Assembly (NCBI GenBank): GCA_024103385.1
Contig: JAGFIT010000022.1
Location: forward strand, 62,001-126,000
Source: Vicingus serpentipes
Lineage (GTDB): Bacteria > Bacteroidota > Bacteroidia > Flavobacteriales_E > Vicingaceae
Direction of reading: 5' to 3'
Length of the DNA: 64,000 nucleotides
Shown: piece by piece, positions 1-64,000 of the stretch
How positions within the stretch are numbered: position 1 is the first letter of the stretch
Layout of the letters: the number at the start of each line of letters is the position of its first letter
Made by a program: the position numbers and the translations under genes
Notes under the pieces: model-generated
The model's input: only the letters and a program-made list of their open reading frames with translations
What the model was told of the DNA's origin: nothing
The model's database searches: none

Positions 1-138
1 ATCTATCAAGAGAACTTAAATAACATAATGAATGGTGATTATAAAATAGACCTTAGCACACAACCAAATGGTGTTTATTTTGTAATGCTAACTATTGATC
101 AAGAATTGTACACCAAAAAAATTGTATTAAGTAAATAA
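1..138 (+). CDS. C-terminal end of a T9SS type A sorting-domain protein (partial)
   Basis: The window opens inside a gene; 45 codons remain before the TAA stop. The end contains GVYFVML followed by a short basic tail ending KKIVLSK, which matches the type A C-terminal sorting signal of type IX secretion substrates. The protein is therefore probably exported and processed at the outer membrane. Its function cannot be told because the body of the gene lies upstream. A hairpin terminator follows and the next gene converges on it. Confidence 0.75.
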   Translation: MYQENLNNIMNGDYKIDLSTQPNGVYFVMLTIDQELYTKKIVLSK

Positions 139-161
139 CCTAAAAAACTCTTAGGTAAAAG

Positions 162-194
162 AAAAGGCATTCTTGCAAACAAGAATGCCTTTTT
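162..194. terminator. Bidirectional hairpin terminator between convergent genes
   Basis: A 13-base arm (162-174) and its exact complement (182-194 region) surround a 6-base loop GCAAAC, giving a stem built on AAAGGCATTCTT. T-rich and A-rich flanks give a U-tract on both strands. It lies between the partial plus-strand gene and the minus-strand gene ending at 209. Confidence 0.8.
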
Positions 195-208
195 CGTAAT
201 CTTATAAA

Positions 209-2785
209 TTATTTGACTACACTAAATCTACGAACTGTTTTTTGATTATCGAATTCCATTTCTAGAAAATAGAACCCCTGCTTAAAACTAGATGCATCTA
301 TCTTAATGCTAGAATTTTTACTAACTTCCGAATGAAACTGATGGATGTTTTCTCCAAGAGTATTATACACTGTAAATAAAACTTGTTGAGTTCTTACCTC
401 ATCAAATTTAATAGTAAGAGATTCATTTGTTGGATTAGGATAAACCGAAATATCATTATTTAAGTCTCTTTCCTCTATTGAAACCCCCTTTATCACAAAA
501 ATAGTATGGTAAATAGTATCTGAACATCCTCCATTCGTAGCAACTAACATAACTGTAAAATCATCTCCTGATTTATAGGTGTGTATCGGATTAGGAACGT
601 TATCAGTCCCTCCATCATCAAAATCCCAGTAAAATCCCAAAGCATTAGTACTCAAAGTAGAGAAAAACTGAATGTCTCCTCCTTGAGGCAGGTTTAAATT
701 CAACGTATCATTGGTTGTTGAATTAGACATTTTTGCAACAGGAGAAACGCTGATTGCAATATGTATTGTATCAAAATTCTTACACCCATTAACATCTTCT
801 CCAACAACCCAATAATTAGTTGGTGTTTTTGGATAAGCAAGTGGGTTTGCAATAGTAGAATCTGTTAATCGATTTTGAGTATTCCAATTATATATGATTG
901 CACCTGTGGCATTTAATTGTACAGAATCTCCATTACAAACATTTAAATCTGGTCCCACACTTACATTAGGTAGCGGATTAACGGTTACTGTTTGTTGCCC
1001 ACTATTAGTACATCCATTAGAATCAATAATAGCTACTGTGTGTGTACCAGTGCTAAAAACTTTAATAGACCTAGAAGTATCTGTAGATGGTGACCAAGTA
1101 TAAGTTCCTAAATTAGTTGCTGTTAAAGTTACCGAATCTCCTGCACAAAAAGTAGTTGGACCACTAGCTGATATGGTATTTACGGGTAATGGGTTTACAG
1201 TAACAATAATAGTATCATAATCCATACACCCTAAACTATTTTCTGCCGAAACAACATAAGTGGTGGTAACAGTAGGATTGGCTATCGGATTAGAAATTCC
1301 TGTGCTACTTAACCCAGTTGATGGAGACCATTGGTAATTAAACCCTCCTGTAGCAGATGCATTAAGCTGAACACTTTCTCCAAAGCAAATAATTTCATCT
1401 GTTCCAGCATCCACTTCTAACTGACACCATTTAATGGTAGAAAAGTCTTGATTAGATGCAGGATCCTTACTCGCTCCTGTTACATATACACTTTCAAGTG
1501 CATCAATTTCCATAGCTAGTGCTTGATCACTATTACTCGCAGGCCCGTCAAACCTTGCTTCCCACAACACACTTCCATTTAGAGTGTCATATTTTAGTGT
1601 TAAATAATCATTATTTGTCCCATTTCCAGCACTATAGCCTGTTACATACAACGCGCCTGAATTGCCTAACCTCATTTGTTGCGCTTCATCATACCCATTT
1701 GATGGCCCATTATACGTGTCTTGCCAAATAAGATTCCCATTCAAATCGTATTTGATAGTCAGCATATTTTCTGCTGTTCCTCCTGCACCCATACTTCTTC
1801 CTGTAACATATACGTTTTGATTTTGATCCACAACGACATCAAATGCTTTGTCTTCATCATTTAATGGCCCATCAAAAATTTTAGACCATTGAAGAGTCCC
1901 CGAACTATTATATTTCACAGTTGCATAATCATTTTCAGTAGCTATACCACCATAAGAAGCTCCAACAACATAGACATTATTTAAATTATCAACAAAAATG
2001 CCCTCTGGAACATCAAAAAAATTGAGCGCACCATCAAACCTCCTCACCCATTGTTGGGTACCACTGTTGTTATACTTAATTGTTGCAAAGTCTAAATCAG
2101 TTCCACTACCAAAACTATGTCCTGCCACATATACATTAAACTGATTATCTAAAGTAATTTGAGTTGCCGCATCAATACTATTCCCAGAACCATTATAGGA
2201 TGATAGCCATTGCTGAGTTCCTCCTGTGTTGTATTTAATTGTAACAAAGTTCGTTCCTTGCCCTCCTGCATCGCTCCCTCCTGTAATGTAAACATTACTA
2301 TTTGTATCAACTACAATAGCATAAGCCTCATCAAACCCATTCCCTGTTCCATTGTATGTTCTCACCCATTGCTGAGCGCCTGAAGTATTGTATTTAATGG
2401 TAACATAATCATAATTACCCCCTGTTGATGCTGTATATCCTGTCACATATACATTCCCATTTTTATCTAAAGCAATATCTCTTCCCTCATCCAATGAACT
2501 ACCTGTACCATTAAAAGTACTTACCCATTGTTCAACCCCGTTAGCATCATATTTAATCGTAACAATATCATATCCATTTGTAACACTTGTATATGAGGTT
2601 CCTACGACATAAACATTTCCATTTGCATCAATCTCTATTTCTTTTCCTTTATCTACATTTTGTCCCGAACTAGTATATCTGCTTTCCCAAAGCACATTTA
2701 TTTGTGCATCTGCACTTTGATATAGGAATACAACGCCTATAACAATAAGCTTAAGGATAGCTTTATTGGTCAATTGATGTCTCAT
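209..2785 (-). CDS. Secreted SBBP beta-propeller / PKD protein with T9SS sorting domain
   Basis: The 858-aa product has a signal peptide (about residues 1-28, ending ADAQ). Eight repeats of about 50 residues follow (about 35-450), each with a D-x-N-x-x-VYVxG motif and a TIKY...G.QQW motif, the signature of SBBP seven-bladed-propeller-like repeats. Two Ig-like modules with SPSTG motifs (about 455-610), a PKD domain (about 690-765, FYWDFDDGG) and a type A sorting domain with VYPNPTNESL (about 780-858) complete it. It is probably a cell-surface or released adhesin-like protein. No enzyme domain is visible. The SBBP units are similar to each other, so internal duplication is likely. Confidence 0.85.
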   Translation of the reverse strand: MRHQLTNKAILKLIVIGVVFLYQSADAQINVLWESRYTSSGQNVDKGKEIEIDANGNVYVVGTSYTSVTNGYDIVTIKYDANGVEQWVSTFNGTGSSLDEGRDIALDKNGNVYVTGYTASTGGNYDYVTIKYNTSGAQQWVRTYNGTGNGFDEAYAIVVDTNSNVYITGGSDAGGQGTNFVTIKYNTGGTQQWLSSYNGSGNSIDAATQITLDNQFNVYVAGHSFGSGTDLDFATIKYNNSGTQQWVRRFDGALNFFDVPEGIFVDNLNNVYVVGASYGGIATENDYATVKYNSSGTLQWSKIFDGPLNDEDKAFDVVVDQNQNVYVTGRSMGAGGTAENMLTIKYDLNGNLIWQDTYNGPSNGYDEAQQMRLGNSGALYVTGYSAGNGTNNDYLTLKYDTLNGSVLWEARFDGPASNSDQALAMEIDALESVYVTGASKDPASNQDFSTIKWCQLEVDAGTDEIICFGESVQLNASATGGFNYQWSPSTGLSSTGISNPIANPTVTTTYVVSAENSLGCMDYDTIIVTVNPLPVNTISASGPTTFCAGDSVTLTATNLGTYTWSPSTDTSRSIKVFSTGTHTVAIIDSNGCTNSGQQTVTVNPLPNVSVGPDLNVCNGDSVQLNATGAIIYNWNTQNRLTDSTIANPLAYPKTPTNYWVVGEDVNGCKNFDTIHIAISVSPVAKMSNSTTNDTLNLNLPQGGDIQFFSTLSTNALGFYWDFDDGGTDNVPNPIHTYKSGDDFTVMLVATNGGCSDTIYHTIFVIKGVSIEERDLNNDISVYPNPTNESLTIKFDEVRTQQVLFTVYNTLGENIHQFHSEVSKNSSIKIDASSFKQGFYFLEMEFDNQKTVRRFSVVK

Positions 2786-2919
2786 AATAGATGAATCATA
2801 TTAGTTAGTTGTAGTAACAAAGATAAGTAAATAATCATTCCCAACAAGTTTAAAACACTTATTGAATAGATTAACCTTTTCATTTCTTCGATAAATTAGG
2901 TTCTTAGTTCTTATTTTTA

Positions 2920-2927
2920 TATTTTTG
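2920..2927 (+). promoter_or_regulatory. Candidate -7 box (TATTTTTG) for the cargo/SprF/PorE-like operon
   Basis: TATTTTTG fits the Bacteroidota -7 consensus TAnnTTTG and lies 24 bases before the ATG at 2952. No clear TTG -33 box is seen at 19-21 bases upstream. The box overlaps an in-frame TTG at 2925, which argues against that TTG being the start codon. Confidence 0.45.
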
Positions 2928-2951
2928 TTTACCAAATTTGGACTTACTCAA

Positions 2952-5900
2952 ATGAGATTGAAAAATATACTACTAACTATTGTTTTATTCTCGCTTCCTT
3001 TATGGTCTATTGCTACCCACGTTGTTGGTGGATCATTGACCTATGAACACCTTGGTGGAGCTACTTACCGTCTTACATTTAAAATGTATAGAGATTGCGG
3101 TGCAGGAAGTGTTGATTTACCAAATAGTGTTCGGATAGAAATAAGACAACCCAATGGATCAAGTTTTTCGCCAGATAAAGATGTTGTTATTCCTAAAACA
3201 CAAGTAGTTGTTTTAAACCCTCCAATAGATACCTGTGCTTTTGATCCTGGTATTTGTGTGGAAGAAGGGATTTACTCTGTTATTGTAAATAATTTGCCTC
3301 CAAACCCTGGAGGATATCATCTTTTTTATCAATACTGTTGTAGAAACTCTAGTATTGTTAACATCCCTGTAGATCCAACTTCTCCTGGAACTGGTTCTTC
3401 TTATTACACACACATTCCCGATAATAGTGTTCTTTTGACTAATTCTAGTCCGCAATGGAAAAACTTTACTCCTATCTTTATTTGCCAAGGAGTTCCTTTA
3501 AACTTTGACCATGGAGCAACAGATAAAGACGGAGATTCATTATCTTACTCATTTTACAATCCTTTTGAAGATGACGGTGTAACATTCCCAGGAAATATAG
3601 CTACCATACCTCCTGTTATATATAATGGAGGTTATGGTTTTACAGACCCTCTAGGTGGTGGTAGTTTAACTATAAATCCTACTACTGGACTCATCTCTGG
3701 AATTCCTCCTGCTTTGGGTCAATACGTTGTAGGGGTGAAGGTTAATGAATATCGAAATGGTGTATTAATCAATACTGTATATCGGGATTTTCAATTTAAT
3801 GTAATCAATTGTCCTCCATTGCCTTTTCCAGGTATTGGACCTGTAACAGGTTGTGCTGGTTTGAACATCAATTTCACTAACACAAGTACTCCTCTTACAG
3901 GCAATTCTTTTTATTGGGATTTTGGTGACCCTTCTTCAACTACTGATAATTCAACCGCAATTCACCCTTCATATGCTTATCCATCAATTGGATCATATGC
4001 TGTAATGTTAGTGGCTCAGGCTGGAACACCATGTGCTGACACGATCTACGACACCTTAATTGTATCAGGGGTTACTCCTGATTTCACCTATACTGATTCT
4101 GTTTGCGTAAATACTCCTGCTAATTTTAATGACATGTCTGTTCCTACAGCAAACACAACCGTCACAAAATGGTTATGGAAATTTGGAGATGGAGGAACTG
4201 CTGTAACACCTACACCAACTCACACTTATACCTCCCCAGGCACATATATGGTCAAATTAATTGCAGGTACCGCAACAGGGTGCTTTGATTCCATTACCAA
4301 AAACATATATGTACAAGCTTTACCTCAAGCAATTGCAACTGATACCTTTGCGTGCGTCAGCAACCCTGTTACTAATTTAAATGGTGCTGTTATTGGTGCG
4401 ACAGGAGGTATATGGGCTGGAAACGGAACCTTCTCATCCATTACAAATTTAAACGCTGCCTACACCCCAGACTCTGCAGAATTAGCAAATGGATATGCTA
4501 CATTAATTCTTTCTACTACTGGAAATGGGTTTTGCCCTTCTACATCTGACACTATGATCATAAACTTTTCAACTGGAATTACGGCTAATGCTGGAAATGA
4601 TATTTCTGTTTGTAAAGATATTGATTCCATTCAAATGACAGGAACTATTATTACTGCATCTGGTGGTCAATGGGTTACAAGTGGCTCAGGATTATTTTAT
4701 CCCAATCCATTTGATTTAAATGCTATGTATGTCCCTGATCCATTAGACACTGCTGCCGGGACAGTAGATATTTACTTAAATTCGATAGGTAATGGAAATT
4801 GTTTGCCAGATTCAGACACCATAACTATTACATTTACGAGCATCCCTTCTGTTGCTATTTTATCCAACGATACTGCTTGCTCAGGAAGTGTTCTTGTCCC
4901 TATTTCAGCTTCTTCAACAACAGGTTCTGGCTATTGGAGAACTTTAGGAAGTGGATTCTTTACGCCTAGTGATTCTTTAAATTCCACCAACTACTCTGCG
5001 GATTCATTAGACAATTTTAATGGGTCGGTTCAATTAATCTATACTTCAACAAATAACGGTGGTTGTCAAAGTTATTCTGACACATTAACTATTTACTTAA
5101 TTCCTGCTCCAAACATTAACTTTAACTTCACTTCCGTTTGTCCAAAGGATACTTTATTTTTTAATGACTTATCTACCTCTGTAGATCCTATTGTTTCTTG
5201 GCAGTGGGATTTTGGTAATGGAAATACAGATAGCATTCAAAATCCGTCTCCTATTTTTGATAGTGCAGGAACTTACAATGTCAATCTAGTTGTTACTTCA
5301 TCAAACGGATGCACAAACACGTTAACTCGGCCTGTTTTAGTACATGCCATTCCTGTTGCAAATTTTTATACTGACAGGGTTTGTGAAGGAATGGATGGCT
5401 TTTTTATAGACTCTTCAACTGTTCAAGGTTCAACTATTAATTTTTGGGATTGGGACTTTAATGACGGAGGAACAGATAGTGTACAAAATCCCACTTATGT
5501 ATATGTAAATAGTGGTAATTATAATGTAACCTTAATTGTACAATCCGCACAAGGGTGTTCCGATACTATTACTAAAATAATTCCTGTGCAGTCGCCTCCA
5601 ACCGCTAATTTTAATAGTGCCCCTTTTTCTGCAAAAGTAGGAGAGCCTTTTAGTTTTACTGACTTATCTTTTACCAGCATTGTTGATTGGCAATGGGATT
5701 TTGGGGATTCTCTAGGCACTTCAACGGAACAACACCCAATTTATAGTTACGATGTAAGAGGAAATTATACTGTTTGTTTAACCGTTACCGACAATATGAC
5801 TTGTGTGGATTCTACTTGTCAAATTGTAATTGTGTTTCTTCCTCCTCTTGTTCCTAATGCTTTTTCTCCCGATGGGACAGGAGCAAACAATGTATTTTAT

Positions 5901-6110
5901 GTTTTAGGAGGGCCTTATAAAGAATTAATTTTTAAGATTTACAACAATTGGGGAGAAGTTATTTTTGAATCTCGCGATCAAGCACATGGATGGGACGGAA
6001 AAAGGGACGGAGTCGATCAACCCGTAGGAGTTTATGTATATACTGTAGAAGCTACCACACTAGACGATGTTCAACACACGATAAAAGGAGATGTTACTTT
6101 ATTAAGATAA
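2952..6110 (+). CDS. Large secreted PKD-repeat protein with type B (gliding-motility-associated) sorting domain
   Basis: The 1052-aa product starts at the ATG at 2952; an in-frame TTG at 2925 lies inside the promoter box. The signal peptide ends SIA before THVVGGSLTYEH, an N-terminus common among large Bacteroidota surface proteins. At least five PKD domains are visible, each with a W-x-(W/K)-D/K-FG-(D/N) core (for example WQWDFGNGN, WDWDFNDGG, WQWDFGDS). The last 85 residues carry VPNAFSPDG, IYNNWGEVIFES and GWDGK, the type B sorting domain that needs a PorP/SprF-like partner. That partner follows with a 1-base overlap. Likely role: surface adhesin or filament. The ligand is unknown. Confidence 0.85.
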   Translation: MRLKNILLTIVLFSLPLWSIATHVVGGSLTYEHLGGATYRLTFKMYRDCGAGSVDLPNSVRIEIRQPNGSSFSPDKDVVIPKTQVVVLNPPIDTCAFDPGICVEEGIYSVIVNNLPPNPGGYHLFYQYCCRNSSIVNIPVDPTSPGTGSSYYTHIPDNSVLLTNSSPQWKNFTPIFICQGVPLNFDHGATDKDGDSLSYSFYNPFEDDGVTFPGNIATIPPVIYNGGYGFTDPLGGGSLTINPTTGLISGIPPALGQYVVGVKVNEYRNGVLINTVYRDFQFNVINCPPLPFPGIGPVTGCAGLNINFTNTSTPLTGNSFYWDFGDPSSTTDNSTAIHPSYAYPSIGSYAVMLVAQAGTPCADTIYDTLIVSGVTPDFTYTDSVCVNTPANFNDMSVPTANTTVTKWLWKFGDGGTAVTPTPTHTYTSPGTYMVKLIAGTATGCFDSITKNIYVQALPQAIATDTFACVSNPVTNLNGAVIGATGGIWAGNGTFSSITNLNAAYTPDSAELANGYATLILSTTGNGFCPSTSDTMIINFSTGITANAGNDISVCKDIDSIQMTGTIITASGGQWVTSGSGLFYPNPFDLNAMYVPDPLDTAAGTVDIYLNSIGNGNCLPDSDTITITFTSIPSVAILSNDTACSGSVLVPISASSTTGSGYWRTLGSGFFTPSDSLNSTNYSADSLDNFNGSVQLIYTSTNNGGCQSYSDTLTIYLIPAPNINFNFTSVCPKDTLFFNDLSTSVDPIVSWQWDFGNGNTDSIQNPSPIFDSAGTYNVNLVVTSSNGCTNTLTRPVLVHAIPVANFYTDRVCEGMDGFFIDSSTVQGSTINFWDWDFNDGGTDSVQNPTYVYVNSGNYNVTLIVQSAQGCSDTITKIIPVQSPPTANFNSAPFSAKVGEPFSFTDLSFTSIVDWQWDFGDSLGTSTEQHPIYSYDVRGNYTVCLTVTDNMTCVDSTCQIVIVFLPPLVPNAFSPDGTGANNVFYVLGGPYKELIFKIYNNWGEVIFESRDQAHGWDGKRDGVDQPVGVYVYTVEATTLDDVQHTIKGDVTLLR

Positions 6111-7111
6111 TGAAAACTATTTGTAAATATTATCTAGTTCTTGTACTTGTACTTCTTTTTGGCGCAACAAAAGCACAAGATTTTCATCTGTCTCAATATG
6201 ATGCTGCCCCATTGTATTTAAATCCTGCACTAGTAGGTCAATTTGATGGTTATTACAGACTTCATGGCCACTACAGAACTCAATGGGGAAGTGTTTCTTC
6301 TAAGCCTTTTAATACTGCTGCTATTTCTTTCGATATGCCCTATAAAAAAATTGCTATTGGAGCACAAATTTTGAATTACAGGGCTGGAGCCGGGAACTAT
6401 AACGCATTATCGATAGGGTTAAATCTTGGATACAGTTTTACTGTTGATAAAAAGAAAGTTCATAAAATCTCTTTGGGGATTCAAGGTGGTATGATTCAAA
6501 AAAGTGTTGATTTCAGCAAATTATATTTTGAAAATCAATACAACACAAGTAATGGTGGCACCTTTGACCGCTCTTCACCTACAGGAGAAACTTTTGGATC
6601 TTCTAGCTTTTGGTTGCCTGATTTGAATGCTGGGTTTGTTTACTATTATGGAGAGGAGAAAAAAAGATTAAACCCTTTTATTGGAAGCTCTGTTTTCCAC
6701 ATCACTCAACCTCAAGAAACTTTTTATGATAAAGACAACAATCTGCCTATGCGATTGATGGTTCATACTGGTGTTAAAGTGAATGCTTCTGATAGAGTAC
6801 AATTCATCCCAAAAGTAATTTTGATGCGTCAAGAAAATGCACAAGAAATTAATTATGGATTAATGACGCATTATCATTTACAAGGAAGTACTGGTGCCAT
6901 ACTCCTTTTTCAACCAACATATAGATCTGCAGATGCATTTATCCTTGAAGGAGGGGTTAAATACGGAAATTATGAAGTTCGTCTAGGATATGATTACAAT
7001 ACCTCCTCTTTAAATGATTATTCTAACGGTAAAGGTGGTTTTGAAATATCTATTACTTATATTCCTAGAATTCTTAAGCCAAACCCTATAAATAATTGTC
7101 CACGAATATGA
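6110..7111 (+). CDS. PorP/SprF family type IX secretion outer-membrane protein
   Basis: The 333-aa product has a signal peptide ending GATKAQ and the family opening DFHLSQYDAAPLYLNPALVG. The rest is a series of amphipathic strands ending YIPRI, as in an outer-membrane barrel. PorP/SprF-like proteins are required for secretion of neighbouring type B cargo, and this gene overlaps the cargo stop codon (TAATG at 6108-6112) and the next start codon (ATGA at 7108-7111). I place the start at 6110; an extension into the cargo gene would remove the signal peptide. It is probably dedicated to the 1052-aa protein upstream and is not the core PorP, which is at 56746. Confidence 0.85.
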   Translation: MKTICKYYLVLVLVLLFGATKAQDFHLSQYDAAPLYLNPALVGQFDGYYRLHGHYRTQWGSVSSKPFNTAAISFDMPYKKIAIGAQILNYRAGAGNYNALSIGLNLGYSFTVDKKKVHKISLGIQGGMIQKSVDFSKLYFENQYNTSNGGTFDRSSPTGETFGSSSFWLPDLNAGFVYYYGEEKKRLNPFIGSSVFHITQPQETFYDKDNNLPMRLMVHTGVKVNASDRVQFIPKVILMRQENAQEINYGLMTHYHLQGSTGAILLFQPTYRSADAFILEGGVKYGNYEVRLGYDYNTSSLNDYSNGKGGFEISITYIPRILKPNPINNCPRI

Positions 7112-9225
7112 AAGGGAAGATAATTTTAGCATTGTTTTTAGGTTTGCTTTTTAGCCAAGGGGCTTTTACTCAAAGTAAAAGCGAACTTATTGAGCTTGGG
7201 GACAACGCTTATAAAAATGAAAATTATGCTTCTGCTATTTATTTCTACAAAAAAATAATCGAAAATAGAGGTTTAGCTGGAGGAAACTTGGTTCATCCTT
7301 ATGAAGCTAGAACATGGACTGCTCCTCCTGCAAAAAGGAAATCAGATACACTAAAAGTATCTAAAAAAGACTCTTCTGATTTCCGTGACGATGCGTTAAC
7401 TGTACATAAATTAGCCAATTCTTACCGTCAGAATTTTGAGTATCAACATGCAGAACATTGGTACAGCATTGCTGTTAATTACCCTACTGTAGATGTAGAG
7501 TCTGATGTAGAATTTTCCACATTTTGGTATGGAGAAGCTTTAATGAAAAACGAAAAATATGAGCAAGCCATTGCTCAATTTGAGGAGTTCAAACAACAAT
7601 CTGCCAATCAACACATGAACAAGAGGGCTGACCAAAACATACTGGGGTGTTATTTTGCTACTGATCCTGGATCGCTAAACCCTGGAGTTAAACTAAATTT
7701 ATCGGATAGTAACCTTAATTTTGGTACTTCTAGTTATGGATTAAACTACTTTGGAGATGATTTAAATGTTATTTTTTCTGCTGCTGGTCCTGAAGGAACT
7801 GTAACAGATGAAAAAAACCAAAATAGTTCTTACCTGAGTGATTTTTATTTGAGTCAAAGAATGATTGATCGATCTTGGGGTGAAGCAACTAACCTGAACA
7901 CTCCTATCAATTCTGAAAACAATGAAGGTGGTGGTGTTTTATCGATTGACCAAACAACGTTATATTTTACAAGAAAATCAGGCGTAAATAATAAAGATGT
8001 TGCTATTTACATCAGTAAATATTTTAACAACCAATGGTTAACCCCTTTAAAAATTGATGCTAAGGTAAATGTTGAAGGATATAAATCAATGCATCCTGCA
8101 CTATCCTTAGAAGGAGATGTGTTGTATTTTTCCTCTGATCGACCAGGAGGAAAGGGAGGAATGGATATTTGGTACTGTAAAATAGATGACTTTGATAGAC
8201 TAAGTGAGCCTATTAATTTAGCAGCCGTCAATACTGCTGGTGATGAAGTTACTCCTTTCTTTCATTATTTTACTAAAACCCTTTATTACTCATCAAATGC
8301 TTCTGGAGGTATAGGCGGGTTAGACATTTATAAGTCTCATTACAACGAAGATGAGCAGAATTGGGGTGCTCCAAAAAATATTGGTAAACCTTTTAATTCC
8401 AGTAAAGATGATGCTTATTTTGTAATTGACAAAGATCAAAAAGAAGGTTTTTTATCTTCTGACAGAATGCCTTGTAGCGACTGTGAAGAAGATTATGATG
8501 GCACTCAATATTGTTACAAAATATATGAATTTGGACAGCCCGATATAAAGGTAAGTATTAGTGGAACTGTTTTTGACGCAGAAACAAATGAAATTATCCC
8601 TAATGCTTTAGTTAGTTTTAAAGATATTAGAGGGAAAATGGAGCCTGTGTTTATTACAACAGATGAAAATGGTAATTATAAAAGAGATTTAGAGGTTGGC
8701 TGGGAGTTATTTATGAAAGCCCAAAAAACTCGATTCTTTGGAGATGCCGCATCTGTTTCAACAACCGATATTACTGAATCTACACATCTCTTACAAGATT
8801 TTTTCCTATCACGTATTCCTACAGGAGAAGTTGAAATTCCAGGTATTGAATACGATTTTGATGCCGCTACATTACGACCTAAATCAAAAGAAATATTGGA
8901 TAAGTTGGTTGATTTCTTAGAATTGAATGATAACCTTACCATTGAAATTCGTTCTCATACTGATTCTAGAGGAAATGATGCTTACAACTTAAAATTGTCT
9001 GACCGTAGAGCGGCTTCTGTTGTAACCTATCTTGTTGCTCATGGTATTGATAAAGATAGATTAACCTCTAAAGGAATGGGCGAAACAGAACCACTCAATG
9101 ATTGTAGTGAATACAAAGACTGTGGTGATACTGCAGCTGAAGATTGTGATTGTCATCAACGAAATAGAAGAACTGCATTCAAAACAACCAGTGAAGAGTT
9201 TAAAGATGTATTCAAGAGTAAGTAA
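7108..9225 (+). CDS. TPR / WD40-like propeller / OmpA-C protein, PorE-like
   Basis: The 705-aa product has a signal peptide ending GAFTQ, TPR-like helices (about 20-170), PD40/WD40-like propeller blades (about 200-460, with motifs such as FSSDRPGGKGGMDIW), a carboxypeptidase-regulatory-like beta domain (about 480-565) and an OmpA-like peptidoglycan-binding domain (about 590-700, HTDSRG and LSDRRA). This domain order is that of PorE, which ties the T9SS to peptidoglycan. It overlaps the SprF-like gene by 4 bases, so cargo, channel partner and wall anchor are one operon. Whether it is the single PorE of the cell or a paralogue cannot be decided here. Confidence 0.8.
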   Translation: MKGKIILALFLGLLFSQGAFTQSKSELIELGDNAYKNENYASAIYFYKKIIENRGLAGGNLVHPYEARTWTAPPAKRKSDTLKVSKKDSSDFRDDALTVHKLANSYRQNFEYQHAEHWYSIAVNYPTVDVESDVEFSTFWYGEALMKNEKYEQAIAQFEEFKQQSANQHMNKRADQNILGCYFATDPGSLNPGVKLNLSDSNLNFGTSSYGLNYFGDDLNVIFSAAGPEGTVTDEKNQNSSYLSDFYLSQRMIDRSWGEATNLNTPINSENNEGGGVLSIDQTTLYFTRKSGVNNKDVAIYISKYFNNQWLTPLKIDAKVNVEGYKSMHPALSLEGDVLYFSSDRPGGKGGMDIWYCKIDDFDRLSEPINLAAVNTAGDEVTPFFHYFTKTLYYSSNASGGIGGLDIYKSHYNEDEQNWGAPKNIGKPFNSSKDDAYFVIDKDQKEGFLSSDRMPCSDCEEDYDGTQYCYKIYEFGQPDIKVSISGTVFDAETNEIIPNALVSFKDIRGKMEPVFITTDENGNYKRDLEVGWELFMKAQKTRFFGDAASVSTTDITESTHLLQDFFLSRIPTGEVEIPGIEYDFDAATLRPKSKEILDKLVDFLELNDNLTIEIRSHTDSRGNDAYNLKLSDRRAASVVTYLVAHGIDKDRLTSKGMGETEPLNDCSEYKDCGDTAAEDCDCHQRNRRTAFKTTSEEFKDVFKSK

Positions 9226-9287
9226 TAATCTTTGCACAAAATATCACAACATATCTTTCTCAATATTTCTCACTTTGAAAAGAAGTT

Positions 9288-9893
9288 ATGATATTGTATA
9301 TTTTAAATAGAACTCCTTTAAAAAAGTTATATTTCAGGAAATGGGGCAAAAAATGGGTAAAGAATAAAGTAACTCCATTCCTAGAATGGATAGATAAAGA
9401 TAGCTCCATTCTTGATGTTGGTTCTGGAAATGGGTTAGTTTCATGGAAACTTAAGCAACTAGGCTATAAAGTAACCCCTATAGACATAACTAGCCAAGCA
9501 TTTGATTCATCCGTTAAACCAATTATATATAATGGAAGAAGTATTCCTTTTAAGGATAAGGAGTTTGATGTTGCCTTATTATTGTCCGTATTACATCACA
9601 CTAATAGCCCTGAAGAAGTCTTAAGGGAAACAGAAAGAGTTGCAAAAAGAGTTATAATTAATGAAGATATTTATGACAATACTTTTCAAAAATATTTAAC
9701 TCTATTTTTAGATTCTTTCGTTAATTTAGGTTACTCTCCTTGTCCCAGGACTAATAAAAATGATAAAGAGTGGAAAAGAACATTTAAAAATCTAGAATGG
9801 AAATTATTAAATAGTAAATATGTTCGGGTTCTTTTTTTTTTCAAACAAGGAATTTATCATCTTGATACAAATCCTAAAAAAACAAATATATAG
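9288..9893 (+). CDS. Class I SAM-dependent methyltransferase (Methyltransf_11 type)
   Basis: The 201-aa protein has the SAM-binding motif I ILDVGSGNGLVSWKL (about 41-55), an acidic position at the end of strand 2 (TPID), and the later motif FDVALLLSVLHHT before a helix with PEEVLRE. These are typical of small-molecule methyltransferases of the Methyltransf_11 group. The substrate cannot be inferred. It has no signal peptide and is probably cytoplasmic. It lies 62 bases after the OmpA-type gene and may be its own transcript, ending at the 9920-9948 hairpin. Confidence 0.7.
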   Translation: MILYILNRTPLKKLYFRKWGKKWVKNKVTPFLEWIDKDSSILDVGSGNGLVSWKLKQLGYKVTPIDITSQAFDSSVKPIIYNGRSIPFKDKEFDVALLLSVLHHTNSPEEVLRETERVAKRVIINEDIYDNTFQKYLTLFLDSFVNLGYSPCPRTNKNDKEWKRTFKNLEWKLLNSKYVRVLFFFKQGIYHLDTNPKKTNI

Positions 9894-9919
9894 TCTTTTG
9901 TAAAAACTCCTTTTGCGTA

Positions 9920-9948
9920 TAAATACCTATTTCTATTTTAGGTATTTA
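9920..9948. terminator. Hairpin after the methyltransferase gene
   Basis: TAAATACCTA and its exact complement TAGGTATTTA enclose a 9-base loop. There is no long T-tract, so it may be a weak terminator or a processing hairpin. Confidence 0.5.
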
Positions 9949-10028
9949 GCCATATAGTATCCTTAAATAAAATTTGTAGTATTACAAAAATTAAATTCTG
10001 AAATAATTACAAATAAAATGATATCATA

Positions 10029-11045
10029 ATGACAAAAGCAATAGCAATATTAGGAGTTTTAGTTGGGTTAGCCAATGTAAGTTTTGGGCAGTGGATAGAT
10101 TTAGGGAATGTTATAAATACATCCGATTATGTTCAAGTGATGGATAAAATATATCTTCCTTATGAATATAATGACAATAACTATATTAGACCGAAAACAC
10201 CCTCTGGATTTACTTATTTTGATCAAGGAGGGGTAGGTATCGGTCACCAAGGGCAATATTCAGGGTTTAAGTTGCACGTAAATGGAATGACGAACTTAAA
10301 TGGAGACGTAGGGATTGGAATAGGAAACACTGCGCCTTCTGCAAAATTACATGTAAATGGATCTGTTAGAATTAATGATAACCCTATTTTATTAAGGAGT
10401 GGGAGTGATGATAATCACGGGTTAGGCTTTTTTTCAAATCATGACAATGCAACTATTGACGGCCCCGTACTTTACGGTTATAGCGGTGGTGCACTGGGTT
10501 CAAACCAATCAGGAGTACGAAAACACGCGTTAATATGGAAAAGAAATGGAAATATTCTAATTGGGACTAATGATAATCCGCTAGATGATGTAAGACTTTG
10601 GGTAGAAACGGCTTCTGACTATACAGGAAAAGTGGGGGTGTTATCTAAATCAAATTATTCAACTCCTTGGGGATATGGTTTTTTATCAGCCTTCCCTTCG
10701 AGTCAATTTAAAGCCTTTGTTGCCACGGACTTAAGTACAAATAAAGAAGTATTTGTTGTACATGGAAACGGTCATGTATTTGCTCAAGAAATAACTGTTC
10801 AATTAGCTCCTTTCCCTGATTATGTTTTTGCAAAAGATTACGAATTAATGACTATCTCTGAATTAGGGGATTATATTAATGAAAATAATCATCTCCCCAA
10901 TATGCCTAGTGCTATTGAAGTGGAAAAAAATGGAATGGGAGTTGGAGAATTGCAGGTCAAATTAGTTGAAAAAGTTGAAGAACTTACACTTTATATTATT
11001 GAATTAGAAAACAGATTAGCAAAACTTGAACGCGAGAAAAAATAA
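10029..11045 (+). CDS. Secreted fibre-like protein with C-terminal coiled coil
   Basis: The 338-aa product has a signal peptide ending SFGQ. The middle contains repeated KLHVNG motifs (two copies, about 80 and 107) with GVGIG and GIGIG, as in phage-tail-fibre-like beta repeats found in many Bacteroidota surface proteins. The C-terminus (about 255-338) has the PDYVFAKDYELMTISEL and NNHLPNMPSA motifs and ends in a leucine-rich coiled coil rich in E, K and L. No sorting domain is present. It is likely a trimeric surface or periplasmic protein; the function is unknown. The next gene overlaps it by 20 bases. Confidence 0.6.
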   Translation: MTKAIAILGVLVGLANVSFGQWIDLGNVINTSDYVQVMDKIYLPYEYNDNNYIRPKTPSGFTYFDQGGVGIGHQGQYSGFKLHVNGMTNLNGDVGIGIGNTAPSAKLHVNGSVRINDNPILLRSGSDDNHGLGFFSNHDNATIDGPVLYGYSGGALGSNQSGVRKHALIWKRNGNILIGTNDNPLDDVRLWVETASDYTGKVGVLSKSNYSTPWGYGFLSAFPSSQFKAFVATDLSTNKEVFVVHGNGHVFAQEITVQLAPFPDYVFAKDYELMTISELGDYINENNHLPNMPSAIEVEKNGMGVGELQVKLVEKVEELTLYIIELENRLAKLEREKK

Positions 11046-11655
11046 TATTTTAAAACTATATCTTTTTATCATATGCTTTTTGATTTTTTCAGATTTTTTC
11101 TCTCAAGAAAAGTCACTTGGAATCAATATAGGATACGGAAGTACTAAATTTAAAGAAGCTAGAGGAAATATAAACTTAGAAAATCCATTTAATGATAATA
11201 GATATTCTTCCTTAGAATTAATTTATTATCACAAACCTAAAAAAACATCTTTTATGATCAAGTCAGGTTTAATTTATGATAAAAGAAAAAACATAAAAGA
11301 AGATTATAGTCTTAGTTATTTGAGAGTTCCAGCAGGTTTAGATTTTGTTTTGGGAAATAAATTAAAACTTGTTTTGGGTGGAGGGGTTAACATTGGCTAT
11401 GTAATTGCTAATAAAGGAATTGAAAAAAATGTAGATTTAAAAAAGTTTCAAATTGGAGGAGAGATTAACTTGGGCTTTACTTTTGGTTTAAGCGATAAAA
11501 TAAGTTTATTATCTTCATATCAATCTAATTTTGATTTCTTAAAGATATACAAGATAGAATCGAGCTCTCCATCTGGAGCTATATTTTACGAAAAAATTAA
11601 AGGAACCGATGGGTTCATTAAAGTTGGATTAACATATACATTTCTTAATAATTAA
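11026..11655 (+). CDS. Small outer-membrane beta-barrel protein (TTG start)
   Basis: The 209-aa product begins at a TTG at 11026, inside the end of the preceding gene. No in-frame ATG occurs before residue 77, and only the TTG start gives a signal peptide (basic residues, hydrophobic stretch, then FFSQ). The remainder alternates short strands with glycines and ends in GLTYTF, as in PorT-like barrels (OMP_b-brl_2). The 20-base overlap suggests translational coupling with the fibre-like protein, which could be its partner. The substrate or role is unknown. Confidence 0.6.
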   Translation: MNARKNNILKLYLFIICFLIFSDFFSQEKSLGINIGYGSTKFKEARGNINLENPFNDNRYSSLELIYYHKPKKTSFMIKSGLIYDKRKNIKEDYSLSYLRVPAGLDFVLGNKLKLVLGGGVNIGYVIANKGIEKNVDLKKFQIGGEINLGFTFGLSDKISLLSSYQSNFDFLKIYKIESSSPSGAIFYEKIKGTDGFIKVGLTYTFLNN

Positions 11656-11659
11656 TAGA

Positions 11660-13099
11660 ATGAGAAAACTAATTACAATTTTTATACTTATCACAATATC
11701 TATAAATAGTTATGGTCAAATATGTCAAGCAGAGACAGTCGTTTTATCTTCATCTGGATCATGTAACTATAATGGGTGGATCTTGGAATTTGAAGATAAT
11801 TTTAATGGTAATTCACTAGACCTTACTAAATGGAACCCTTGGACTGGAGTGCCAAGAGATTATGATTTCGTTCATCAAAAAGCTTGGCATCAGCCTGAAA
11901 ATATTGAAGTTAGTAATGGAACACTTAAAATAATTTCTAAAAAACTCTCTACCCCTTATACTGGAACATGGGTAACTGATTACTCTACAAATCCCCCGAC
12001 TACAAAAACAGCAACCTTCGATTATACCACAGGTGAAATTAGGAGTAGCCTAGCTTTTGGTTATGGAAAATTTGAAATAAAATGTAAAATTCCTGACGGC
12101 AAAGGATTTTGGTCTGCATTTTGGACTTTTGGTGGAGCAAAGTGGAATGAAATAGATGCTTTTGAAATATATGGTTCAAATATAGTTGATCATAATATGA
12201 ATGCTCATTATGATTATGATGGAGATGGAGGTAGTGAGAATTGTCCTACAGATTACAATGGTCCTGATTTTTCTCAATCGTTTCATACATTTACTATAAT
12301 TTGGGATAATTATAAGATAGAATGGTATGTAGATGGACAATTAAAAAGAAGATCAACAAAGTTTTATACCTTATTGGGGCAACAGGTAGATTGTAATGGT
12401 CTAACGGCTTTTAATTCTTATTTGTTAGATAAAGCTTTTCCAAGAGACCCCATGAATATTATTGCAAATGTCGCAATAGAATCAGGAAATAAAGCTCCTG
12501 ATGCTTCAACTCCTTTTCCAAGTGCTTTAGAAGTTGATTACATAAGGTACTGGAAAAAAGAACCTACGCCACATTATTGTGGCTATATTACCTCAAAGAT
12601 TTTTCCTTTTTCAGGGGTAGTAATAGGAGATAATGTTAATTTACTAGGGTACGCAAGTGTTGATCAACAAGCAGTGGTTATAGCTAGAAATGAAATACAC
12701 ATATCTCCTAATTTTCATGCTTCAGCAGGCAGTGTTTTTTATGCTAAAATAGACCCTGATGTTTGTTCATCTCAACGTATAAATGAAACTAATATAGATA
12801 ATGACTTAACGTATGATATATCTTTATCTGAAACAACAAATACTTTAAATAATAAATTAATAAACCCAAAACTTAGTGTTTACCCTAACCCTAACTCTGG
12901 GAAATTTAATGTAATTATTAATAGCCTTGAAGAAAATGTTGAACTAGAATTAACAGATTTGTTTGGTAAAACTGTTCTTAAAGAAGAGGGTATTAAAAAG
13001 ATTTATACTATTGATTTATCAAACTATTCAAAAGGCATCTATTTACTTAAAACTACCATAAATTCAGAAGTAATTATAAATAAAGTTATCTATAAATAA
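11660..13099 (+). CDS. Secreted glycoside hydrolase family 16 (laminarinase-like) with T9SS sorting domain
   Basis: The 479-aa product has a signal peptide ending SYGQ. The GH16 domain (about 40-300) contains the catalytic motif E164-I-D-A-F-E169, with the expected nucleophile and acid/base glutamates, and the flanking GKFEIKCKIPDGKGFWSAFW. This predicts hydrolysis of a beta-1,3- or mixed beta-glucan such as laminarin. A short beta module with ISPNFHASAGSVFYA follows, then a type A sorting domain (VYPNPNSGKF, about 405-479). It starts 5 bases after the barrel gene. No SusC/SusD pair is nearby, so it is not in a classical polysaccharide utilisation locus. Confidence 0.85.
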   Translation: MRKLITIFILITISINSYGQICQAETVVLSSSGSCNYNGWILEFEDNFNGNSLDLTKWNPWTGVPRDYDFVHQKAWHQPENIEVSNGTLKIISKKLSTPYTGTWVTDYSTNPPTTKTATFDYTTGEIRSSLAFGYGKFEIKCKIPDGKGFWSAFWTFGGAKWNEIDAFEIYGSNIVDHNMNAHYDYDGDGGSENCPTDYNGPDFSQSFHTFTIIWDNYKIEWYVDGQLKRRSTKFYTLLGQQVDCNGLTAFNSYLLDKAFPRDPMNIIANVAIESGNKAPDASTPFPSALEVDYIRYWKKEPTPHYCGYITSKIFPFSGVVIGDNVNLLGYASVDQQAVVIARNEIHISPNFHASAGSVFYAKIDPDVCSSQRINETNIDNDLTYDISLSETTNTLNNKLINPKLSVYPNPNSGKFNVIINSLEENVELELTDLFGKTVLKEEGIKKIYTIDLSNYSKGIYLLKTTINSEVIINKVIYK

Positions 13100-13108
13100 T
13101 AGATATTT

Positions 13109-14425
13109 TTAGTTTTTAAAAAGCCTTTTATTCTTAATTAATTCATAAAATAGCCATCCTATAATAAAAAGATATTCTACCCAAATTAATAGATAATTCT
13201 CTTGGTATTCCGAAGTTCGGTAGACAGCATAACTCAACACAATTAATGCTGACCACAAAATGGCGTATTTATATTCAGGGATGAACACACTTAAAGCTAT
13301 TAAACTCACCATGTACCATGGGCATACTGTTGTAGCCATTAATAAATATATTGTGTAAGCAAATAACATTTTTTTTAAAACTACTAACCAAGAATCATTT
13401 TTGTAAAACGATACCCCCATAATTAGCATAAATGTAATTATGGATAAAATTGGTCCTGCGGTTTGAATAATGTTGTATCCTACACTTTTAAAACCCAGCC
13501 ATCTTATTATGTAATAAATACTTGCATTAAACTCAAAGGTTCTAAAATACAAATCAATACTTGAGGTAATATGATAGATTAACTGTTCATCTAGAAAGGG
13601 AAGGAAAGTAAATAAGAGTGCTAACCCTGTTATGATATAAAACCAAACACTTTTAACGATTCCTATACGAGGAAGCAAGAGTGGTAAAAACAACAGCGGA
13701 ATTAATTTGATACTTATTGCCATAGCCCACCATATAGCTGCCCCAGCCCATTTGTGACGCATTAACCAATATATAGCAATCACAATACAGAGCATCATCA
13801 TCCCTTCGTAATGTAAATTGCCTGATAATTCAACTATTACTAATGGGTTTAATGCATACCATAATACATTACTTTGTGGCAGTTTCAGCATTTCTAATAA
13901 CCTCCTGATGTATTTAATGGTAAAAAATTCAGCTATTAATATGGGAACTCGAAGAGCAATTATCCCCGCCAACATTCCATATTTTGAAAAGAACCCTCCT
14001 AAAGAAAATAGTAGTTGATTTATTGGAGGATAAACAGAGTAATAATTGGGAGAGTTTAATCCTTTGTATAATTCTTGAGTTAAACCTGCTGATGATCCCA
14101 TATCAGTATGAATAATTTCTGAAGGAATAAACAAATAAGGGTTATATCCATGAACAAAGAGCTTTCCATCCCATAAAAAGCGATAAAAATCATCCGACAA
14201 ACATGGTATAGCAATAATAAAGATTGCCCGAAACCCCATAGAAACCCACAATAAAAAATCTGTTTCTTCAACATCATGTGTTGTAAAAACCAGGTAGAAG
14301 TAAAAAACAAAAGCACTACCAAATAAAATAACGAGTGATGTGAAATCGGTTCTGTCCAAAAAATAGCCAAAGCAAACGTAAATAGCGGCAAGTATTACAG
14401 CCAATATGTATTTTAGGATGGGCAT
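13109..14425 (-). CDS. Polytopic GT-C glycosyltransferase (GT87/DUF2029-like)
   Basis: The 438-aa protein has about ten hydrophobic helices and the loop motif SDDFYRFLWDGKLF after the second or third helix. Acidic first-loop residues of this kind are typical of GT-C enzymes that use polyprenyl-phosphate sugars as donors. It is the last gene of the 13.1-19.8 kb operon and abuts the GT2 gene. A polyprenyl-phosphate glycosyltransferase two genes upstream could supply the donor. The sugar and acceptor are unknown. It would act with its active site facing the periplasm. Confidence 0.7.
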   Translation of the reverse strand: MPILKYILAVILAAIYVCFGYFLDRTDFTSLVILFGSAFVFYFYLVFTTHDVEETDFLLWVSMGFRAIFIIAIPCLSDDFYRFLWDGKLFVHGYNPYLFIPSEIIHTDMGSSAGLTQELYKGLNSPNYYSVYPPINQLLFSLGGFFSKYGMLAGIIALRVPILIAEFFTIKYIRRLLEMLKLPQSNVLWYALNPLVIVELSGNLHYEGMMMLCIVIAIYWLMRHKWAGAAIWWAMAISIKLIPLLFLPLLLPRIGIVKSVWFYIITGLALLFTFLPFLDEQLIYHITSSIDLYFRTFEFNASIYYIIRWLGFKSVGYNIIQTAGPILSIITFMLIMGVSFYKNDSWLVVLKKMLFAYTIYLLMATTVCPWYMVSLIALSVFIPEYKYAILWSALIVLSYAVYRTSEYQENYLLIWVEYLFIIGWLFYELIKNKRLFKN

Positions 14426-15898
14426 TTATTTGAATAATTTCCAAGAGTGAAATAGCGAATAAAAACTCACATATCCAAATCCTATAAATAACATCATATG
14501 AAAAAGAAGCATCCCAAAATCATTGTATTGAAAAGCGGCAAAAATCCCATAAAGAAAATAGAGGGTTAATAACATTTCGAAAACAGTTAAAAAGCTCAAA
14601 GTGCTTACTATATATTTCTTCCCCTTCCATACATCAGTGTTCTTTTTTAAATTAAACTTAGGTGTTCTTACAAAAGGTGTCTTTTTACCCATATATCCTT
14701 CTATAACAGCCAAAGCATTGTGTAGCGAAAGCCCCATAGATACAGATAAAAACAAAGGAAATAAAAACAAAAAATGAAAGAATGCTTTTGATTTTTTGGT
14801 GTATTCATTCAAAAGAGAAACGAAGTAATAGACACTCAAAAAAACCAAACTCAAAATAAAAAAACTGCCATACCTGAACAACAATTTATACTCCACAAAA
14901 TTATTTTTAATCATTAGCATTGGAATACTCAATACAGCAATTAACACAATACAAATAAAAATGGAGCTATTCATCAAATGAAACAGCGCATGTAGTTTTG
15001 TTTTAAACGAAATGGTTTTACTTTGAAGTACTTTCAATAAATTTTTACGCGCACATTCAGCTGCTCCTTTTGTCCAGCGAAACTGTTGTGTTTTTAATGC
15101 ACTCATTGCTGCAGGTAACTCTGCTGGAGATCCTAATTCTTGTAAATATTTAAACTCCCAACCTCTTAGCTGAGCTCTGTAACTTAAATCTAAATCTTCA
15201 GTAAGTGTATCTGATTGCCACCCGCCAGCATCTTCAATACAAGATTTTCTCCAAATACCAGCTGTACCATTAAAATTAATAAAGTGGTTCCCTGTATTTC
15301 TTCCCGTTTGTTCTACTGTAAAGTGAGCATCTAAACCGAATGCTTGAAGGCGAGTTAATAAAGAATAGTTTTTGTTGATGTGCTCCCATTTTGTTTGTAC
15401 TACACCTATTTTTTTATTTTGAAAATAAGGCAACGTCTTTCTTAGAAATTGGGGATCAGGTAAAAAATCTGCATCAAAAATAGCGATGAATTCCCCTTTA
15501 GCAATCTTAGTTCCTTCTATTAAAGCTCCTGCTTTAAACCCTGTTCTGCTAGTCCTTTTATATTGGTAAATATGAAACCCTTTAGATTGGTATTCTTTTA
15601 CTTTGCTCGCAACAATATTGATGGTCTCATCATTAGAATCATCTAGCAATTGTATTTCGAGTTTATCTTTTGGGTAATCAAATTGAGCTACAGCATCAAT
15701 TAGCCGTTCTACCACATACAGCTCATTATATAATGGCAACTGAACAGTAACCAATGGCAAGTCTTCTTCTTTAAAAGCATTGGGTATAATTTTTTTTGGT
15801 TGTGTGAGGTAGTTATACACCAAGTTAATTTGTACAATGCTATATAAAAAAACAAAGGACAACGCTAAAGTATATATAACGACAAGGATCAATTCCAT
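14426..15898 (-). CDS. Cellulose-synthase-like processive GT2 glycosyltransferase
   Basis: The 490-aa membrane protein has one N-terminal helix, a GT-A domain with conserved acidic residues D86/D87, DAD (142-144), TED (233-235) and the QQFRW motif (271-275), then about four to five C-terminal helices. D,D,D,QxxRW defines processive GT2 enzymes such as cellulose, mannan or curdlan synthases. It is therefore expected to make or extend a beta-linked glycan from a nucleotide sugar at the inner membrane. It overlaps the next gene by 1 base. No PilZ domain is visible. Confidence 0.8.
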   Translation of the reverse strand: MELILVVIYTLALSFVFLYSIVQINLVYNYLTQPKKIIPNAFKEEDLPLVTVQLPLYNELYVVERLIDAVAQFDYPKDKLEIQLLDDSNDETINIVASKVKEYQSKGFHIYQYKRTSRTGFKAGALIEGTKIAKGEFIAIFDADFLPDPQFLRKTLPYFQNKKIGVVQTKWEHINKNYSLLTRLQAFGLDAHFTVEQTGRNTGNHFINFNGTAGIWRKSCIEDAGGWQSDTLTEDLDLSYRAQLRGWEFKYLQELGSPAELPAAMSALKTQQFRWTKGAAECARKNLLKVLQSKTISFKTKLHALFHLMNSSIFICIVLIAVLSIPMLMIKNNFVEYKLLFRYGSFFILSLVFLSVYYFVSLLNEYTKKSKAFFHFLFLFPLFLSVSMGLSLHNALAVIEGYMGKKTPFVRTPKFNLKKNTDVWKGKKYIVSTLSFLTVFEMLLTLYFLYGIFAAFQYNDFGMLLFHMMLFIGFGYVSFYSLFHSWKLFK

Positions 15899-16593
15899 TA
15901 GATGTATTTAATAATGGTGGTAATAATTTTATATCCAGCTCCTATTGTTCCTTTTACAGTTCCCGAAACTTTGGAAAACCCAATTCGATTTCGGTAATTG
16001 ACCGGAACCTCACATGTTTTCATTTTTTGTTTCGCTGCTTTCAACTGCATTTCAACTGTCCATCCATACGTTTTATCTTTCATGTTCAATGCTAGCAGAC
16101 TTTTATATTTTATCGCTCTAAAGGGACCTAAATCAGTATAATGAACTCCGTAAAAAAGTTTCATTAAAAAAGTGGTCAGCCAATTCCCAAAAATTTGTTG
16201 CGGAGTCATCGCTCCTTTTTCTCTATTCCCTAAAGCTCGAGAACCAATTACCATATCCATTTCTTGAGCAATAATTGGCTCAATCAAATATTTTATTTCT
16301 TGAGGATAATCAGAGTAGTCTGCATCTAAAAACACAATAATGTCTGGAGCAGTTGCTTTTTGCTTAATGTATTCTATGCCTTTCAAACACGCATTTCCAT
16401 AACCCTTTGACGGTTCATCTAACACCGTTGCTCCAGCTGCCTTCGCATTAATTGCCGTTTCATCAGTTGAATTATTATTGACCACAATAATCTCTCGCAC
16501 CAACTCCTTGGGAATATCGTTAACCACCTTTCCAACAGCATTTTCCTCGTTAAAAGCCGGAATAATTACATCTACAATCAGCTTAATCTCCAT
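15898..16593 (-). CDS. GT2 polyprenyl-phosphate glycosyltransferase (dolichyl-phosphate mannosyltransferase-like)
   Basis: The 231-aa protein has the GT-A opening VIIPAFNEENAVG, NNNSTD, and the metal-binding D90-A-D92 in VFLDADYSD. A GYGNACLKGI motif and the region GPFRAIK are typical of DPM1-like enzymes that load a sugar on polyprenyl phosphate. No membrane anchor is obvious. It overlaps the MORN gene by 11 bases. Making a lipid-linked sugar would suit the GT-C enzyme at the end of the operon. Confidence 0.75.
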   Translation of the reverse strand: MEIKLIVDVIIPAFNEENAVGKVVNDIPKELVREIIVVNNNSTDETAINAKAAGATVLDEPSKGYGNACLKGIEYIKQKATAPDIIVFLDADYSDYPQEIKYLIEPIIAQEMDMVIGSRALGNREKGAMTPQQIFGNWLTTFLMKLFYGVHYTDLGPFRAIKYKSLLALNMKDKTYGWTVEMQLKAAKQKMKTCEVPVNYRNRIGFSKVSGTVKGTIGAGYKIITTIIKYI

Positions 16594-17065
16594 ATTCTAT
16601 TACTTCTACAACCGCTTTTTTTTCATTTAATTTAAACCACGTGCCCACCTTTATGTCATTTTTAAAGTGCCCCACATATTTTAACTTACCATTTTCATAA
16701 AGATGATGAAACCCTTCTTTAATAGCTCCATTGTAATGCCCTTCTGCTGTTTTCTCTCCTTTCTCATTATACATAATCCACCAATCTGTTGCTATACCAT
16801 TAAAAAAATGTCCTTCTTTTTTTTTATTCCCATTCGTGTAATAATATTTCCAATAGCCGTGTTGTTTTTTTAACTGAAATTCTCCTTGGCTTTCTAAAAC
16901 CCCATTTTTATAATAATTCTTTTTGTATGATTTCGGATTTCCTTGTTGATACAAGTATTCTGATTTCAAAGAATTATCGGAATAAAATTCTTTCTTCACT
17001 TTAATTTCTTGGGCTAAAAAAACAGACGAAGAAAAAAATAGTGTTAATAAAATAAACAACCTCAT
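16583..17065 (-). CDS. Secreted MORN-repeat protein
   Basis: The 160-aa product has a signal peptide ending FLAQ, then about five repeats with the pattern YYxNGxxxxxGxF/Y...G.W, the MORN-variant repeat seen in YwqK-like proteins. It lacks catalytic residues. It overlaps its neighbours by 4 bases upstream and 11 bases downstream, so it is translated as part of the redox-glycosyltransferase operon. It may act as a periplasmic or outer-membrane scaffold. The exact role is unknown. Confidence 0.65.
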   Translation of the reverse strand: MRLFILLTLFFSSSVFLAQEIKVKKEFYSDNSLKSEYLYQQGNPKSYKKNYYKNGVLESQGEFQLKKQHGYWKYYYTNGNKKKEGHFFNGIATDWWIMYNEKGEKTAEGHYNGAIKEGFHHLYENGKLKYVGHFKNDIKVGTWFKLNEKKAVVEVIEYGD

Positions 17066-18465
17066 CCTACGTCCATTTTAATTTCTTCTTTCCCTATTAA
17101 AATTGGATTGTCCTTCACCCTTACTTCTTCTGGTCCGTTTTCTAACTTTAGGACTCCTCGTGGACAAACCGCAGAACAAACACCACAACCTACACAAGAT
17201 GCTCTAACTATGTTTTGTCCTTTCTGTGCATAAGCCCTAACATCTATCCCCATTTCACAATAAGTAGAGCAATTACCACAAGAAATACATTGTCCTCCAT
17301 TGGTGGTAATTCTAAATCGAGATTTGAAACGTTGGATAATTCCCATGTATCCCGCCATCGGACAACCAAAACGACACCAAACTCTATTTCCTAATAATGG
17401 ATAAAACCCTACTCCAACCACTCCAGAAAAAGCAGCTCCAATTAAAAATCCGTAGGGCCGTTGAAAATAAGCGTAAATCTCTAAGCCCAAAAATGTTACA
17501 CTATTCGTAAAATAGCCATATAGAGAGGCAAACGTCATTAAAAACACCAACACCATTACTCCATGTATCATCCAGCGCTCCAACTTCCACACGCTTATTT
17601 TTTTAGACGATAAATGTCGATAAGGATCTCCGGCAGTTTCTGCTAATCCACCACAACCACATACCCAACTGCAATACCACCTTTTACCGACATAATAAGT
17701 AATAATGGGGGTGAAAACTAAAAATAGAAAGAGTCCTACTACAAAATAAAACATCCCTAAATTTCCGCCATGTTCCAACATATTGTTTAAATGCCAATCT
17801 TGAAAGAAGTAATAATTTAATGGCCACACGTTCTTAATGTCTTTTGCAAAATAATGGTTGGAATCAGAAAACCCTTCTAATATTTCAGGAATTAAATACG
17901 CCAAAAACAATTGGGAAACAATCACTACTAATGTTCTGATGGCCTGATAACGGTTGTCTCTGTATTTCAACATAAACTTAATTCCCAGAGAACAAATGAG
18001 CAAAGTATAAATGGTTCCGTACATAAACCATTGGCTAGCGGGTTGTCCTTTAAAAAATTGACTTAGCGGATCAAACAAAGCTACTAAGCCTTTATTCTGT
18101 TCACCATTTTGTGCCAATCCTAAGTACTGTGGATACCAATACAGCAACACATAAAACCCTGTTAACACAATACCTACTAACCATCCCCACATGCCTCTAT
18201 TGGTAAATGATTTTTGCCAAATTCCATTGTTGTGAATTCCTGCGGGTTGTGTCAAATAAGTTCTCGCTGCATAAATAACCGTTCCTAAAAAAATGGTGCC
18301 TAACGATAGACTTAAAAACAACCCATTTTGCTGAAAAGTATAGCCTCCCCAAGCTACCAACAGTATCAAAATTCCTATTGCAGAAATAACCAACCCTAAT
18401 TTTTGGATAAAGTCTATCCCTTTAGGGTGTGGCTGTGCTATAGATAAACTATCTTGATCTTTCAT
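17062..18465 (-). CDS. Membrane polyferredoxin (NapH/CcoG/YccM-like 4Fe-4S protein)
   Basis: The 467-aa protein has about seven hydrophobic segments. It carries membrane-proximal Cys motifs CSWVC (about 265-269) and CRFGCP (about 364-369), and two ferredoxin motifs CxxCxxCxxxC (about 393-403) and CxxCxxCxxxCP (about 424-435). The layout is that of NapH/NosR/YccM-type membrane electron carriers. It overlaps the FAD oxidoreductase by 4 bases, suggesting that electrons pass from NAD(P)H through the flavoprotein to this protein. The final acceptor is not apparent, and no NapA, NosZ or cbb3 oxidase gene is near. Confidence 0.75.
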   Translation of the reverse strand: MKDQDSLSIAQPHPKGIDFIQKLGLVISAIGILILLVAWGGYTFQQNGLFLSLSLGTIFLGTVIYAARTYLTQPAGIHNNGIWQKSFTNRGMWGWLVGIVLTGFYVLLYWYPQYLGLAQNGEQNKGLVALFDPLSQFFKGQPASQWFMYGTIYTLLICSLGIKFMLKYRDNRYQAIRTLVVIVSQLFLAYLIPEILEGFSDSNHYFAKDIKNVWPLNYYFFQDWHLNNMLEHGGNLGMFYFVVGLFLFLVFTPIITYYVGKRWYCSWVCGCGGLAETAGDPYRHLSSKKISVWKLERWMIHGVMVLVFLMTFASLYGYFTNSVTFLGLEIYAYFQRPYGFLIGAAFSGVVGVGFYPLLGNRVWCRFGCPMAGYMGIIQRFKSRFRITTNGGQCISCGNCSTYCEMGIDVRAYAQKGQNIVRASCVGCGVCSAVCPRGVLKLENGPEEVRVKDNPILIGKEEIKMDVG

Positions 18466-19790
18466 GAACTAAAAATTCTTTTCCAATCTCGCTTTTTAAC
18501 CGAAACACTTGTTCCGTTTTCTTGATTATACTGCTTAACTATTTCATCTTCGTACTGTTTGTAAAACTCAGGGTCAAAATTGGCATCTTTCAAATACGTC
18601 ATTACCTCATCCATTTTTCTGCCTTCTTTTATCCATTTTTCGCATACTTCATGACGCATACGAATACCAAAAGTATTCATCCCTAAAAGCTGCTTTGTGG
18701 TTTTATCATAAACTAAATGCAAGCATTTCTTCCCATCTTCATGTTCCCAATAAAAATCCGTTTCGTTTTCTTTTAACTCGTTGTGCACCCATCCATAGGT
18801 TTGGTATTCTATATCAAAAAACTTAGCCGAATTAAACCATACTCCTGGTTGATATGCTGTTTTATTTCCACAAACAGTTTGAGCAACTGTTTCTCCCATC
18901 ATTCTTCCTGTGTACCACACTTGCTCAATGTTTTTTCGTCCTGTTGGATGTTCACAAAATTCTGCACAATCGCCAATCGCATAAATATTTTCAATATTGG
19001 TTGCTAAAAATTCATTCACTAAAACTCCTCTGTTAATTTGAATTTCTCCTCCCTTCAAAAATTGAATGTTTGGACTTACCCCTGCTGTTAATCCTACAAA
19101 TTGACACCCTATTTCTTCTCCTTCTTTTGTAACAATAGCTTTTACTCTGCCATTTTTATCCGATAAAATTTCTTGCAATTCGGTGTTAAAACGCAAATCA
19201 ACACCATGTTGTCTGATGTGTCGGGCAACCAACTCCCCCTCTTGCTTTGGCAATACTCCTCCCCAAAAACGATCTTCACGAACTAAAAAAGTAACTGCTA
19301 TTCCACGAGATAAAAACATCTCTGCCATTTCTACTCCTATCAATCCTCCTCCAACAATTACTGCTCGTTGAGTAGTTGCAGAATATTTTTCCATGCTTTC
19401 TAAATCCTGATAAGAGTATAAACCTTGTACTGCTTTTAAATCTTGACCAGGCCATCCAAACTTATTGGATTGAGAACCCGTTGCAATAATGAGTTGATCG
19501 TATGCTAAAAAATTCCCATTATCCAGCCTCAACTGTTTATTCGATGTATCAATTTGTTGCACATAAGCTTTTAATAAGTCTATCCTGTTTTTTTTCCAAA
19601 AATCATTCTCATAAGGTTGAGTGTGCTCAAATTTCATGTGTCCCATGTACACATACATCAATGCTGTTCTAGAAAAAAAGTACTCCGTTTCCGCTGAAAT
19701 TACAGTGATTTTCTTGTTGCTTAACTTTCTGATATGACGTGCTGCAGTAATCCCTGACACTCCATTTCCGATAATAACAACATGCTCCAT
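18462..19790 (-). CDS. NAD(P)/FAD-dependent oxidoreductase
   Basis: The 442-aa protein has an N-terminal FAD Rossmann motif GNGVSGITAAR (from about residue 8), a second NAD(P)-binding motif VGGGLIGVEMAEMF (from about 147) and the FAD-contacting AIGDCAEF (about 270). This is the class I pyridine nucleotide-disulfide oxidoreductase fold, but there is no CxxxxC redox disulfide in the first domain, so it is closer to NADH:ferredoxin or nitrite-reductase-type flavoproteins. It is the first gene of the minus-strand operon and is translationally coupled to the polyferredoxin. Confidence 0.75.
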   Translation of the reverse strand: MEHVVIIGNGVSGITAARHIRKLSNKKITVISAETEYFFSRTALMYVYMGHMKFEHTQPYENDFWKKNRIDLLKAYVQQIDTSNKQLRLDNGNFLAYDQLIIATGSQSNKFGWPGQDLKAVQGLYSYQDLESMEKYSATTQRAVIVGGGLIGVEMAEMFLSRGIAVTFLVREDRFWGGVLPKQEGELVARHIRQHGVDLRFNTELQEILSDKNGRVKAIVTKEGEEIGCQFVGLTAGVSPNIQFLKGGEIQINRGVLVNEFLATNIENIYAIGDCAEFCEHPTGRKNIEQVWYTGRMMGETVAQTVCGNKTAYQPGVWFNSAKFFDIEYQTYGWVHNELKENETDFYWEHEDGKKCLHLVYDKTTKQLLGMNTFGIRMRHEVCEKWIKEGRKMDEVMTYLKDANFDPEFYKQYEDEIVKQYNQENGTSVSVKKRDWKRIFSS

Positions 19791-19906
19791 AAATTAAAAT
19801 TGTATCACAAAGTAACAAAGAATTAAAAGGATTTATTGTCTTTCTTGAGACATATCAAATCAAAAAGTAAATGCTTTATTTTGTGTTTTTAAAGTTAGGA
19901 CAAAGT

Positions 19907-20785
19907 ATGATAAAAAGTTCCATTTCCTTGCTGTTTTTTACCCTCCTGTTCTCCATTATGGTAAATGGGCAAGAAGAAGTGACCTCAAGAAACGTACAAA
20001 GTTACACTCCGTCAGTGTTAATTGGTAAAGGAGCTACCGAATTTAAATTGTTTAATAATTTATATACCCAAACCCAATTTTTTGATGCGTCCAAAAATAA
20101 AATTAACGACAACAATAGAAGTACTTATTTTACAGCTATTACTGAAGTTAATTATGGGGTTTCATCTAAAGTTACGCTTGGCGGTGAATTGTGGTTTAAG
20201 TCGGTTAAAATTGATAATAAAAATAGTAACCCTCTTGGTGTGCTCACTTTTACCAATTCAAGCACTGCTAGAACAGCAGTATCTGGTTTAGGACTAAAAG
20301 TAAAGTTTAATCCCATTAAAAAATGGGCTCGATTAAGTATTCAAACAGTATTGATAGCTAATGTATTAAAAGACCCTGAAAGTAAAAAAATCAATCAACC
20401 TTTTTTAGACAATAACCGCCACCAGTGGGTAACTAAAATCTATTATGATAAAAAGTTCGGTGAAAAATTTAACCTCTTCACTCAGTTTTCCACTTGGGTA
20501 AACATTGATAAAGAATTAGGAAAAGAAGATACTGGTGTAGCCATTCCTTTGGATGTTTTTGCGAGTTACTTCGCTACGTCTAAGTTGACCTTTTATATTC
20601 AAAATCAACTCTGGCCATCTCTGGGTAATGATGGATTGTCTTCTTACTTTTTACAAGAAGGACTGGGAATTAAATACCAATTGTTTTCTGGGGTAGAACT
20701 TGAAGGATTATATACTCAGTTTTTACTAGGAAAAAATAGCGGAGCAGGACAAACATTTAACCTCGGAGTTCGTATCTTAAATTAA
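19907..20785 (+). CDS. Putative outer-membrane barrel protein, unknown function
   Basis: The 292-aa product has a signal peptide ending VNGQ when started at the ATG at 19907. That start is preceded by AGGA at 19897-19900, while an upstream in-frame ATG at 19871 would add a hydrophobic extension. The mature part has alternating strands (for example LSIQTVLIAN, KLTFYIQNQLW) and ends FNLGVRILN, consistent with an outer-membrane barrel. It is divergent from the redox operon with a gap of about 116 bases. I do not recognise the family. Confidence 0.55.
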   Translation: MIKSSISLLFFTLLFSIMVNGQEEVTSRNVQSYTPSVLIGKGATEFKLFNNLYTQTQFFDASKNKINDNNRSTYFTAITEVNYGVSSKVTLGGELWFKSVKIDNKNSNPLGVLTFTNSSTARTAVSGLGLKVKFNPIKKWARLSIQTVLIANVLKDPESKKINQPFLDNNRHQWVTKIYYDKKFGEKFNLFTQFSTWVNIDKELGKEDTGVAIPLDVFASYFATSKLTFYIQNQLWPSLGNDGLSSYFLQEGLGIKYQLFSGVELEGLYTQFLLGKNSGAGQTFNLGVRILN

Positions 20786-20825
20786 AAAGCCCACACTTAT
20801 ATTATTTACTTCCCCTTCATTTTTT

Positions 20826-20854
20826 TATATTTGGCTTAGTCTTTGAAAAGACTA
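20826..20854 (+). promoter_or_regulatory. Candidate -7 box and 5' UTR hairpin
   Basis: TATATTTG at 20826-20833 fits TAnnTTTG. It is followed by TAGTCTTT-GA-AAAGACTA (20837-20854), a perfect 8-bp hairpin that would sit at the 5' end of the message for the lipoprotein at 20878. No clear -33 box is seen. Confidence 0.4.
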
Positions 20855-20877
20855 TCGCAAAAATAAAATTTAGATAT

Positions 20878-22029
20878 ATGAAAAAAATAATTACCGTATT
20901 TATTGCTATCACATTTTTAGTTGCCTGTAAATCGTCTAGTAAACAATTAGAAACAGGAAACTACGATGCCGCCCTAGAAAAATCAGCCAAAAAAATAAAA
21001 AAGAATCCCGGAAAATTTGAGGAGGTAGATACCTTTAATGAAGCTTACCGTTTGGCTTACCAAAGAGACAACACCCAAATTACCCGATTAAAACAAGAGG
21101 GGAATCCTGCTAACTGGGGGAAGATTTATGCTCTTTATATGCAAATGAGGAAACGACAAGATTTAGCCGAATCTTTACCACCTGTAGGCATCAATTACGA
21201 AAAAAGAGACTTTAGTGCAGATATTGCTACTGCTAAAACAAATGCAACAGAATATGCTTATGCTAAAGGAACAGAATTGCTCAATAAAAACAATCGTTTT
21301 GATGCTAGAAAAGCTTATGAACGATTTCTAGAAACGAAAGGTTATAATTCTGCATACAAGGATATAGACGATAAACTAAGAGAAGCCCAATGGAAAGGGA
21401 CAACTAACGTCTTTTTTAAAATTGAAGACAACGCTAAAGTGGTTGCCCCTCAGGCAATGATGAATATTATTCAAAGCATCAACATCGATGAGCTAGATAA
21501 AGGTTGGAAAAACTATGATACTTATATAGACACCAACAGGCAATATCATTATTCTATCATTTTAAACTTACAGCTCATTGAGGTTTCTCCTGAGCAATTG
21601 AAAGAAACCGTAACTACCGAAAGTAAGGATGTGCCTGATGGTTTTGATTACGTGCTAGATGCCAATGGAAATGTAACCAAAGATACCTTGGGCAATGACA
21701 TAAAGATTCCTCGATTTAAAACCATCACTTGCCAGGTAGTTGATTTTCATCAAAACAAAACGGCTCGTCTTTCTGGTACAATAGAGTATTATGATAACAG
21801 TACCGACCAATTGTTAAAAACAGAACCCATTACTTCTGATGCGCACTTTGAACACCATTATGCCATTGCTCAAGGAGATGTTGATGCTTTAAAGCCAGAA
21901 ACTCACCAACGGTTAAGCGTTAAGCCTTTGCCCTTTCCTCCAGATGAGCCGATGCTTATACAAGCAGGAGAAATTATGAAGCAAATGACCAAAGACATTA
22001 TTGTACGAAACGAAAGCTTTTTGAAATAA
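20878..22029 (+). CDS. Lipoprotein with TPR-like helices, unknown function
   Basis: The 383-aa product has a lipoprotein signal with lipobox LVAC (Cys about residue 17). The following 150 residues are helical and TPR-like (YDAALEKSAKKIKKNP; ALYMQMRKRQDLAESLP; ARKAYERFLETKGY). The C-terminal half is beta-rich with repeated TVTTESK and LSGTIEYYDNST segments. It is likely anchored in a periplasm-facing leaflet. I do not know its role. A 26-bp palindrome just after the stop probably ends its transcript. Confidence 0.6.
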   Translation: MKKIITVFIAITFLVACKSSSKQLETGNYDAALEKSAKKIKKNPGKFEEVDTFNEAYRLAYQRDNTQITRLKQEGNPANWGKIYALYMQMRKRQDLAESLPPVGINYEKRDFSADIATAKTNATEYAYAKGTELLNKNNRFDARKAYERFLETKGYNSAYKDIDDKLREAQWKGTTNVFFKIEDNAKVVAPQAMMNIIQSINIDELDKGWKNYDTYIDTNRQYHYSIILNLQLIEVSPEQLKETVTTESKDVPDGFDYVLDANGNVTKDTLGNDIKIPRFKTITCQVVDFHQNKTARLSGTIEYYDNSTDQLLKTEPITSDAHFEHHYAIAQGDVDALKPETHQRLSVKPLPFPPDEPMLIQAGEIMKQMTKDIIVRNESFLK

Positions 22030-22041
22030 ATACATAATGCG

Positions 22042-22067
22042 AATAAAGAACACTAGTGTTCTTTATT
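22042..22067. terminator. Perfect 26-bp palindrome after the lipoprotein gene
   Basis: AATAAAGAACACT is followed directly by its exact complement AGTGTTCTTTATT. In RNA the centre opens as a loop and gives a strong hairpin ending in UUUAUU. It marks the left edge of the non-coding flank of the 22-28 kb block. Confidence 0.6.
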
Positions 22068-22208
22068 AGGTTGTTATGTTCAATAGCCGCCAAGACACTT
22101 TAGTACACCTAAACGAGCGACAGAAAAAATAAAATAAAAATGACTGACCTGTTTTCCATAGGACAATTCACGGTTGACAAAGAAGAAAGAAAAAAAAGCC
22201 CTCGCTTC

Positions 22209-22226
22209 GCATTTTTGAAAATTTCT
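22209..22226 (+). repeat. 18-bp inverted flank sequence, left copy
   Basis: The sequence GCATTTTTGAAAATTTCT here is the exact reverse complement of 28084-28101. The two copies enclose the two-component/TDT/FNT gene block and nothing else. Beyond the 18 bases the flanks diverge. Confidence 0.65.
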
Positions 22227-22237
22227 GCAACCACACA

Positions 22238-22302
22238 TTTGGCACATTTGAGGTTGCTCCAACACCACTATACAACACAACTGCAACCTCAAAAGAGCCA
22301 AA
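22238..22302. repeat. Imperfect long hairpin in the left flank
   Basis: TTTGGC-ACA-TTTGAGGTTGC (22238-22257) pairs with GCAACCTCAAA-AGA-GCCAAA (22283-22302): 17 of 20 positions pair, with a central 3-base mismatch and a 25-base loop. The form resembles a folded recombination site or a REP-like unit. Confidence 0.6.
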
Positions 22303-22339
22303 TTCTACCAATCTTAAAAAAATAACCAGTTATGACCTG

Positions 22340-22347
22340 TATATTTG
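22340..22347 (+). promoter_or_regulatory. Candidate -7 box for the two-component genes
   Basis: TATATTTG matches TAnnTTTG and lies 15 bases before the response-regulator ATG. No TTG is found 19-21 bases upstream. Confidence 0.4.
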
Positions 22348-22362
22348 CACTTTAATTAAAGC

Positions 22363-23067
22363 ATGAACACAGAAAAACATAAAATTCTTGTCGTTGAAGA
22401 CGAACCTGATGTATTGCAGTTTATCAAACAGGGCTTGGAAGAGAATGGCTTTGATGTTGACTATGCTTATGACGGCGATTGCGGAAAAAAATTAGCTCTT
22501 TCGAACCATTATGATGTTATTATTCTTGATATTATTATTCCGCAATTAAACGGCATCGAATTATGCAAAAAAATACGCAACCAAAAAAATACAGCAAAAA
22601 TTTTGCTGCTCACAGCCTTAGGCTCTCTTGACGACAAGTTGGAAGGGTTTGAAGCAGGGGCTGACGATTATTTAGTAAAACCTTTTGATTTTCCTGAGTT
22701 GCTTGCTCGAGTGAATGTATTGACAAAAAGAATAACACAAACACCCTATAATACTCCAACTCAAGAACATATTATAAAAGTAGCTGATTTAGCACTCAAC
22801 TTGAACAATAAGCGAGTAAAAAGAGGCGGAAAAGAAATTACTTTAACTGCTAAAGAATTTGCTTTACTCGAATTGCTGGTCCTAAATAAAAACAGAGTAT
22901 TAAGCAAAGCTGAGATTGCCGAAAAAATATGGGACATTAATTTTGACAGAGGTACAAATGTAATTGAGGTATATATCAATTTTCTAAGAAAAAAGATTGA
23001 TAATGATTACTCTGTAAAGCTATTGCATACCATGGTGGGAATGGGTTACATCTTGAAAGACGAATAA
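22363..23067 (+). CDS. OmpR-family response regulator
   Basis: The 234-aa protein has a receiver domain with acidic pocket E12/D13, phospho-acceptor D56 (VIILDIIIP), T84 and K106 (LVKPF), followed by a winged-helix DNA-binding domain (about 135-232, ending HTMVGMGYIL). All key residues are present. It lies 2 bases before the histidine kinase gene. OmpR-type regulators bind direct repeats about 11 bp apart, and such repeats are found ahead of the transporter gene at 24457-24548, so that is its probable target. Confidence 0.9.
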   Translation: MNTEKHKILVVEDEPDVLQFIKQGLEENGFDVDYAYDGDCGKKLALSNHYDVIILDIIIPQLNGIELCKKIRNQKNTAKILLLTALGSLDDKLEGFEAGADDYLVKPFDFPELLARVNVLTKRITQTPYNTPTQEHIIKVADLALNLNNKRVKRGGKEITLTAKEFALLELLVLNKNRVLSKAEIAEKIWDINFDRGTNVIEVYINFLRKKIDNDYSVKLLHTMVGMGYILKDE

Positions 23068-23069
23068 AA

Positions 23070-24437
23070 ATGAAAATCAGAACCCGGTTTACCCTAGTTT
23101 TTGCATTGATTGTAGGTATAATGCTCTCATTCTTTTCTTATGCTATCTTTTACTTATCGGAAGATTACAGGCAGGAAGATTTTCATACACGATTAAAAAG
23201 CAGAGCGATAGAGAAGCTTGAATTGTTGACAAAGGATGACGGAAAAACAAAAGAAATTTTCGCAGACCGGATTAAAGAAAATAATTTGCACGCACTTACC
23301 AATGAACAAATTACTATTTATGACGAGAATAAAAAATCTGTCTATAGCGACAATAGTGTTTCTGCTCCCAATCCTGATTTAATTAAATCTACATCAAAAC
23401 AAAATATCTATTCATGGTCAGAAAAGGGTAGAGAAGGTATAGGTTTCACGCATTCATACAAAGGAAATACATATATACTTTTTATTTCTGCGACTGATAA
23501 ACATGGTACAAGTTATATCAATAACCTAAAAAAAATACTGACCGTAAGGTTATTCATCATTATGCTGATTATTTTTATCAGTGGTTGGCTCTTTGCCGGA
23601 TATTTTATAAGACCGATTATCAATATTGTTAAACAAGCCGATAATATCACTTCCAAAAATCTAAGCTACAGGTTGAAGTCAAGGCATGTGAAGGATGAAA
23701 TCGGGAAATTAACCACCACATTCAATAATATGCTCGATAGATTGGAAACTGCGTTTACCATACAAAAGCGTTTCGTTTCAAATGCTTCCCACGAATTACG
23801 TAATCCACTTACGGCAATTAGCGGACAAATAGACGTGGCTTTAATGAAGGATAGGAAAAAAGAAGAATATCGTGCTACTTTAGAATCGGTTTCAGCACAC
23901 ATTAGAAACTTAAGAATGCTTACCAATAGCTTATTGGAACTGGCAAATAGTGATGTTGATACGCTGTTTCAGAATTTTGATGAAATAAGAATAGATGAGA
24001 TATTATGGAATATGCGTGACGAAATACTAAAACAAAGACCTAACTGCAACATTAATATCAATTTTGAAAAAATTACCGATAATGAAAAAATACTCACCTG
24101 CAAAGGCAAAGCAAAATTATTGGAAACTGCCTTTATTAATATTATTGATAATGCCTGTAAATTTTCAGAAAATAAAACGGTAGAAATTAAAGTGGTGTCG
24201 GAGAAAAAAAATATCATTGTTCTATTTACAGATAAAGGGATTGGGATGCCCGAAACTTATTTGAACCATATTTTTGAACCTTTTTACAGGGGAGATAACA
24301 CGCATGGCATTCCCGGAAAAGGAATTGGTTTATCATTGGTTCGTGGCATTATCAAACTACATTCCGGCAAGATTTTTATTCGGTCTAAAGTAAACGAAGG
24401 CACAACTGTAGAAATAGTGTTGCCGAATTTAAGCTGA
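23070..24437 (+). CDS. Membrane sensor histidine kinase
   Basis: The 455-aa protein has a TM helix (about 7-30), a short periplasmic sensor (about 31-155), a second TM helix (about 158-180), HAMP (about 180-232), a HisKA domain with H241 in SNASHELRNPLTAI, and an HATPase domain with the N box (NIIDNACKFSENK) and G boxes (DKGIGM; GKGIGLSLV). It is complete and should phosphorylate the adjacent regulator. The short periplasmic domain without cysteine or His clusters gives no clue to the ligand. Confidence 0.9.
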   Translation: MKIRTRFTLVFALIVGIMLSFFSYAIFYLSEDYRQEDFHTRLKSRAIEKLELLTKDDGKTKEIFADRIKENNLHALTNEQITIYDENKKSVYSDNSVSAPNPDLIKSTSKQNIYSWSEKGREGIGFTHSYKGNTYILFISATDKHGTSYINNLKKILTVRLFIIMLIIFISGWLFAGYFIRPIINIVKQADNITSKNLSYRLKSRHVKDEIGKLTTTFNNMLDRLETAFTIQKRFVSNASHELRNPLTAISGQIDVALMKDRKKEEYRATLESVSAHIRNLRMLTNSLLELANSDVDTLFQNFDEIRIDEILWNMRDEILKQRPNCNININFEKITDNEKILTCKGKAKLLETAFINIIDNACKFSENKTVEIKVVSEKKNIIVLFTDKGIGMPETYLNHIFEPFYRGDNTHGIPGKGIGLSLVRGIIKLHSGKIFIRSKVNEGTTVEIVLPNLS

Positions 24438-24456
24438 TTTTAATCTTGTTGAACTT

Positions 24457-24548
24457 TTTTAAGTTCATTTTAATTTTACCCTCCCAAAAAGCACCTCGAA
24501 CCCCTCTAAAAATTAATTCTTTTTAATTTCATTCTAACCTCGTTTTAA
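24457..24548 (+). promoter_or_regulatory. 11-bp-periodic direct repeats, likely response-regulator operator
   Basis: TTTTAA at 24521, TTCTAA at 24532 and TTTTAA at 24543 are spaced exactly 11 bp apart, and a second pair TTTTAA at 24457 and 24468 has the same spacing. OmpR/PhoB-type regulators bind such tandem repeats. The cluster ends 40 bases before the transporter ATG at 24589. A hairpin TGAACTT/AAGTTCA (24450-24467) overlaps the first pair and may also end the kinase transcript. Confidence 0.6.
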
Positions 24549-24588
24549 GGTTGTTAGCTGACATTTGCTATTATAAATAAAGCATTTA

Positions 24589-25668
24589 ATGTCAGTTGTT
24601 TTAATAGATAATCTTAAAAATGGAGCGGCTAATTTGTTTCCCGGTTACTTTGCCTTAACAATGGCAACAGGAATCGTTTCTATTGCTGCATTCCTGTTGA
24701 AAATTCCTTTTATACCCGAAGCTCTGCTGTATTTTAATGGTATCGCTTATTGTATATTATGGATATTTCTGTTGGGTAGGTTACTGTTCTATTTCCAAAA
24801 TTTTCTCAAAGATATTTCTAACCATTCCAGAAGCCCCGGTTTTCTGACCATCGTAGCCGGAACAAATGTGCTTGGTGGTCAATTTGCTATCATACAACAA
24901 AATTATCTGATAGCGACCACCCTGTTTTATTTAGGCTTAATACTATGGGTTGTTCTGATCTACTTCTTTTTCATAATGATAACGGTAAAGAGGAACAAAC
25001 CTACACTTGATAACGGCATCAATGGAATATGGCTGCTCATGGTTGTTGCTACACAATCTGTATCCGTTCTGGGAGTGCAGTTGGCTGAATATTTACCCAT
25101 CTCACAGGAAATAACGCTTTTTTTCTCTCTGGTGCTGTTCTTTATAGGATGTATGTTGTACGTAATTATCATTACTTTAATCTTTTATCGCCTTACATTT
25201 TTTGAGCTTAGAGCAGAAGAGTTTGCTCCACCCTACTGGATAAATATGGGAGCTGTTGCTATAACCACACTTGCAGGAGCTTCACTTATCTTGATTGCAA
25301 ATGAATGGCAATTTCTTAATTCATTGCGTCAATTTCTTATCGGCTTTACGCTTTTATTTTGGGGCTTTGGTACATGGTGGATACCCATTATCATCATTCT
25401 CGGTGCATGGCGACATTTTTACCTGCTTATTCCTATTGTTTATCATCCCCAATACTGGGGCATGGTTTTCCCTCTGGGGATGTACACCGTTTGTACCTAC
25501 CGGCTGGCACAGGCAACAGAGCTCAATTTCTTATTTAACATCTCATCGGTATTTATCTATACAGCACTGTTTGCATGGACTGTAACCGCAAGTGGACTAC
25601 TATATGCCGTAATTGGCAACTCTTTTTCAGCAAGAAGAATAAAACCTCTTAAAACCCCAACATCATGA
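24589..25668 (+). CDS. TDT-family (TehA/SLAC1-like) membrane transporter
   Basis: The 359-aa protein has about ten hydrophobic helices and the N-terminal motif [15 protein letters not shown], typical of the tellurite-resistance/dicarboxylate transporter (TDT) family, whose members carry anions or small acids such as sulfite, malate or chloride. The motif [15 protein letters not shown] lies late in the chain. The substrate cannot be set from sequence. It follows the putative operator and overlaps the next start by 4 bases, so it heads the five-gene transport unit. Confidence 0.75.
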
Positions 25669-26177
25669 ACTCAAAAGCAATTACCATAGAGACACTACAA
25701 GCTCCTAATGAATTGGTGAGTAAGTTAAAAGAAATGACGGTTTCAGATTTTGACATGATTCGTCATTCGCCCGATGCCGTTTATTACGGTGATATCACTT
25801 CACACTCCTTTAATATCAGGCATGTGCGATATGGATCAATGAGCCACGCCCCCTACATTCAGGGTGAAATTCTGGAAGGCGTAAACAACCGTACGGTTGT
25901 TAAAGTAGCAATGGACATCAAAGAACCTTATGAGTTAGTTCGTAAAATGTACTTCAGCACCTTATTGCCAATAGGTGTTATTATTATGCTTCTCAGCATA
26001 TTGGTCATGTGGGGTACGGAGTTTCAATGGCAAAGTCTATTGCTATCAAGTTCTTTTATAGTAGTTGCTTTATTGGTGGTTGCATTGGAAAGAGTAACAC
26101 TCATCAGTACGAAAAAGAAAGAACTTGCAGTATTTGTTTCCCGGATTGATGGGCAAATCATCTCAGATTCAGATTAA
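25665..26177 (+). CDS. Two-helix membrane protein, paralogue 1, unknown function
   Basis: The 170-aa protein has no signal peptide. The soluble N-terminal part (about 1-90) holds the motif [17 protein letters not shown] and YIQGEI; two helices follow (about 100-120 and 125-145) and a short basic tail with STKKKEL. It overlaps the TDT gene by 4 bases and is paralogous to the next gene (shared YYG-I-F-IR-V-Y, P-IQGE and STKK-EL positions). It probably partners one of the transporters. I recognise no characterised family. Confidence 0.6.
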
Positions 26178-26226
26178 ATAACCGCCTGAAAGTGAACTTA
26201 TAATCAAATTATTAAACAGTAGAACT

Positions 26227-26727
26227 ATGAAAACAAAAGAATCAAAAATATTCATGGCACAATCTAACCTGCCTGTTTCAAAATTAATTAACAAACTTCA
26301 TCAAGTTACTGCCGAAGAATTTGATGTTGCTAAAAAGAGCAATGTATTTCAATATTATGGTAAAATAAACCATCGGGAATTTGATATCCGTAATGTAAAA
26401 TACAGCCATTATAGCACGGGACCATCAATTCAGGGAGAATTGGATGACATTACAGATAATAATACTTTGTTGAAAATTAATATCGATACTGATGAACACA
26501 GCAGTTATTCGAATACTATTTTGACATTAACCATTTTGGTTATTGCTATTGCTGCCACTTTATTTTCTCTCTCGGCAGAGGTCGATAAGTTTATTGTGCT
26601 TTCTGTTTTTGGCGTGATGGCAATTTTTGCTTCGCTCTATGTAATGTTGATAAAAATCATACTGAAATCCACCAAGAAAAACGAATTAAAAAAGTTTTTG
26701 GAAATCACTGAAAGTAAATTAATCTAA
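26227..26727 (+). CDS. Two-helix membrane protein, paralogue 2, unknown function
   Basis: The 166-aa protein aligns along its whole length with the gene before it: YYGKINHREFDIRNVKY, SIQGEL, two hydrophobic helices (about 97-117 and 122-143) and STKKNELKKF. It starts 49 bases after paralogue 1. The soluble part is more charged. A tandem duplication followed by divergence is the likely origin, and the pair may form a heterodimer. The role is unknown. Confidence 0.6.
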   Translation: MKTKESKIFMAQSNLPVSKLINKLHQVTAEEFDVAKKSNVFQYYGKINHREFDIRNVKYSHYSTGPSIQGELDDITDNNTLLKINIDTDEHSSYSNTILTLTILVIAIAATLFSLSAEVDKFIVLSVFGVMAIFASLYVMLIKIILKSTKKNELKKFLEITESKLI

Positions 26728-26734
26728 CCACATT

Positions 26735-27160
26735 ATGGAACAAAACACCTGCATTCAGTGCAAAAACACCAATTGTCTTTTCAAATTTAGCCTTAGTCAA
26801 TCTCCAAAGGTGATTGAAAATTTCAATATTGAAAGTGAACTAAATGTTTACCTTGAAGATATGCCTGTTCAAGGACTGTACGTTGTTCAAAGCGGCAGCA
26901 TCCAAGAATATTTTATCAATAGGAAAGGACGTAAAGAAATAAGCAACTCGGTAAAAACCGGTGAAATTTTCGGGCACAAAGATTTTAATGCCACAAAGCA
27001 TTTATTTAGTGCCGTTGCTATTGAAAAATCTTCAATTTGTCTGATTGATAAAAGTACCCTGATGGAGGCTTGTAAAATCAACCCTGAACTATCAATAAAA
27101 CTGATATATTTCTTTTCTGATGAATTGAATAAATCAGACAAAAAATATTCAATCATATAG
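26735..27160 (+). CDS. FNR/CRP-like sensor domain without a DNA-binding domain
   Basis: The 141-aa protein has an N-terminal Cys cluster C6-x2-C9-x4-C14 (CIQCKNTNC), like the Fe-S ligand region of FNR, and a cyclic-nucleotide-binding-like beta roll (about 25-125; VVQSGSIQEYF and GEIFG). CRP/FNR proteins are about 220-240 aa with a C-terminal helix-turn-helix; here the chain ends after the dimer-helix region. No HTH is found in any frame before the next gene, which starts 6 bases after the stop. It may sense oxygen, NO or redox state and act by protein contact. A further Cys (SSICLID) could be the fourth ligand. Confidence 0.65.
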   Translation: MEQNTCIQCKNTNCLFKFSLSQSPKVIENFNIESELNVYLEDMPVQGLYVVQSGSIQEYFINRKGRKEISNSVKTGEIFGHKDFNATKHLFSAVAIEKSSICLIDKSTLMEACKINPELSIKLIYFFSDELNKSDKKYSII

Positions 27161-27166
27161 AAAAGA

Positions 27167-27991
27167 ATGGATAATATAAAACCGGACAAAATTGTAGCAG
27201 ACCTTGTTGAATCAGGTGCATACAAATCAAAATTAACGACAAAACACATTTTAATTCGTGGCTTCTTATCAGGTGCTTTACTTGGATTTGCAACTGTTCT
27301 GGCATTCATTACTGCGAATCAAACAGGGATAGGAGTGCTTGGAGCATTGGCATTTCCAGTTGGGTTTGTCATGATTATTTTATTGGGGTTGGAACTGGTA
27401 ACAGGAAACTTTGCAACTATTCCAATGGCAGTTATGGGGCGTAAAACGTCTATCAAAAATCTTTTTTACAACTGGACATTTGCCTTTACCGGAAACCTGA
27501 TTGGCAGCGTATTTTTTGGAGCTTTATTTTTTATTGTAGCCACCAAATTCGGTCATTATTATGATACCGATATTGCTAAAAAAATTACTGACATTGCCAT
27601 AAGTAAAACGCTTGCCTATAAAGAATTAGGAGGCGAGGGTGTTGTTGTTTGTTTCGTTAAAGCCATGCTTTGCAACTGGATGGTAACATTAGGTGTAGTA
27701 ATGGGATTGGTGTCTTCATCCACATCCGGTAAAATCTTCGCTATCTGGCTTCCGATATTTACCTTTTTCGCGCTTGGATTAGAACACTGCGTTGTAAATA
27801 TGTTCGTAATGCCAACAGCCATAATGCTTGATGCACCCATTACTGTTACTGATTGGTGGCTCTGGAATCAAATCCCTGCGACAATAGGGAATATTGTTGG
27901 TGGGTTTTTCTTCACAGGAGTATTACTTTACTTAACTCACTACAAAAAGGAAATACCAGATGAAAATCTCCAATCAGAACAAATAGATTAA
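27167..27991 (+). CDS. Formate/nitrite transporter family channel (FocA/NirC-like)
   Basis: The 274-aa protein has about six helices and family motifs: RGFLSGALLGFA, LVTGNFATIP, NLIGSVFFGALFF, CNWMVTLGVVMG and the channel motif LGLEHCVVNMF with the central His. FNT pentamers move formate, nitrite or hydrosulfide coupled to protons. Being next to an FNR-like Cys-cluster protein suggests anaerobic or nitrite-related use. It is the last gene of the block. No formate lyase or nitrite reductase gene is nearby. Confidence 0.85.
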   Translation: MDNIKPDKIVADLVESGAYKSKLTTKHILIRGFLSGALLGFATVLAFITANQTGIGVLGALAFPVGFVMIILLGLELVTGNFATIPMAVMGRKTSIKNLFYNWTFAFTGNLIGSVFFGALFFIVATKFGHYYDTDIAKKITDIAISKTLAYKELGGEGVVVCFVKAMLCNWMVTLGVVMGLVSSSTSGKIFAIWLPIFTFFALGLEHCVVNMFVMPTAIMLDAPITVTDWWLWNQIPATIGNIVGGFFFTGVLLYLTHYKKEIPDENLQSEQID

Positions 27992-28006
27992 TGCCAACAC
28001 AACAGT

Positions 28007-28065
28007 CACACACATTGGCTGGCTGCTCAATGCTACCCTCCGACCAAAGCCAGTCAAAGAGTGTG
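28007..28065. repeat. Imperfect hairpin 1 in the right flank
   Basis: The 18-base left arm (28007-28024, CACACACATTGGCTGGCT) pairs with 28048-28065 at 15 of 18 positions, leaving a 23-base loop. It is similar in plan to the hairpin in the left flank: arms of about 20 bp with about three mismatches. Confidence 0.6.
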
Positions 28066-28083
28066 CCTGCCTAGCCCGGAAAA

Positions 28084-28101
28084 AGAAATTTTCAAAAATG
28101 C
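28084..28101 (-). repeat. 18-bp inverted flank sequence, right copy
   Basis: Exact reverse complement of 22209-22226. It lies 93 bases after the formate/nitrite channel gene. Confidence 0.65.
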
Positions 28102-28165
28102 CCTACGCACGACTAAAAAAAGGACAAAGTGCTATAAGGAAACATTGGGGAAGGCGGCTACTCAA

Positions 28166-28297
28166 ACATAACATGGGCTAAAAGCAAGTGGGCGGAAAGT
28201 GCTAAATGAAACTTCCTTGCTTTTTATTTATTTTTGTGGTGGTGGACAGGAAAGTACTTTTTAATGCCCACCAGCTTTTAGCCCAAGCCCGTTAAGC
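28166..28297 (+). repeat. attC-like imperfect palindrome ahead of the caspase-like gene
   Basis: GGGCTAAAAGC-AA-GTGGGC (28175-28193) pairs with GCCCAC-CA-GCTTTTAGCCC (28266-28284). Outside it, ACATAAC (28166-28172) faces GTTAAGC (28291-28297). GTTAAGC fits the integron R' box GTTRRRY, while ACATAAC misses one position of RYYYAAC. The loop carries TATTTTTG, a -7-like box. The next ATG is 12 bases downstream, as in a gene cassette. No integrase is seen, so this is resemblance only. Confidence 0.45.
28229..28236 (+). promoter_or_regulatory. Candidate -7 box inside the palindrome loop
   Basis: TATTTTTG fits TAnnTTTG and would direct transcription to the caspase-like gene at 28310 with a leader of about 65 bases containing one hairpin arm. 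No -33 box is clear. Confidence 0.35.
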
Positions 28298-28309
28298 GAC
28301 CAACAAAAA

Positions 28310-29506
28310 ATGAAAAAAACAATATTACTCCTGCTGCTACTAATTTCGGTCTTTGTACAAAGCCAGAACATTTATGTTTACAGAAATAAAAATTTTGGAG
28401 GGTCTTTACAAAAATTAAAGGTGTTTATAAATGAATTACAAATTGGCACTTTATCCATTGGAGAAATTTTACCCTACAAAATAGCCGCCAATGGCGTTTA
28501 TCAGCTCCGCATCAATACATTTGCTATTTCTGGCAACAAAAGTACGACCGTAGATGCACGAACTGATAAGAACTATTACTTTGAAACCGGATTTCGTACA
28601 ATGGGTGGGTTATATCTTAAACCAATCACTTACGAAGAATTACCTGATGATATTAAACCCCAAATTATTACCGGAAACAATACCCCAATTACTGGGCTCC
28701 CCGACACAAAGCAAAGTACCCCTACTGAAACTATTCGTGTAAAACCCCAAGAAAATGTAGCTCCTAATAACACCATTCCAGATAAAGAGCCATTTAGTAA
28801 TACCGGAAAATATTACGCCCTAATTATTGGAAATAATGATTACCACGACCCTGCTATTAGCTCCTTGGATGAACCCATTAAAGACGCAACTAAACTATTT
28901 AATGTGCTCACCACTCAATATACATTTGATGTAAATAATGTCATCTTTCTAAAAAATGCCTCCTACGTTAAAATGATTGAAGCTTTTGATAATCTGAGTG
29001 AAAATATTACTCCCAACGATAATTTATTGGTTTTTTATGCCGGTCACGGTTGGTGGGATGAAGACAAAAATTTAGGTTACTGGTTACCAACAGATGCCAA
29101 AAAAAGCAACACCGCATTTTGGATTGCCAACAGTAGAATTAGTGACTACATGAGTAGTATCCATTCCAAACACACCCTGCTAATTGCAGATGCTTGCTTT
29201 AGTGGAAGTATTTTTAAAACACGTAGCGCATTTGCAGATGCACAACCAGCAATAAATAAACTTTATGATTTGCCTAGTAAAAAAGCCATGACCAGTGGAA
29301 ATTTAAAAGAAGTGCCTGATAAAAGTGTGTTTCTTCAGTTCTTGGTAAAAAGATTGGCCGATAATACCGATAAATACATTTCATCGGATGTGCTTTTTTC
29401 GAGTTTTCGCCAAGCTGTTTTAAATAACAGCCCCACAGAACCTCAATATGGCACCATACAAAATGCAGGAGATGAAGGTGGTGAATTTATTTTTATTCGG
29501 AAATAA
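28310..29506 (+). CDS. Secreted caspase-like (peptidase C14) protein with DUF2846-like N-terminus
   Basis: The 398-aa product has a signal peptide ending SQ, a DUF2846-like beta domain (about 20-105; NIYVYRNKNFGG, ANGVYQLRI), a linker rich in P, T and N (about 118-165), and a caspase-fold domain (about 166-398). The fold is marked by KYYALIIGNNDY, catalytic H246 in FYAGHGWWD and C296 in ADACFSGSIF, so the His-Cys dyad is intact. Exported caspase-like proteins are not likely to be death effectors; a processing or stress role in the periplasm is possible. It starts 12 bases after the palindrome. Confidence 0.8.
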   Translation: MKKTILLLLLLISVFVQSQNIYVYRNKNFGGSLQKLKVFINELQIGTLSIGEILPYKIAANGVYQLRINTFAISGNKSTTVDARTDKNYYFETGFRTMGGLYLKPITYEELPDDIKPQIITGNNTPITGLPDTKQSTPTETIRVKPQENVAPNNTIPDKEPFSNTGKYYALIIGNNDYHDPAISSLDEPIKDATKLFNVLTTQYTFDVNNVIFLKNASYVKMIEAFDNLSENITPNDNLLVFYAGHGWWDEDKNLGYWLPTDAKKSNTAFWIANSRISDYMSSIHSKHTLLIADACFSGSIFKTRSAFADAQPAINKLYDLPSKKAMTSGNLKEVPDKSVFLQFLVKRLADNTDKYISSDVLFSSFRQAVLNNSPTEPQYGTIQNAGDEGGEFIFIRK

Positions 29507-29521
29507 ACATAACTAAACCTA

Positions 29522-29881
29522 ATGAACCTAAAAGATAAATTCAACAACGTAACAGACTACTTTTCTCCTAAGGTAATAGGAGAAGTAAATGATGTGTACG
29601 TAAAGATTGCCAAAATAAAAGGAGAAAAAGTGCCTTGGCACAACCACAAAAAGGAAGATGAATTGTTTTACATTGTGGAAGGATCTTTGCTATTTGAAGA
29701 GGAAGGAAAACCGAGTTTTACCATGCAACAAGGAGATATGTATATCGTTAAAAAAGGAATTAACCACCGAGTATCTTCTACCGAAGAATGTAAAATTATG
29801 CTCATTGAAAATAAAACCACTGCCCATACAGGTGAAGTAGAAACGGATATTACCAAGAGCATTGACCAACAACTAAAATAA
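29522..29881 (+). CDS. Cupin-domain protein
   Basis: The 119-aa protein is one cupin barrel: motif 1 WHNHKKEDELFYIVEG (two His and one Glu as metal ligands) and motif 2 GDMYIVKKGINHRV with the third His. The enzyme or binding role is not inferable. It lies 15 bases after the caspase-like gene and 5 bases before the next gene, so it may be co-transcribed with both. Confidence 0.75.
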   Translation: MNLKDKFNNVTDYFSPKVIGEVNDVYVKIAKIKGEKVPWHNHKKEDELFYIVEGSLLFEEEGKPSFTMQQGDMYIVKKGINHRVSSTEECKIMLIENKTTAHTGEVETDITKSIDQQLK

Positions 29882-29886
29882 ACCCT

Positions 29887-30348
29887 ATGAAACAATTATT
29901 TATCCTACTCTTCATTATTACAACAATAGCTTGTAATAGCAGCGAAAAAGTAATCCACAGTAACGGTACTTCAAAAACTCCTTCTCTTATGGGAAAGTGG
30001 GAAGTGGTTGAAGCCAATATTATTCCCTTCGAACACATTTCTTATTGTGAAAAATTGGATTTAGGAACTGTTTTTGAATTTCAAAAAGATAGCGCTTTAC
30101 ACGTTTATCCTAAAGCAGGAGAAAAAGCTTGCACTACTGATCAAGTATATCGGATATCGAAAGGAAACCTCCAAATTACAGAAATAGACATGGTATTTAT
30201 TTATAATATTGAAACACTCACCTCTGATACCTTAAAACTAAAAATGAACAGAGTTCCTTCTTATTTTGATACTATGAAACACCCAGAAAGTGTAGATGTA
30301 GCACAACTCAAAAAAGAGGGAGTGAAGCTAACGCTCGTTAAACGGTAA
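29887..30348 (+). CDS. Small lipocalin-like lipoprotein, unknown function
   Basis: The 153-aa product has a lipoprotein signal with lipobox TIAC. The mature part has the lipocalin-like opening LMGKWEVVEA, beta strands (TVFEFQKDSALHVY, LQITEIDMVFIY) and a C-terminal LTLVKR strand, as in small Bacteroidota lipocalin-like lipoproteins. The ligand is unknown. It is followed by a palindromic repeat at 30380-30430. Confidence 0.55.
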   Translation: MKQLFILLFIITTIACNSSEKVIHSNGTSKTPSLMGKWEVVEANIIPFEHISYCEKLDLGTVFEFQKDSALHVYPKAGEKACTTDQVYRISKGNLQITEIDMVFIYNIETLTSDTLKLKMNRVPSYFDTMKHPESVDVAQLKKEGVKLTLVKR

Positions 30349-30379
30349 TTTAAATATCAACTTGATTTAAAGTATTTAA

Positions 30380-30430
30380 CACCTCCCTAACCCTCTAATC
30401 CCGATAGCTATCGGGAGGGATTAAGGGGTG
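30380..30430. repeat. Dispersed palindromic repeat with core CCCGATAGCTATCGGG
   Basis: A perfect 16-base core (30400-30415) is enclosed by CTAATCCC/GGGATTA and outer CACC/GGTG arms. The 14-base centre CCGATAGCTATCGG recurs at 33902-33915. It probably also ends the upstream transcript. Confidence 0.6.
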
Positions 30431-30443
30431 TGTCCCAAATAAA

Positions 30444-30476
30444 TTTGGAAGATTAAAAAAATTCTTCCTATTTTTG
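30444..30476 (+). promoter_or_regulatory. Promoter of the histidine operon
   Basis: TTTG at 30444-30447 and TATTTTTG at 30469-30476, spaced 21 bases, match the Bacteroidota -33/-7 promoter pattern. Transcription would begin near 30482, just ahead of the leader peptide. Confidence 0.7.
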
Positions 30477-30500
30477 TCGAGTAAATTATTTACACCATAA

Positions 30501-30563
30501 ATGAACACAAATAAATTACATCATCATCATTTTCTTCTTTGCTTTCAGGCGAACAGGAAGTGA
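30501..30563 (+). CDS. hisL: Histidine operon leader peptide (20 aa, four consecutive His codons)
   Basis: The reading frame starts at the ATG at 30501 and encodes MNTNKLHHHHFLLCFQANRK before TGA. Four CAT codons in a row (30519-30530) are the control codons of ribosome-mediated attenuation: stalling at low charged tRNA-His should prevent the downstream terminator from forming. It sits between the his promoter and a hairpin with a T7 tract at 30589-30622, followed by hisG. The sequence is unlike the enterobacterial leader apart from the His run. Confidence 0.85.
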   Translation: MNTNKLHHHHFLLCFQANRK

Positions 30564-30588
30564 TATGTGTAAATTAAAATATATCTTT

Positions 30589-30622
30589 AACCCGTCTGAT
30601 GTAAATTTAGACGGGTTTTTTT
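30589..30622 (+). terminator. his attenuator terminator
   Basis: AACCCGTCT and AGACGGGTT form a perfect stem around an 11-base loop, followed by seven T. It lies 26 bases after the leader stop codon and 40 bases before hisG. TTACATC at 30516-30522, overlapping the first His codons, is complementary to GATGTAA (30598-30604) in the loop. ATTTACAC (30488-30495) is complementary to GTGTAAAT (30567-30574). These offer alternative pairings. Confidence 0.8.
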
Positions 30623-30661
30623 GTTCCTTCCCTAATTTGCAGCAGACCTAAAAAAATTAAA

Positions 30662-31519
30662 ATGAGTACATTAAAAATAGCCATTCAAAAAAGTGGGAGA
30701 CTCAACGAAGATTCTCTCCAACTATTAAAAGACTGCGGTATTTCTGTGAATAATGGAAGAGACCAATTAAAAGTTACCGTGCCTAATTTTCCTATGGAAA
30801 TTATGTATTTACGTAATTCTGATATTCCTCAATATTTAGAGGATGGAGTGGTAGATATTGCCATTGTAGGAGAAAACTTACTGATTGAAAAAGATAAAAA
30901 GGTAGAAATAGTTGAGCAACTGGGATTCTCTAAATGTAAAGTTTCTCTAGCTGTTCCTAAAGAAGTGAAAAGCGATGAGCTTTCTTATTTTGAAGGGAAA
31001 AAAATAGCTACTTCTTACCCTAATACGTTAAACGCTTTCTTAAAAAAGAACAACATCAATTCAGAAATTCACGTAATTTCTGGTTCAGTAGAAATTGCCC
31101 CAAACATTGGGTTGGCAGATGGTATTTGTGACATTGTAAGTTCAGGTAGCACTTTGTTTAAAAATGGGTTAAGAGAGACCCAAGTCATCTTACGCTCTGA
31201 AGCCGTGTTAGCTAAATCGTTAACTTTAAGTGAAGAAAAACAAGCCCTCTTAGATAAATTATTGTTTAGGATAAAGGCTGTGTTGCGATCAAAAAACACC
31301 AAGTACATTTTAATGAATGTGCCTAACGATAAAATCAATGAAGTAACCAATATTTTACCTGTGTTAAAAAGCCCAACTGTATTACCTTTAGCAGAAGAAG
31401 GGTGGAGCTCGTTACATTCAGTAATTGAAGAGAATCAATTTTGGGAAGTCATTGACGAATTAAAAAGTGCTGGAGCAGAAGGTATTTTAATTGTTCCTAT
31501 TGATAAAATAGTATTGTGA
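30662..31519 (+). CDS. hisG: ATP phosphoribosyltransferase, long form
   Basis: HisG joins ATP and PRPP in the first step of histidine synthesis. The 285-aa length and the C-terminal regulatory domain (about 215-285; VLKSPTVLPL, WEVIDELKSAGAEGILIVPIDK) define the long form, which works without HisZ and is inhibited by histidine. The N-terminal IAIQKSGRL and the PRPP loop region DIVSSGSTL are present. It is first in the operon behind the attenuator and its stop overlaps the hisD start (TGATG). Confidence 0.95.
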   Translation: MSTLKIAIQKSGRLNEDSLQLLKDCGISVNNGRDQLKVTVPNFPMEIMYLRNSDIPQYLEDGVVDIAIVGENLLIEKDKKVEIVEQLGFSKCKVSLAVPKEVKSDELSYFEGKKIATSYPNTLNAFLKKNNINSEIHVISGSVEIAPNIGLADGICDIVSSGSTLFKNGLRETQVILRSEAVLAKSLTLSEEKQALLDKLLFRIKAVLRSKNTKYILMNVPNDKINEVTNILPVLKSPTVLPLAEEGWSSLHSVIEENQFWEVIDELKSAGAEGILIVPIDKIVL

Positions 31520-32802
31520 TGAAGGTTTTTAAATATCCTACACAACAAGAGTGGTTAGAAATAGCTAAACGTCCGGAGTTTGATAAAAACGCTTTAGACA
31601 ATTTAGTGAAAGACATTTTAAATGAGGTGAAGTTGAATGGAGATTCAGCCTTAAAAACCTATGCCCAAAAATTTGATGGTGTTACGTTAAATAAGTTAAC
31701 TGTGAGCACTACTGAAATAACAACTGCTAACAACTTAGTATCTGACGAATTAAAAGCAGCCATTAAAATCGCTCAACAAAACATTGAAAAATTTCACGCT
31801 GCGCAAATCAAGGAAGAAGCTGTTGTAGAAACTTCTATAGGAGTAAATTGTTGGAGAAAAAGTGTGGGTATCGAAAAAGTAGGGCTGTACATTCCTGGAG
31901 GTTCTGCTCCTTTGTTTTCTACCATTTTAATGTTAGGCATTCCTGCAAAATTAGCCGGATGCAAAGAAATTGTGTTGTGTACCCCTCCAAATAAAGAAGG
32001 AAAAATTAATCCTGCTATTTTATACACTGCTAACTTAATAGGCATTACTAAAATATATAAAGTTGGAGGAGCTCAGGCAATTGCTGCTATGGCTTACGGA
32101 ACCAAGTCTATTCCTAATGTGTACAAAATATTTGGGCCTGGAAATCAATTTGTAACCAAAGCAAAAGAATTAGTTCAATTAGACGGCTTAGCCATCGACA
32201 TGCCTGCTGGCCCGAGCGAAGTTTTGGTGATTGCAGATAAAACAGGAAATCCTGAATTTATTGCTGCAGATTTATTATCACAAGCAGAACACGGAGCCGA
32301 TAGTCAGGTAATTTTATTATCCGATAATGAAGCTATAATTGATACTACTAATGAAGAGTTGGTAAAACAATTAGCACAATTACCTAGAAAGGAAATTGCG
32401 GCTAAAGCATTAGAAAATAGTGCTGCTGTTTTGTTAAAAGACATGAATGCATGCATTGAGCTGAGCAACAATTATGCGCCAGAGCATTTAATATTAGCTT
32501 CAGAAAATGCAGATAATTTTACGGATAAAATAAGCAATGCAGGATCTGTTTTTATAGGTAATTACAGTTGTGAAAGTGCGGGTGACTACGCAAGTGGAAC
32601 CAATCACACGTTACCAACTAACGGTTACGCTAAAAATTATAGCGGTGTTTCTATCGATAGTTTTATACGAAAAATTACTTTCCAACAACTAAGTAAAGAA
32701 GGCATTAATAATATTGGACCAGCCATTGAATTAATGGCAGAGGCAGAAGAATTGTTTGCACATAAAAATGCAGTAACGTTAAGGTTAAAAAAGAAAATTT
32801 AA
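31519..32802 (+). CDS. hisD: Histidinol dehydrogenase
   Basis: HisD oxidises L-histidinol to histidine in two NAD+-dependent steps. The 427-aa protein has the signature region KIFGPGNQFVTKAK, GPSEVLVIAD, and the zinc/catalytic segment LSQAEHGADSQ, and ends with SYAS-like GDYASGTNHTLPT. An in-frame GTG at 31516 precedes the ATG; I prefer the ATG at 31519 because it overlaps the hisG stop in the usual TGATG form. A dispersed repeat separates it from hisC. Confidence 0.95.
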   Translation: MKVFKYPTQQEWLEIAKRPEFDKNALDNLVKDILNEVKLNGDSALKTYAQKFDGVTLNKLTVSTTEITTANNLVSDELKAAIKIAQQNIEKFHAAQIKEEAVVETSIGVNCWRKSVGIEKVGLYIPGGSAPLFSTILMLGIPAKLAGCKEIVLCTPPNKEGKINPAILYTANLIGITKIYKVGGAQAIAAMAYGTKSIPNVYKIFGPGNQFVTKAKELVQLDGLAIDMPAGPSEVLVIADKTGNPEFIAADLLSQAEHGADSQVILLSDNEAIIDTTNEELVKQLAQLPRKEIAAKALENSAAVLLKDMNACIELSNNYAPEHLILASENADNFTDKISNAGSVFIGNYSCESAGDYASGTNHTLPTNGYAKNYSGVSIDSFIRKITFQQLSKEGINNIGPAIELMAEAEELFAHKNAVTLRLKKKI

Positions 32803-32812
32803 AAATAGTTTT

Positions 32813-32861
32813 GTCACTCTGAGTTGAGCTTGTATCGAGCTTGCCGAGATATCGAAGAGTC
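32813..32861. repeat. Dispersed repeat (GTCACTCTGAG...GAAGAGTC) between hisD and hisC
   Basis: The element begins GTCACTCTGAG and ends TCGAAGAGTC, with internal TCGAGCTTG and CTTG motifs, the form of a short repeat common in Bacteroidota intergenic DNA. It reads in frame with hisC from a TTG at 32824, but that extension translates the repeat and is not part of HisC. Confidence 0.55.
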
Positions 32862-32874
32862 TATTAAAAAAGCA

Positions 32875-33894
32875 ATGTTTAATTTAAAAAATATAGTACG
32901 AAAAAACATATTAGAGCTTAAGCCCTACTCTAGCGCTAGAGATGAATATACTGGTGATGCGAGCATATTTTTGGATGCGAATGAAAACCCTTATGGGGAG
33001 TTGAATCGTTATCCTGATCCTCAACAAAAAGAATTAAAACAATTGTTGGGGAAAGTTAAAAATATAGCTCCTGAGAAAATATTTATCGGCAATGGAAGTG
33101 ATGAGGTAATTGATTTAGCTTACAGAATATTTTGTAACCCAGGAGAAGATAAAGCAATCACTTTTTCTCCAACCTATGGGATGTATGATGTTTCTGCAGC
33201 CATCAATAACATTGAATTAATTAAAATTCCGCTAACTACCAATTTTCAGATAGATCTTCCATCAACAATGGAATATCTAAAGGATAATAAAGTTAAATTG
33301 ATTTTTATCTGTTCTCCGAATAACCCCACAGGAAATTCCATTGACAACGAAGCAACTCAATTCATTCTTAAAAATTTTGATGGCATTGTTATTATTGATG
33401 AAGCTTATATTGATTTTAGTCCACAAAAATCGTGGATAAGTGAAATTGAAAACTATCCTAATTTAATTGTTAGTCAGACATTTAGTAAAGCTTGGGGATT
33501 AGCTGCGGCAAGGGTTGGTATTGCTTTTATGAATAACGACATATTACAACTCTATAATAAGGTGAAACCACCCTATAATGTAAGTGAACTAAACCAGCAA
33601 GCTGCTATTAATGCTTTATCTGATGTGGAGAATTTTGAAAAAAACAAACAAATTCTGCTCACAGAAAAAGAAAAACTCAAAACCGCTTTATTAGAAATTG
33701 AACAAGTGGTAAAAGTGTATCCCTCGGATGCTAATTTTTTATTGGTTGAGGTAACCAACGCGAATCAACTATATGCTGATTTAGTCAATCAAAAAATTAT
33801 TACTCGAAACAGAAATAGTGTTATTAATAATTGTATTCGAATAACTGTGGGAACGCCTGAAGAAAATAAGAACTTAATTACGTCATTACGATAA
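32875..33894 (+). CDS. hisC: Histidinol-phosphate aminotransferase
   Basis: HisC makes histidinol phosphate from imidazole acetol phosphate using PLP. The 339-aa protein has LDANENPYG, NRYPDP, GNGSDEVIDL, CSPNNPTGN, IIDEAYIDF and the PLP lysine in QTFSKAWGLAAARVG. I start it at the ATG at 32875, since the upstream in-frame codons lie in a dispersed repeat and HisC proteins normally begin near this point. The last codons overlap another palindromic repeat. Confidence 0.95.
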   Translation: MFNLKNIVRKNILELKPYSSARDEYTGDASIFLDANENPYGELNRYPDPQQKELKQLLGKVKNIAPEKIFIGNGSDEVIDLAYRIFCNPGEDKAITFSPTYGMYDVSAAINNIELIKIPLTTNFQIDLPSTMEYLKDNKVKLIFICSPNNPTGNSIDNEATQFILKNFDGIVIIDEAYIDFSPQKSWISEIENYPNLIVSQTFSKAWGLAAARVGIAFMNNDILQLYNKVKPPYNVSELNQQAAINALSDVENFEKNKQILLTEKEKLKTALLEIEQVVKVYPSDANFLLVEVTNANQLYADLVNQKIITRNRNSVINNCIRITVGTPEENKNLITSLR

Positions 33895-33926
33895 ATGAGT
33901 TCCGATAGCTATCGGAATGAATGACG
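33881..33926. repeat. Palindromic repeat overlapping the end of hisC
   Basis: TTCCGATAGCTATCGGAA (33900-33917) is a perfect 18-bp palindrome flanked by CGTCATT (33881-33887) and its complement AATGACG (33920-33926). The core is shared with the repeat at 30400-30415. The left arm forms the last sense codons of hisC. Confidence 0.6.
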
Positions 33927-33940
33927 AAAAATAGAATAAA

Positions 33941-35032
33941 ATGAAAAAAGTACTTTTTATAGATAGAGACGGGACAATAGTAATAGAGCCTCCTGTAGAT
34001 TACCAATTGGATAGTTTGGAGAAGCTAGAATACTACCCTGGAGTATTTCAATGGCTAGCAAAAATTGCTAGAGAATTGGATTATGAATTGGTGATGGTAA
34101 CTAATCAAGATGGTTTAGGGACGAATTCATTTCCTGAAGATACCTTCTGGCCAGCTCAAAATAAAATTATTCAAGCCTTCAAAAATGAAGGTGTTGTATT
34201 TTCTGAAATTCTAATAGACAAAAGTTTTCCAGAAGATAATGCCCCAACCAGAAAACCTAGAACTGGTCTATTAAACAAATACATACACGGTAATTATGAT
34301 TTGGAAAATTCTTATGTAATTGGCGATAGAGCTACAGATATAGAGTTAGCACAAAACTTAAAGTGTCAAGGTATTTTTATTAGTGAAGATAAAAATGAGT
34401 ATGCGGCTTTAATCACAAAAAGCTGGGAAGAAATTTATAATTACCTAAAAGCTAAACCAAGAAAAGCAACAGTTGTTCGTAAAACGAATGAAACAAATAT
34501 CACTATTGAAGTTAACTTAGATGGTAACGGGAAGAGCAACATCTCAACTGGGTTGGGTTTTTATGATCACATGTTGGAACAAATTTCTAAACACGGAAAC
34601 ATTGACTTAACCGTACATGTAAAAGGTGATTTAGAAATTGATGAACACCACACCATTGAAGATGTGGCTATTACCTTAGGTGAAGCTTTTATCAAAGCTT
34701 TAGGAAGTAAAAAAGCCATTGAGCGTTATGGCTTCTTATTACCTATGGACGATTGTTTAGCACAAGTAGCTATCGATTTTGGTGGTAGACCATGGCTAGT
34801 TTGGGATGCTGATTTTAAAAGAGAAATGATTGGCGAAATGCCAAGTGAGATGTTTATGCACTTTTTTAAATCATTTAGCGATGCAGCTAAGTGTAACTTA
34901 AACATTAAAGCTGAAGGTGATAACGAGCACCACAAAATTGAAGCTATTTTTAAAGGGTTTGCTAAAGCAATAAAAATGGCGGTAAGCAAAACAAATAACT
35001 ACTCCATACCGAGTACAAAGGGAAGTTTGTAG
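33941..35032 (+). CDS. hisB: Bifunctional histidinol-phosphatase / imidazoleglycerol-phosphate dehydratase
   Basis: The 363-aa protein fuses an N-terminal HAD phosphatase (about 1-165; DRDGT nucleophile motif, [19 protein letters not shown]) to a C-terminal IGP dehydratase (about 175-363; [29 protein letters not shown] and [16 protein letters not shown] metal-binding His clusters). It therefore catalyses both the dehydratase and the phosphatase steps, as in E. coli HisB. It is flanked by palindromic repeats on both sides. Confidence 0.95.
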
Positions 35033-35033
35033 C

Positions 35034-35124
35034 AATGATAGAATGTGTTAATGAAGGAATGATTGAGTTTGTGAATGATTGAATACCTTGTGTATCGATG
35101 GTTTCATTAGTCCATTCTATCATT
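35034..35124. repeat. Long-armed inverted repeat between hisB and hisH
   Basis: AATGATAGAATG (35034-35045) and CATTCTATCATT (35113-35124) are perfect 12-bp complements around a 67-base loop that itself contains GAATGATTGA twice. It fills most of the 128-base gap and has no gene. Confidence 0.55.
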
Positions 35125-35160
35125 AAATCATTCTCTCATTGACCACTATAAAAAGAAAAA

Positions 35161-35739
35161 ATGATTGCAATAATAAAATACAACGCTGGTAACATCAGGT
35201 CGGTACAAAACGCTTTAACCCGTTTAGGTTATGAAAGTGTAATTACGGATGACCCCGAGACCATATTGAGTGCTGATAAAGTAATTTTTCCTGGAGTGGG
35301 AGAAGCAAGCTCTGCTATGAAATATTTGCGAGAAAAAGGCTTGGATAAAGTACTTCGGTCCGTTAAAAAACCGATGTTGGGAATATGTTTAGGCTTACAA
35401 TTAATGTGCGACCATAGTGAAGAAGGAGACACCAAATGTTTGGGTATTTTTAATGCTGCAGTTAAAAAATTTCCTCCATTGGATAAAGTGCCTCACATGG
35501 GATGGAACAATTTTACTAACATTAAAGGAGAGCTTTTTAACGGAATTGACATAAATAATGATGTGTATTATGTTCATAGCTATTATGCAGAATTGAGTGA
35601 TGAAACCATTGCTACTTGTAATTACATACAACCCTTTAGTGCTGCTATGCAAAAGAATAATTTTTATGCTACGCAATTTCACCCTGAAAAATCAGCTGAC
35701 GTTGGTGCTCAAATTTTAAAAAACTTCTTATCGTTATGA
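35161..35739 (+). CDS. hisH: Imidazole glycerol phosphate synthase, glutaminase subunit
   Basis: HisH releases ammonia from glutamine for HisF. The 192-aa protein has the class I amidotransferase nucleophile Cys in [11 protein letters not shown] and the catalytic His-Glu in TQFHPEKS. Its stop overlaps the hisA start by 4 bases. It follows the inverted repeat at 35034-35124. Confidence 0.95.
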
Positions 35740-36449
35740 GAATAATACCTGCTATTGACATTATTGATGGAAAATGTGTTCGTCTTTCTAAAGGAGATTA
35801 TAACACCAAAAAAATATACAATGAAAATCCCTTAGAAGTAGCTAAAGAGTTTGAGGATAATGGAATTCAATATTTGCACTTGGTAGATTTGGATGGTGCC
35901 AAATCTAAACACATTGTCAATTATAAAATTTTAGAAAGCATTACTAAAAACACCCAATTAAAAGTTGATTTTGGAGGAGGGTTAAAGTCGGATGAAGATT
36001 TAAAAATTGCTTTTGAAAGTGGGGCCCATCAAATTACAGGGGGAAGTATTGCAGCAAATAACCCCGAAGCGTTTATAAAGTGGTTAAATCATTACGGTAG
36101 TGAAAAAATTATTTTAGGTGCCGATTGCATGAATAGAAAAATAGCAACCAATGGATGGTTAGAAAGTTCTGAATTGGACGTAGTTGATTTTATAAAAGAT
36201 TATCAAACTAAAGGAATTGATTATGTTATCTGTACCGATATCGCTAAAGATGGAATGCTACAAGGAACTTCAAATGAACTGTATAAAGAAATTATAAGTG
36301 AAACAAATGTAAAGCTAATTGCCTCTGGAGGAGTCGCTACTATAGACGATTTAATAAAAGTGGAGGAGTTAGGTTGTGAAGGCGCTATTGTTGGAAAGGC
36401 TATTTACGAAGGAAACATAACATTAAAAGAATTACAAAAGCTATGTTAA
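35736..36449 (+). CDS. hisA: ProFAR isomerase
   Basis: HisA isomerises the ProFAR intermediate. The 237-aa TIM barrel has [19 protein letters not shown] with the catalytic Asp, [35 protein letters not shown] with the second catalytic Asp, and [12 protein letters not shown]. It overlaps hisH by 4 bases and hisF by 7 bases. Confidence 0.95.
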
Positions 36450-37204
36450 AGAAAAGAATAATTCCTTGTTTGGATATTCAAGACGGTAGAACAGTTAAGG
36501 GAATCAATTTTGTTGATATTCAAGATGCTGGAGACCCCATTGAATTAGCTAAACGATATGTGGAAGAAGGTGCTGATGAGTTGGTTTTTTTAGACATTAC
36601 TGCTACTGTAGAAAAACGAAAAACATTGGTTGAATTAGTCACTAGAATTGCCGCAGAAATTAACATCCCTTTCACAGTAGGTGGAGGAATTAATACCATA
36701 GAAGATGTTATTGATATTATTAAAGCAGGTGCTGACAAGGTAAGTGTAAACTCTTCAGCCGTTAAAAATCCAAAATTGATTTCCGAAATTGCTAATGAAT
36801 TTGGCAATCAGTGTGTAGTTGTTGCAATTGATACTAAATTTGATGGCAACGAATGGATCGTATTTGTTCATGGAGGCAGAACTCCAACCCCATTAAAAAC
36901 GATTGAATGGGCAAAAGAAGTAGAAAGACTAGGAGCAGGAGAAATATTATTAACCTCTATGAACAATGATGGCACAAAGTCCGGATTTGCGATGGATATT
37001 ACTGATGCCGTGAGCAGAGCCGTTAACATACCTGTTATTGCTTCTGGTGGTGCTGGAACTAAAGATCACTTTGTTACACTTTTTAAACAAACACATGCTA
37101 GTGCTGGATTAGCAGCAAGTATTTTTCATTACGGAGAAATTCCTATTCCAGAACTTAAAGCACATTTACAAAACGAAAAAATTTCAATCAGACAGTGTCT
37201 GTGA
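36443..37204 (+). CDS. hisF: Imidazole glycerol phosphate synthase, cyclase subunit
   Basis: HisF forms imidazoleglycerol phosphate and AICAR from PRFAR using ammonia from HisH. The 253-aa barrel has [65 protein letters not shown] and [13 protein letters not shown]. Catalytic Asp residues at the ends of strands 1 and 5 are present. It overlaps hisA. Confidence 0.95.
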
Positions 37205-37224
37205 ACCTATAAAATTAGTTAACC

Positions 37225-37815
37225 ATGAATATTGATTTCACAAAAGGAGATGGACTAGTTCCAGTTATCATTCAAAACAATACTACCTTACAAGTACTAA
37301 TGCTAGGGTATATGAATAAAGAAGCTTTTGAAAAAACGCAAGCAGAAGAAAAAGTTACTTTTTACAGCCGTAGCAAAAACAGACTATGGACCAAAGGAGA
37401 AGAATCTGGCAACTTTTTATTTGTTAAAGACATCAAAATAGATTGTGACAATGACACCATTCTAATCAAAGTTGACCCCACAGGTACTACTTGTCATACA
37501 GGTACAACATCTTGTTTTAAAGAAGAAACTCCTCGTGGTTTTATTTATGAATTGGAGAAAACCATTTCTCAACGAATTGATGATAATGATGACTCTTCAT
37601 ACACCAATCAACTGTACCGAAGAGGCATTAATAAAGTGGCTCAAAAGGTAGGTGAAGAGGCTGTAGAGTTAGTTATCGAAGCAAAAGATAACGATAGCTA
37701 TTTATTTAAGAATGAAGCAGCCGACTTAATGTATCATTATTTAATATTGCTAAAAGCTAAAGGATATAAAATGGAAGATGTTGAAGCCATTTTAAAAGAA
37801 AGAGCTAAAAAATAA
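37225..37815 (+). CDS. hisI: Bifunctional PRA-CH hydrolase / PRA-PH pyrophosphatase
   Basis: The 196-aa fusion has an N-terminal HisI (phosphoribosyl-AMP cyclohydrolase) part with LMLGYMNKEA, FYSRSKNRLWTKGE and zinc-ligand cysteines (GTTCHTGTTSC), and a C-terminal HisE (phosphoribosyl-ATP pyrophosphohydrolase) part with QKVGEEAVELVIEA and NEAADLMYHYL. It catalyses steps 2 and 3 and closes the operon. It is often named hisIE. Confidence 0.95.
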   Translation: MNIDFTKGDGLVPVIIQNNTTLQVLMLGYMNKEAFEKTQAEEKVTFYSRSKNRLWTKGEESGNFLFVKDIKIDCDNDTILIKVDPTGTTCHTGTTSCFKEETPRGFIYELEKTISQRIDDNDDSSYTNQLYRRGINKVAQKVGEEAVELVIEAKDNDSYLFKNEAADLMYHYLILLKAKGYKMEDVEAILKERAKK

Positions 37816-38119
37816 TAGTCAATTATTGGTACCTTATAGTTTTAGTAGAATCAAATAAAATTCTTTTTTGATTTTTATCAATATTATATTTTTATTAATT
37901 TACTTTATTTAGATTTAAATTTGTATAAATCCTATTGATTAAAATATATTATTTCGTTTTTATTGTTTTTTCAAAATTTAACGAAACATTATTAGTGTTA
38001 TTAGAGTATTACTATACAGAGCTCCAGACTAGTTTGTTTTTTCGTTCTTTGAAACACATCATAAACAACATTTGAATAAAATCTTGTAGCAAATTTTTAC
38101 TAACTAAACCTAACTAACC
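37816..38119. other. AT-rich intergenic region after the his operon
   Basis: These 304 bases hold no gene. TAAATTTG at 37916-37923 fits the -7 consensus but lies about 200 bases before the next ATG. I see no good terminator hairpin after hisI. The DNA just before 38120 has repeated CTAAC (TAACTAAACCTAACTAACC). Confidence 0.5.
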
Positions 38120-38854
38120 ATGAAAACAATACATACATACACCGCAATTATTGCTCTTTTATTATGTAATTTAATCTCTAGAGCCAATGACGCTAATTTA
38201 CCAAAAGGAATTATCTATCAATTAGTTATTCAAAGTTCAGACATACAAAAATCCAATGCTGTGATTACTGAATATCATTACTTGAGAAAAGTAATGACCA
38301 AAGGAAAGTTTCAATATCAATTTGGCAAATTCGAAACATTTAAAGAAGTAAGTGAGACTAAAGATAAATTAATAACTGTAGGCTGTAAAAATGTTGAAAT
38401 ATTAGCTTACAACAACCATATTTTAATCCCTGTATCAGAAGCTATTTCTTTACAGTATAAAGAAAATATTATGGAAGAAAGAGCTGAAGGAAACCGAAGT
38501 CCAAAAACAATTACCACGAAAGAAGTGAACTACTTATTGCAAGTACAACAGTCTGGATTAAAGCATTATTTTTCTCTTGCGATACCAATCCATTCCGTAG
38601 AAACAGTTGATCGAATTCTAGAAGAAATAGATAATGAACAAATCATTGAAATTAGTGTTGATGATAAGCTATACTCTATCGGAAAATATGAAAATTTTGA
38701 AGAAGTAATTGCTGCTCGAAAACAATTTATAGAGGATAAAATTTATGATGTCTTTATTATGGCGCAAATTACCGATGATAGAATTAACCTTGAAGACACC
38801 CAAAATTTAGCTTTAAAAATTCAATCTGTAGTAAATGAGTTGGCAGAGAAATAA
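38120..38854 (+). CDS. Exported protein with two SPOR-like modules
   Basis: The 244-aa product has a signal peptide ending SRA. Two similar units follow: IYQLVIQSS...YQFGKFETFKEVSETKDKL...VEILAYNN (about 31-110), and LLQVQQSG...YSIGKYENFEEVIAARKQF...DVFIMAQIT (about 135-225). The pattern of a beta strand, G(K)F/Y-x-x-F/F, a helix and a last strand is SPOR-like, a fold that binds denuded septal peptidoglycan. Sequence match to SPOR is weak, so the assignment is structural. Confidence 0.5.
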   Translation: MKTIHTYTAIIALLLCNLISRANDANLPKGIIYQLVIQSSDIQKSNAVITEYHYLRKVMTKGKFQYQFGKFETFKEVSETKDKLITVGCKNVEILAYNNHILIPVSEAISLQYKENIMEERAEGNRSPKTITTKEVNYLLQVQQSGLKHYFSLAIPIHSVETVDRILEEIDNEQIIEISVDDKLYSIGKYENFEEVIAARKQFIEDKIYDVFIMAQITDDRINLEDTQNLALKIQSVVNELAEK

Positions 38855-38877
38855 AAAACAAAGGGCAATCTTTTCTG

Positions 38878-38885
38878 TATCTTTG
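38878..38885 (+). promoter_or_regulatory. Candidate -7 box very close to the YgiQ start
   Basis: TATCTTTG fits TAnnTTTG. It ends only 8 bases before the ATG at 38894, so a transcript starting here would have almost no leader. No -33 TTG is seen. Confidence 0.4.
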
Positions 38886-38893
38886 CTTTACTT

Positions 38894-40759
38894 ATGCAAC
38901 AAAAAAGATCAATAACCGAATGGCTGCCTACCACAAAAAAAGAGGTTGAAAAAAGAGGGTGGGATGAACTAGACATTATCCTCTTTAGCGGAGATGCCTA
39001 CGTAGATCATCCAGCGTTTGGTTCGGCAGTAATAGGAAGAATTATTGAAAGCATGGGATTGAAGATTGCCATTGTGCCTCAACCCAATTGGAAAGATGAT
39101 TTGAGGGATTTCAAAAAATTAGGAATCCCTAAATTATTTTTTGGAGTTACCGCTGGCTGTATGGATCCTATGATTAATCACTACACTGCTAGTAAAAGAT
39201 TACGATCAGATGATGCATATACCCCTGGAGGTAAAAATGGTTTCCGGCCAGACTATGCAACAACTGTTTACAGTAACATTTTAAAATCATTATTCCCTGA
39301 TATTCCTGTTGTAATAGGAGGTATAGAAGCTTCTTTAAGAAGAGTAACTCATTATGACTATTGGAGTGACCAATTGAAACCTACTATTCTTCACGATTCC
39401 AAAGCAGACCTTTTAGTGTATGGAATGGGGGAACAACCATTGAGAGAATTAATTATTTTACTTCAAAAAGGCATTCCGTTTGACTCTCTAACCACCATCA
39501 AACAAACTGCTTTCTTACAATCAGCAGATACTCCTCTCCCAAAAAACAAACAATGGAAAGATAGAACGCTTGTTTCTCACGAAGAATGTCTAAAAGACAA
39601 AAAAGCATTTGCTTCCAACTTCAAATACATTGAACAAGAATCTAATAAACTCAATGCAGACCGATTGATTCAAAAGGTTGGGGAAAATAACCTCATCATC
39701 AATCCTCCATTTGTTACCATGACAGAAAAAGAGATTGATGCTTCTTTTGATTTGCCTTATACTCGATTGCCTCATCCAAAATACGAGAAAAGAGGAACAA
39801 TTCCTGCTTTTGAAATGATTAAGTTTTCTGTAAATATGCACCGTGGTTGTTTTGGTGGATGTAGTTTCTGTACTATTTCTGCTCACCAAGGAAAGTTTAT
39901 CGCCAGTCGATCAAAGAAATCCATTTTAAAAGAAGTAGAAAACGTTACTGAAATGCCTGGATTTAAAGGGTATATCAGTGACTTAGGAGGGCCTTCAGCC
40001 AATATGTATAAAATGAAAGGAAAAGTGCAAGAGATTTGCGATAAATGCATCAGTCCTTCATGCATCTCTCCTGTAATTTGTCATAACCTAGATACTTCGC
40101 ATCAACCACTTACTGATATTTATAAAAGTGTAGCTGAAAATCCAAAAGTTAAAAAAGCATTTGTAGGAAGTGGAATTAGATATGATATGTTGGTTCCAGA
40201 ATTTAATAAAAATGCTGATAAAAAAGATTTGGAAGATTATACCGAACAAGTGATTAAGAATCACGTTTCTGGTCGATTAAAAGTTGCCCCTGAGCACACT
40301 TCAGATGAAGTATTAAAAATTATGAGAAAACCTTCTTTTAAAAATTTCCATCTTTTCAAAAAAACATTTGATAGAATAAATGCGAAATACAAATTAAATC
40401 AACAATTAATCCCTTATTTTATTTCCAGTCACCCTGCCTGTAAATTAGAAGATATGGCCAATCTAGCTGTAGAAACTAAAGATATGGGATTTCAATTAGA
40501 GCAGGTAAACGATTTTACGCCTACACCCATGACTGTCGCAACCGTTATTTATTATTCAGGATACCATCCTTATACTCTAAAACCTGTTTTTACCCCTAAG
40601 TCTAAAAAAGAAAAACAAGACCAGAACCGATTTTTCTTTTGGTACAAAAAAGAAAACCATCAATGGATAAAAGATGTGTTAATGAATGCTAATCGAACTG
40701 ATTTGTTAAACAAGCTGCTTACTTTTTCTAACAAGAAAAAATCGCTTCGTCACAAATAA
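38894..40759 (+). CDS. YgiQ-family radical SAM protein
   Basis: The 621-aa protein opens with a B12-binding-like region, contains ATVYSNILK, GGIEASLRR and the radical SAM cluster CFGGCSFC (Cx3Cx2C) in MHRGCFGGCSFCTISAHQGK, and ends with a basic tail. This is the YgiQ/UPF0313 family, whose reaction is not established. Full length for the family. It converges on the SprF-like gene. The short hairpin TAAAGGG-GA-CCCTTTA at 40757-40771 overlaps its stop codon. Confidence 0.8.
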   Translation: MQQKRSITEWLPTTKKEVEKRGWDELDIILFSGDAYVDHPAFGSAVIGRIIESMGLKIAIVPQPNWKDDLRDFKKLGIPKLFFGVTAGCMDPMINHYTASKRLRSDDAYTPGGKNGFRPDYATTVYSNILKSLFPDIPVVIGGIEASLRRVTHYDYWSDQLKPTILHDSKADLLVYGMGEQPLRELIILLQKGIPFDSLTTIKQTAFLQSADTPLPKNKQWKDRTLVSHEECLKDKKAFASNFKYIEQESNKLNADRLIQKVGENNLIINPPFVTMTEKEIDASFDLPYTRLPHPKYEKRGTIPAFEMIKFSVNMHRGCFGGCSFCTISAHQGKFIASRSKKSILKEVENVTEMPGFKGYISDLGGPSANMYKMKGKVQEICDKCISPSCISPVICHNLDTSHQPLTDIYKSVAENPKVKKAFVGSGIRYDMLVPEFNKNADKKDLEDYTEQVIKNHVSGRLKVAPEHTSDEVLKIMRKPSFKNFHLFKKTFDRINAKYKLNQQLIPYFISSHPACKLEDMANLAVETKDMGFQLEQVNDFTPTPMTVATVIYYSGYHPYTLKPVFTPKSKKEKQDQNRFFFWYKKENHQWIKDVLMNANRTDLLNKLLTFSNKKKSLRHK

Positions 40760-40782
40760 AGGGGACCCTTTAGATAAAATAA

Positions 40783-41715
40783 TTAATAATAAGCCGCACA
40801 AGCTTTTTTCTCTGAACCACCACCTGTTCCTGCGCCATCTCCCCCGCATTGACTAAATCCTAACATTACTTCGTGTCCGTAATTACCATAAATTTTGTTC
40901 AATGGAAAATCAAATGCATAGGTTAATGTTATTGCTTTAGCTAATCTAAATTTAATATTCGCAATAGCTGATTCGCCTACCCTATAACCTAACCCCATTG
41001 TGAAATTTTGCTGATACACCCATGCTACATTCAAATCTATAGCTGGTGGTGCCATAACATTCCATTTCAACAAAAACGATTTAAATATTGTCCAATTGTT
41101 AACTACCGATTTATGTCCATACCCTAAATAATATTGATTAATCTGTTTTTCTTCTACCCCTAAATTTATATTTTTAAAATACAGTTGATTAATAGAAAAA
41201 CTCCAATAAGCCTTTTTACTATAAAACAAAATTCCAGGCATAATGTCTGGGTATCTTAATTTCGATCCTGATGCTGCTGCTAAAACTGGATCAGGATCAT
41301 TTTCAAGAAACACATTATCTGTTGCATATTGTTGTATCCCTGCAAAAACACCTACCCCCATTGTGTATTTAGGTGATATTTTGGTATGATAGGCATATGC
41401 TAATTTTACATACGTTCTAGTAGTTAAATGTACTTGGTCTTGTTCTACATATAGTCCAACAGCATGTTTTCCATTATTATTAAAATGTTTTTTCCCTAAT
41501 CCTTTATGTATACTCGCAAATGAAGTCCATGGAGCACCTTTAAAACCTACCCATTGCAAACGAGTTCCCATCCTGAAATCAAGACAAGGTGTAGTCCCGG
41601 CAAAAGCAGGGTTGTAACCAAAATTATTAAAAGAATATTGAGAATACTGCGGAGATTGTTGACCAGTAACCATCAAACTTAAAATCATGAATATTATGAC
41701 AACACTTTTTCTCAT
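40783..41715 (-). CDS. PorP/SprF family protein paired with a type B cargo
   Basis: The 310-aa product has a signal peptide ending VTGQ, the family opening QSPQYSQYSFNNFGYNPAFAGT, RLQWVGFKGAPWT and barrel strands ending at a GFSQCGGDGAGTGGGS tail. The C-terminal Gly/Ser/Cys-rich tail (about 290-310) is an unusual addition. It starts directly after the stop of the type B cargo gene, so the two form a secretion pair. Confidence 0.85.
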   Translation of the reverse strand: MRKSVVIIFMILSLMVTGQQSPQYSQYSFNNFGYNPAFAGTTPCLDFRMGTRLQWVGFKGAPWTSFASIHKGLGKKHFNNNGKHAVGLYVEQDQVHLTTRTYVKLAYAYHTKISPKYTMGVGVFAGIQQYATDNVFLENDPDPVLAAASGSKLRYPDIMPGILFYSKKAYWSFSINQLYFKNINLGVEEKQINQYYLGYGHKSVVNNWTIFKSFLLKWNVMAPPAIDLNVAWVYQQNFTMGLGYRVGESAIANIKFRLAKAITLTYAFDFPLNKIYGNYGHEVMLGFSQCGGDGAGTGGGSEKKACAAYY

Positions 41716-42570
41716 CTATCTAAATACCGAAATAGCTCCTTTTAATACAAAATCATCCCCTTTTTCTAGTACTACCTTTAACACATAATAATAGGTAGAA
41801 ACAGGTAAGTCCACCGCTAAATATGTAACATCCCAAGCTTCTACATTGTCATAATTTTTTTTATGATAAACTCGCTGGCCCCATCTATCAAAAACAAAGA
41901 CCTCATTATTAGGATAGTCCTGAATATTTGCAATAATCCAAGTATCGTTATGTCCATCGCCATTAGGTGTAATTACCTCCGATGGATACGGAGGATCACA
42001 AGGGTTTTGATCCATAACCACCCATACTGTATCCCCACAACCTTGGTTATCCTCTACATATACCTGGTAATTTCCAACAGGCAATTCTGGGTATAATTCT
42101 TTTTGTCCTTCAGTCCCTTCTCCATTCAATAAATCATAACTGTATGGAGGCTCTCCTCCAATACCTATCACTTCAATAATACGAAGATCTGCTACTTTCT
42201 GATTACATTCTTCAATAATCGTTTCAGTGGTAATTTCATAAGTTACCGCTTGGTGATAAATGTTGTTCGTGAAAAATGTATCTGGAACTGAACAAGAAGA
42301 GTCTGTCATGTAAAGCCGTAGATCCACAATATTCATATCACTCAAAGTTACAGTGCTATCCATTCCAACTGTATCTCCATTCACTACCCATACATATTGA
42401 GGATTTGGTGGGTTTCCTGTAGGCTGTGCTGTGTATTTTATGGGAACATCTTTACATACAAAACCTGTTGGATTTCTATCTATTCCCACACCTAGATTGC
42501 ACTGAGCTCGTAATCCAGTATTGATTAATAATGGTAAAAAAATAACGCTTAATAATAGTCGTTTTTTCAT
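41716..42570 (-). CDS. Secreted protein with type B sorting domain
   Basis: The 284-aa product has a signal peptide ending LRAQ, an Ig-like region (VWVNGDTVGMDSTVTL), a second beta module (SYDLLNGEG, GNYQVYVEDNQGCGDTVWV) and a type B sorting domain (about 200-284; SEVITPNGDGHNDTW, VFDRWGQRVYH). It is a T9SS cargo that needs a SprF-like partner, which follows directly. The mature part has no enzyme motif. Confidence 0.8.
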   Translation of the reverse strand: MKKRLLLSVIFLPLLINTGLRAQCNLGVGIDRNPTGFVCKDVPIKYTAQPTGNPPNPQYVWVVNGDTVGMDSTVTLSDMNIVDLRLYMTDSSCSVPDTFFTNNIYHQAVTYEITTETIIEECNQKVADLRIIEVIGIGGEPPYSYDLLNGEGTEGQKELYPELPVGNYQVYVEDNQGCGDTVWVVMDQNPCDPPYPSEVITPNGDGHNDTWIIANIQDYPNNEVFVFDRWGQRVYHKKNYDNVEAWDVTYLAVDLPVSTYYYVLKVVLEKGDDFVLKGAISVFR

Positions 42571-42615
42571 GCGGCTAAATTACTATTATTTTTTCAGAAT
42601 AAATTACCCTTTCCG

Positions 42616-44154
42616 CTATCCTGCCCAGCCCTCTCTATCTAAACTTCTATACTGAATGGCTTCTGCCAAATGGTTCGTTTCAATATTTTCTGCTCCTTCT
42701 AAATCTGCTATTGTTCGAGCCACTTTTAATATCCTATCATAGGCTCTAGCTGATAATCCTAACTTATTCATCGCTGTTTTTAATAAATCTCTTCCTGACT
42801 GATCTATTTGACATATTTCTTTTAATACTTTAGATGATATTTGAGCGTTTGCATGTGTTCCTTTATTACTTTTGAATCGTTCTTCTTGAATTTTTCTCGC
42901 AGCAATAACCCTTTTTCTAATTAACGTACTTGATTCTCCTACCTCTTTATTGCTCAATTCATTAAATGATACTGGAGTCACTTCTACATGCAAGTCAATT
43001 CTATCTAACAACGGTCCTGATATTTTACTTAAATACTTTTGTACTACTCCTGGAGAACACACACAATCCTTTTCTGGATGATTATAGTACCCACAAGGAC
43101 ATGGGTTCATTGATGCTACCATCATAAAACTCGCTGGATAATCTACCGTAAACTTTGCCCTTGAAATAGAAATTCTTCTATCCTCCAGTGGTTGTCGAAG
43201 CACTTCTAATACTGTTCTTTTAAATTCAGGTAATTCATCTAAAAACAATACTCCGTTATGTGCTAAAGAAATTTCCCCTGGCTGAGGAAATCCTCCTCCT
43301 CCAACAAGAGCTACATCAGAAATAGTGTGATGTGGAGCCCTAAATGGTCTTACACTTATTAAGGAGGTTTCCTTTCCTAGTTTTCCTCCGACAGAATGAA
43401 TTTTTGTGGTTTCTAAAGCTTCTTGTAATGACAAAGGAGGAAGTATGGTTGGTAAACGTTTTGCTAACATTGTTTTCCCTGCTCCTGGGGGACCAATTAA
43501 AATTACATTATGTCCTCCTGCTGCTGCAATTTCCAACGCTCTTTTTATGTTCTCTTGACCTTTAACATCTTCAAAATCGAAATCAACACTTTTTAAATTT
43601 TCATAAAATTCTTTACGAGTATCTACTTCTATTTTTGTTAATTCTACTTCTCCGTTGAAAAAATCAATCACCTCTTTAATGTTATTGATTCCATAAACTG
43701 CTAGCCCATCAACAATTGCAGCTTCTTTAGCATTTTCTCTGGGTAAAATAAACCCTTTAAACCCCTCTTTTTGAGCTTGTATCGCTATTGGCAAAGCTCC
43801 TTTTATGGGTTGTAAACTTCCATCCAACGAAAGTTCTCCAACAATTACATAATCTCCAATATTCGTTTCTTGCATTTGCCCTGAAGCTGCTAAAATTCCA
43901 ATGGCTATTGTTAAATCATAAGCGGAACCTTCTTTACGGATATCTGCAGGAGCCATGTTGACCACCGTTTTCTTTCCTGGCATTTTATATCCTACATTCT
44001 TTAATGCAGATTCTATTCGTTGCTGACTTTCTTTTACGGCATTATCAGGTAATCCCACCATAAAGAATTTCATTCCTCGATCTACATTTACCTCAACCGT
44101 AATGGTTATAGCATCCACGCCTACAACAGCACTTCCAAAAGTTTTTACCAACAT
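42616..44154 (-). CDS. YifB/ComM-family AAA ATPase (Mg-chelatase-like)
   Basis: The 512-aa protein has an N-terminal Lon-protease-like domain (about 1-170), a P-loop [15 protein letters not shown] (about 220), Walker [11 protein letters not shown], a cysteine loop [13 protein letters not shown] and a C-terminal lid domain. The family relates to ComM, a branch-migration helicase for natural transformation. Here the competence genes are not nearby. It sits 3 bases from gmhA. Confidence 0.85.
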
Positions 44155-44157
44155 AAC

Positions 44158-44730
44158 TTACAGGTGCTCTTCAATATAATGTATTAATGAATGGATAACT
44201 TTAATATGAATCTCCTGAGCTCTGTCAGAGTACTCGGAAAAAGGAGCTTTAATCTCTATGTCACACGCTTCCGAAAGTTGACCTCCTGATTTACCTGTTA
44301 ACCCTATTACTACAATCCCTTTTTCTTTAGCAACATTCACTGCCTTCATAATATTAGGAGAATTTCCACTTGTACTGATAGCTAACAAAATATCCCCTTC
44401 TTTCCCTAAGGCATCCACATAACGAGAAAAAATTTCATCATAACCATAGTCATTTCCAACACAACTCATATGAGATGCATCCGAAATAGAAACTGCAGGC
44501 AACGCTTTTCTGTTTTCTCTGAAGCGTCCTGTTAGTTCTTCTGCAAAATGCATTGCATCACACATCGACCCTCCATTACCACATGACATTACTTTTCCTC
44601 CTTTCCGAAATGAATTGACTAACGCTTTTCCAGCCAACTCTATATTCATTAGATTTTCTTCATCGTTAATAAATTGGTCTAATATTTGTTTTGCCTCTGT
44701 AAAATTGTTTTTAATTAACTCTAAACTCAT
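44158..44730 (-). CDS. gmhA: Sedoheptulose 7-phosphate isomerase
   Basis: GmhA isomerises sedoheptulose 7-phosphate to D-glycero-D-manno-heptose 7-phosphate for lipopolysaccharide heptose. The 190-aa SIS-domain protein has [45 protein letters not shown] and the C-terminal [15 protein letters not shown]. All these are typical of GmhA. Confidence 0.9.
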
Positions 44731-44834
44731 GCTTCTTATAATGTTTTAGATGATTAAAGTATAAAATAATAGCAATCAAATTTAGATAATAAATAAAGTA
44801 TATTTATTTTTATAACCAATAAACATTTAACCTT

Positions 44835-45284
44835 ATGAAAAAAGTTTTACTTAGTTTAATCGTATTAGCAGCTTTTAGTAGTGTTAGTGCTCAGGAAAAT
44901 GATGGAGAGGCAATTGTAACTTGCCACCAAAAATATGCTAAAGTATTTGAAAACAGAGGGGCTTATCCAATCACTGATGGTGTTTATGATAACGTAATCA
45001 TTACTTTTAGAAAAGGCAGTATGGCCGACTGTTTGTATGGGAAAGTAAAAGTGCAAAACGAAGAAATAAATACTTATGAAATGTATTTAAAATTCGAAGA
45101 TGACTCTTATGAGAAAATCCAACGAAAATTTCGGTATCCAGAAGAAAAAATAACTATCGAAAATGGGATGAGTCGTACTATGATTACGGTTGATGATGAA
45201 TTGATCACCATTTTATTTGTAAAAAGCATTAAACCTAAGAAAAAATCTTACGTTAAAGCGGCAGATCCTGATTTTGATTTTTGA
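44835..45284 (+). CDS. Small exported protein, unknown function
   Basis: The 149-aa product has a signal peptide ending SVSAQ. The mature part is beta-rich with CHQKYAKVF, DNVIITFRKGS, a second Cys (ADCLYG) and a basic C-terminal KPKKKSYVKAA before an acidic DPDFDF tail. Two cysteines could form a disulfide. I do not recognise a family. It converges on the spermidine-synthase-like gene. Confidence 0.55.
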   Translation: MKKVLLSLIVLAAFSSVSAQENDGEAIVTCHQKYAKVFENRGAYPITDGVYDNVIITFRKGSMADCLYGKVKVQNEEINTYEMYLKFEDDSYEKIQRKFRYPEEKITIENGMSRTMITVDDELITILFVKSIKPKKKSYVKAADPDFDF

Positions 45285-45295
45285 CCCTAATAGTT

Positions 45296-45958
45296 TTATA
45301 TTTTCACACAATAAACAACGTTTACCTTTTCTAAGTTAAATCGTTCTACTTTTGTATTGAATATTTTTTGAAGAGCTATTTCTATTGTTTTTGCTAACTC
45401 CTTTGTATCGTAATTGTAAGCAACAAAATTAAAAACGAGCATCCCTTCTTTATTTAATAATACTTTTAGTTGATTTAAAAAAGAAGGAGAATAAAACTCC
45501 TTAGGAACATCAATCCCTTCAAATAAATCTACCACTATTAAATCATACATTGAAGTTGTATTTTCAATGTAATGCATTGCATCTTCTATATGGATAGATA
45601 GTTTATTATATTGACTTAATTGAAAATATTTATTTCCCAACGTTATCACTTTTTCATCTATCTCAACTGCATCCATCGTGGGGTTCATCTCTAATTCATC
45701 ATAAATAATTGACGGGATACTCCCAACACCTCCTCCCAAAACTAAAATAGATTCTATAACTTGTTCTTTTAGCTTTATCTTTTTAAATGTTTGTTGAAAA
45801 ACACGGTGCAAACTACCAAAAGAGTAATTGGCGTTTGAAGTATTTAGCACGTACTTCCCCTCTTGAATAGCAACAATTAATTTAGGGTTATACGGACTAC
45901 TTGTTTTTTCTACTGTAATCCGAGAAAAGTAGCTCCAATATTTCTGGATAATATTCAT
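45296..45958 (-). CDS. Spermidine-synthase-like SAM-binding protein
   Basis: The 220-aa protein has the motif VLGGGVGSIPSIIYDE, acidic strand MDAVEIDEKVI, a helix, EDAMHYIE and YDLIVVDLFEG, the layout of spermidine synthases (SpeE fold) and related MFS-fused proteins. It is shorter than SpeE and lacks the N-terminal beta domain, so the aminopropyl acceptor is uncertain. It overlaps the small membrane protein by 4 bases. Confidence 0.65.
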   Translation of the reverse strand: MNIIQKYWSYFSRITVEKTSSPYNPKLIVAIQEGKYVLNTSNANYSFGSLHRVFQQTFKKIKLKEQVIESILVLGGGVGSIPSIIYDELEMNPTMDAVEIDEKVITLGNKYFQLSQYNKLSIHIEDAMHYIENTTSMYDLIVVDLFEGIDVPKEFYSPSFLNQLKVLLNKEGMLVFNFVAYNYDTKELAKTIEIALQKIFNTKVERFNLEKVNVVYCVKI

Positions 45959-46131
45959 TTCCTTTTTGTAGTATTATTGACAGAATAACCTATTAAAATA
46001 AGAACCATAAATGGCATTAAAAAAGTGAAACTATATACAGAAAAGTTATCCGTTAAATAGAAAATTAAACTCACCAAAACAACCAGACTTATTCCTGCTA
46101 TTCCTATTTTTTGAAGTAAATGAAGTTTCAT
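45955..46131 (-). CDS. Small membrane protein with two predicted helices
   Basis: The 58-aa product starting at the ATG at 46131 (MKLHLLQK) has two hydrophobic segments (about 6-24 and 32-50) and a basic end KRK. An in-frame ATG at 46158 lies inside the groL terminator hairpin and is rejected as the start. It overlaps the SpeE-like gene by 4 bases, so the two are translated together. Function unknown. Confidence 0.55.
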   Translation of the reverse strand: MKLHLLQKIGIAGISLVVLVSLIFYLTDNFSVYSFTFLMPFMVLILIGYSVNNTTKRK

Positions 46132-46145
46132 TGAGTAAATATAAC

Positions 46146-46173
46146 AAAGCCTTTTCATAAATGAAAAGGCTTT
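46146..46173 (-). terminator. groL terminator hairpin
   Basis: AAAGCCTTTTCAT and ATGAAAAGGCTTT are perfect 13-base complements with a 2-base AA loop, 26 bases past the groL stop. Confidence 0.75.
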
Positions 46174-46198
46174 GAAAGTATCTGTAATTAAGTTGAAA

Positions 46199-47857
<1,659 letters not shown>

Positions 47858-47926
47858 CTAGTTATTTAAACTAACCTAATGATTACCTTTTTTTATTTTT
47901 TAGAAAAATATTGAGTCTGTGAAACT

Positions 47927-48202
47927 TTAAACAATCGCAAAAATGTCAGACTCTCTCATAATTAAATAATCTCTTCCTTCTACTGAAACTTCAGTTCCTG
48001 CATACTTTCCATAAAGTACAATATCTCCTTTTTTAACCGTCATAGGTTCATCTGGGTTCCCATTTCCTACCGCAACAACTTTACCTCTTTGAGGTTTCTC
48101 TTTAGCGGTATCAGGAATAATAATTCCCCCAGCTGTTTTTTCTTCTGCTGCTGCAGACTCAACAATTACTCTGTCTGCTAATGGTTTAATGTTAATTGAC
48201 AT
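47927..48202 (-). CDS. groS: Co-chaperonin GroES
   Basis: GroES caps GroEL. The 91-aa protein has PLADRVIVE, the mobile loop [15 protein letters not shown], and [14 protein letters not shown]. It is the first gene of the groESL transcript; the previous gene, secG, is closed by a terminator. I found no CIRCE inverted repeat upstream. Confidence 0.95.
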
Positions 48203-48304
48203 AATGTATTATTTTAAGTGAAACTATTTTTTACTTGATTTGCATCTGTCATAATTTATGCCAATGCATTCATCTCTTCTTTATTAAGACAATTTTTCAG
48301 TTGT

Positions 48305-48344
48305 AAAAAAAAATGTCAGTTAATCGAAATGTTTAACTGACACT
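48305..48344 (-). terminator. secG terminator
   Basis: TGTCAGTTAA (48314-48323) and TTAACTGACA (48333-48342) form a perfect 10-bp stem. On the minus strand it is followed by nine T (48305-48313), a classic Rho-independent signal that separates secG from groESL. Confidence 0.8.
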
Positions 48345-48379
48345 TTATCATATTTAAAAGGTATCCCTTTTTATTTTTT

Positions 48380-48745
48380 CTATTCTTCTGTTGGTTCGCT
48401 CGGAGTAGGTGCTTCTTCTCCTTCAGGCAATGGTGCTACACCAGGAAGTGGTGTCCCAGGAATTGTTGCTCCTTCTGTTAACCCTTGTATTTTTGATTGC
48501 TGAGGTTCATCAGTGTTTATTGTCTTGGTGTCATTAACTGCAGCAGAAGCAATACTTAAAACTACCAACGCAATACCCATTGTCCAAGTAGCTTTTTCTA
48601 AAAAATCAGCCGTTTTTCTTACGCCCATCACTTGGTTGTTTGCAGAAAATGCAGAATCCAAGCCTCCTTTCGGATTTTGGATTAATACAATTAACAACAA
48701 CAACAGGCAAACGATAATAACTAGTATAGTAATTAGTGTAAACAT
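48380..48745 (-). CDS. secG: Preprotein translocase subunit SecG
   Basis: SecG is part of the SecYEG channel in the inner membrane. The 121-aa protein has helix 1 with VCLLLLLIVLIQNPKGGLDSAF, a conserved loop and helix 2 (about 55-75). The C-terminal tail is rich in Pro and Glu and longer than in E. coli. It overlaps the preceding gene by 1 base. Confidence 0.85.
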   Translation of the reverse strand: MFTLITILVIIVCLLLLLIVLIQNPKGGLDSAFSANNQVMGVRKTADFLEKATWTMGIALVVLSIASAAVNDTKTINTDEPQQSKIQGLTEGATIPGTPLPGVAPLPEGEEAPTPSEPTEE

Positions 48746-49557
48746 TATTTTAATTTTTGGTTCAAAATTTTAATTTGGCTTGCAAAATAACTTCTTTTTT
48801 CTGGATTTTTCAAACTTAATTTTTCGTAGGCTTTTATCGCTTCCGCATATTTCTCTTGATCAACATAAATAAGCGCCAATGTTTCACTTACAATATCAGA
48901 ATTATCAACAACACTTAATCTTGCCATGTTCGTTGGAGAATAAAATTCGGTTTTTTTTGGTTGAATTTTAGGGTCTTCTTGTATAAACTTGTCTATTAGG
49001 TCTTGTTTGGATTCTTTTGAAAGCACATGCTTCTTCTCTACGCTATCCTCACCTCCACTAAGATGTTTTAACCAATCCGAAAATGTATGAGTTGTTTTGT
49101 CGTCAAAAAGATTCCTCTCTATTTTTTCTGCTGGATCATCTGCTTTTCTTGGAGTTGTTTCTTCTTTCTTCTCTACTGCTGCTTCTAATAAAAAGGAATT
49201 ACTAATTGCAGCTGAGATATACTCTTTTTCCAGTTCATCTATATTCTCCGATTTAACTACATTTTTTCTGCCTGATTCATTTGCAACCTTTTCAATATCT
49301 GCTTCTTTTTCTTTAGTTTGTGGCACTTGTTGGTGCAACTGATGAAATAATTTATTGCGATCTGTACAGTATGATGCTGCTTTTTTTAATTGTTGTTCAA
49401 ACAAAATACTATTATTATTTTTTAAATGAATTGCCTTCATTAATTGCCCTGTTTGGCAATAAGGAAATTCATTCAATAAAGGCTGAATCTCTTCTTCTGG
49501 AACAGAAGCAACCAACACTGGTGTATCTAAGTATTTTATAAAATTAGTGACCTGCAT
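48745..49557 (-). CDS. Uncharacterised protein with C-terminal TPR
   Basis: The 270-aa protein has no signal peptide. The N-terminal region (about 1-80; NEFPYCQTGQLMKAIHL) is helical, the middle is charged and low in complexity (about 90-190), and the C-terminus (about 225-270; LALIYVDQEKYAEAIKAYEKL) is one TPR unit. It lies between lptE and secG with a 1-base gap to one and a 1-base overlap to the other. A role in envelope biogenesis is suggested only by context. Confidence 0.55.
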   Translation of the reverse strand: MQVTNFIKYLDTPVLVASVPEEEIQPLLNEFPYCQTGQLMKAIHLKNNNSILFEQQLKKAASYCTDRNKLFHQLHQQVPQTKEKEADIEKVANESGRKNVVKSENIDELEKEYISAAISNSFLLEAAVEKKEETTPRKADDPAEKIERNLFDDKTTHTFSDWLKHLSGGEDSVEKKHVLSKESKQDLIDKFIQEDPKIQPKKTEFYSPTNMARLSVVDNSDIVSETLALIYVDQEKYAEAIKAYEKLSLKNPEKRSYFASQIKILNQKLK

Positions 49558-50079
49558 TTACCAATTACTTACTGCTTTATTAAAAATATCTTGTGTTAAT
49601 TGATCATTGATATCTATCAATAATGCATCTTCAACACTAGATAAATTTTGACTACTCTCAAAATCTGCGTAGCGAGTAAACGTTGTTTCAAAATCCTGTT
49701 TATCATCTTTAAGATTGGTAAACTTGACCTTTACCGTAACCGAAAGCCTGTTTAATGCTGCCGTCTCATTTCCTTGTATTGCTACAGCAGTTACATCATA
49801 TCCTGTAATGGCTCCTTCAAATTGCAAATCTCCATCAGCACTCACTAAATTTAAATTGGTTTGTGAAATAAACTTGTCTTTTAATGCTTCTGTAAATGTT
49901 TGAGTTAAATTAACGTTGGTTAATGGAGCATAATTTTGGAATGTTTTAATGGATATCGTTTTTACATCTTCTGGAATAGAGGTTCCTGTAAATGAATAAT
50001 TTACTTTGCAGGATAGAAGAATAGAGATGAAAAATAATATCATCCACCAATATTTAATATTTCCTTGCAATGTTATCAA
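49558..50079 (-). CDS. lptE: LptE-like LPS-assembly lipoprotein
   Basis: LptE plugs LptD in the outer membrane and aids LPS insertion. The 173-aa product has a lipobox ILLSC (Cys24), then CKVNYSFTGTSIPEDVKTISIKTF, the typical Bacteroidota LptE start, and beta strands with TFTEALKDKF and LQFEGAITGYDV. It overlaps the sigma-54-type activator by 4 bases. Confidence 0.75.
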   Translation of the reverse strand: MITLQGNIKYWWMILFFISILLSCKVNYSFTGTSIPEDVKTISIKTFQNYAPLTNVNLTQTFTEALKDKFISQTNLNLVSADGDLQFEGAITGYDVTAVAIQGNETAALNRLSVTVKVKFTNLKDDKQDFETTFTRYADFESSQNLSSVEDALLIDINDQLTQDIFNKAVSNW

Positions 50080-51317
50080 TTATCTATTGAGTATTCTTTG
50101 ATTTTTCTATACAATGTTCGCTCCGAAATACCTAATTCTTCTGCAGCTTTTTTACGCTTCCCACTATACTTCTCTAATGCTTTTATAATTAATTCCTTTT
50201 CTTTATCTGCCAAAGATAACGACTCTTCTTCCACTTCTTCATGTCTAGTAATAGGGCGTTCTGCCTGTAAAATTTGTGGTTTATACACTTCTGGTTCTTC
50301 ACTTATTAAATCTTGTTCTTCTGTTTTTTCGTATAATCTTTTTACACGTTGTATCAATTCCGTTTTTTTGGCTCCCCCCATTTGAATTGATTCATTATTC
50401 ATTATATTAAACACTAAACTTTTTAACTCGGTTACATCTCCTTTTAAATCAAACAGAACCTTATATAAAATATCTCTTTCTGATAAATCAGTATGTTCCG
50501 CTCCTTTGTATAATGCAGGTAAATTTTGATTCACATTAACAACAGGTAGATAGCCCGATAAAATTTCCGCAGAAATTTCTCGTGAACTTTCAATAACAGA
50601 AACCTGTTCCGCTACATTCTTTAATTGCCTAATGTTTCCTGGCCAAGAATAATTGGTTAGTAATTCTACAGCTTCCATAGTTAATTTAACAGCTGGCATT
50701 CTGTATTTTGCAGCAAAATCTGCAGCAAATTTTCTAAATAATATATGAATATCTTCCTTTCTTTCCTTTAAAGCAGGCAAGTGAATAGGAACTGTATTTA
50801 ATCGATAATATAAATCGTCTCTAAACTTTCCCTTGCTAATAGCCTTAGGAATATTCACATTGGTTGCTGCAACAATTCTCACATCGGTCTTTAAAACTTT
50901 TGACGACCCTACTTTAATAAACTCCCCTGATTCTAGCACTCTCAGTAAACGTGCTTGTGTGGGAACGGGAAGCTCCCCTATTTCGTCTAAAAAAATGGTT
51001 CCTCCATTCGCTACCTCGAAATATCCTTTCCTTGCTTCATAGGCTCCTGTAAAAGCTCCTTTTTCATGTCCAAACAACTCCGAGTCTATAGTTCCTTCTG
51101 GGATTGCACCACAATTAACGGCTATATATTTATTGTGTTTTCTAGCGCTTAATTGATGAATAATTTGTGGCATTACTTCTTTACCTACACCACTTTCCCC
51201 ACTAATTAATACCGATAAATCAGTTAAAGCAACCTGTGTAGCAATATTAATAGCCCTATCTAAACTTGGTGAAGATCCAATTATTCCAAATCGTTGCTTT
51301 ATTTGTTGTGTGTCCAT
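50076..51317 (-). CDS. Sigma-54-interacting transcription activator without a receiver domain
   Basis: The 413-aa protein begins directly with the AAA+ domain (about 8-245): Walker A GESGVGKE, the sigma-54 contact loop GAFTGA, Walker B GGTIFLDEIGEL and a sensor R-finger region. A Fis-type helix-turn-helix with KKAAEELGISERTLYRKIKEY is at the C-terminus. It lacks an N-terminal receiver, GAF or PAS domain, so its control must differ from two-component activators. It sits between miaB and lptE. Confidence 0.85.
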   Translation of the reverse strand: MDTQQIKQRFGIIGSSPSLDRAINIATQVALTDLSVLISGESGVGKEVMPQIIHQLSARKHNKYIAVNCGAIPEGTIDSELFGHEKGAFTGAYEARKGYFEVANGGTIFLDEIGELPVPTQARLLRVLESGEFIKVGSSKVLKTDVRIVAATNVNIPKAISKGKFRDDLYYRLNTVPIHLPALKERKEDIHILFRKFAADFAAKYRMPAVKLTMEAVELLTNYSWPGNIRQLKNVAEQVSVIESSREISAEILSGYLPVVNVNQNLPALYKGAEHTDLSERDILYKVLFDLKGDVTELKSLVFNIMNNESIQMGGAKKTELIQRVKRLYEKTEEQDLISEEPEVYKPQILQAERPITRHEEVEEESLSLADKEKELIIKALEKYSGKRKKAAEELGISERTLYRKIKEYSIDN

Positions 51318-52760
51318 TTAACTAATTGCTTTTCCTAATAATGTTCCTCCTGTACAAGCATTTACTTTTACTTGAACATAATCTCCTACTTTATGGTTCT
51401 CTTTTGGAAAGACAACTACTGTATTTTGAGAAGTCCTTCCTGCTAATTCGTTATCCGATTTTTTAGATACTTTTTCCACCAAGACTTCAAAAGTCCGTCC
51501 AACATACTTTTGATTAGCTTCTAAAGAATGTTTTCTTTGTAGCGCAACAATCTCTGCTAAACGCCTGCTCTTATCTTCCTCATTTACATCATCTTTTAGT
51601 CTCTTTTGAGCTTGCGTATTTGGTCGTTCCGAATACTTAAACATGTATGCAAAATCATACTTCACATATTCCATTAAAGATAAAGTATCTTGATGTTCTT
51701 CTTCTGTTTCTGAACAAAAACCTGCAATGATATCTGCAGAAATGGAACAATCAGGCATAATTTCTTTGATCTTATCAATTCTGTTCATATACCACTCACG
51801 TGTATAACCTCTATTCATCACTTCTAAAATCCTTGTATTTCCACTTTGAAATGGCAAGTGAATATATTTACATATGTTATCATATTTTGCCATTACATGT
51901 AAAAACTCATCTGTAATATCCTTAGGGTGTGAAGTAGAAAAACGCACTCTTAATTGAGGGCTAATTAACGCCACTTGCTCCATTAATTGAGCAAAATTCA
52001 TGCTTTTAGCTTTTTCCTCATCAGATAGATTTGTATAATTTTTTTTCAAACCTTCTTTTCCATACCACAAATAAGAATCAACATTTTGACCTAACAAAGT
52101 CACTTCTTTATAGCCCTTACTAAAAAGTTCTTTTGCTTCATTAATAATGGTTACTGGATTTCTACTTCTTTCCCTCCCTCTTGTAAACGGCACCACGCAA
52201 AAAGTACACATATTATCACAACCTCTTGTAATAGAAATAAATGCGGAAACTCCATTACTTAATAAACGCACAGGACTAATATCGGCATACGTTTCTTCTT
52301 TAGATAAAATAACATTAACCGCTTTTTTACCTTCATCTACTTGTTGTACTAAGTTAGGTAAATCACGATAAGCATCAGGACCAACGACAATATCAACTAA
52401 TTTCTCTTCTTCTAAAAATTTTGATTTTAATCGCTCTGCCATACAGCCCAACACACCAATTATCATTTCTGGTTTTTCCTTCTTTGCCTTTTGAAATGAG
52501 CGCAATCTTTGTCTTACCGTTTGCTCCGCTTTTTCTCTAATAGAGCAAGTATTCACAAAAACAACATCTGCCTCTTGTAAAGAATTAGTAGTGTTAAACC
52601 CTTCCTTTGATAATATAGAAGCTACTATCTCGCTGTCCGAAAAATTCATTTGACAACCATAACTCTCAATATACAATTTCCTTTTACCTTGCACGGTAGG
52701 TTCAATTATAGTTGTGCTTCCTTGAGCCGTTTCATCTATCACTTTATTTCCTGTCTCCAT
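51318..52760 (-). CDS. miaB: tRNA-2-methylthio-N6-dimethylallyladenosine synthase
   Basis: MiaB adds a methylthio group to i6A37 of tRNA by radical SAM chemistry. The 480-aa protein has the N-terminal cluster domain ([36 protein letters not shown]), the radical SAM motif CDNMCTFC, and a TRAM domain at the end. The ATG at 52760 is chosen; the in-frame TTG at 52784 is part of the promoter box. It heads the minus-strand operon to secG. Confidence 0.9.
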
Positions 52761-52781
52761 ATAACTTGAATATTCGGAAGG

Positions 52782-52813
52782 CAAAATTACTGAATTTTTA
52801 GACTTAATGACAA
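52782..52813 (-). promoter_or_regulatory. Promoter of the miaB-secG operon
   Basis: On the minus strand TTG (52813-52811) and TAATTTTG (52789-52782) are separated by 21 bases, matching the Bacteroidota -33/-7 pattern. Transcription would begin about 15 bases before the ATG at 52760. Confidence 0.65.
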
Positions 52814-52883
52814 AATGACATAAGTTTGGTTATTAAAAAAGATATATTATTTTATAATATAAGGGCTCCCATTGTAAGTCAAA

Positions 52884-52916
52884 TTTGGATAATCCATTTT
52901 TTATTTCATTTCTTTG
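52884..52916 (+). promoter_or_regulatory. Candidate promoter of topA
   Basis: TTTG at 52884-52887 and TTTCTTTG at 52909-52916 are spaced 21 bases. The -7 box has one mismatch to TAnnTTTG. It leaves a leader of about 45 bases to topA. Confidence 0.5.
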
Positions 52917-52967
52917 CAGAAATTTTTATTCTTATTTTACTTTCTTATTTCTTAAACCCTTAAATGA

Positions 52968-55442
52968 ATGGCGAAGAATTTAGTAATAGTTGAGTCACCT
53001 GCGAAAGCAAAAACAATCGAGAAATTTCTGGGAAAAGATTTTACTGTAAAATCAAGTTTTGGACACATAAGAGATTTACCAGGAAAAAACATTTCTGTAG
53101 ATATTGAAAATAATTTCGAGCCTGACTATGTCATTCCTGATGATAAAAAGAAAATAGTTGCTGAATTAAAAAAATTAGCAAAAAATGCTGAAATGGTATG
53201 GCTAGCTTCGGATGAGGATCGTGAAGGAGAAGCTATTTCTTGGCACTTGCTTGAAGCACTAAATTTAAATGAAGACAAAACAAAACGAATTGTTTTTCAT
53301 GAAATCACCAAAACAGCCATCACCAAAGCAATTGAAAATCCTAGAAAAATAAATAAAAATTTAGTTGATGCACAACAAGCAAGAAGAGTATTAGATCGGT
53401 TAGTCGGTTATGAGCTTTCACCTGTGTTATGGAAAAAAGTAAAACCTTCCTTGTCTGCTGGGCGAGTTCAATCTGTTGCTGTTCGTCTGATAGTAGAGCG
53501 TGAAAAAGAAATTTTAAACTTTAAATATGAGTCTTCTTATAAAGTTGTTGCTAACTTTTTAGTTAGCAATAATGCTGTATTAAAAGCAGAATTACCTCAG
53601 CGCTTTAAAACAAAAAAGGAAGCCGAAGATTTTCTCAATAAATGTAAAACAGCTGATTTTACTATAGAGAATTTAGAAACAAAACCCGCAAAAAAATCTC
53701 CTGCAGCGCCATTTACCACATCTACTTTACAGCAAGAAGCAAGTAGAAAGCTAGGATTTTCTGTATCTCAAACCATGACTGTTGCTCAACGCTTATATGA
53801 AGCAGGTCAAATTACTTATATGAGAACTGATTCTGTTAATCTTTCAAATGACGCAATTGGAGCAGCAAAAAAGGAAATAACCGCCTCTTATGGGGAAGAA
53901 TATTCTCAAATTAGAAAGTACAGTACTAAATCTAAAGGAGCTCAAGAAGCTCACGAAGCTATTCGACCGACTTACATGAATGTTCATACAATCACAGGCG
54001 ACCCTGGACAAGTTCGACTGTATGATTTAATTTGGAAAAGAACAGTTGCGTCTCAAATGAGCGATGCCCAATTAGAAAAGACTACCGCTCAAATTAATAT
54101 TTCTACGGCTGATGAAAATTTTGTAGCAAAAGGAGAAGTGTTAAAATTTGACGGTTTTTTAAAAGTGTATTTAGAAGGAACTGATGATGATGACGCAGCA
54201 GAACAAGAAGGCATATTACCTCCATTAACAATTGGGGAAAAGTTAAATCTACAAGAAATTAATGCAACAGAAAAATTTTCTCATCACCCTCCTCGTTATA
54301 CTGAAGCCAGTTTAGTAAAAAAACTAGAGCAGTTAGGAATAGGGAGACCTTCTACATATGCTCCAACCATTTCAACGGTTCAAAAGAGAGGATATGTTGT
54401 AAAAGAAGATAGAGATGGTAACCAACGAGACTTTACCACATTAACATTACAAAAAGGCAGCATTTCTGATGTAGTTGCTAAAGAGAATTATGGTTTTGAA
54501 AAGAAAAAATTATTCCCTACCGACATCGGTGTTGTTGTAACTGATTTTTTAGTTGAAAATTTTGGTAAAGTACTCGATTATAGTTTTACTGCAGAAGTAG
54601 AAGAACAATTTGATGCTATTGCAGAAGGTCAATTGAAATGGAATAAAATGATTGAGAAATTTTATTCTCCTTTTCACACACAAATTGAAGACACACTAGA
54701 AAATGCTGAAAGAGCTAGTGGAGAAAGAGAATTAGGAATAGATCCTGAAACAGGAAGACCTCTTATTGTTCGTATTGGAAAATACGGCCCCATGGCTCAA
54801 ATAGGAAAAACTGACGATGAGGAAGGAGCCAAATTTGCTAGCCTACTTACAGGACAAACAATTGGCAAAATTACTTTAAAAGAAGCCTTAGAGCTTTTTA
54901 AATACCCTAAATCCATTGGCAAATATGAAGGAGAAGAAATCATTGTTGCTCAAGGAAGGTTTGGCCCTTATGTAAAGTTTGGTGATGTATTCGTTTCAAT
55001 ACCTAGAGATGAAGACATGGGAAGTATTAATTTAGCCAGAGCTATTGAACTAATCCAACAAAAGCAAGCTGCAGATGCTCCAATTGATGAATACGAAAAT
55101 TTGCCTGTACAAAAAGGTGTAGGAAGATTTGGGCCTTTTATTAAATGGAATAACCTATTCATTAATGTAAACAAGAAATACGATTTTGATCATCTTTCTC
55201 ATAAAGATATTGCAGAATTGATTGAAGACAAAAAACAAAAAGAAATCGAAAAATATATTCACCGTTGGGATGAAGAAGGTATTTCTGTTCAAAAAGCTCG
55301 TTGGGGAAGGTTTAACATCATAAAAGGAAAAATAAAAATAGAATTACCTAAAACTTTTAAAGTTGAAAAGCTAACTTTGGAGGAAGTTCAAAAAATGATA
55401 GAAGAGAAAGCGCCCAAGAAAAAGACCAAAAAGAAAAAATAA
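52968..55442 (+). CDS. topA: DNA topoisomerase I
   Basis: TopA relaxes negative supercoils. The 824-aa protein has the Toprim domain (LVIVESPAKAKTIEKFLG, ASDEDREGEAISWHL), the active Tyr in ITYMRTDSVNLS, and AHEAIRPT. C-terminal beta modules (GxFGPYVKFG, GRFGPFIKW) replace zinc fingers, as in Bacteroidota forms, and the tail is lysine-rich. It is 6 bases from the arginase-fold gene. Confidence 0.95.
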   Translation: MAKNLVIVESPAKAKTIEKFLGKDFTVKSSFGHIRDLPGKNISVDIENNFEPDYVIPDDKKKIVAELKKLAKNAEMVWLASDEDREGEAISWHLLEALNLNEDKTKRIVFHEITKTAITKAIENPRKINKNLVDAQQARRVLDRLVGYELSPVLWKKVKPSLSAGRVQSVAVRLIVEREKEILNFKYESSYKVVANFLVSNNAVLKAELPQRFKTKKEAEDFLNKCKTADFTIENLETKPAKKSPAAPFTTSTLQQEASRKLGFSVSQTMTVAQRLYEAGQITYMRTDSVNLSNDAIGAAKKEITASYGEEYSQIRKYSTKSKGAQEAHEAIRPTYMNVHTITGDPGQVRLYDLIWKRTVASQMSDAQLEKTTAQINISTADENFVAKGEVLKFDGFLKVYLEGTDDDDAAEQEGILPPLTIGEKLNLQEINATEKFSHHPPRYTEASLVKKLEQLGIGRPSTYAPTISTVQKRGYVVKEDRDGNQRDFTTLTLQKGSISDVVAKENYGFEKKKLFPTDIGVVVTDFLVENFGKVLDYSFTAEVEEQFDAIAEGQLKWNKMIEKFYSPFHTQIEDTLENAERASGERELGIDPETGRPLIVRIGKYGPMAQIGKTDDEEGAKFASLLTGQTIGKITLKEALELFKYPKSIGKYEGEEIIVAQGRFGPYVKFGDVFVSIPRDEDMGSINLARAIELIQQKQAADAPIDEYENLPVQKGVGRFGPFIKWNNLFINVNKKYDFDHLSHKDIAELIEDKKQKEIEKYIHRWDEEGISVQKARWGRFNIIKGKIKIELPKTFKVEKLTLEEVQKMIEEKAPKKKTKKKK

Positions 55443-55448
55443 TCCTCC

Positions 55449-56513
55449 ATGAATTTTTCTGATTATTTCATCCCCATTAATATCAACGAAGGTGATTTAA
55501 GTTTTAATTACCAAAGTACTCAGTTTGTCAATTCTATTTCTTTTCTAGAAGAATCCTTTAATCCTTCTGATTACGACATTGCCATAATTGGTGTAGGAGA
55601 AGAACGAAATGCTTACAATAATGAAGGTTGTTCTACAGCTCCCAATCATATTCGAAAATATTTGTATCGATTAATTGGACTAAACGGTAGTGCCAAAATT
55701 ATTGATCTAGGTAACTTTAAAACAGGTGCCACTACTAATGATACTTACTTTGCACTAAGCGAAATTTTGGAAGAACTAATTAAAAAAAATGTTATCCCTA
55801 TCCTACTAGGAGGGAGTCAAGATTTGACTTATGCTAACTTCTTAGCCTATAAAAACCTAGAACAAACCGTTAATCTAGTAACTATAGATGCTAAATTCAA
55901 TTTAGGTAAAGATGAAGAGGGAATAAATGCAAATAACTTTTTAACAAAAATCATTCTTCATCAACCTAATTTTTTATTCAATTACAGCAATATTGGTTAT
56001 CAATCTTATTTCACTCATAAAGATGAAATTGATTTAATGACCAACTTGTATTTTGATGTGTACCGCTTAGGACAAGTACAGCAAAACATAGAAGAAGTAG
56101 AACCTATTGTTAGGAATGCCGATATCCTTAGTTTTGATATTTCCGCCATAAGACAAGCCGAAGCGCCAGGAAATAAAAACACCTCCCCTAATGGCTTTTA
56201 TGGAGAACAAGCCTGTCAAATGAGTCGTTATGCAGGGCTAAGCGACAAATTAACTTCTATTGGTTTTTATGAATTGAACCCTGAAATGGATATCAACGGT
56301 CAAACGGCACACAGTGTTGCCCAAATGATTTGGTATTTTATAGATGGTGTAAATAATAGAAAAAAAGACTATCCAATAGGGACAAAAAAGAACTACCTTA
56401 AGTATAGAGTTAATATTCAAGAAGGAAAAAACGAAATTGTTTTTTATAAAAGTGATAAGAGTGAACGGTGGTGGATGGACGTCCCCTATCCTTCTCATAA
56501 AAAAATCCAATAA
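55449..56513 (+). CDS. Arginase-fold protein lacking most metal ligands
   Basis: The 354-aa protein aligns with ureohydrolases such as formimidoylglutamase. However the ligand motif GGDHS is GGSQD (121-125), DAHxD is DAKFN (147-151), and the SxDxDxxDP motif is SFDISAIRQAEAP with D230 but S232. Most manganese ligands are gone, so hydrolysis is unlikely. It sits between topA and porP, so it may be a regulator or scaffold linked to secretion. The alternative is a divergent enzyme with different chemistry. Confidence 0.65.
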   Translation: MNFSDYFIPININEGDLSFNYQSTQFVNSISFLEESFNPSDYDIAIIGVGEERNAYNNEGCSTAPNHIRKYLYRLIGLNGSAKIIDLGNFKTGATTNDTYFALSEILEELIKKNVIPILLGGSQDLTYANFLAYKNLEQTVNLVTIDAKFNLGKDEEGINANNFLTKIILHQPNFLFNYSNIGYQSYFTHKDEIDLMTNLYFDVYRLGQVQQNIEEVEPIVRNADILSFDISAIRQAEAPGNKNTSPNGFYGEQACQMSRYAGLSDKLTSIGFYELNPEMDINGQTAHSVAQMIWYFIDGVNNRKKDYPIGTKKNYLKYRVNIQEGKNEIVFYKSDKSERWWMDVPYPSHKKIQ

Positions 56514-56745
56514 GAAAGACATTTACTGGTTCCATGTTCTTATAAAGACTATCAAACAGCATGTGATAACGAAATGCCCAATAGATGGTGGCAGACCTTT
56601 CAAAAACTCTCTTAATAACAAGTTATCAACAAGTAATTAACAATTTAGTTGATGAAAAATTTGGTGAAAAAAAAAAAATACTTACCTTAGCCGACTAATG
56701 AATGCTGAAAAGCGTTACTTTTATATTTGAAAAACAACAAAAACT
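56514..56745. other. Intergenic region with the porP promoter
   Basis: No gene is seen in these 232 bases. It holds the promoter box at 56714-56731, and AAATTTGG with an A12 run near 56660-56680. Confidence 0.45.
56714..56731 (+). promoter_or_regulatory. porP promoter box, shared with gldK
   Basis: GTTACTTTTATATTTGAA contains the -7 box TATATTTG (56722-56729) and matches 16 of 18 bases at 57724-57741 ahead of gldK. It is 14 bases before the porP ATG. Confidence 0.55.
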
Positions 56746-57711
56746 ATGAAGAAATTAATTATTTCTGCTGCTTTTTTATTAGTTGGATTTGCCGTATCTG
56801 CACAGCAAGACGCACAATTCACCCAGAACATGTTTAATAAATTAGCTGTTAACCCTGGTTCTGCAGGACACAACGGAGGTATTTGTGCTACTTTGTTAAG
56901 TAGAAATCAGTGGTCTGGATTTGAAGGTCACCCTCAAACACACTTGTTTAGTGGGGATGTTCTTTTAGGAGGAAGACATGGTGTTGGATTAACTGTTTTT
57001 CAAGATAAGTTAGGTATTGAAAAATCTTTAGTTGGTAAGCTGGCTTACGCTTACAATTTACCCCTTGGTCCTGGTACATTAGGAATCGGTGCGGAAGTTG
57101 GATTTATTAACAAAGCTTTTGGTGATGAATTTATTGCAATTGATGACTATACTAAAGACCCTTCTATTCCGAATGCTAATACATCAGCAATGACTTATGA
57201 TATTGGTCTTGGATTATTTTACAACATAAAAAACAAAATGTATGTAGGTATCTCTACATTGCATATTACTCAGACTGAATTGGAAGATGTTGCTAATGGA
57301 GCAGGTAGCGACCCAACTAAACAAGGTGCTCTTAATTACTTGCAATCTCGCCACTACTACATTATGGCAGGTTACGACTGGGACATTAATAACGATAAAA
57401 AGTGGGTTGTTAAACCTTCTATCCTAGCAAAAACAGATGCCGCATCTACTCAGATAGATTTCAATGCTCTTCTTGTTTACAATAATTTAGTATGGGGAGG
57501 CGTTACTTACAGGATAGAAGACGCAATAGCTGCACTAGCTGGAGTATATGTTCCTAAAGTAGAAGGACTAAAAATAGGTGTAGCTTATGATGTAACTACC
57601 TCTTCGTTAAATAATTATACGAACGGTAGTTTAGAGTTTATGATTAACTATTGTACGAACATCGTTAAACCACCTAAAAGAGAGGTGTATCATTCAGTTA
57701 GATTTTTATAA
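56746..57711 (+). CDS. porP: Type IX secretion outer-membrane protein PorP
   Basis: PorP is the outer-membrane partner of the T9SS core. The 321-aa product has a signal peptide ending AVSAQ, the family opening QDAQFTQNMFNKLAVNPGSAG, RNQWSGFEGHPQTH, and barrel strands ending SLEFMINYCTNIV. Its position directly before gldK-gldL-gldM-gldN is the porPKLMN order, so this copy is the core PorP rather than a cargo-specific SprF. Confidence 0.9.
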   Translation: MKKLIISAAFLLVGFAVSAQQDAQFTQNMFNKLAVNPGSAGHNGGICATLLSRNQWSGFEGHPQTHLFSGDVLLGGRHGVGLTVFQDKLGIEKSLVGKLAYAYNLPLGPGTLGIGAEVGFINKAFGDEFIAIDDYTKDPSIPNANTSAMTYDIGLGLFYNIKNKMYVGISTLHITQTELEDVANGAGSDPTKQGALNYLQSRHYYIMAGYDWDINNDKKWVVKPSILAKTDAASTQIDFNALLVYNNLVWGGVTYRIEDAIAALAGVYVPKVEGLKIGVAYDVTTSSLNNYTNGSLEFMINYCTNIVKPPKREVYHSVRFL

Positions 57712-57723
57712 AAAATATTTTTT

Positions 57724-57741
57724 GTAACTTTTATTTTTGAA
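57724..57741 (+). promoter_or_regulatory. gldK promoter box, shared with porP
   Basis: GTAACTTTTATTTTTGAA includes TATTTTTG (57732-57739), a TAnnTTTG box. It differs at two bases from the porP box, suggesting that gldKLMN can be transcribed apart from porP under the same control. Confidence 0.5.
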
Positions 57742-57820
57742 TGGCGTTTAACGCAGTTTATTAACAAATAATAAAATTACTCCGCTTGAAAAATAAAACA
57801 AGTGGATGATATATAAAAGA

Positions 57821-57826
57821 AGGAGG
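57821..57826 (+). promoter_or_regulatory. Strong Shine-Dalgarno of gldK
   Basis: AGAAGGAGGTAACC ends directly before the ATG at 57832; the core AGGAGG is 5 bases from the start. It is a full match to the anti-Shine-Dalgarno, rare in Bacteroidota and absent from nearly all other genes here. Confidence 0.75.
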
Positions 57827-57831
57827 TAACC

Positions 57832-59151
57832 ATGAAACGAGTACTAGTATTACTATCGGTAGTTGTTCTTTATGCATGTAGTCAAGGTAACGGAGAGTTA
57901 ATTGGTGTACAAGGCAGAGAAGAATGGTATCAGCCAGATCCGTTCGGTATGTTGTTTATTCCTATGGGAAGTTACAATATGGGTCCATCAGACCAAGATG
58001 TTCCTTACTCACTTACTGCTCAAACACGAACAGTTTCTGTACAAGCATTTTATATTGATCAAACGGAGATATCTAACAACGAATATCGTCAATTCGTCTA
58101 TCATATTAGAGACTCTATTGCTCGAAAAATTGCAGCTGAAGAAATTGACGAAGATGAGTTTTTGAATGCTGAAAATGCATTTGGAGAAGAATTGGATCCC
58201 CCAACCTTAAACTGGTATGCAAAATTAAAATGGGACGAACCAGAATTTAGAGAAGCATTAGAGCCTATGTTCTATGCTCCTGGAGAACGATTCATGGGAA
58301 GAAGAGAGTTAGATGCTCGTAAATTACAATACACCTATTATTGGATAGATTATAGAAGAGCTGCTCGAAGAGAAAGTAGAGATGCTTTACATGGTGATGA
58401 AGGTGCTAGGCATCCTTTCTCTGTAGATAGATCAAAATTCATCATAAGAGATGTAATCAACGTATATCCTGACACATTAGCTTGGATTCACGATTTTACC
58501 TACTCCTACAATGAACCTATGACTTTGAATTATTTTTGGCATCCAGCTTATGATGACTATCCTGTTGTAGGTGTTAGTTGGAAACAAGCCACAGCTTTCT
58601 GTATTTGGAGAACTCAGTTAATGAACGATTGGTTAATGAACGGGGGCTCCATTATTGTTAACCCTTTCAGGTTGCCAACAGAGTCTGAATGGGAATACGC
58701 AGCAAGAGGTGGGCTAGATTTAAGTCCTTACCCATGGGGTGGTCCTTATATCAGAAACGCTAGAGGATGTTTCTTGGGTAACTTTAAGCCTATGAGAGGT
58801 AATTACATTGATGATGGTGGATTCCACACGGTAAAAATTAACTCTTATAACCCTAACGATTACGGATTATATTGTATGGCTGGAAATGTTTCTGAGTGGA
58901 CAAGTAATGCTTTTGATGAATCAGCGTACAACTTCGCTCACGATTTAAACCCAGATTATTTGTATGATGCAAAAGAAGAAGATCCAGAAGTATTAAAAAG
59001 AAAAGTAATTAGAGGTGGTTCATGGAAAGATGTAGGGTATTATTTACAAACAGGAACAAGAACGTATGAATATCAAGATACCGCTAAATGTTATATTGGA
59101 TTTAGATGTGTAATGACATATTTGGGAAGAGCGAAAGATGACAACTTATAA
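57832..59151 (+). CDS. gldK: Gliding motility / T9SS lipoprotein GldK
   Basis: GldK (PorK) is an outer-membrane lipoprotein that forms the large periplasmic ring with GldN. The 439-aa product has a lipobox LYAC (Cys16) and a formylglycine-generating-enzyme-like (SUMF1) fold: FIPMGSYNMG, TEISNNEYRQFV, VGVSWKQATAFC, RLPTESEWEYAARGG, GNVSEWTSNA and IRGGSW...IGFRCV. The fold is used as a structural module. Starts after a strong Shine-Dalgarno. Confidence 0.95.
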   Translation: MKRVLVLLSVVVLYACSQGNGELIGVQGREEWYQPDPFGMLFIPMGSYNMGPSDQDVPYSLTAQTRTVSVQAFYIDQTEISNNEYRQFVYHIRDSIARKIAAEEIDEDEFLNAENAFGEELDPPTLNWYAKLKWDEPEFREALEPMFYAPGERFMGRRELDARKLQYTYYWIDYRRAARRESRDALHGDEGARHPFSVDRSKFIIRDVINVYPDTLAWIHDFTYSYNEPMTLNYFWHPAYDDYPVVGVSWKQATAFCIWRTQLMNDWLMNGGSIIVNPFRLPTESEWEYAARGGLDLSPYPWGGPYIRNARGCFLGNFKPMRGNYIDDGGFHTVKINSYNPNDYGLYCMAGNVSEWTSNAFDESAYNFAHDLNPDYLYDAKEEDPEVLKRKVIRGGSWKDVGYYLQTGTRTYEYQDTAKCYIGFRCVMTYLGRAKDDNL

Positions 59152-59205
59152 AAAAGGAATTAATTAAACCTATCTATTATATATTAACTTTAAAACTTAA
59201 AACTT

Positions 59206-60000
59206 ATGGGATTTATAGAGTATTTATTTGAGACAAAAAAAGGAAAGACAATTATGGGACTACTATACGGTTTGGGAGCCGCAGTAGTAATTGTTGGAGC
59301 ACTATTTAAAATTATGCACTGGCCTGGAGCAGGACCAATGCTTGTTGTCGGATTAAGTGTGGAAGCTCTTATTTTTGCCGTTTCGGCTTTTGAACCCCAA
59401 CATTTAGCGTTAGATTGGACCTTGGCTTATCCAGAATTAGCTGGAGTACATGATGAAGATGGAAATGCGATTGAGAAAAAAGGTACTGCTGTAGAACAAT
59501 TAGACACTATGTTAGAAGACGCTAAAATTGATCCTGAATTAATTGAAAGCTTAGGACAAGGATTAAGAAGCTTAAGTACTAACGCTAACAAATTATCAGA
59601 AATTTCTGATGCTTCTGTTGCCACTAATGAATATGCAGATAGTTTAAAAAATGCTTCTTCAAAAGTGAGTAGCTTGGCTGATGATTATGCTAGAGCATCT
59701 CAATCTTTAGCTGTGCTAAATGAGGCCGCTAACTCTGGTGCAAATACAGGAGAGGAAATGAAAAAAATGGCCTCTACCCTTGAAGCATTAAATGCATCTT
59801 ACGCATCTCAATTACAAGGATCTCAACAACAAGCTGAAACTATGCAAGCAATGTATTCTGGTATTACTGCATTGATGACTAACTTGTCAGAATCTGTCGA
59901 AGATACAAAGAGATATAAAGAGAATATTGCTGAATTATCAACTAACTTGTCTGCTTTAAACAATGTTTATGGCAACATGTTGACTGCAATGAAATCATAA
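59206..60000 (+). CDS. gldL: Gliding motility / T9SS motor protein GldL
   Basis: GldL is the inner-membrane proton-driven stator; five GldL surround two GldM. The 264-aa protein has two helices (about 16-36 and 44-64) with LFKIMHWPGAG between them. E53 in GLSVEA is the likely proton-coupling glutamate. The C-terminus is a long helix-rich cytoplasmic domain rich in Ala, Ser and Gln (about 95-264). No Shine-Dalgarno precedes it. Confidence 0.95.
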   Translation: MGFIEYLFETKKGKTIMGLLYGLGAAVVIVGALFKIMHWPGAGPMLVVGLSVEALIFAVSAFEPQHLALDWTLAYPELAGVHDEDGNAIEKKGTAVEQLDTMLEDAKIDPELIESLGQGLRSLSTNANKLSEISDASVATNEYADSLKNASSKVSSLADDYARASQSLAVLNEAANSGANTGEEMKKMASTLEALNASYASQLQGSQQQAETMQAMYSGITALMTNLSESVEDTKRYKENIAELSTNLSALNNVYGNMLTAMKS

Positions 60001-60039
60001 CTAATTATTTTTTGTTTAACTAATTTAACTTTTTGAATT

Positions 60040-61719
60040 ATGAGTGGAGGCGATTTACCACCAAGGCAGAAGATGATAGGTATGATGTACCTTGTATTAA
60101 CTGCTTTACTAGCAATGAACGTATCTAAATCTATTTTGGATGCATTTATCAAAATTAACGATGGTATTGAAAGTACAACTATATCTTTTGATGCCAGTAA
60201 CAGTATATTATATAACGCTTTTGACAAAGCAAGAGCTGAAAGCCCTGCAGCAAAAGTCTGGGCAGATAAAGCTGATCAAGTTAAAAAAATGTCCAATGAC
60301 ATGTATAACCATATACAAAACTTGAAAAGTAAGCTAATCGAAATTACCGATAAAAAAGCAAAAGAAATAGCTGATACCTTAAATATGAGTAGTGTAGATG
60401 CTAAAGACAACTACGATGAACCTACTCGAATAATGGGATTAGCTGAACCTGGGAAACCAGTAAAAGTTGCTGGATTAGAAGAATTTAGTGGAATCGAATT
60501 AAGAGAGCGTTTAAATAAGTTCCAAGCGGGAATTATTGGTGTTTTCGAAGAGAAGGAAGTCCAAGAGGAAATAGCCTCTAAATTAGCGTACCTCAACACC
60601 CCTAAAATGAAAAATTCGGATGGTCAGCTAGATCCTTGGGAAACAAGTTTATTTTATCATATTCCCTTAGCTGCTGTTGTAACAATGTTGTCAAAAATAC
60701 AATCAGATGTTAGAACAGCTGAAGCAGAAGTAATTTCTAAATTATACGAAAGAATTGATGCCGGAGGGGTTTCGTTTAACAAAGTAGTAGGTATGGCAGT
60801 ATTGCCAAAAGCTTATATTATGGATGGAGATTCATTTGCTGCTGATATATTTACTGCTGCTTATGACGATAGGGTTTCTCCAGAAATTTATATCGGAAAA
60901 TTTGATAGTGCTGCTGCATTAGCCGTTGAAAAAACGGGAACATTTGACGTTAACAAAGTAATGCAAGGGACAAAAGGTAATGCTTGGGGAGAAGGTGATT
61001 GGTATGAAATGAAAAAAGAAGATATCCGTAACGGAAAAGGAAACCTTAAGATTAAAGCGGGGATAGGTGTTCACGATTGGGGAGGTATTATCAAACTAAA
61101 TACCAAAAAAGGACCAAAAGTATATCCTTTCAAAAGTTCATTTGAAGTAGGAAAGCCTTCATTAGCTATTTCTGCTGATAAAATGAATGTGTTTTATATT
61201 GGGGTTGATAATCCTGTTTCCATTGCGGCTCCTATGCCTAAGTTTACCGCATCTGCTCCAGGATTGAGTAAATCAGGAAAAGGATGGGTAATGCGTCCTA
61301 AAAAACAAGGAACCGTTAATATTGTTGTTACAGGTGAAGATGAAGATGGGAAAAAAATTCCATTAGGAAAAGCTGAATTTAGAGTAAAAAGAATTCCTGA
61401 CCCTACTCCTTATTGTGGAGGAAAATCAGGTTCGGAGTCAATTAAAAAAATTGCATTTAAATCGGCCTCTACTGTTCAAGCTAAAATGGAAAATTTTGAC
61501 TTTGATATTAGAGTGAATGTTCAATCATTTATGTTTTCTACTACTAAATCTGGAGAAGTTCAAGAGATTAAGGTAAGTGGAAACAAGCTGGACGGAAGAT
61601 GTAAAAGTATGATTGATGGTGCTAGAAAGAACCAAAAATTCTTTATTGAAAAAATACAGGTTAAAATGCCTGATGGAACTACAAGAAAACTAGCTCCTAT
61701 CATCTTAAAAGTTATATAA
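60040..61719 (+). CDS. gldM: Gliding motility / T9SS motor protein GldM
   Basis: GldM (PorM) is anchored by one helix and its periplasmic shaft passes motor energy to the GldK/GldN ring. The 559-aa protein has MSGGDLPPRQKMIGMMYLVL, a TM helix (about 12-31), a helical domain (about 35-235) and beta-rich domains ending in DIRVNVQSFMF and KMPDGTTRKLAPI. No Shine-Dalgarno precedes it. Confidence 0.95.
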   Translation: MSGGDLPPRQKMIGMMYLVLTALLAMNVSKSILDAFIKINDGIESTTISFDASNSILYNAFDKARAESPAAKVWADKADQVKKMSNDMYNHIQNLKSKLIEITDKKAKEIADTLNMSSVDAKDNYDEPTRIMGLAEPGKPVKVAGLEEFSGIELRERLNKFQAGIIGVFEEKEVQEEIASKLAYLNTPKMKNSDGQLDPWETSLFYHIPLAAVVTMLSKIQSDVRTAEAEVISKLYERIDAGGVSFNKVVGMAVLPKAYIMDGDSFAADIFTAAYDDRVSPEIYIGKFDSAAALAVEKTGTFDVNKVMQGTKGNAWGEGDWYEMKKEDIRNGKGNLKIKAGIGVHDWGGIIKLNTKKGPKVYPFKSSFEVGKPSLAISADKMNVFYIGVDNPVSIAAPMPKFTASAPGLSKSGKGWVMRPKKQGTVNIVVTGEDEDGKKIPLGKAEFRVKRIPDPTPYCGGKSGSESIKKIAFKSASTVQAKMENFDFDIRVNVQSFMFSTTKSGEVQEIKVSGNKLDGRCKSMIDGARKNQKFFIEKIQVKMPDGTTRKLAPIILKVI

Positions 61720-61731
61720 ATTAAATATATA

Positions 61732-61737
61732 AGGAGG
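61732..61737 (+). promoter_or_regulatory. Strong Shine-Dalgarno of gldN
   Basis: AAGGAGG lies 7 bases before the ATG at 61745. It decides the start: an in-frame TTG at 61739 would be only 1 base from it. Confidence 0.75.
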
Positions 61738-61744
61738 ATTGATT

Positions 61745-62587
61745 ATGAAATTGGTGAGATTAATTTTATTGACAATTGTTTTAGCAACATTCGGTGAACT
61801 AAACCATGTGAGTGCTCAAAAGATTTTGGACAAGCCATGGATAAAAGAAAACACACCCACAAGAAGAGTTGTTCCATATACACACGTTAGAGAAGCTGAC
61901 GTAATGTGGCATAGAAGAATATGGAGAGAAATTGATCTTAGAGAAAAAATCAATCATCCTCTATATTTTCCAACTATTCCTATTAACGACAGAAAAAGTT
62001 TATTTGATGTAATTAAATATGCTGTAGTTGAAGAAAAAACATTAACTGCATATGACCCAGTAGATGATGAGTTTACTGTTCCTTTAACTGTGGCAGAAGC
62101 AATTGGAAAAATGGGAGATTCTTTAACCATTATGATTGAAGATGAATGGGGAGACCCTACAATTCCTCAAATTACTTACAATGAGGTTACTTCTGATATG
62201 ATTGTTAAGTACAGACTGAAGGAAGATTGGTTCTTTGATAATGAGCGATCTATCATGGACGTAAGAATTATTGGGATATGCCCTTACATGATTGCAACTG
62301 ATGAAAATGGAAATTATAAAGGAATTAAACCTATTTATTGGATTTATTTCCCAGAAGCAAGATATGTCTTTGCCAATTATGATGTTTTTAACCGACAAAA
62401 TGATGCTGAAAGAAGAACTTTTGAGGATATTTTTTGGAAACGACTATTCAATAGCTATATCTTAAAAAGATCAAACGTATATGATCGATATAGTGTTGAT
62501 TACTTAACTGGTATTGATTTGCTTTTAGAGGCGGATCAAATAAAAGAAGAAATCTTTAATATGGAACATGATTTGTGGCACTTTTAA
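61745..62587 (+). CDS. gldN: Gliding motility / T9SS ring protein GldN
   Basis: GldN (PorN) forms the periplasmic ring with GldK. The 280-aa product has a signal peptide ending HVSAQ and family motifs VMWHRRIWREIDLREKINHPLYFP, VKYRLKEDWFFDNERS, IYWIYFPEAR and FEDIFWKRLFNSYI. A perfect terminator hairpin follows the stop. Confidence 0.95.
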   Translation: MKLVRLILLTIVLATFGELNHVSAQKILDKPWIKENTPTRRVVPYTHVREADVMWHRRIWREIDLREKINHPLYFPTIPINDRKSLFDVIKYAVVEEKTLTAYDPVDDEFTVPLTVAEAIGKMGDSLTIMIEDEWGDPTIPQITYNEVTSDMIVKYRLKEDWFFDNERSIMDVRIIGICPYMIATDENGNYKGIKPIYWIYFPEARYVFANYDVFNRQNDAERRTFEDIFWKRLFNSYILKRSNVYDRYSVDYLTGIDLLLEADQIKEEIFNMEHDLWHF

Positions 62588-62601
62588 AAGTTTCCAATCA
62601 T

Positions 62602-62643
62602 AAAAAAAGAAAGGTCTAAACTTAGTTTAGACCTTTCTTTTTT
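62602..62643 (+). terminator. Terminator of the porP-gldKLMN operon
   Basis: AAAAAAGAAAGGTCTAAACT and its exact complement AGTTTAGACCTTTCTTTTTT give a stem of about 20 bp ending in T6, 15 bases after gldN. Confidence 0.9.
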
Positions 62644-62703
62644 ATCGGTTAAGAGATCTTAGATAATCTACTAAATAATTAAAAACGATTCCGTTTAGAA
62701 TAG

Positions 62704-62711
62704 TATATTTG
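62704..62711 (+). promoter_or_regulatory. Candidate -7 box for ricT
   Basis: TATATTTG fits TAnnTTTG, 62 bases before the ATG at 62774. No -33 box is clear. Confidence 0.4.
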
Positions 62712-62773
62712 TTATCAAAGTATTTTAACATTAAATAAAGCCGTTTTTAAGAGCTGAAATAATATAAATAATT

Positions 62774-63937
62774 ATGGGATGTAGTGGGTGTAGTTCTTCT
62801 AGAGGTTGTGGGACATCTTCCAACGGATGTAAAAACAAATCTGGTAGTTGTAATAAATTAAATGTTGTTGATTGGTTAAGTGATATTGAACTACCACATG
62901 GGCATGTCGCATTTGATTGTGTGGAAATTAGATTTAAAAATAGCCGTAAAGAATTTTATAGAAATACCGAAGCATTAGCTTTAAATATTGGCGATGTAGT
63001 AGCTGTTGAAGCCTCTCCAGGACACGATATTGGCACTGTTTCTCTAACAGGCGAATTGGTAAAAAAACAAATGCGAAGACGAAAAATAGCATTTGACTCT
63101 GAAGAAATAAAAAATGTATACCGATTCGCTAAGAAAACGGATATTGATAAATGGGTAGAAGCTCAACAATTAGAAATAGACACCATGTATAAAGCACGTA
63201 CTATTGCTATTGAGTTGGGGTTAGAAATGAAAATCAGTGATGTGGAATATCAAGGAGATAAAAGCAAAGCTACTTTCTACTATACTGCTGAGTCTCGTGT
63301 TGATTTTAGGGAATTAATCAAACGACTTGCAACAGATTTTAAGATTAGAATTGAAATGAAACAAATTGGTGTTCGCCAAGAAGCCAGTCGTTTAGGTGGT
63401 ATCGGTTCTTGTGGAAGAGAATTATGCTGCTCTACTTGGTTAACCGATTTTCGATCTGTTTCCACTTCGGCAGCTAGATACCAACAACTATCATTAAATC
63501 CTCAAAAATTAGCAGGACAATGTGGTAAATTAAAATGTTGCCTGAATTATGAGTTAGATTCCTATGTAAGTGAATTAAAAAAGTTTCCTGATACCAATAT
63601 TAAATTGAAGACATTAAAGGGACAAGCCTTTTATCGTAAAATGGATATTTTTAAGAACTTAATATGGTATTCTTACCAAGAAGAGCCTCTTAAATTTATC
63701 GAATTAAAGTTAAATCGTGTTCATGAAATTATTGAATTAAATAAAAAAGGAGAAAAACCAACTGATTTAATCAATTTTGTAGAGGTCAAAGAGGTAATAA
63801 AAGAACCAGATTATGCCAATGTTGTTGGACAAGATAGTTTAACTCGTTTTGATAGGCCTAAGAGTAAAAACAAAAAATTCAAAAAAAGAAACAATCACTC
63901 CAATAAAAACCAAAACAGGAACGTTAAAAAGAATTAG
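62774..63937 (+). CDS. ricT: RicT/PSP1-family protein with Cys-rich N-terminus
   Basis: RicT (YaaT) proteins form an Fe-S-containing complex with RicA and RicF in Bacillus that affects RNA processing and development. The 387-aa protein has the PSP1 domain (about 35-300) with IGVRQEASRLGGIGSCGRELCC and QCGKLKCCLNYELD, giving six core cysteines. Five more Cys lie in the first 26 residues (MGCSGC...). The last 40 residues are Lys/Asn-rich. It is followed at once by the lipoprotein at 63939. Confidence 0.8.
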   Translation: MGCSGCSSSRGCGTSSNGCKNKSGSCNKLNVVDWLSDIELPHGHVAFDCVEIRFKNSRKEFYRNTEALALNIGDVVAVEASPGHDIGTVSLTGELVKKQMRRRKIAFDSEEIKNVYRFAKKTDIDKWVEAQQLEIDTMYKARTIAIELGLEMKISDVEYQGDKSKATFYYTAESRVDFRELIKRLATDFKIRIEMKQIGVRQEASRLGGIGSCGRELCCSTWLTDFRSVSTSAARYQQLSLNPQKLAGQCGKLKCCLNYELDSYVSELKKFPDTNIKLKTLKGQAFYRKMDIFKNLIWYSYQEEPLKFIELKLNRVHEIIELNKKGEKPTDLINFVEVKEVIKEPDYANVVGQDSLTRFDRPKSKNKKFKKRNNHSNKNQNRNVKKN

Positions 63938-63938
63938 T

Positions 63939-64000
63939 ATGATCGGGTTTGCAAAAATATTAAGTTCTATATTTTTGATTTTAATGTTTTTTTCTTGTGA
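63939..64000 (+). CDS. Start of a lipoprotein, possibly GldH (partial)
   Basis: The 20 codons present encode a lipoprotein signal ending LMFFSC. It starts 1 base after the ricT stop. In many Bacteroidota a gldH lipoprotein gene follows ricT, so GldH is the likely identity, but the mature part is outside the window. Confidence 0.45.
   Translation, partial: MIGFAKILSSIFLILMFFSC

Follow-up and report, generated by a model that had tools for sequence, protein, structure and literature searches.

Integrons, sedentary chromosomal integrons and CALINs (IntI, attI, attC cassettes) are the described systems closest to the locus reported here. In the 'reverse' integrons of the Treponema type, IntI is present and the recombinase gene is transcribed in the direction of the array. 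The hairpins of IS200/IS605 and REP elements are subterminal and imperfect, with the same strand polarity at both ends. IntI carries a specific insertion that is essential for integron function (PMC8138268) and is treated as defining for the enzyme (PMC9668308). For Bacteroidetes, IntegronFinder 2.0 recorded a single complete integron and otherwise only In0 elements (PMC9024848), and a taxon-specific set of attC models names no Bacteroidetes taxon (PMC8352920).

The window, the whole 64,000-nucleotide stretch of Vicingus serpentipes DNA that was analysed, contains a seven-gene block, with a two-component system and TDT and FNT transporters, that we consider very probably to be a single gene cassette of 6.2 kb, belonging to an integron-like system of Bacteroidia and residing in a genome without the recombinase (Table 1). 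The initial annotation had described the inverted 18-mer pair around this block, and the pair is indeed an exact reverse complement at the coordinates given, just as the limits of the block (22363-27991) and its seven genes are correct. Chance was rightly thought unlikely, as the longest inverted match between the flanks is 18 nt and 300 mononucleotide shuffles of the flanks reached at most 12. There is support for movement of the block as a unit: the upstream gene occurs without it in genomes of the same genus, and the 18-mer pair also flanks a related block in a different genus of the family and, elsewhere, cargo that is unrelated. The unit as then drawn was too small, however, and insertion between two elements of one palindromic family finds no support: the 18-mer and the hairpins lie within the ends of a cassette, as inner modules, and its true limits are a G^TT start (22073/22074) and an attC-like site. 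Imperfect hairpins with arms of about 20 bp had been reported in both flanks; those beside the 18-mers are real, whereas the 20-bp-arm hairpin at 28174-28285 is of a different type and belongs to the attC-like site.

Table 1. Parts of the predicted cassette and its cargo, in window coordinates.
Feature	Position	Strand	Remarks
Cassette unit	22074-28291		6,218 bp; G^TT start to predicted attC-like cut
Host palindrome GAATAAAGAACACTAGTGTTCTTTATT	22041-22067	.	directly before insertion point; attI-like or preferred target
Cassette 5' end G^TTATGTTCAATAGCCGCC	22073-22091	+	starts 22074; own R' half; complementary to R'' 28153-28172
Left outer spacer	22092-22208	+	homologous among 18-mer-core cassettes; 15 left ends aligned, L140 homology
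Left core, 18-mer GCATTTTTGAAAATTTCT	22209-22226	+	
Left hairpin, ACAT/AAGA internal loop	22238-22302	+	
OmpR-type response regulator	22363-23067	+	Pfam PF00072, PF00486
Sensor histidine kinase	23070-24437	+	Pfam PF02518, PF00512, PF00672
TDT/SLAC1-family transporter	24589-25668	+	Pfam PF03595
Protein without family match	25665-26177	+	
Paralogue of the 25665-26177 protein	26227-26727	+	30% identity
Cyclic-nucleotide-binding-domain (Crp-like) protein	26735-27160	+	Pfam PF00027
Formate/nitrite transporter	27167-27991	+	Pfam PF01226
Right hairpin, ACAT/AAGA internal loop	28006-28066	+	
Right core, inverted 18-mer	28084-28101	-	
Right outer spacer	28102-28164	+	13 right ends aligned
Extended R'' arm GGCGGCTACTCAAACATAAC	28153-28172	+	complementary to cassette start
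attC-like site, 134 nt	28165-28298	+	covariance model R1, 114 bits, E 3e-26
Predicted cut G^TT in attC-like site			cassette ends 28291

The two paralogous proteins (166-170 aa) have no Pfam or NCBIfam match and accompany TDT/FNT transporters in relatives. Directly downstream of the cassette, and outside it, lies a caspase-like (Peptidase_C14) protein at 28310-29506.

The ends of the unit are best seen against a cassette of Bacteroidetes bacterium HLUCCA01 (L140), with which homology begins exactly at G^TT. The window cassette starts with GTTATGTT and has the R'' arm AACATAAC, the other starts with GTTGTGTT and has AACACAAC, and the difference at one end is compensated at the other, 5-6 kb away. 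Taken with the attC-like site, this start of homology and this compensation delimit the unit as 22074-28291. Its first bases, G^TTATGTT, are complementary to the R'' arm of its own attC-like site, and since the cassette ends in such a site and begins with its own R' half, the cut is placed at G^TT, as in integrons. Across 11 cassettes the AAC...GTT of the outer palindrome is invariant and 17 of 22 pairs show two-sided changes, with a covariation score of 0.65 (0.195 when shuffled) and 63 compensated cells (23 when shuffled, 0/500); five rows of the alignment (A1) used the cassette's own start as R', which touches the outer helix only. Within the stem of the attC-like sites, A lies opposite C almost invariably (85/86 and 84/86 sites), and the inner helix holds about 53 A.C oppositions against 23 G.T. 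On the bottom strand such oppositions are T.G wobbles, so that both the fixed opposition and the excess fit a bottom strand that would fold. No clean empty site was found in genomes of the same genus (lipoprotein gene in 13 of 14) because the order of downstream genes differs among them, and no empty site joining the exact predicted cassette ends was found either.

Sites of this kind are widespread. A covariance-model search, used in place of a home-made attC detector that returned many false sites, found attC-like sites in all 15 genomes first tried, and arrays of them in 61 of 90 sampled Bacteroidia (68%). In 28 mapped loci with 98 sites, all sites of an array lie on one strand, weak antisense matches of the same palindromes being excluded from this set. 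Among 65 consecutive cassettes, the start agrees with the cassette's own R'' at an average of 4.86 of the six positions beyond GTT (2.25 expected, sd 0.16), and at all six in 40; swapped pairs reach 6/6 in 1.1% of cases. The match follows the cassette rule of integrons, by which the R' half travels with the cassette.

Arrays are headed by a tyrosine recombinase, mostly of 370-390 aa, that scores near the cut-off of NF040815 (XerA-like) and below that for integron integrases. It aligns end to end with XerA, and the catalytic Arg, Lys, His-x-x-Arg, His and Tyr are invariant. Between aligned blocks it has 28 residues, compared with 71 in IntI (2a3v), and the IntI-specific insertion is therefore absent. 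Among the 90 Bacteroidia, 49 have the recombinase and 61 have sites, 44 having both, five the recombinase without sites and 24 neither (p=1.1e-6). On 10 of 13 contigs that carry both, the site closest to the recombinase lies downstream of it on the same strand, and the first cassettes begin at G^TT after the recombinase (L078, L103, G427 C11). Arrays with the recombinase at their head also occur at G036 C10, G427 C11 and C33, G429 C133, L078 and L103. The XerA-like enzyme is probably the recombinase of the cassettes. The site closest to it lies on the other strand in Thermophagus (L104), G085 and G124, and four other recombinase loci (L211-L214, two at contig ends) yielded no attC-like site. 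A search of the window genome at E 1e-60 did not find the recombinase, so the cassette was inserted in trans or before the recombinase was lost. A separate observation comes from a Bacteroidetes MAG, in which an apparently frame-damaged gene (L181, G433 C14:7558-8301) matches the integron-integrase model continuously over positions 1-244; it is possibly a true IntI remnant.

In the genus of the window, a repeated palindrome appears to take the place of attI, with no recombinase nearby. Copies of GAATAAAGAACACTAGTGTTCTTTATT precede cassettes on two other contigs of the window genome (G000 C72 and C1) and head a four-site array in a genome of the same genus (G002 C18); the palindrome occurs in 4 of 14 genomes of the genus, and its reversed control in none. 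From its position, this host palindrome appears to act like attI or as a preferred target. Further copies in the window genome (C74:5161, C38:41837 and C23:7848) have no detectable attC-like site nearby, and are possibly empty or decayed sites.

Only two others among 46 genomes of the family carry the 18-mer, both as an inverted pair: in G033 the pair encloses a related block made up of the same types of gene, and in G021 it encloses 17 kb of heavy-metal genes. Further pairs and lone ends came from a genome-wide scan, among others in Psychroflexus, Membranihabitans, Cyclobacterium, Anaerophaga and Thermophagus. Of the 84 matches in genome contigs, about two thirds are unrelated (chance, repeat or coding). 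When 15 left and 13 right ends are aligned, conservation extends on both sides of the 18-mer, outward to the palindrome and inward through the hairpin, whose stems change with compensation around a fixed ACAT/AAGA internal loop. The 18-mer is therefore not the terminus of the unit. Plasmid and phage collections held no ends similar to those of the cassette, viral contigs gave three 18-mer matches without the end structure, and Rfam had no match to the cassette ends or the attC-like site. The cassettes of Thermophagus (L104), Cyclobacterium (L087) and Membranihabitans (L101) share their inner right end, but in that of Thermophagus the outer spacer and the attC-like site are of the G021 type; the change falls within some 25 bp on the outer side of the core and looks like an exchange between inner and outer parts. 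Elsewhere, the 18-mer recurs many times in a dispersed repeat of Fictibacillus gelatini (L086-L136, Bacillota), without the end structure, and in another dispersed intergenic repeat (AACTATTCAGAGCCAAGGCA...) of Roseburia and Lachnospiraceae (L090, L111, L133, L135, L144) that is unrelated to cassettes.

The inner modules follow cassette size. Of 50 cassettes passing the start/R'' comparison (at least 4/6), the window's included, the left ACAT/AAGA hairpin is present in all 16 of at least 3.9 kb and absent from all 34 of at most 3.72 kb, a threshold noticed in the same data that report it, from nine genomes with partly related cassettes. The right hairpin is present in 15 of the 16, and the sixteenth, L140, has a variant right end. 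A scan for the hairpin motif gave 38 matches, all on the array strand, and eight control loop pairs gave none. AT-rich cores usually adjoin the hairpins of large cassettes, and there are at least five distinct core sequences (GCATTTTTGAAAATTTCT; ATTTTAAAAAATAATTTT; ATTTTTTAAAAACAATTTT; ATTTTTGCTGCAT; GGAAAAATTTT). Within a cassette the right core is an inverted copy of the left, with a mean match of 15.3 nt to its own partner against 9.0 when partners are swapped; cores thus stay complementary while their sequence varies between cassettes. Exceptions are G033 C19 25289, which has the hairpins and no clear core pair, and L258, with a core match of only 9 nt. Large cassettes reach about 17 kb and hold 1-12 predicted genes, at least two in all but one, with cargo that includes DISARM, type IIG restriction, TmtA, Vsr with a cytosine methylase, and copper and heavy-metal genes.

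These observations bear on several other explanations of the locus. It is scarcely credible that the 18-mer pair is a product of chance or an ordinary repeated motif: one of the three copies in the window genome is a coincidental match inside a rimO-like coding frame (AFLKIS), unrelated to the cassette, yet the shuffles, the paired occurrence and the compensated change of the cores have already refuted this reading. The pair might instead be the terminal inverted repeat of a transposon, of DDE type or another, or of a non-autonomous relative carrying the seven genes, as its convergent orientation and the different cargos in different genera could suggest. In nearly every copy, however, sequence is conserved outside the 18-mer on both sides for 100-200 bp up to the attC-like site, the cargo has no transposase and the core varies from cassette to cassette, all of which makes a transposon very improbable; the specific case of a DDE element ending at the inverted repeat, with a target duplication, was rejected because conservation runs on past the 18-mer on either side. 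An integron-like cassette could also belong to a classical integron or CALIN whose IntI was missed, with the XerA-like recombinase as a bystander. The attC logic is the same, 17 of the 61 site-bearing genomes have no such recombinase, and reviews place Bacteroidota among the integron phyla (PMC8618304). We nevertheless regard this as unlikely, given that an intI with the IntI-specific insertion (TIGR02249, above the cut-off of 265 bits) was found in none of 20 genomes, and that the XerA-like recombinase co-occurs with the sites and stands at the heads of arrays.

The role of the inner modules is more finely balanced. In the mechanism that we propose, the recombinase would cut the folded bottom strand at G^TT, while the complementary cores and the R'/R'' halves would pair in the single-stranded cassette and hold the ends of a long cassette together, which could let it be excised, circularised or inserted; the hairpins would be recognised by the recombinase or a helper protein. 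We see about an even chance that the cores do pair the ends in DNA. The main alternative for this step is pairing in mRNA: cores and hairpins may be 5' and 3' untranslated RNA elements (stability, translation or termination) with no part in recombination, in a cassette that is still integron-like. Genes of large cassettes do lie on the strand of the site (33302 aa against 309 aa opposite), the left hairpin precedes the first gene and the right one follows the last stop, and among wobbles in the hairpin stems G.T slightly exceeds A.C (10 against 4). Complementarity across 4-17 kb would, on the other hand, be an unusual RNA design, which also leaves unexplained why these modules are limited to cassettes above 3.9 kb, why the cores are flanked by outer spacers that are homologous, and why small cassettes with one to three genes lack both cores and hairpins. 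An RNA role is a substantial possibility, if the less probable one. Pairing in DNA would form part of a wider model, in which Bacteroidia have an integron of their own, with an XerA-derived recombinase that lacks the IntI insertion and two tiers of cassettes, those above about 4 kb needing paired cores and ACAT/AAGA hairpins to move; this model could as readily prove wrong as right.

Integrons are all but absent from Bacteroidetes in IntI-based surveys, yet attC-like sites occur in 68% of the 90 Bacteroidia sampled. If the system works, it would be a major hidden route of gene exchange in the phylum, with a traffic that includes anti-phage systems (DISARM, type IIG restriction, TmtA), metal resistance and transport operons, and if the two-tier design is true, whole operons such as DISARM and metal resistance would travel as single cassettes. 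The system also offers a natural test of how a Xer-like enzyme could work on single-stranded, folded sites when it lacks the IntI insertion, and the complementary ends of its large operon cassettes pose a puzzle at the level of mechanism. We found no description of a Bacteroidia cassette system in the literature searched, the scope of which leaves out preprints and most subscription papers, and an earlier description is possible.

With integrons, sedentary chromosomal integrons and CALINs the cassettes share the palindromic site with invariant AAC/GTT, the G^TT junction, the R' at the cassette start, arrays on one strand with a tyrosine recombinase at the head, a structure that may favour the bottom strand and a very varied cargo. 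They differ in their XerA-like recombinase, which lacks the IntI-specific insertion and is transcribed towards the array, in sites of about 134 nt with a conserved central loop, in many multi-gene cassettes, some as long as about 17 kb, whose end modules are complementary, and in being widespread in Bacteroidia. The direction of recombinase transcription is that of the Treponema-type 'reverse' integrons, which differ by having IntI. XerA, XerC and XerD (NF040815; PDB 5hxy, 4a8e) align end to end with the recombinase over the core-binding and catalytic domains, whereas most of the enzymes described here bear an N-terminal extension of about 90 residues and are associated with cassette arrays. 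The layout of the hairpins, finally, resembles that of IS200/IS605 and REP elements, but here the cargo has no Y1 transposase and the hairpin-bearing ends are nested inside a unit bounded by attC-like sequence.
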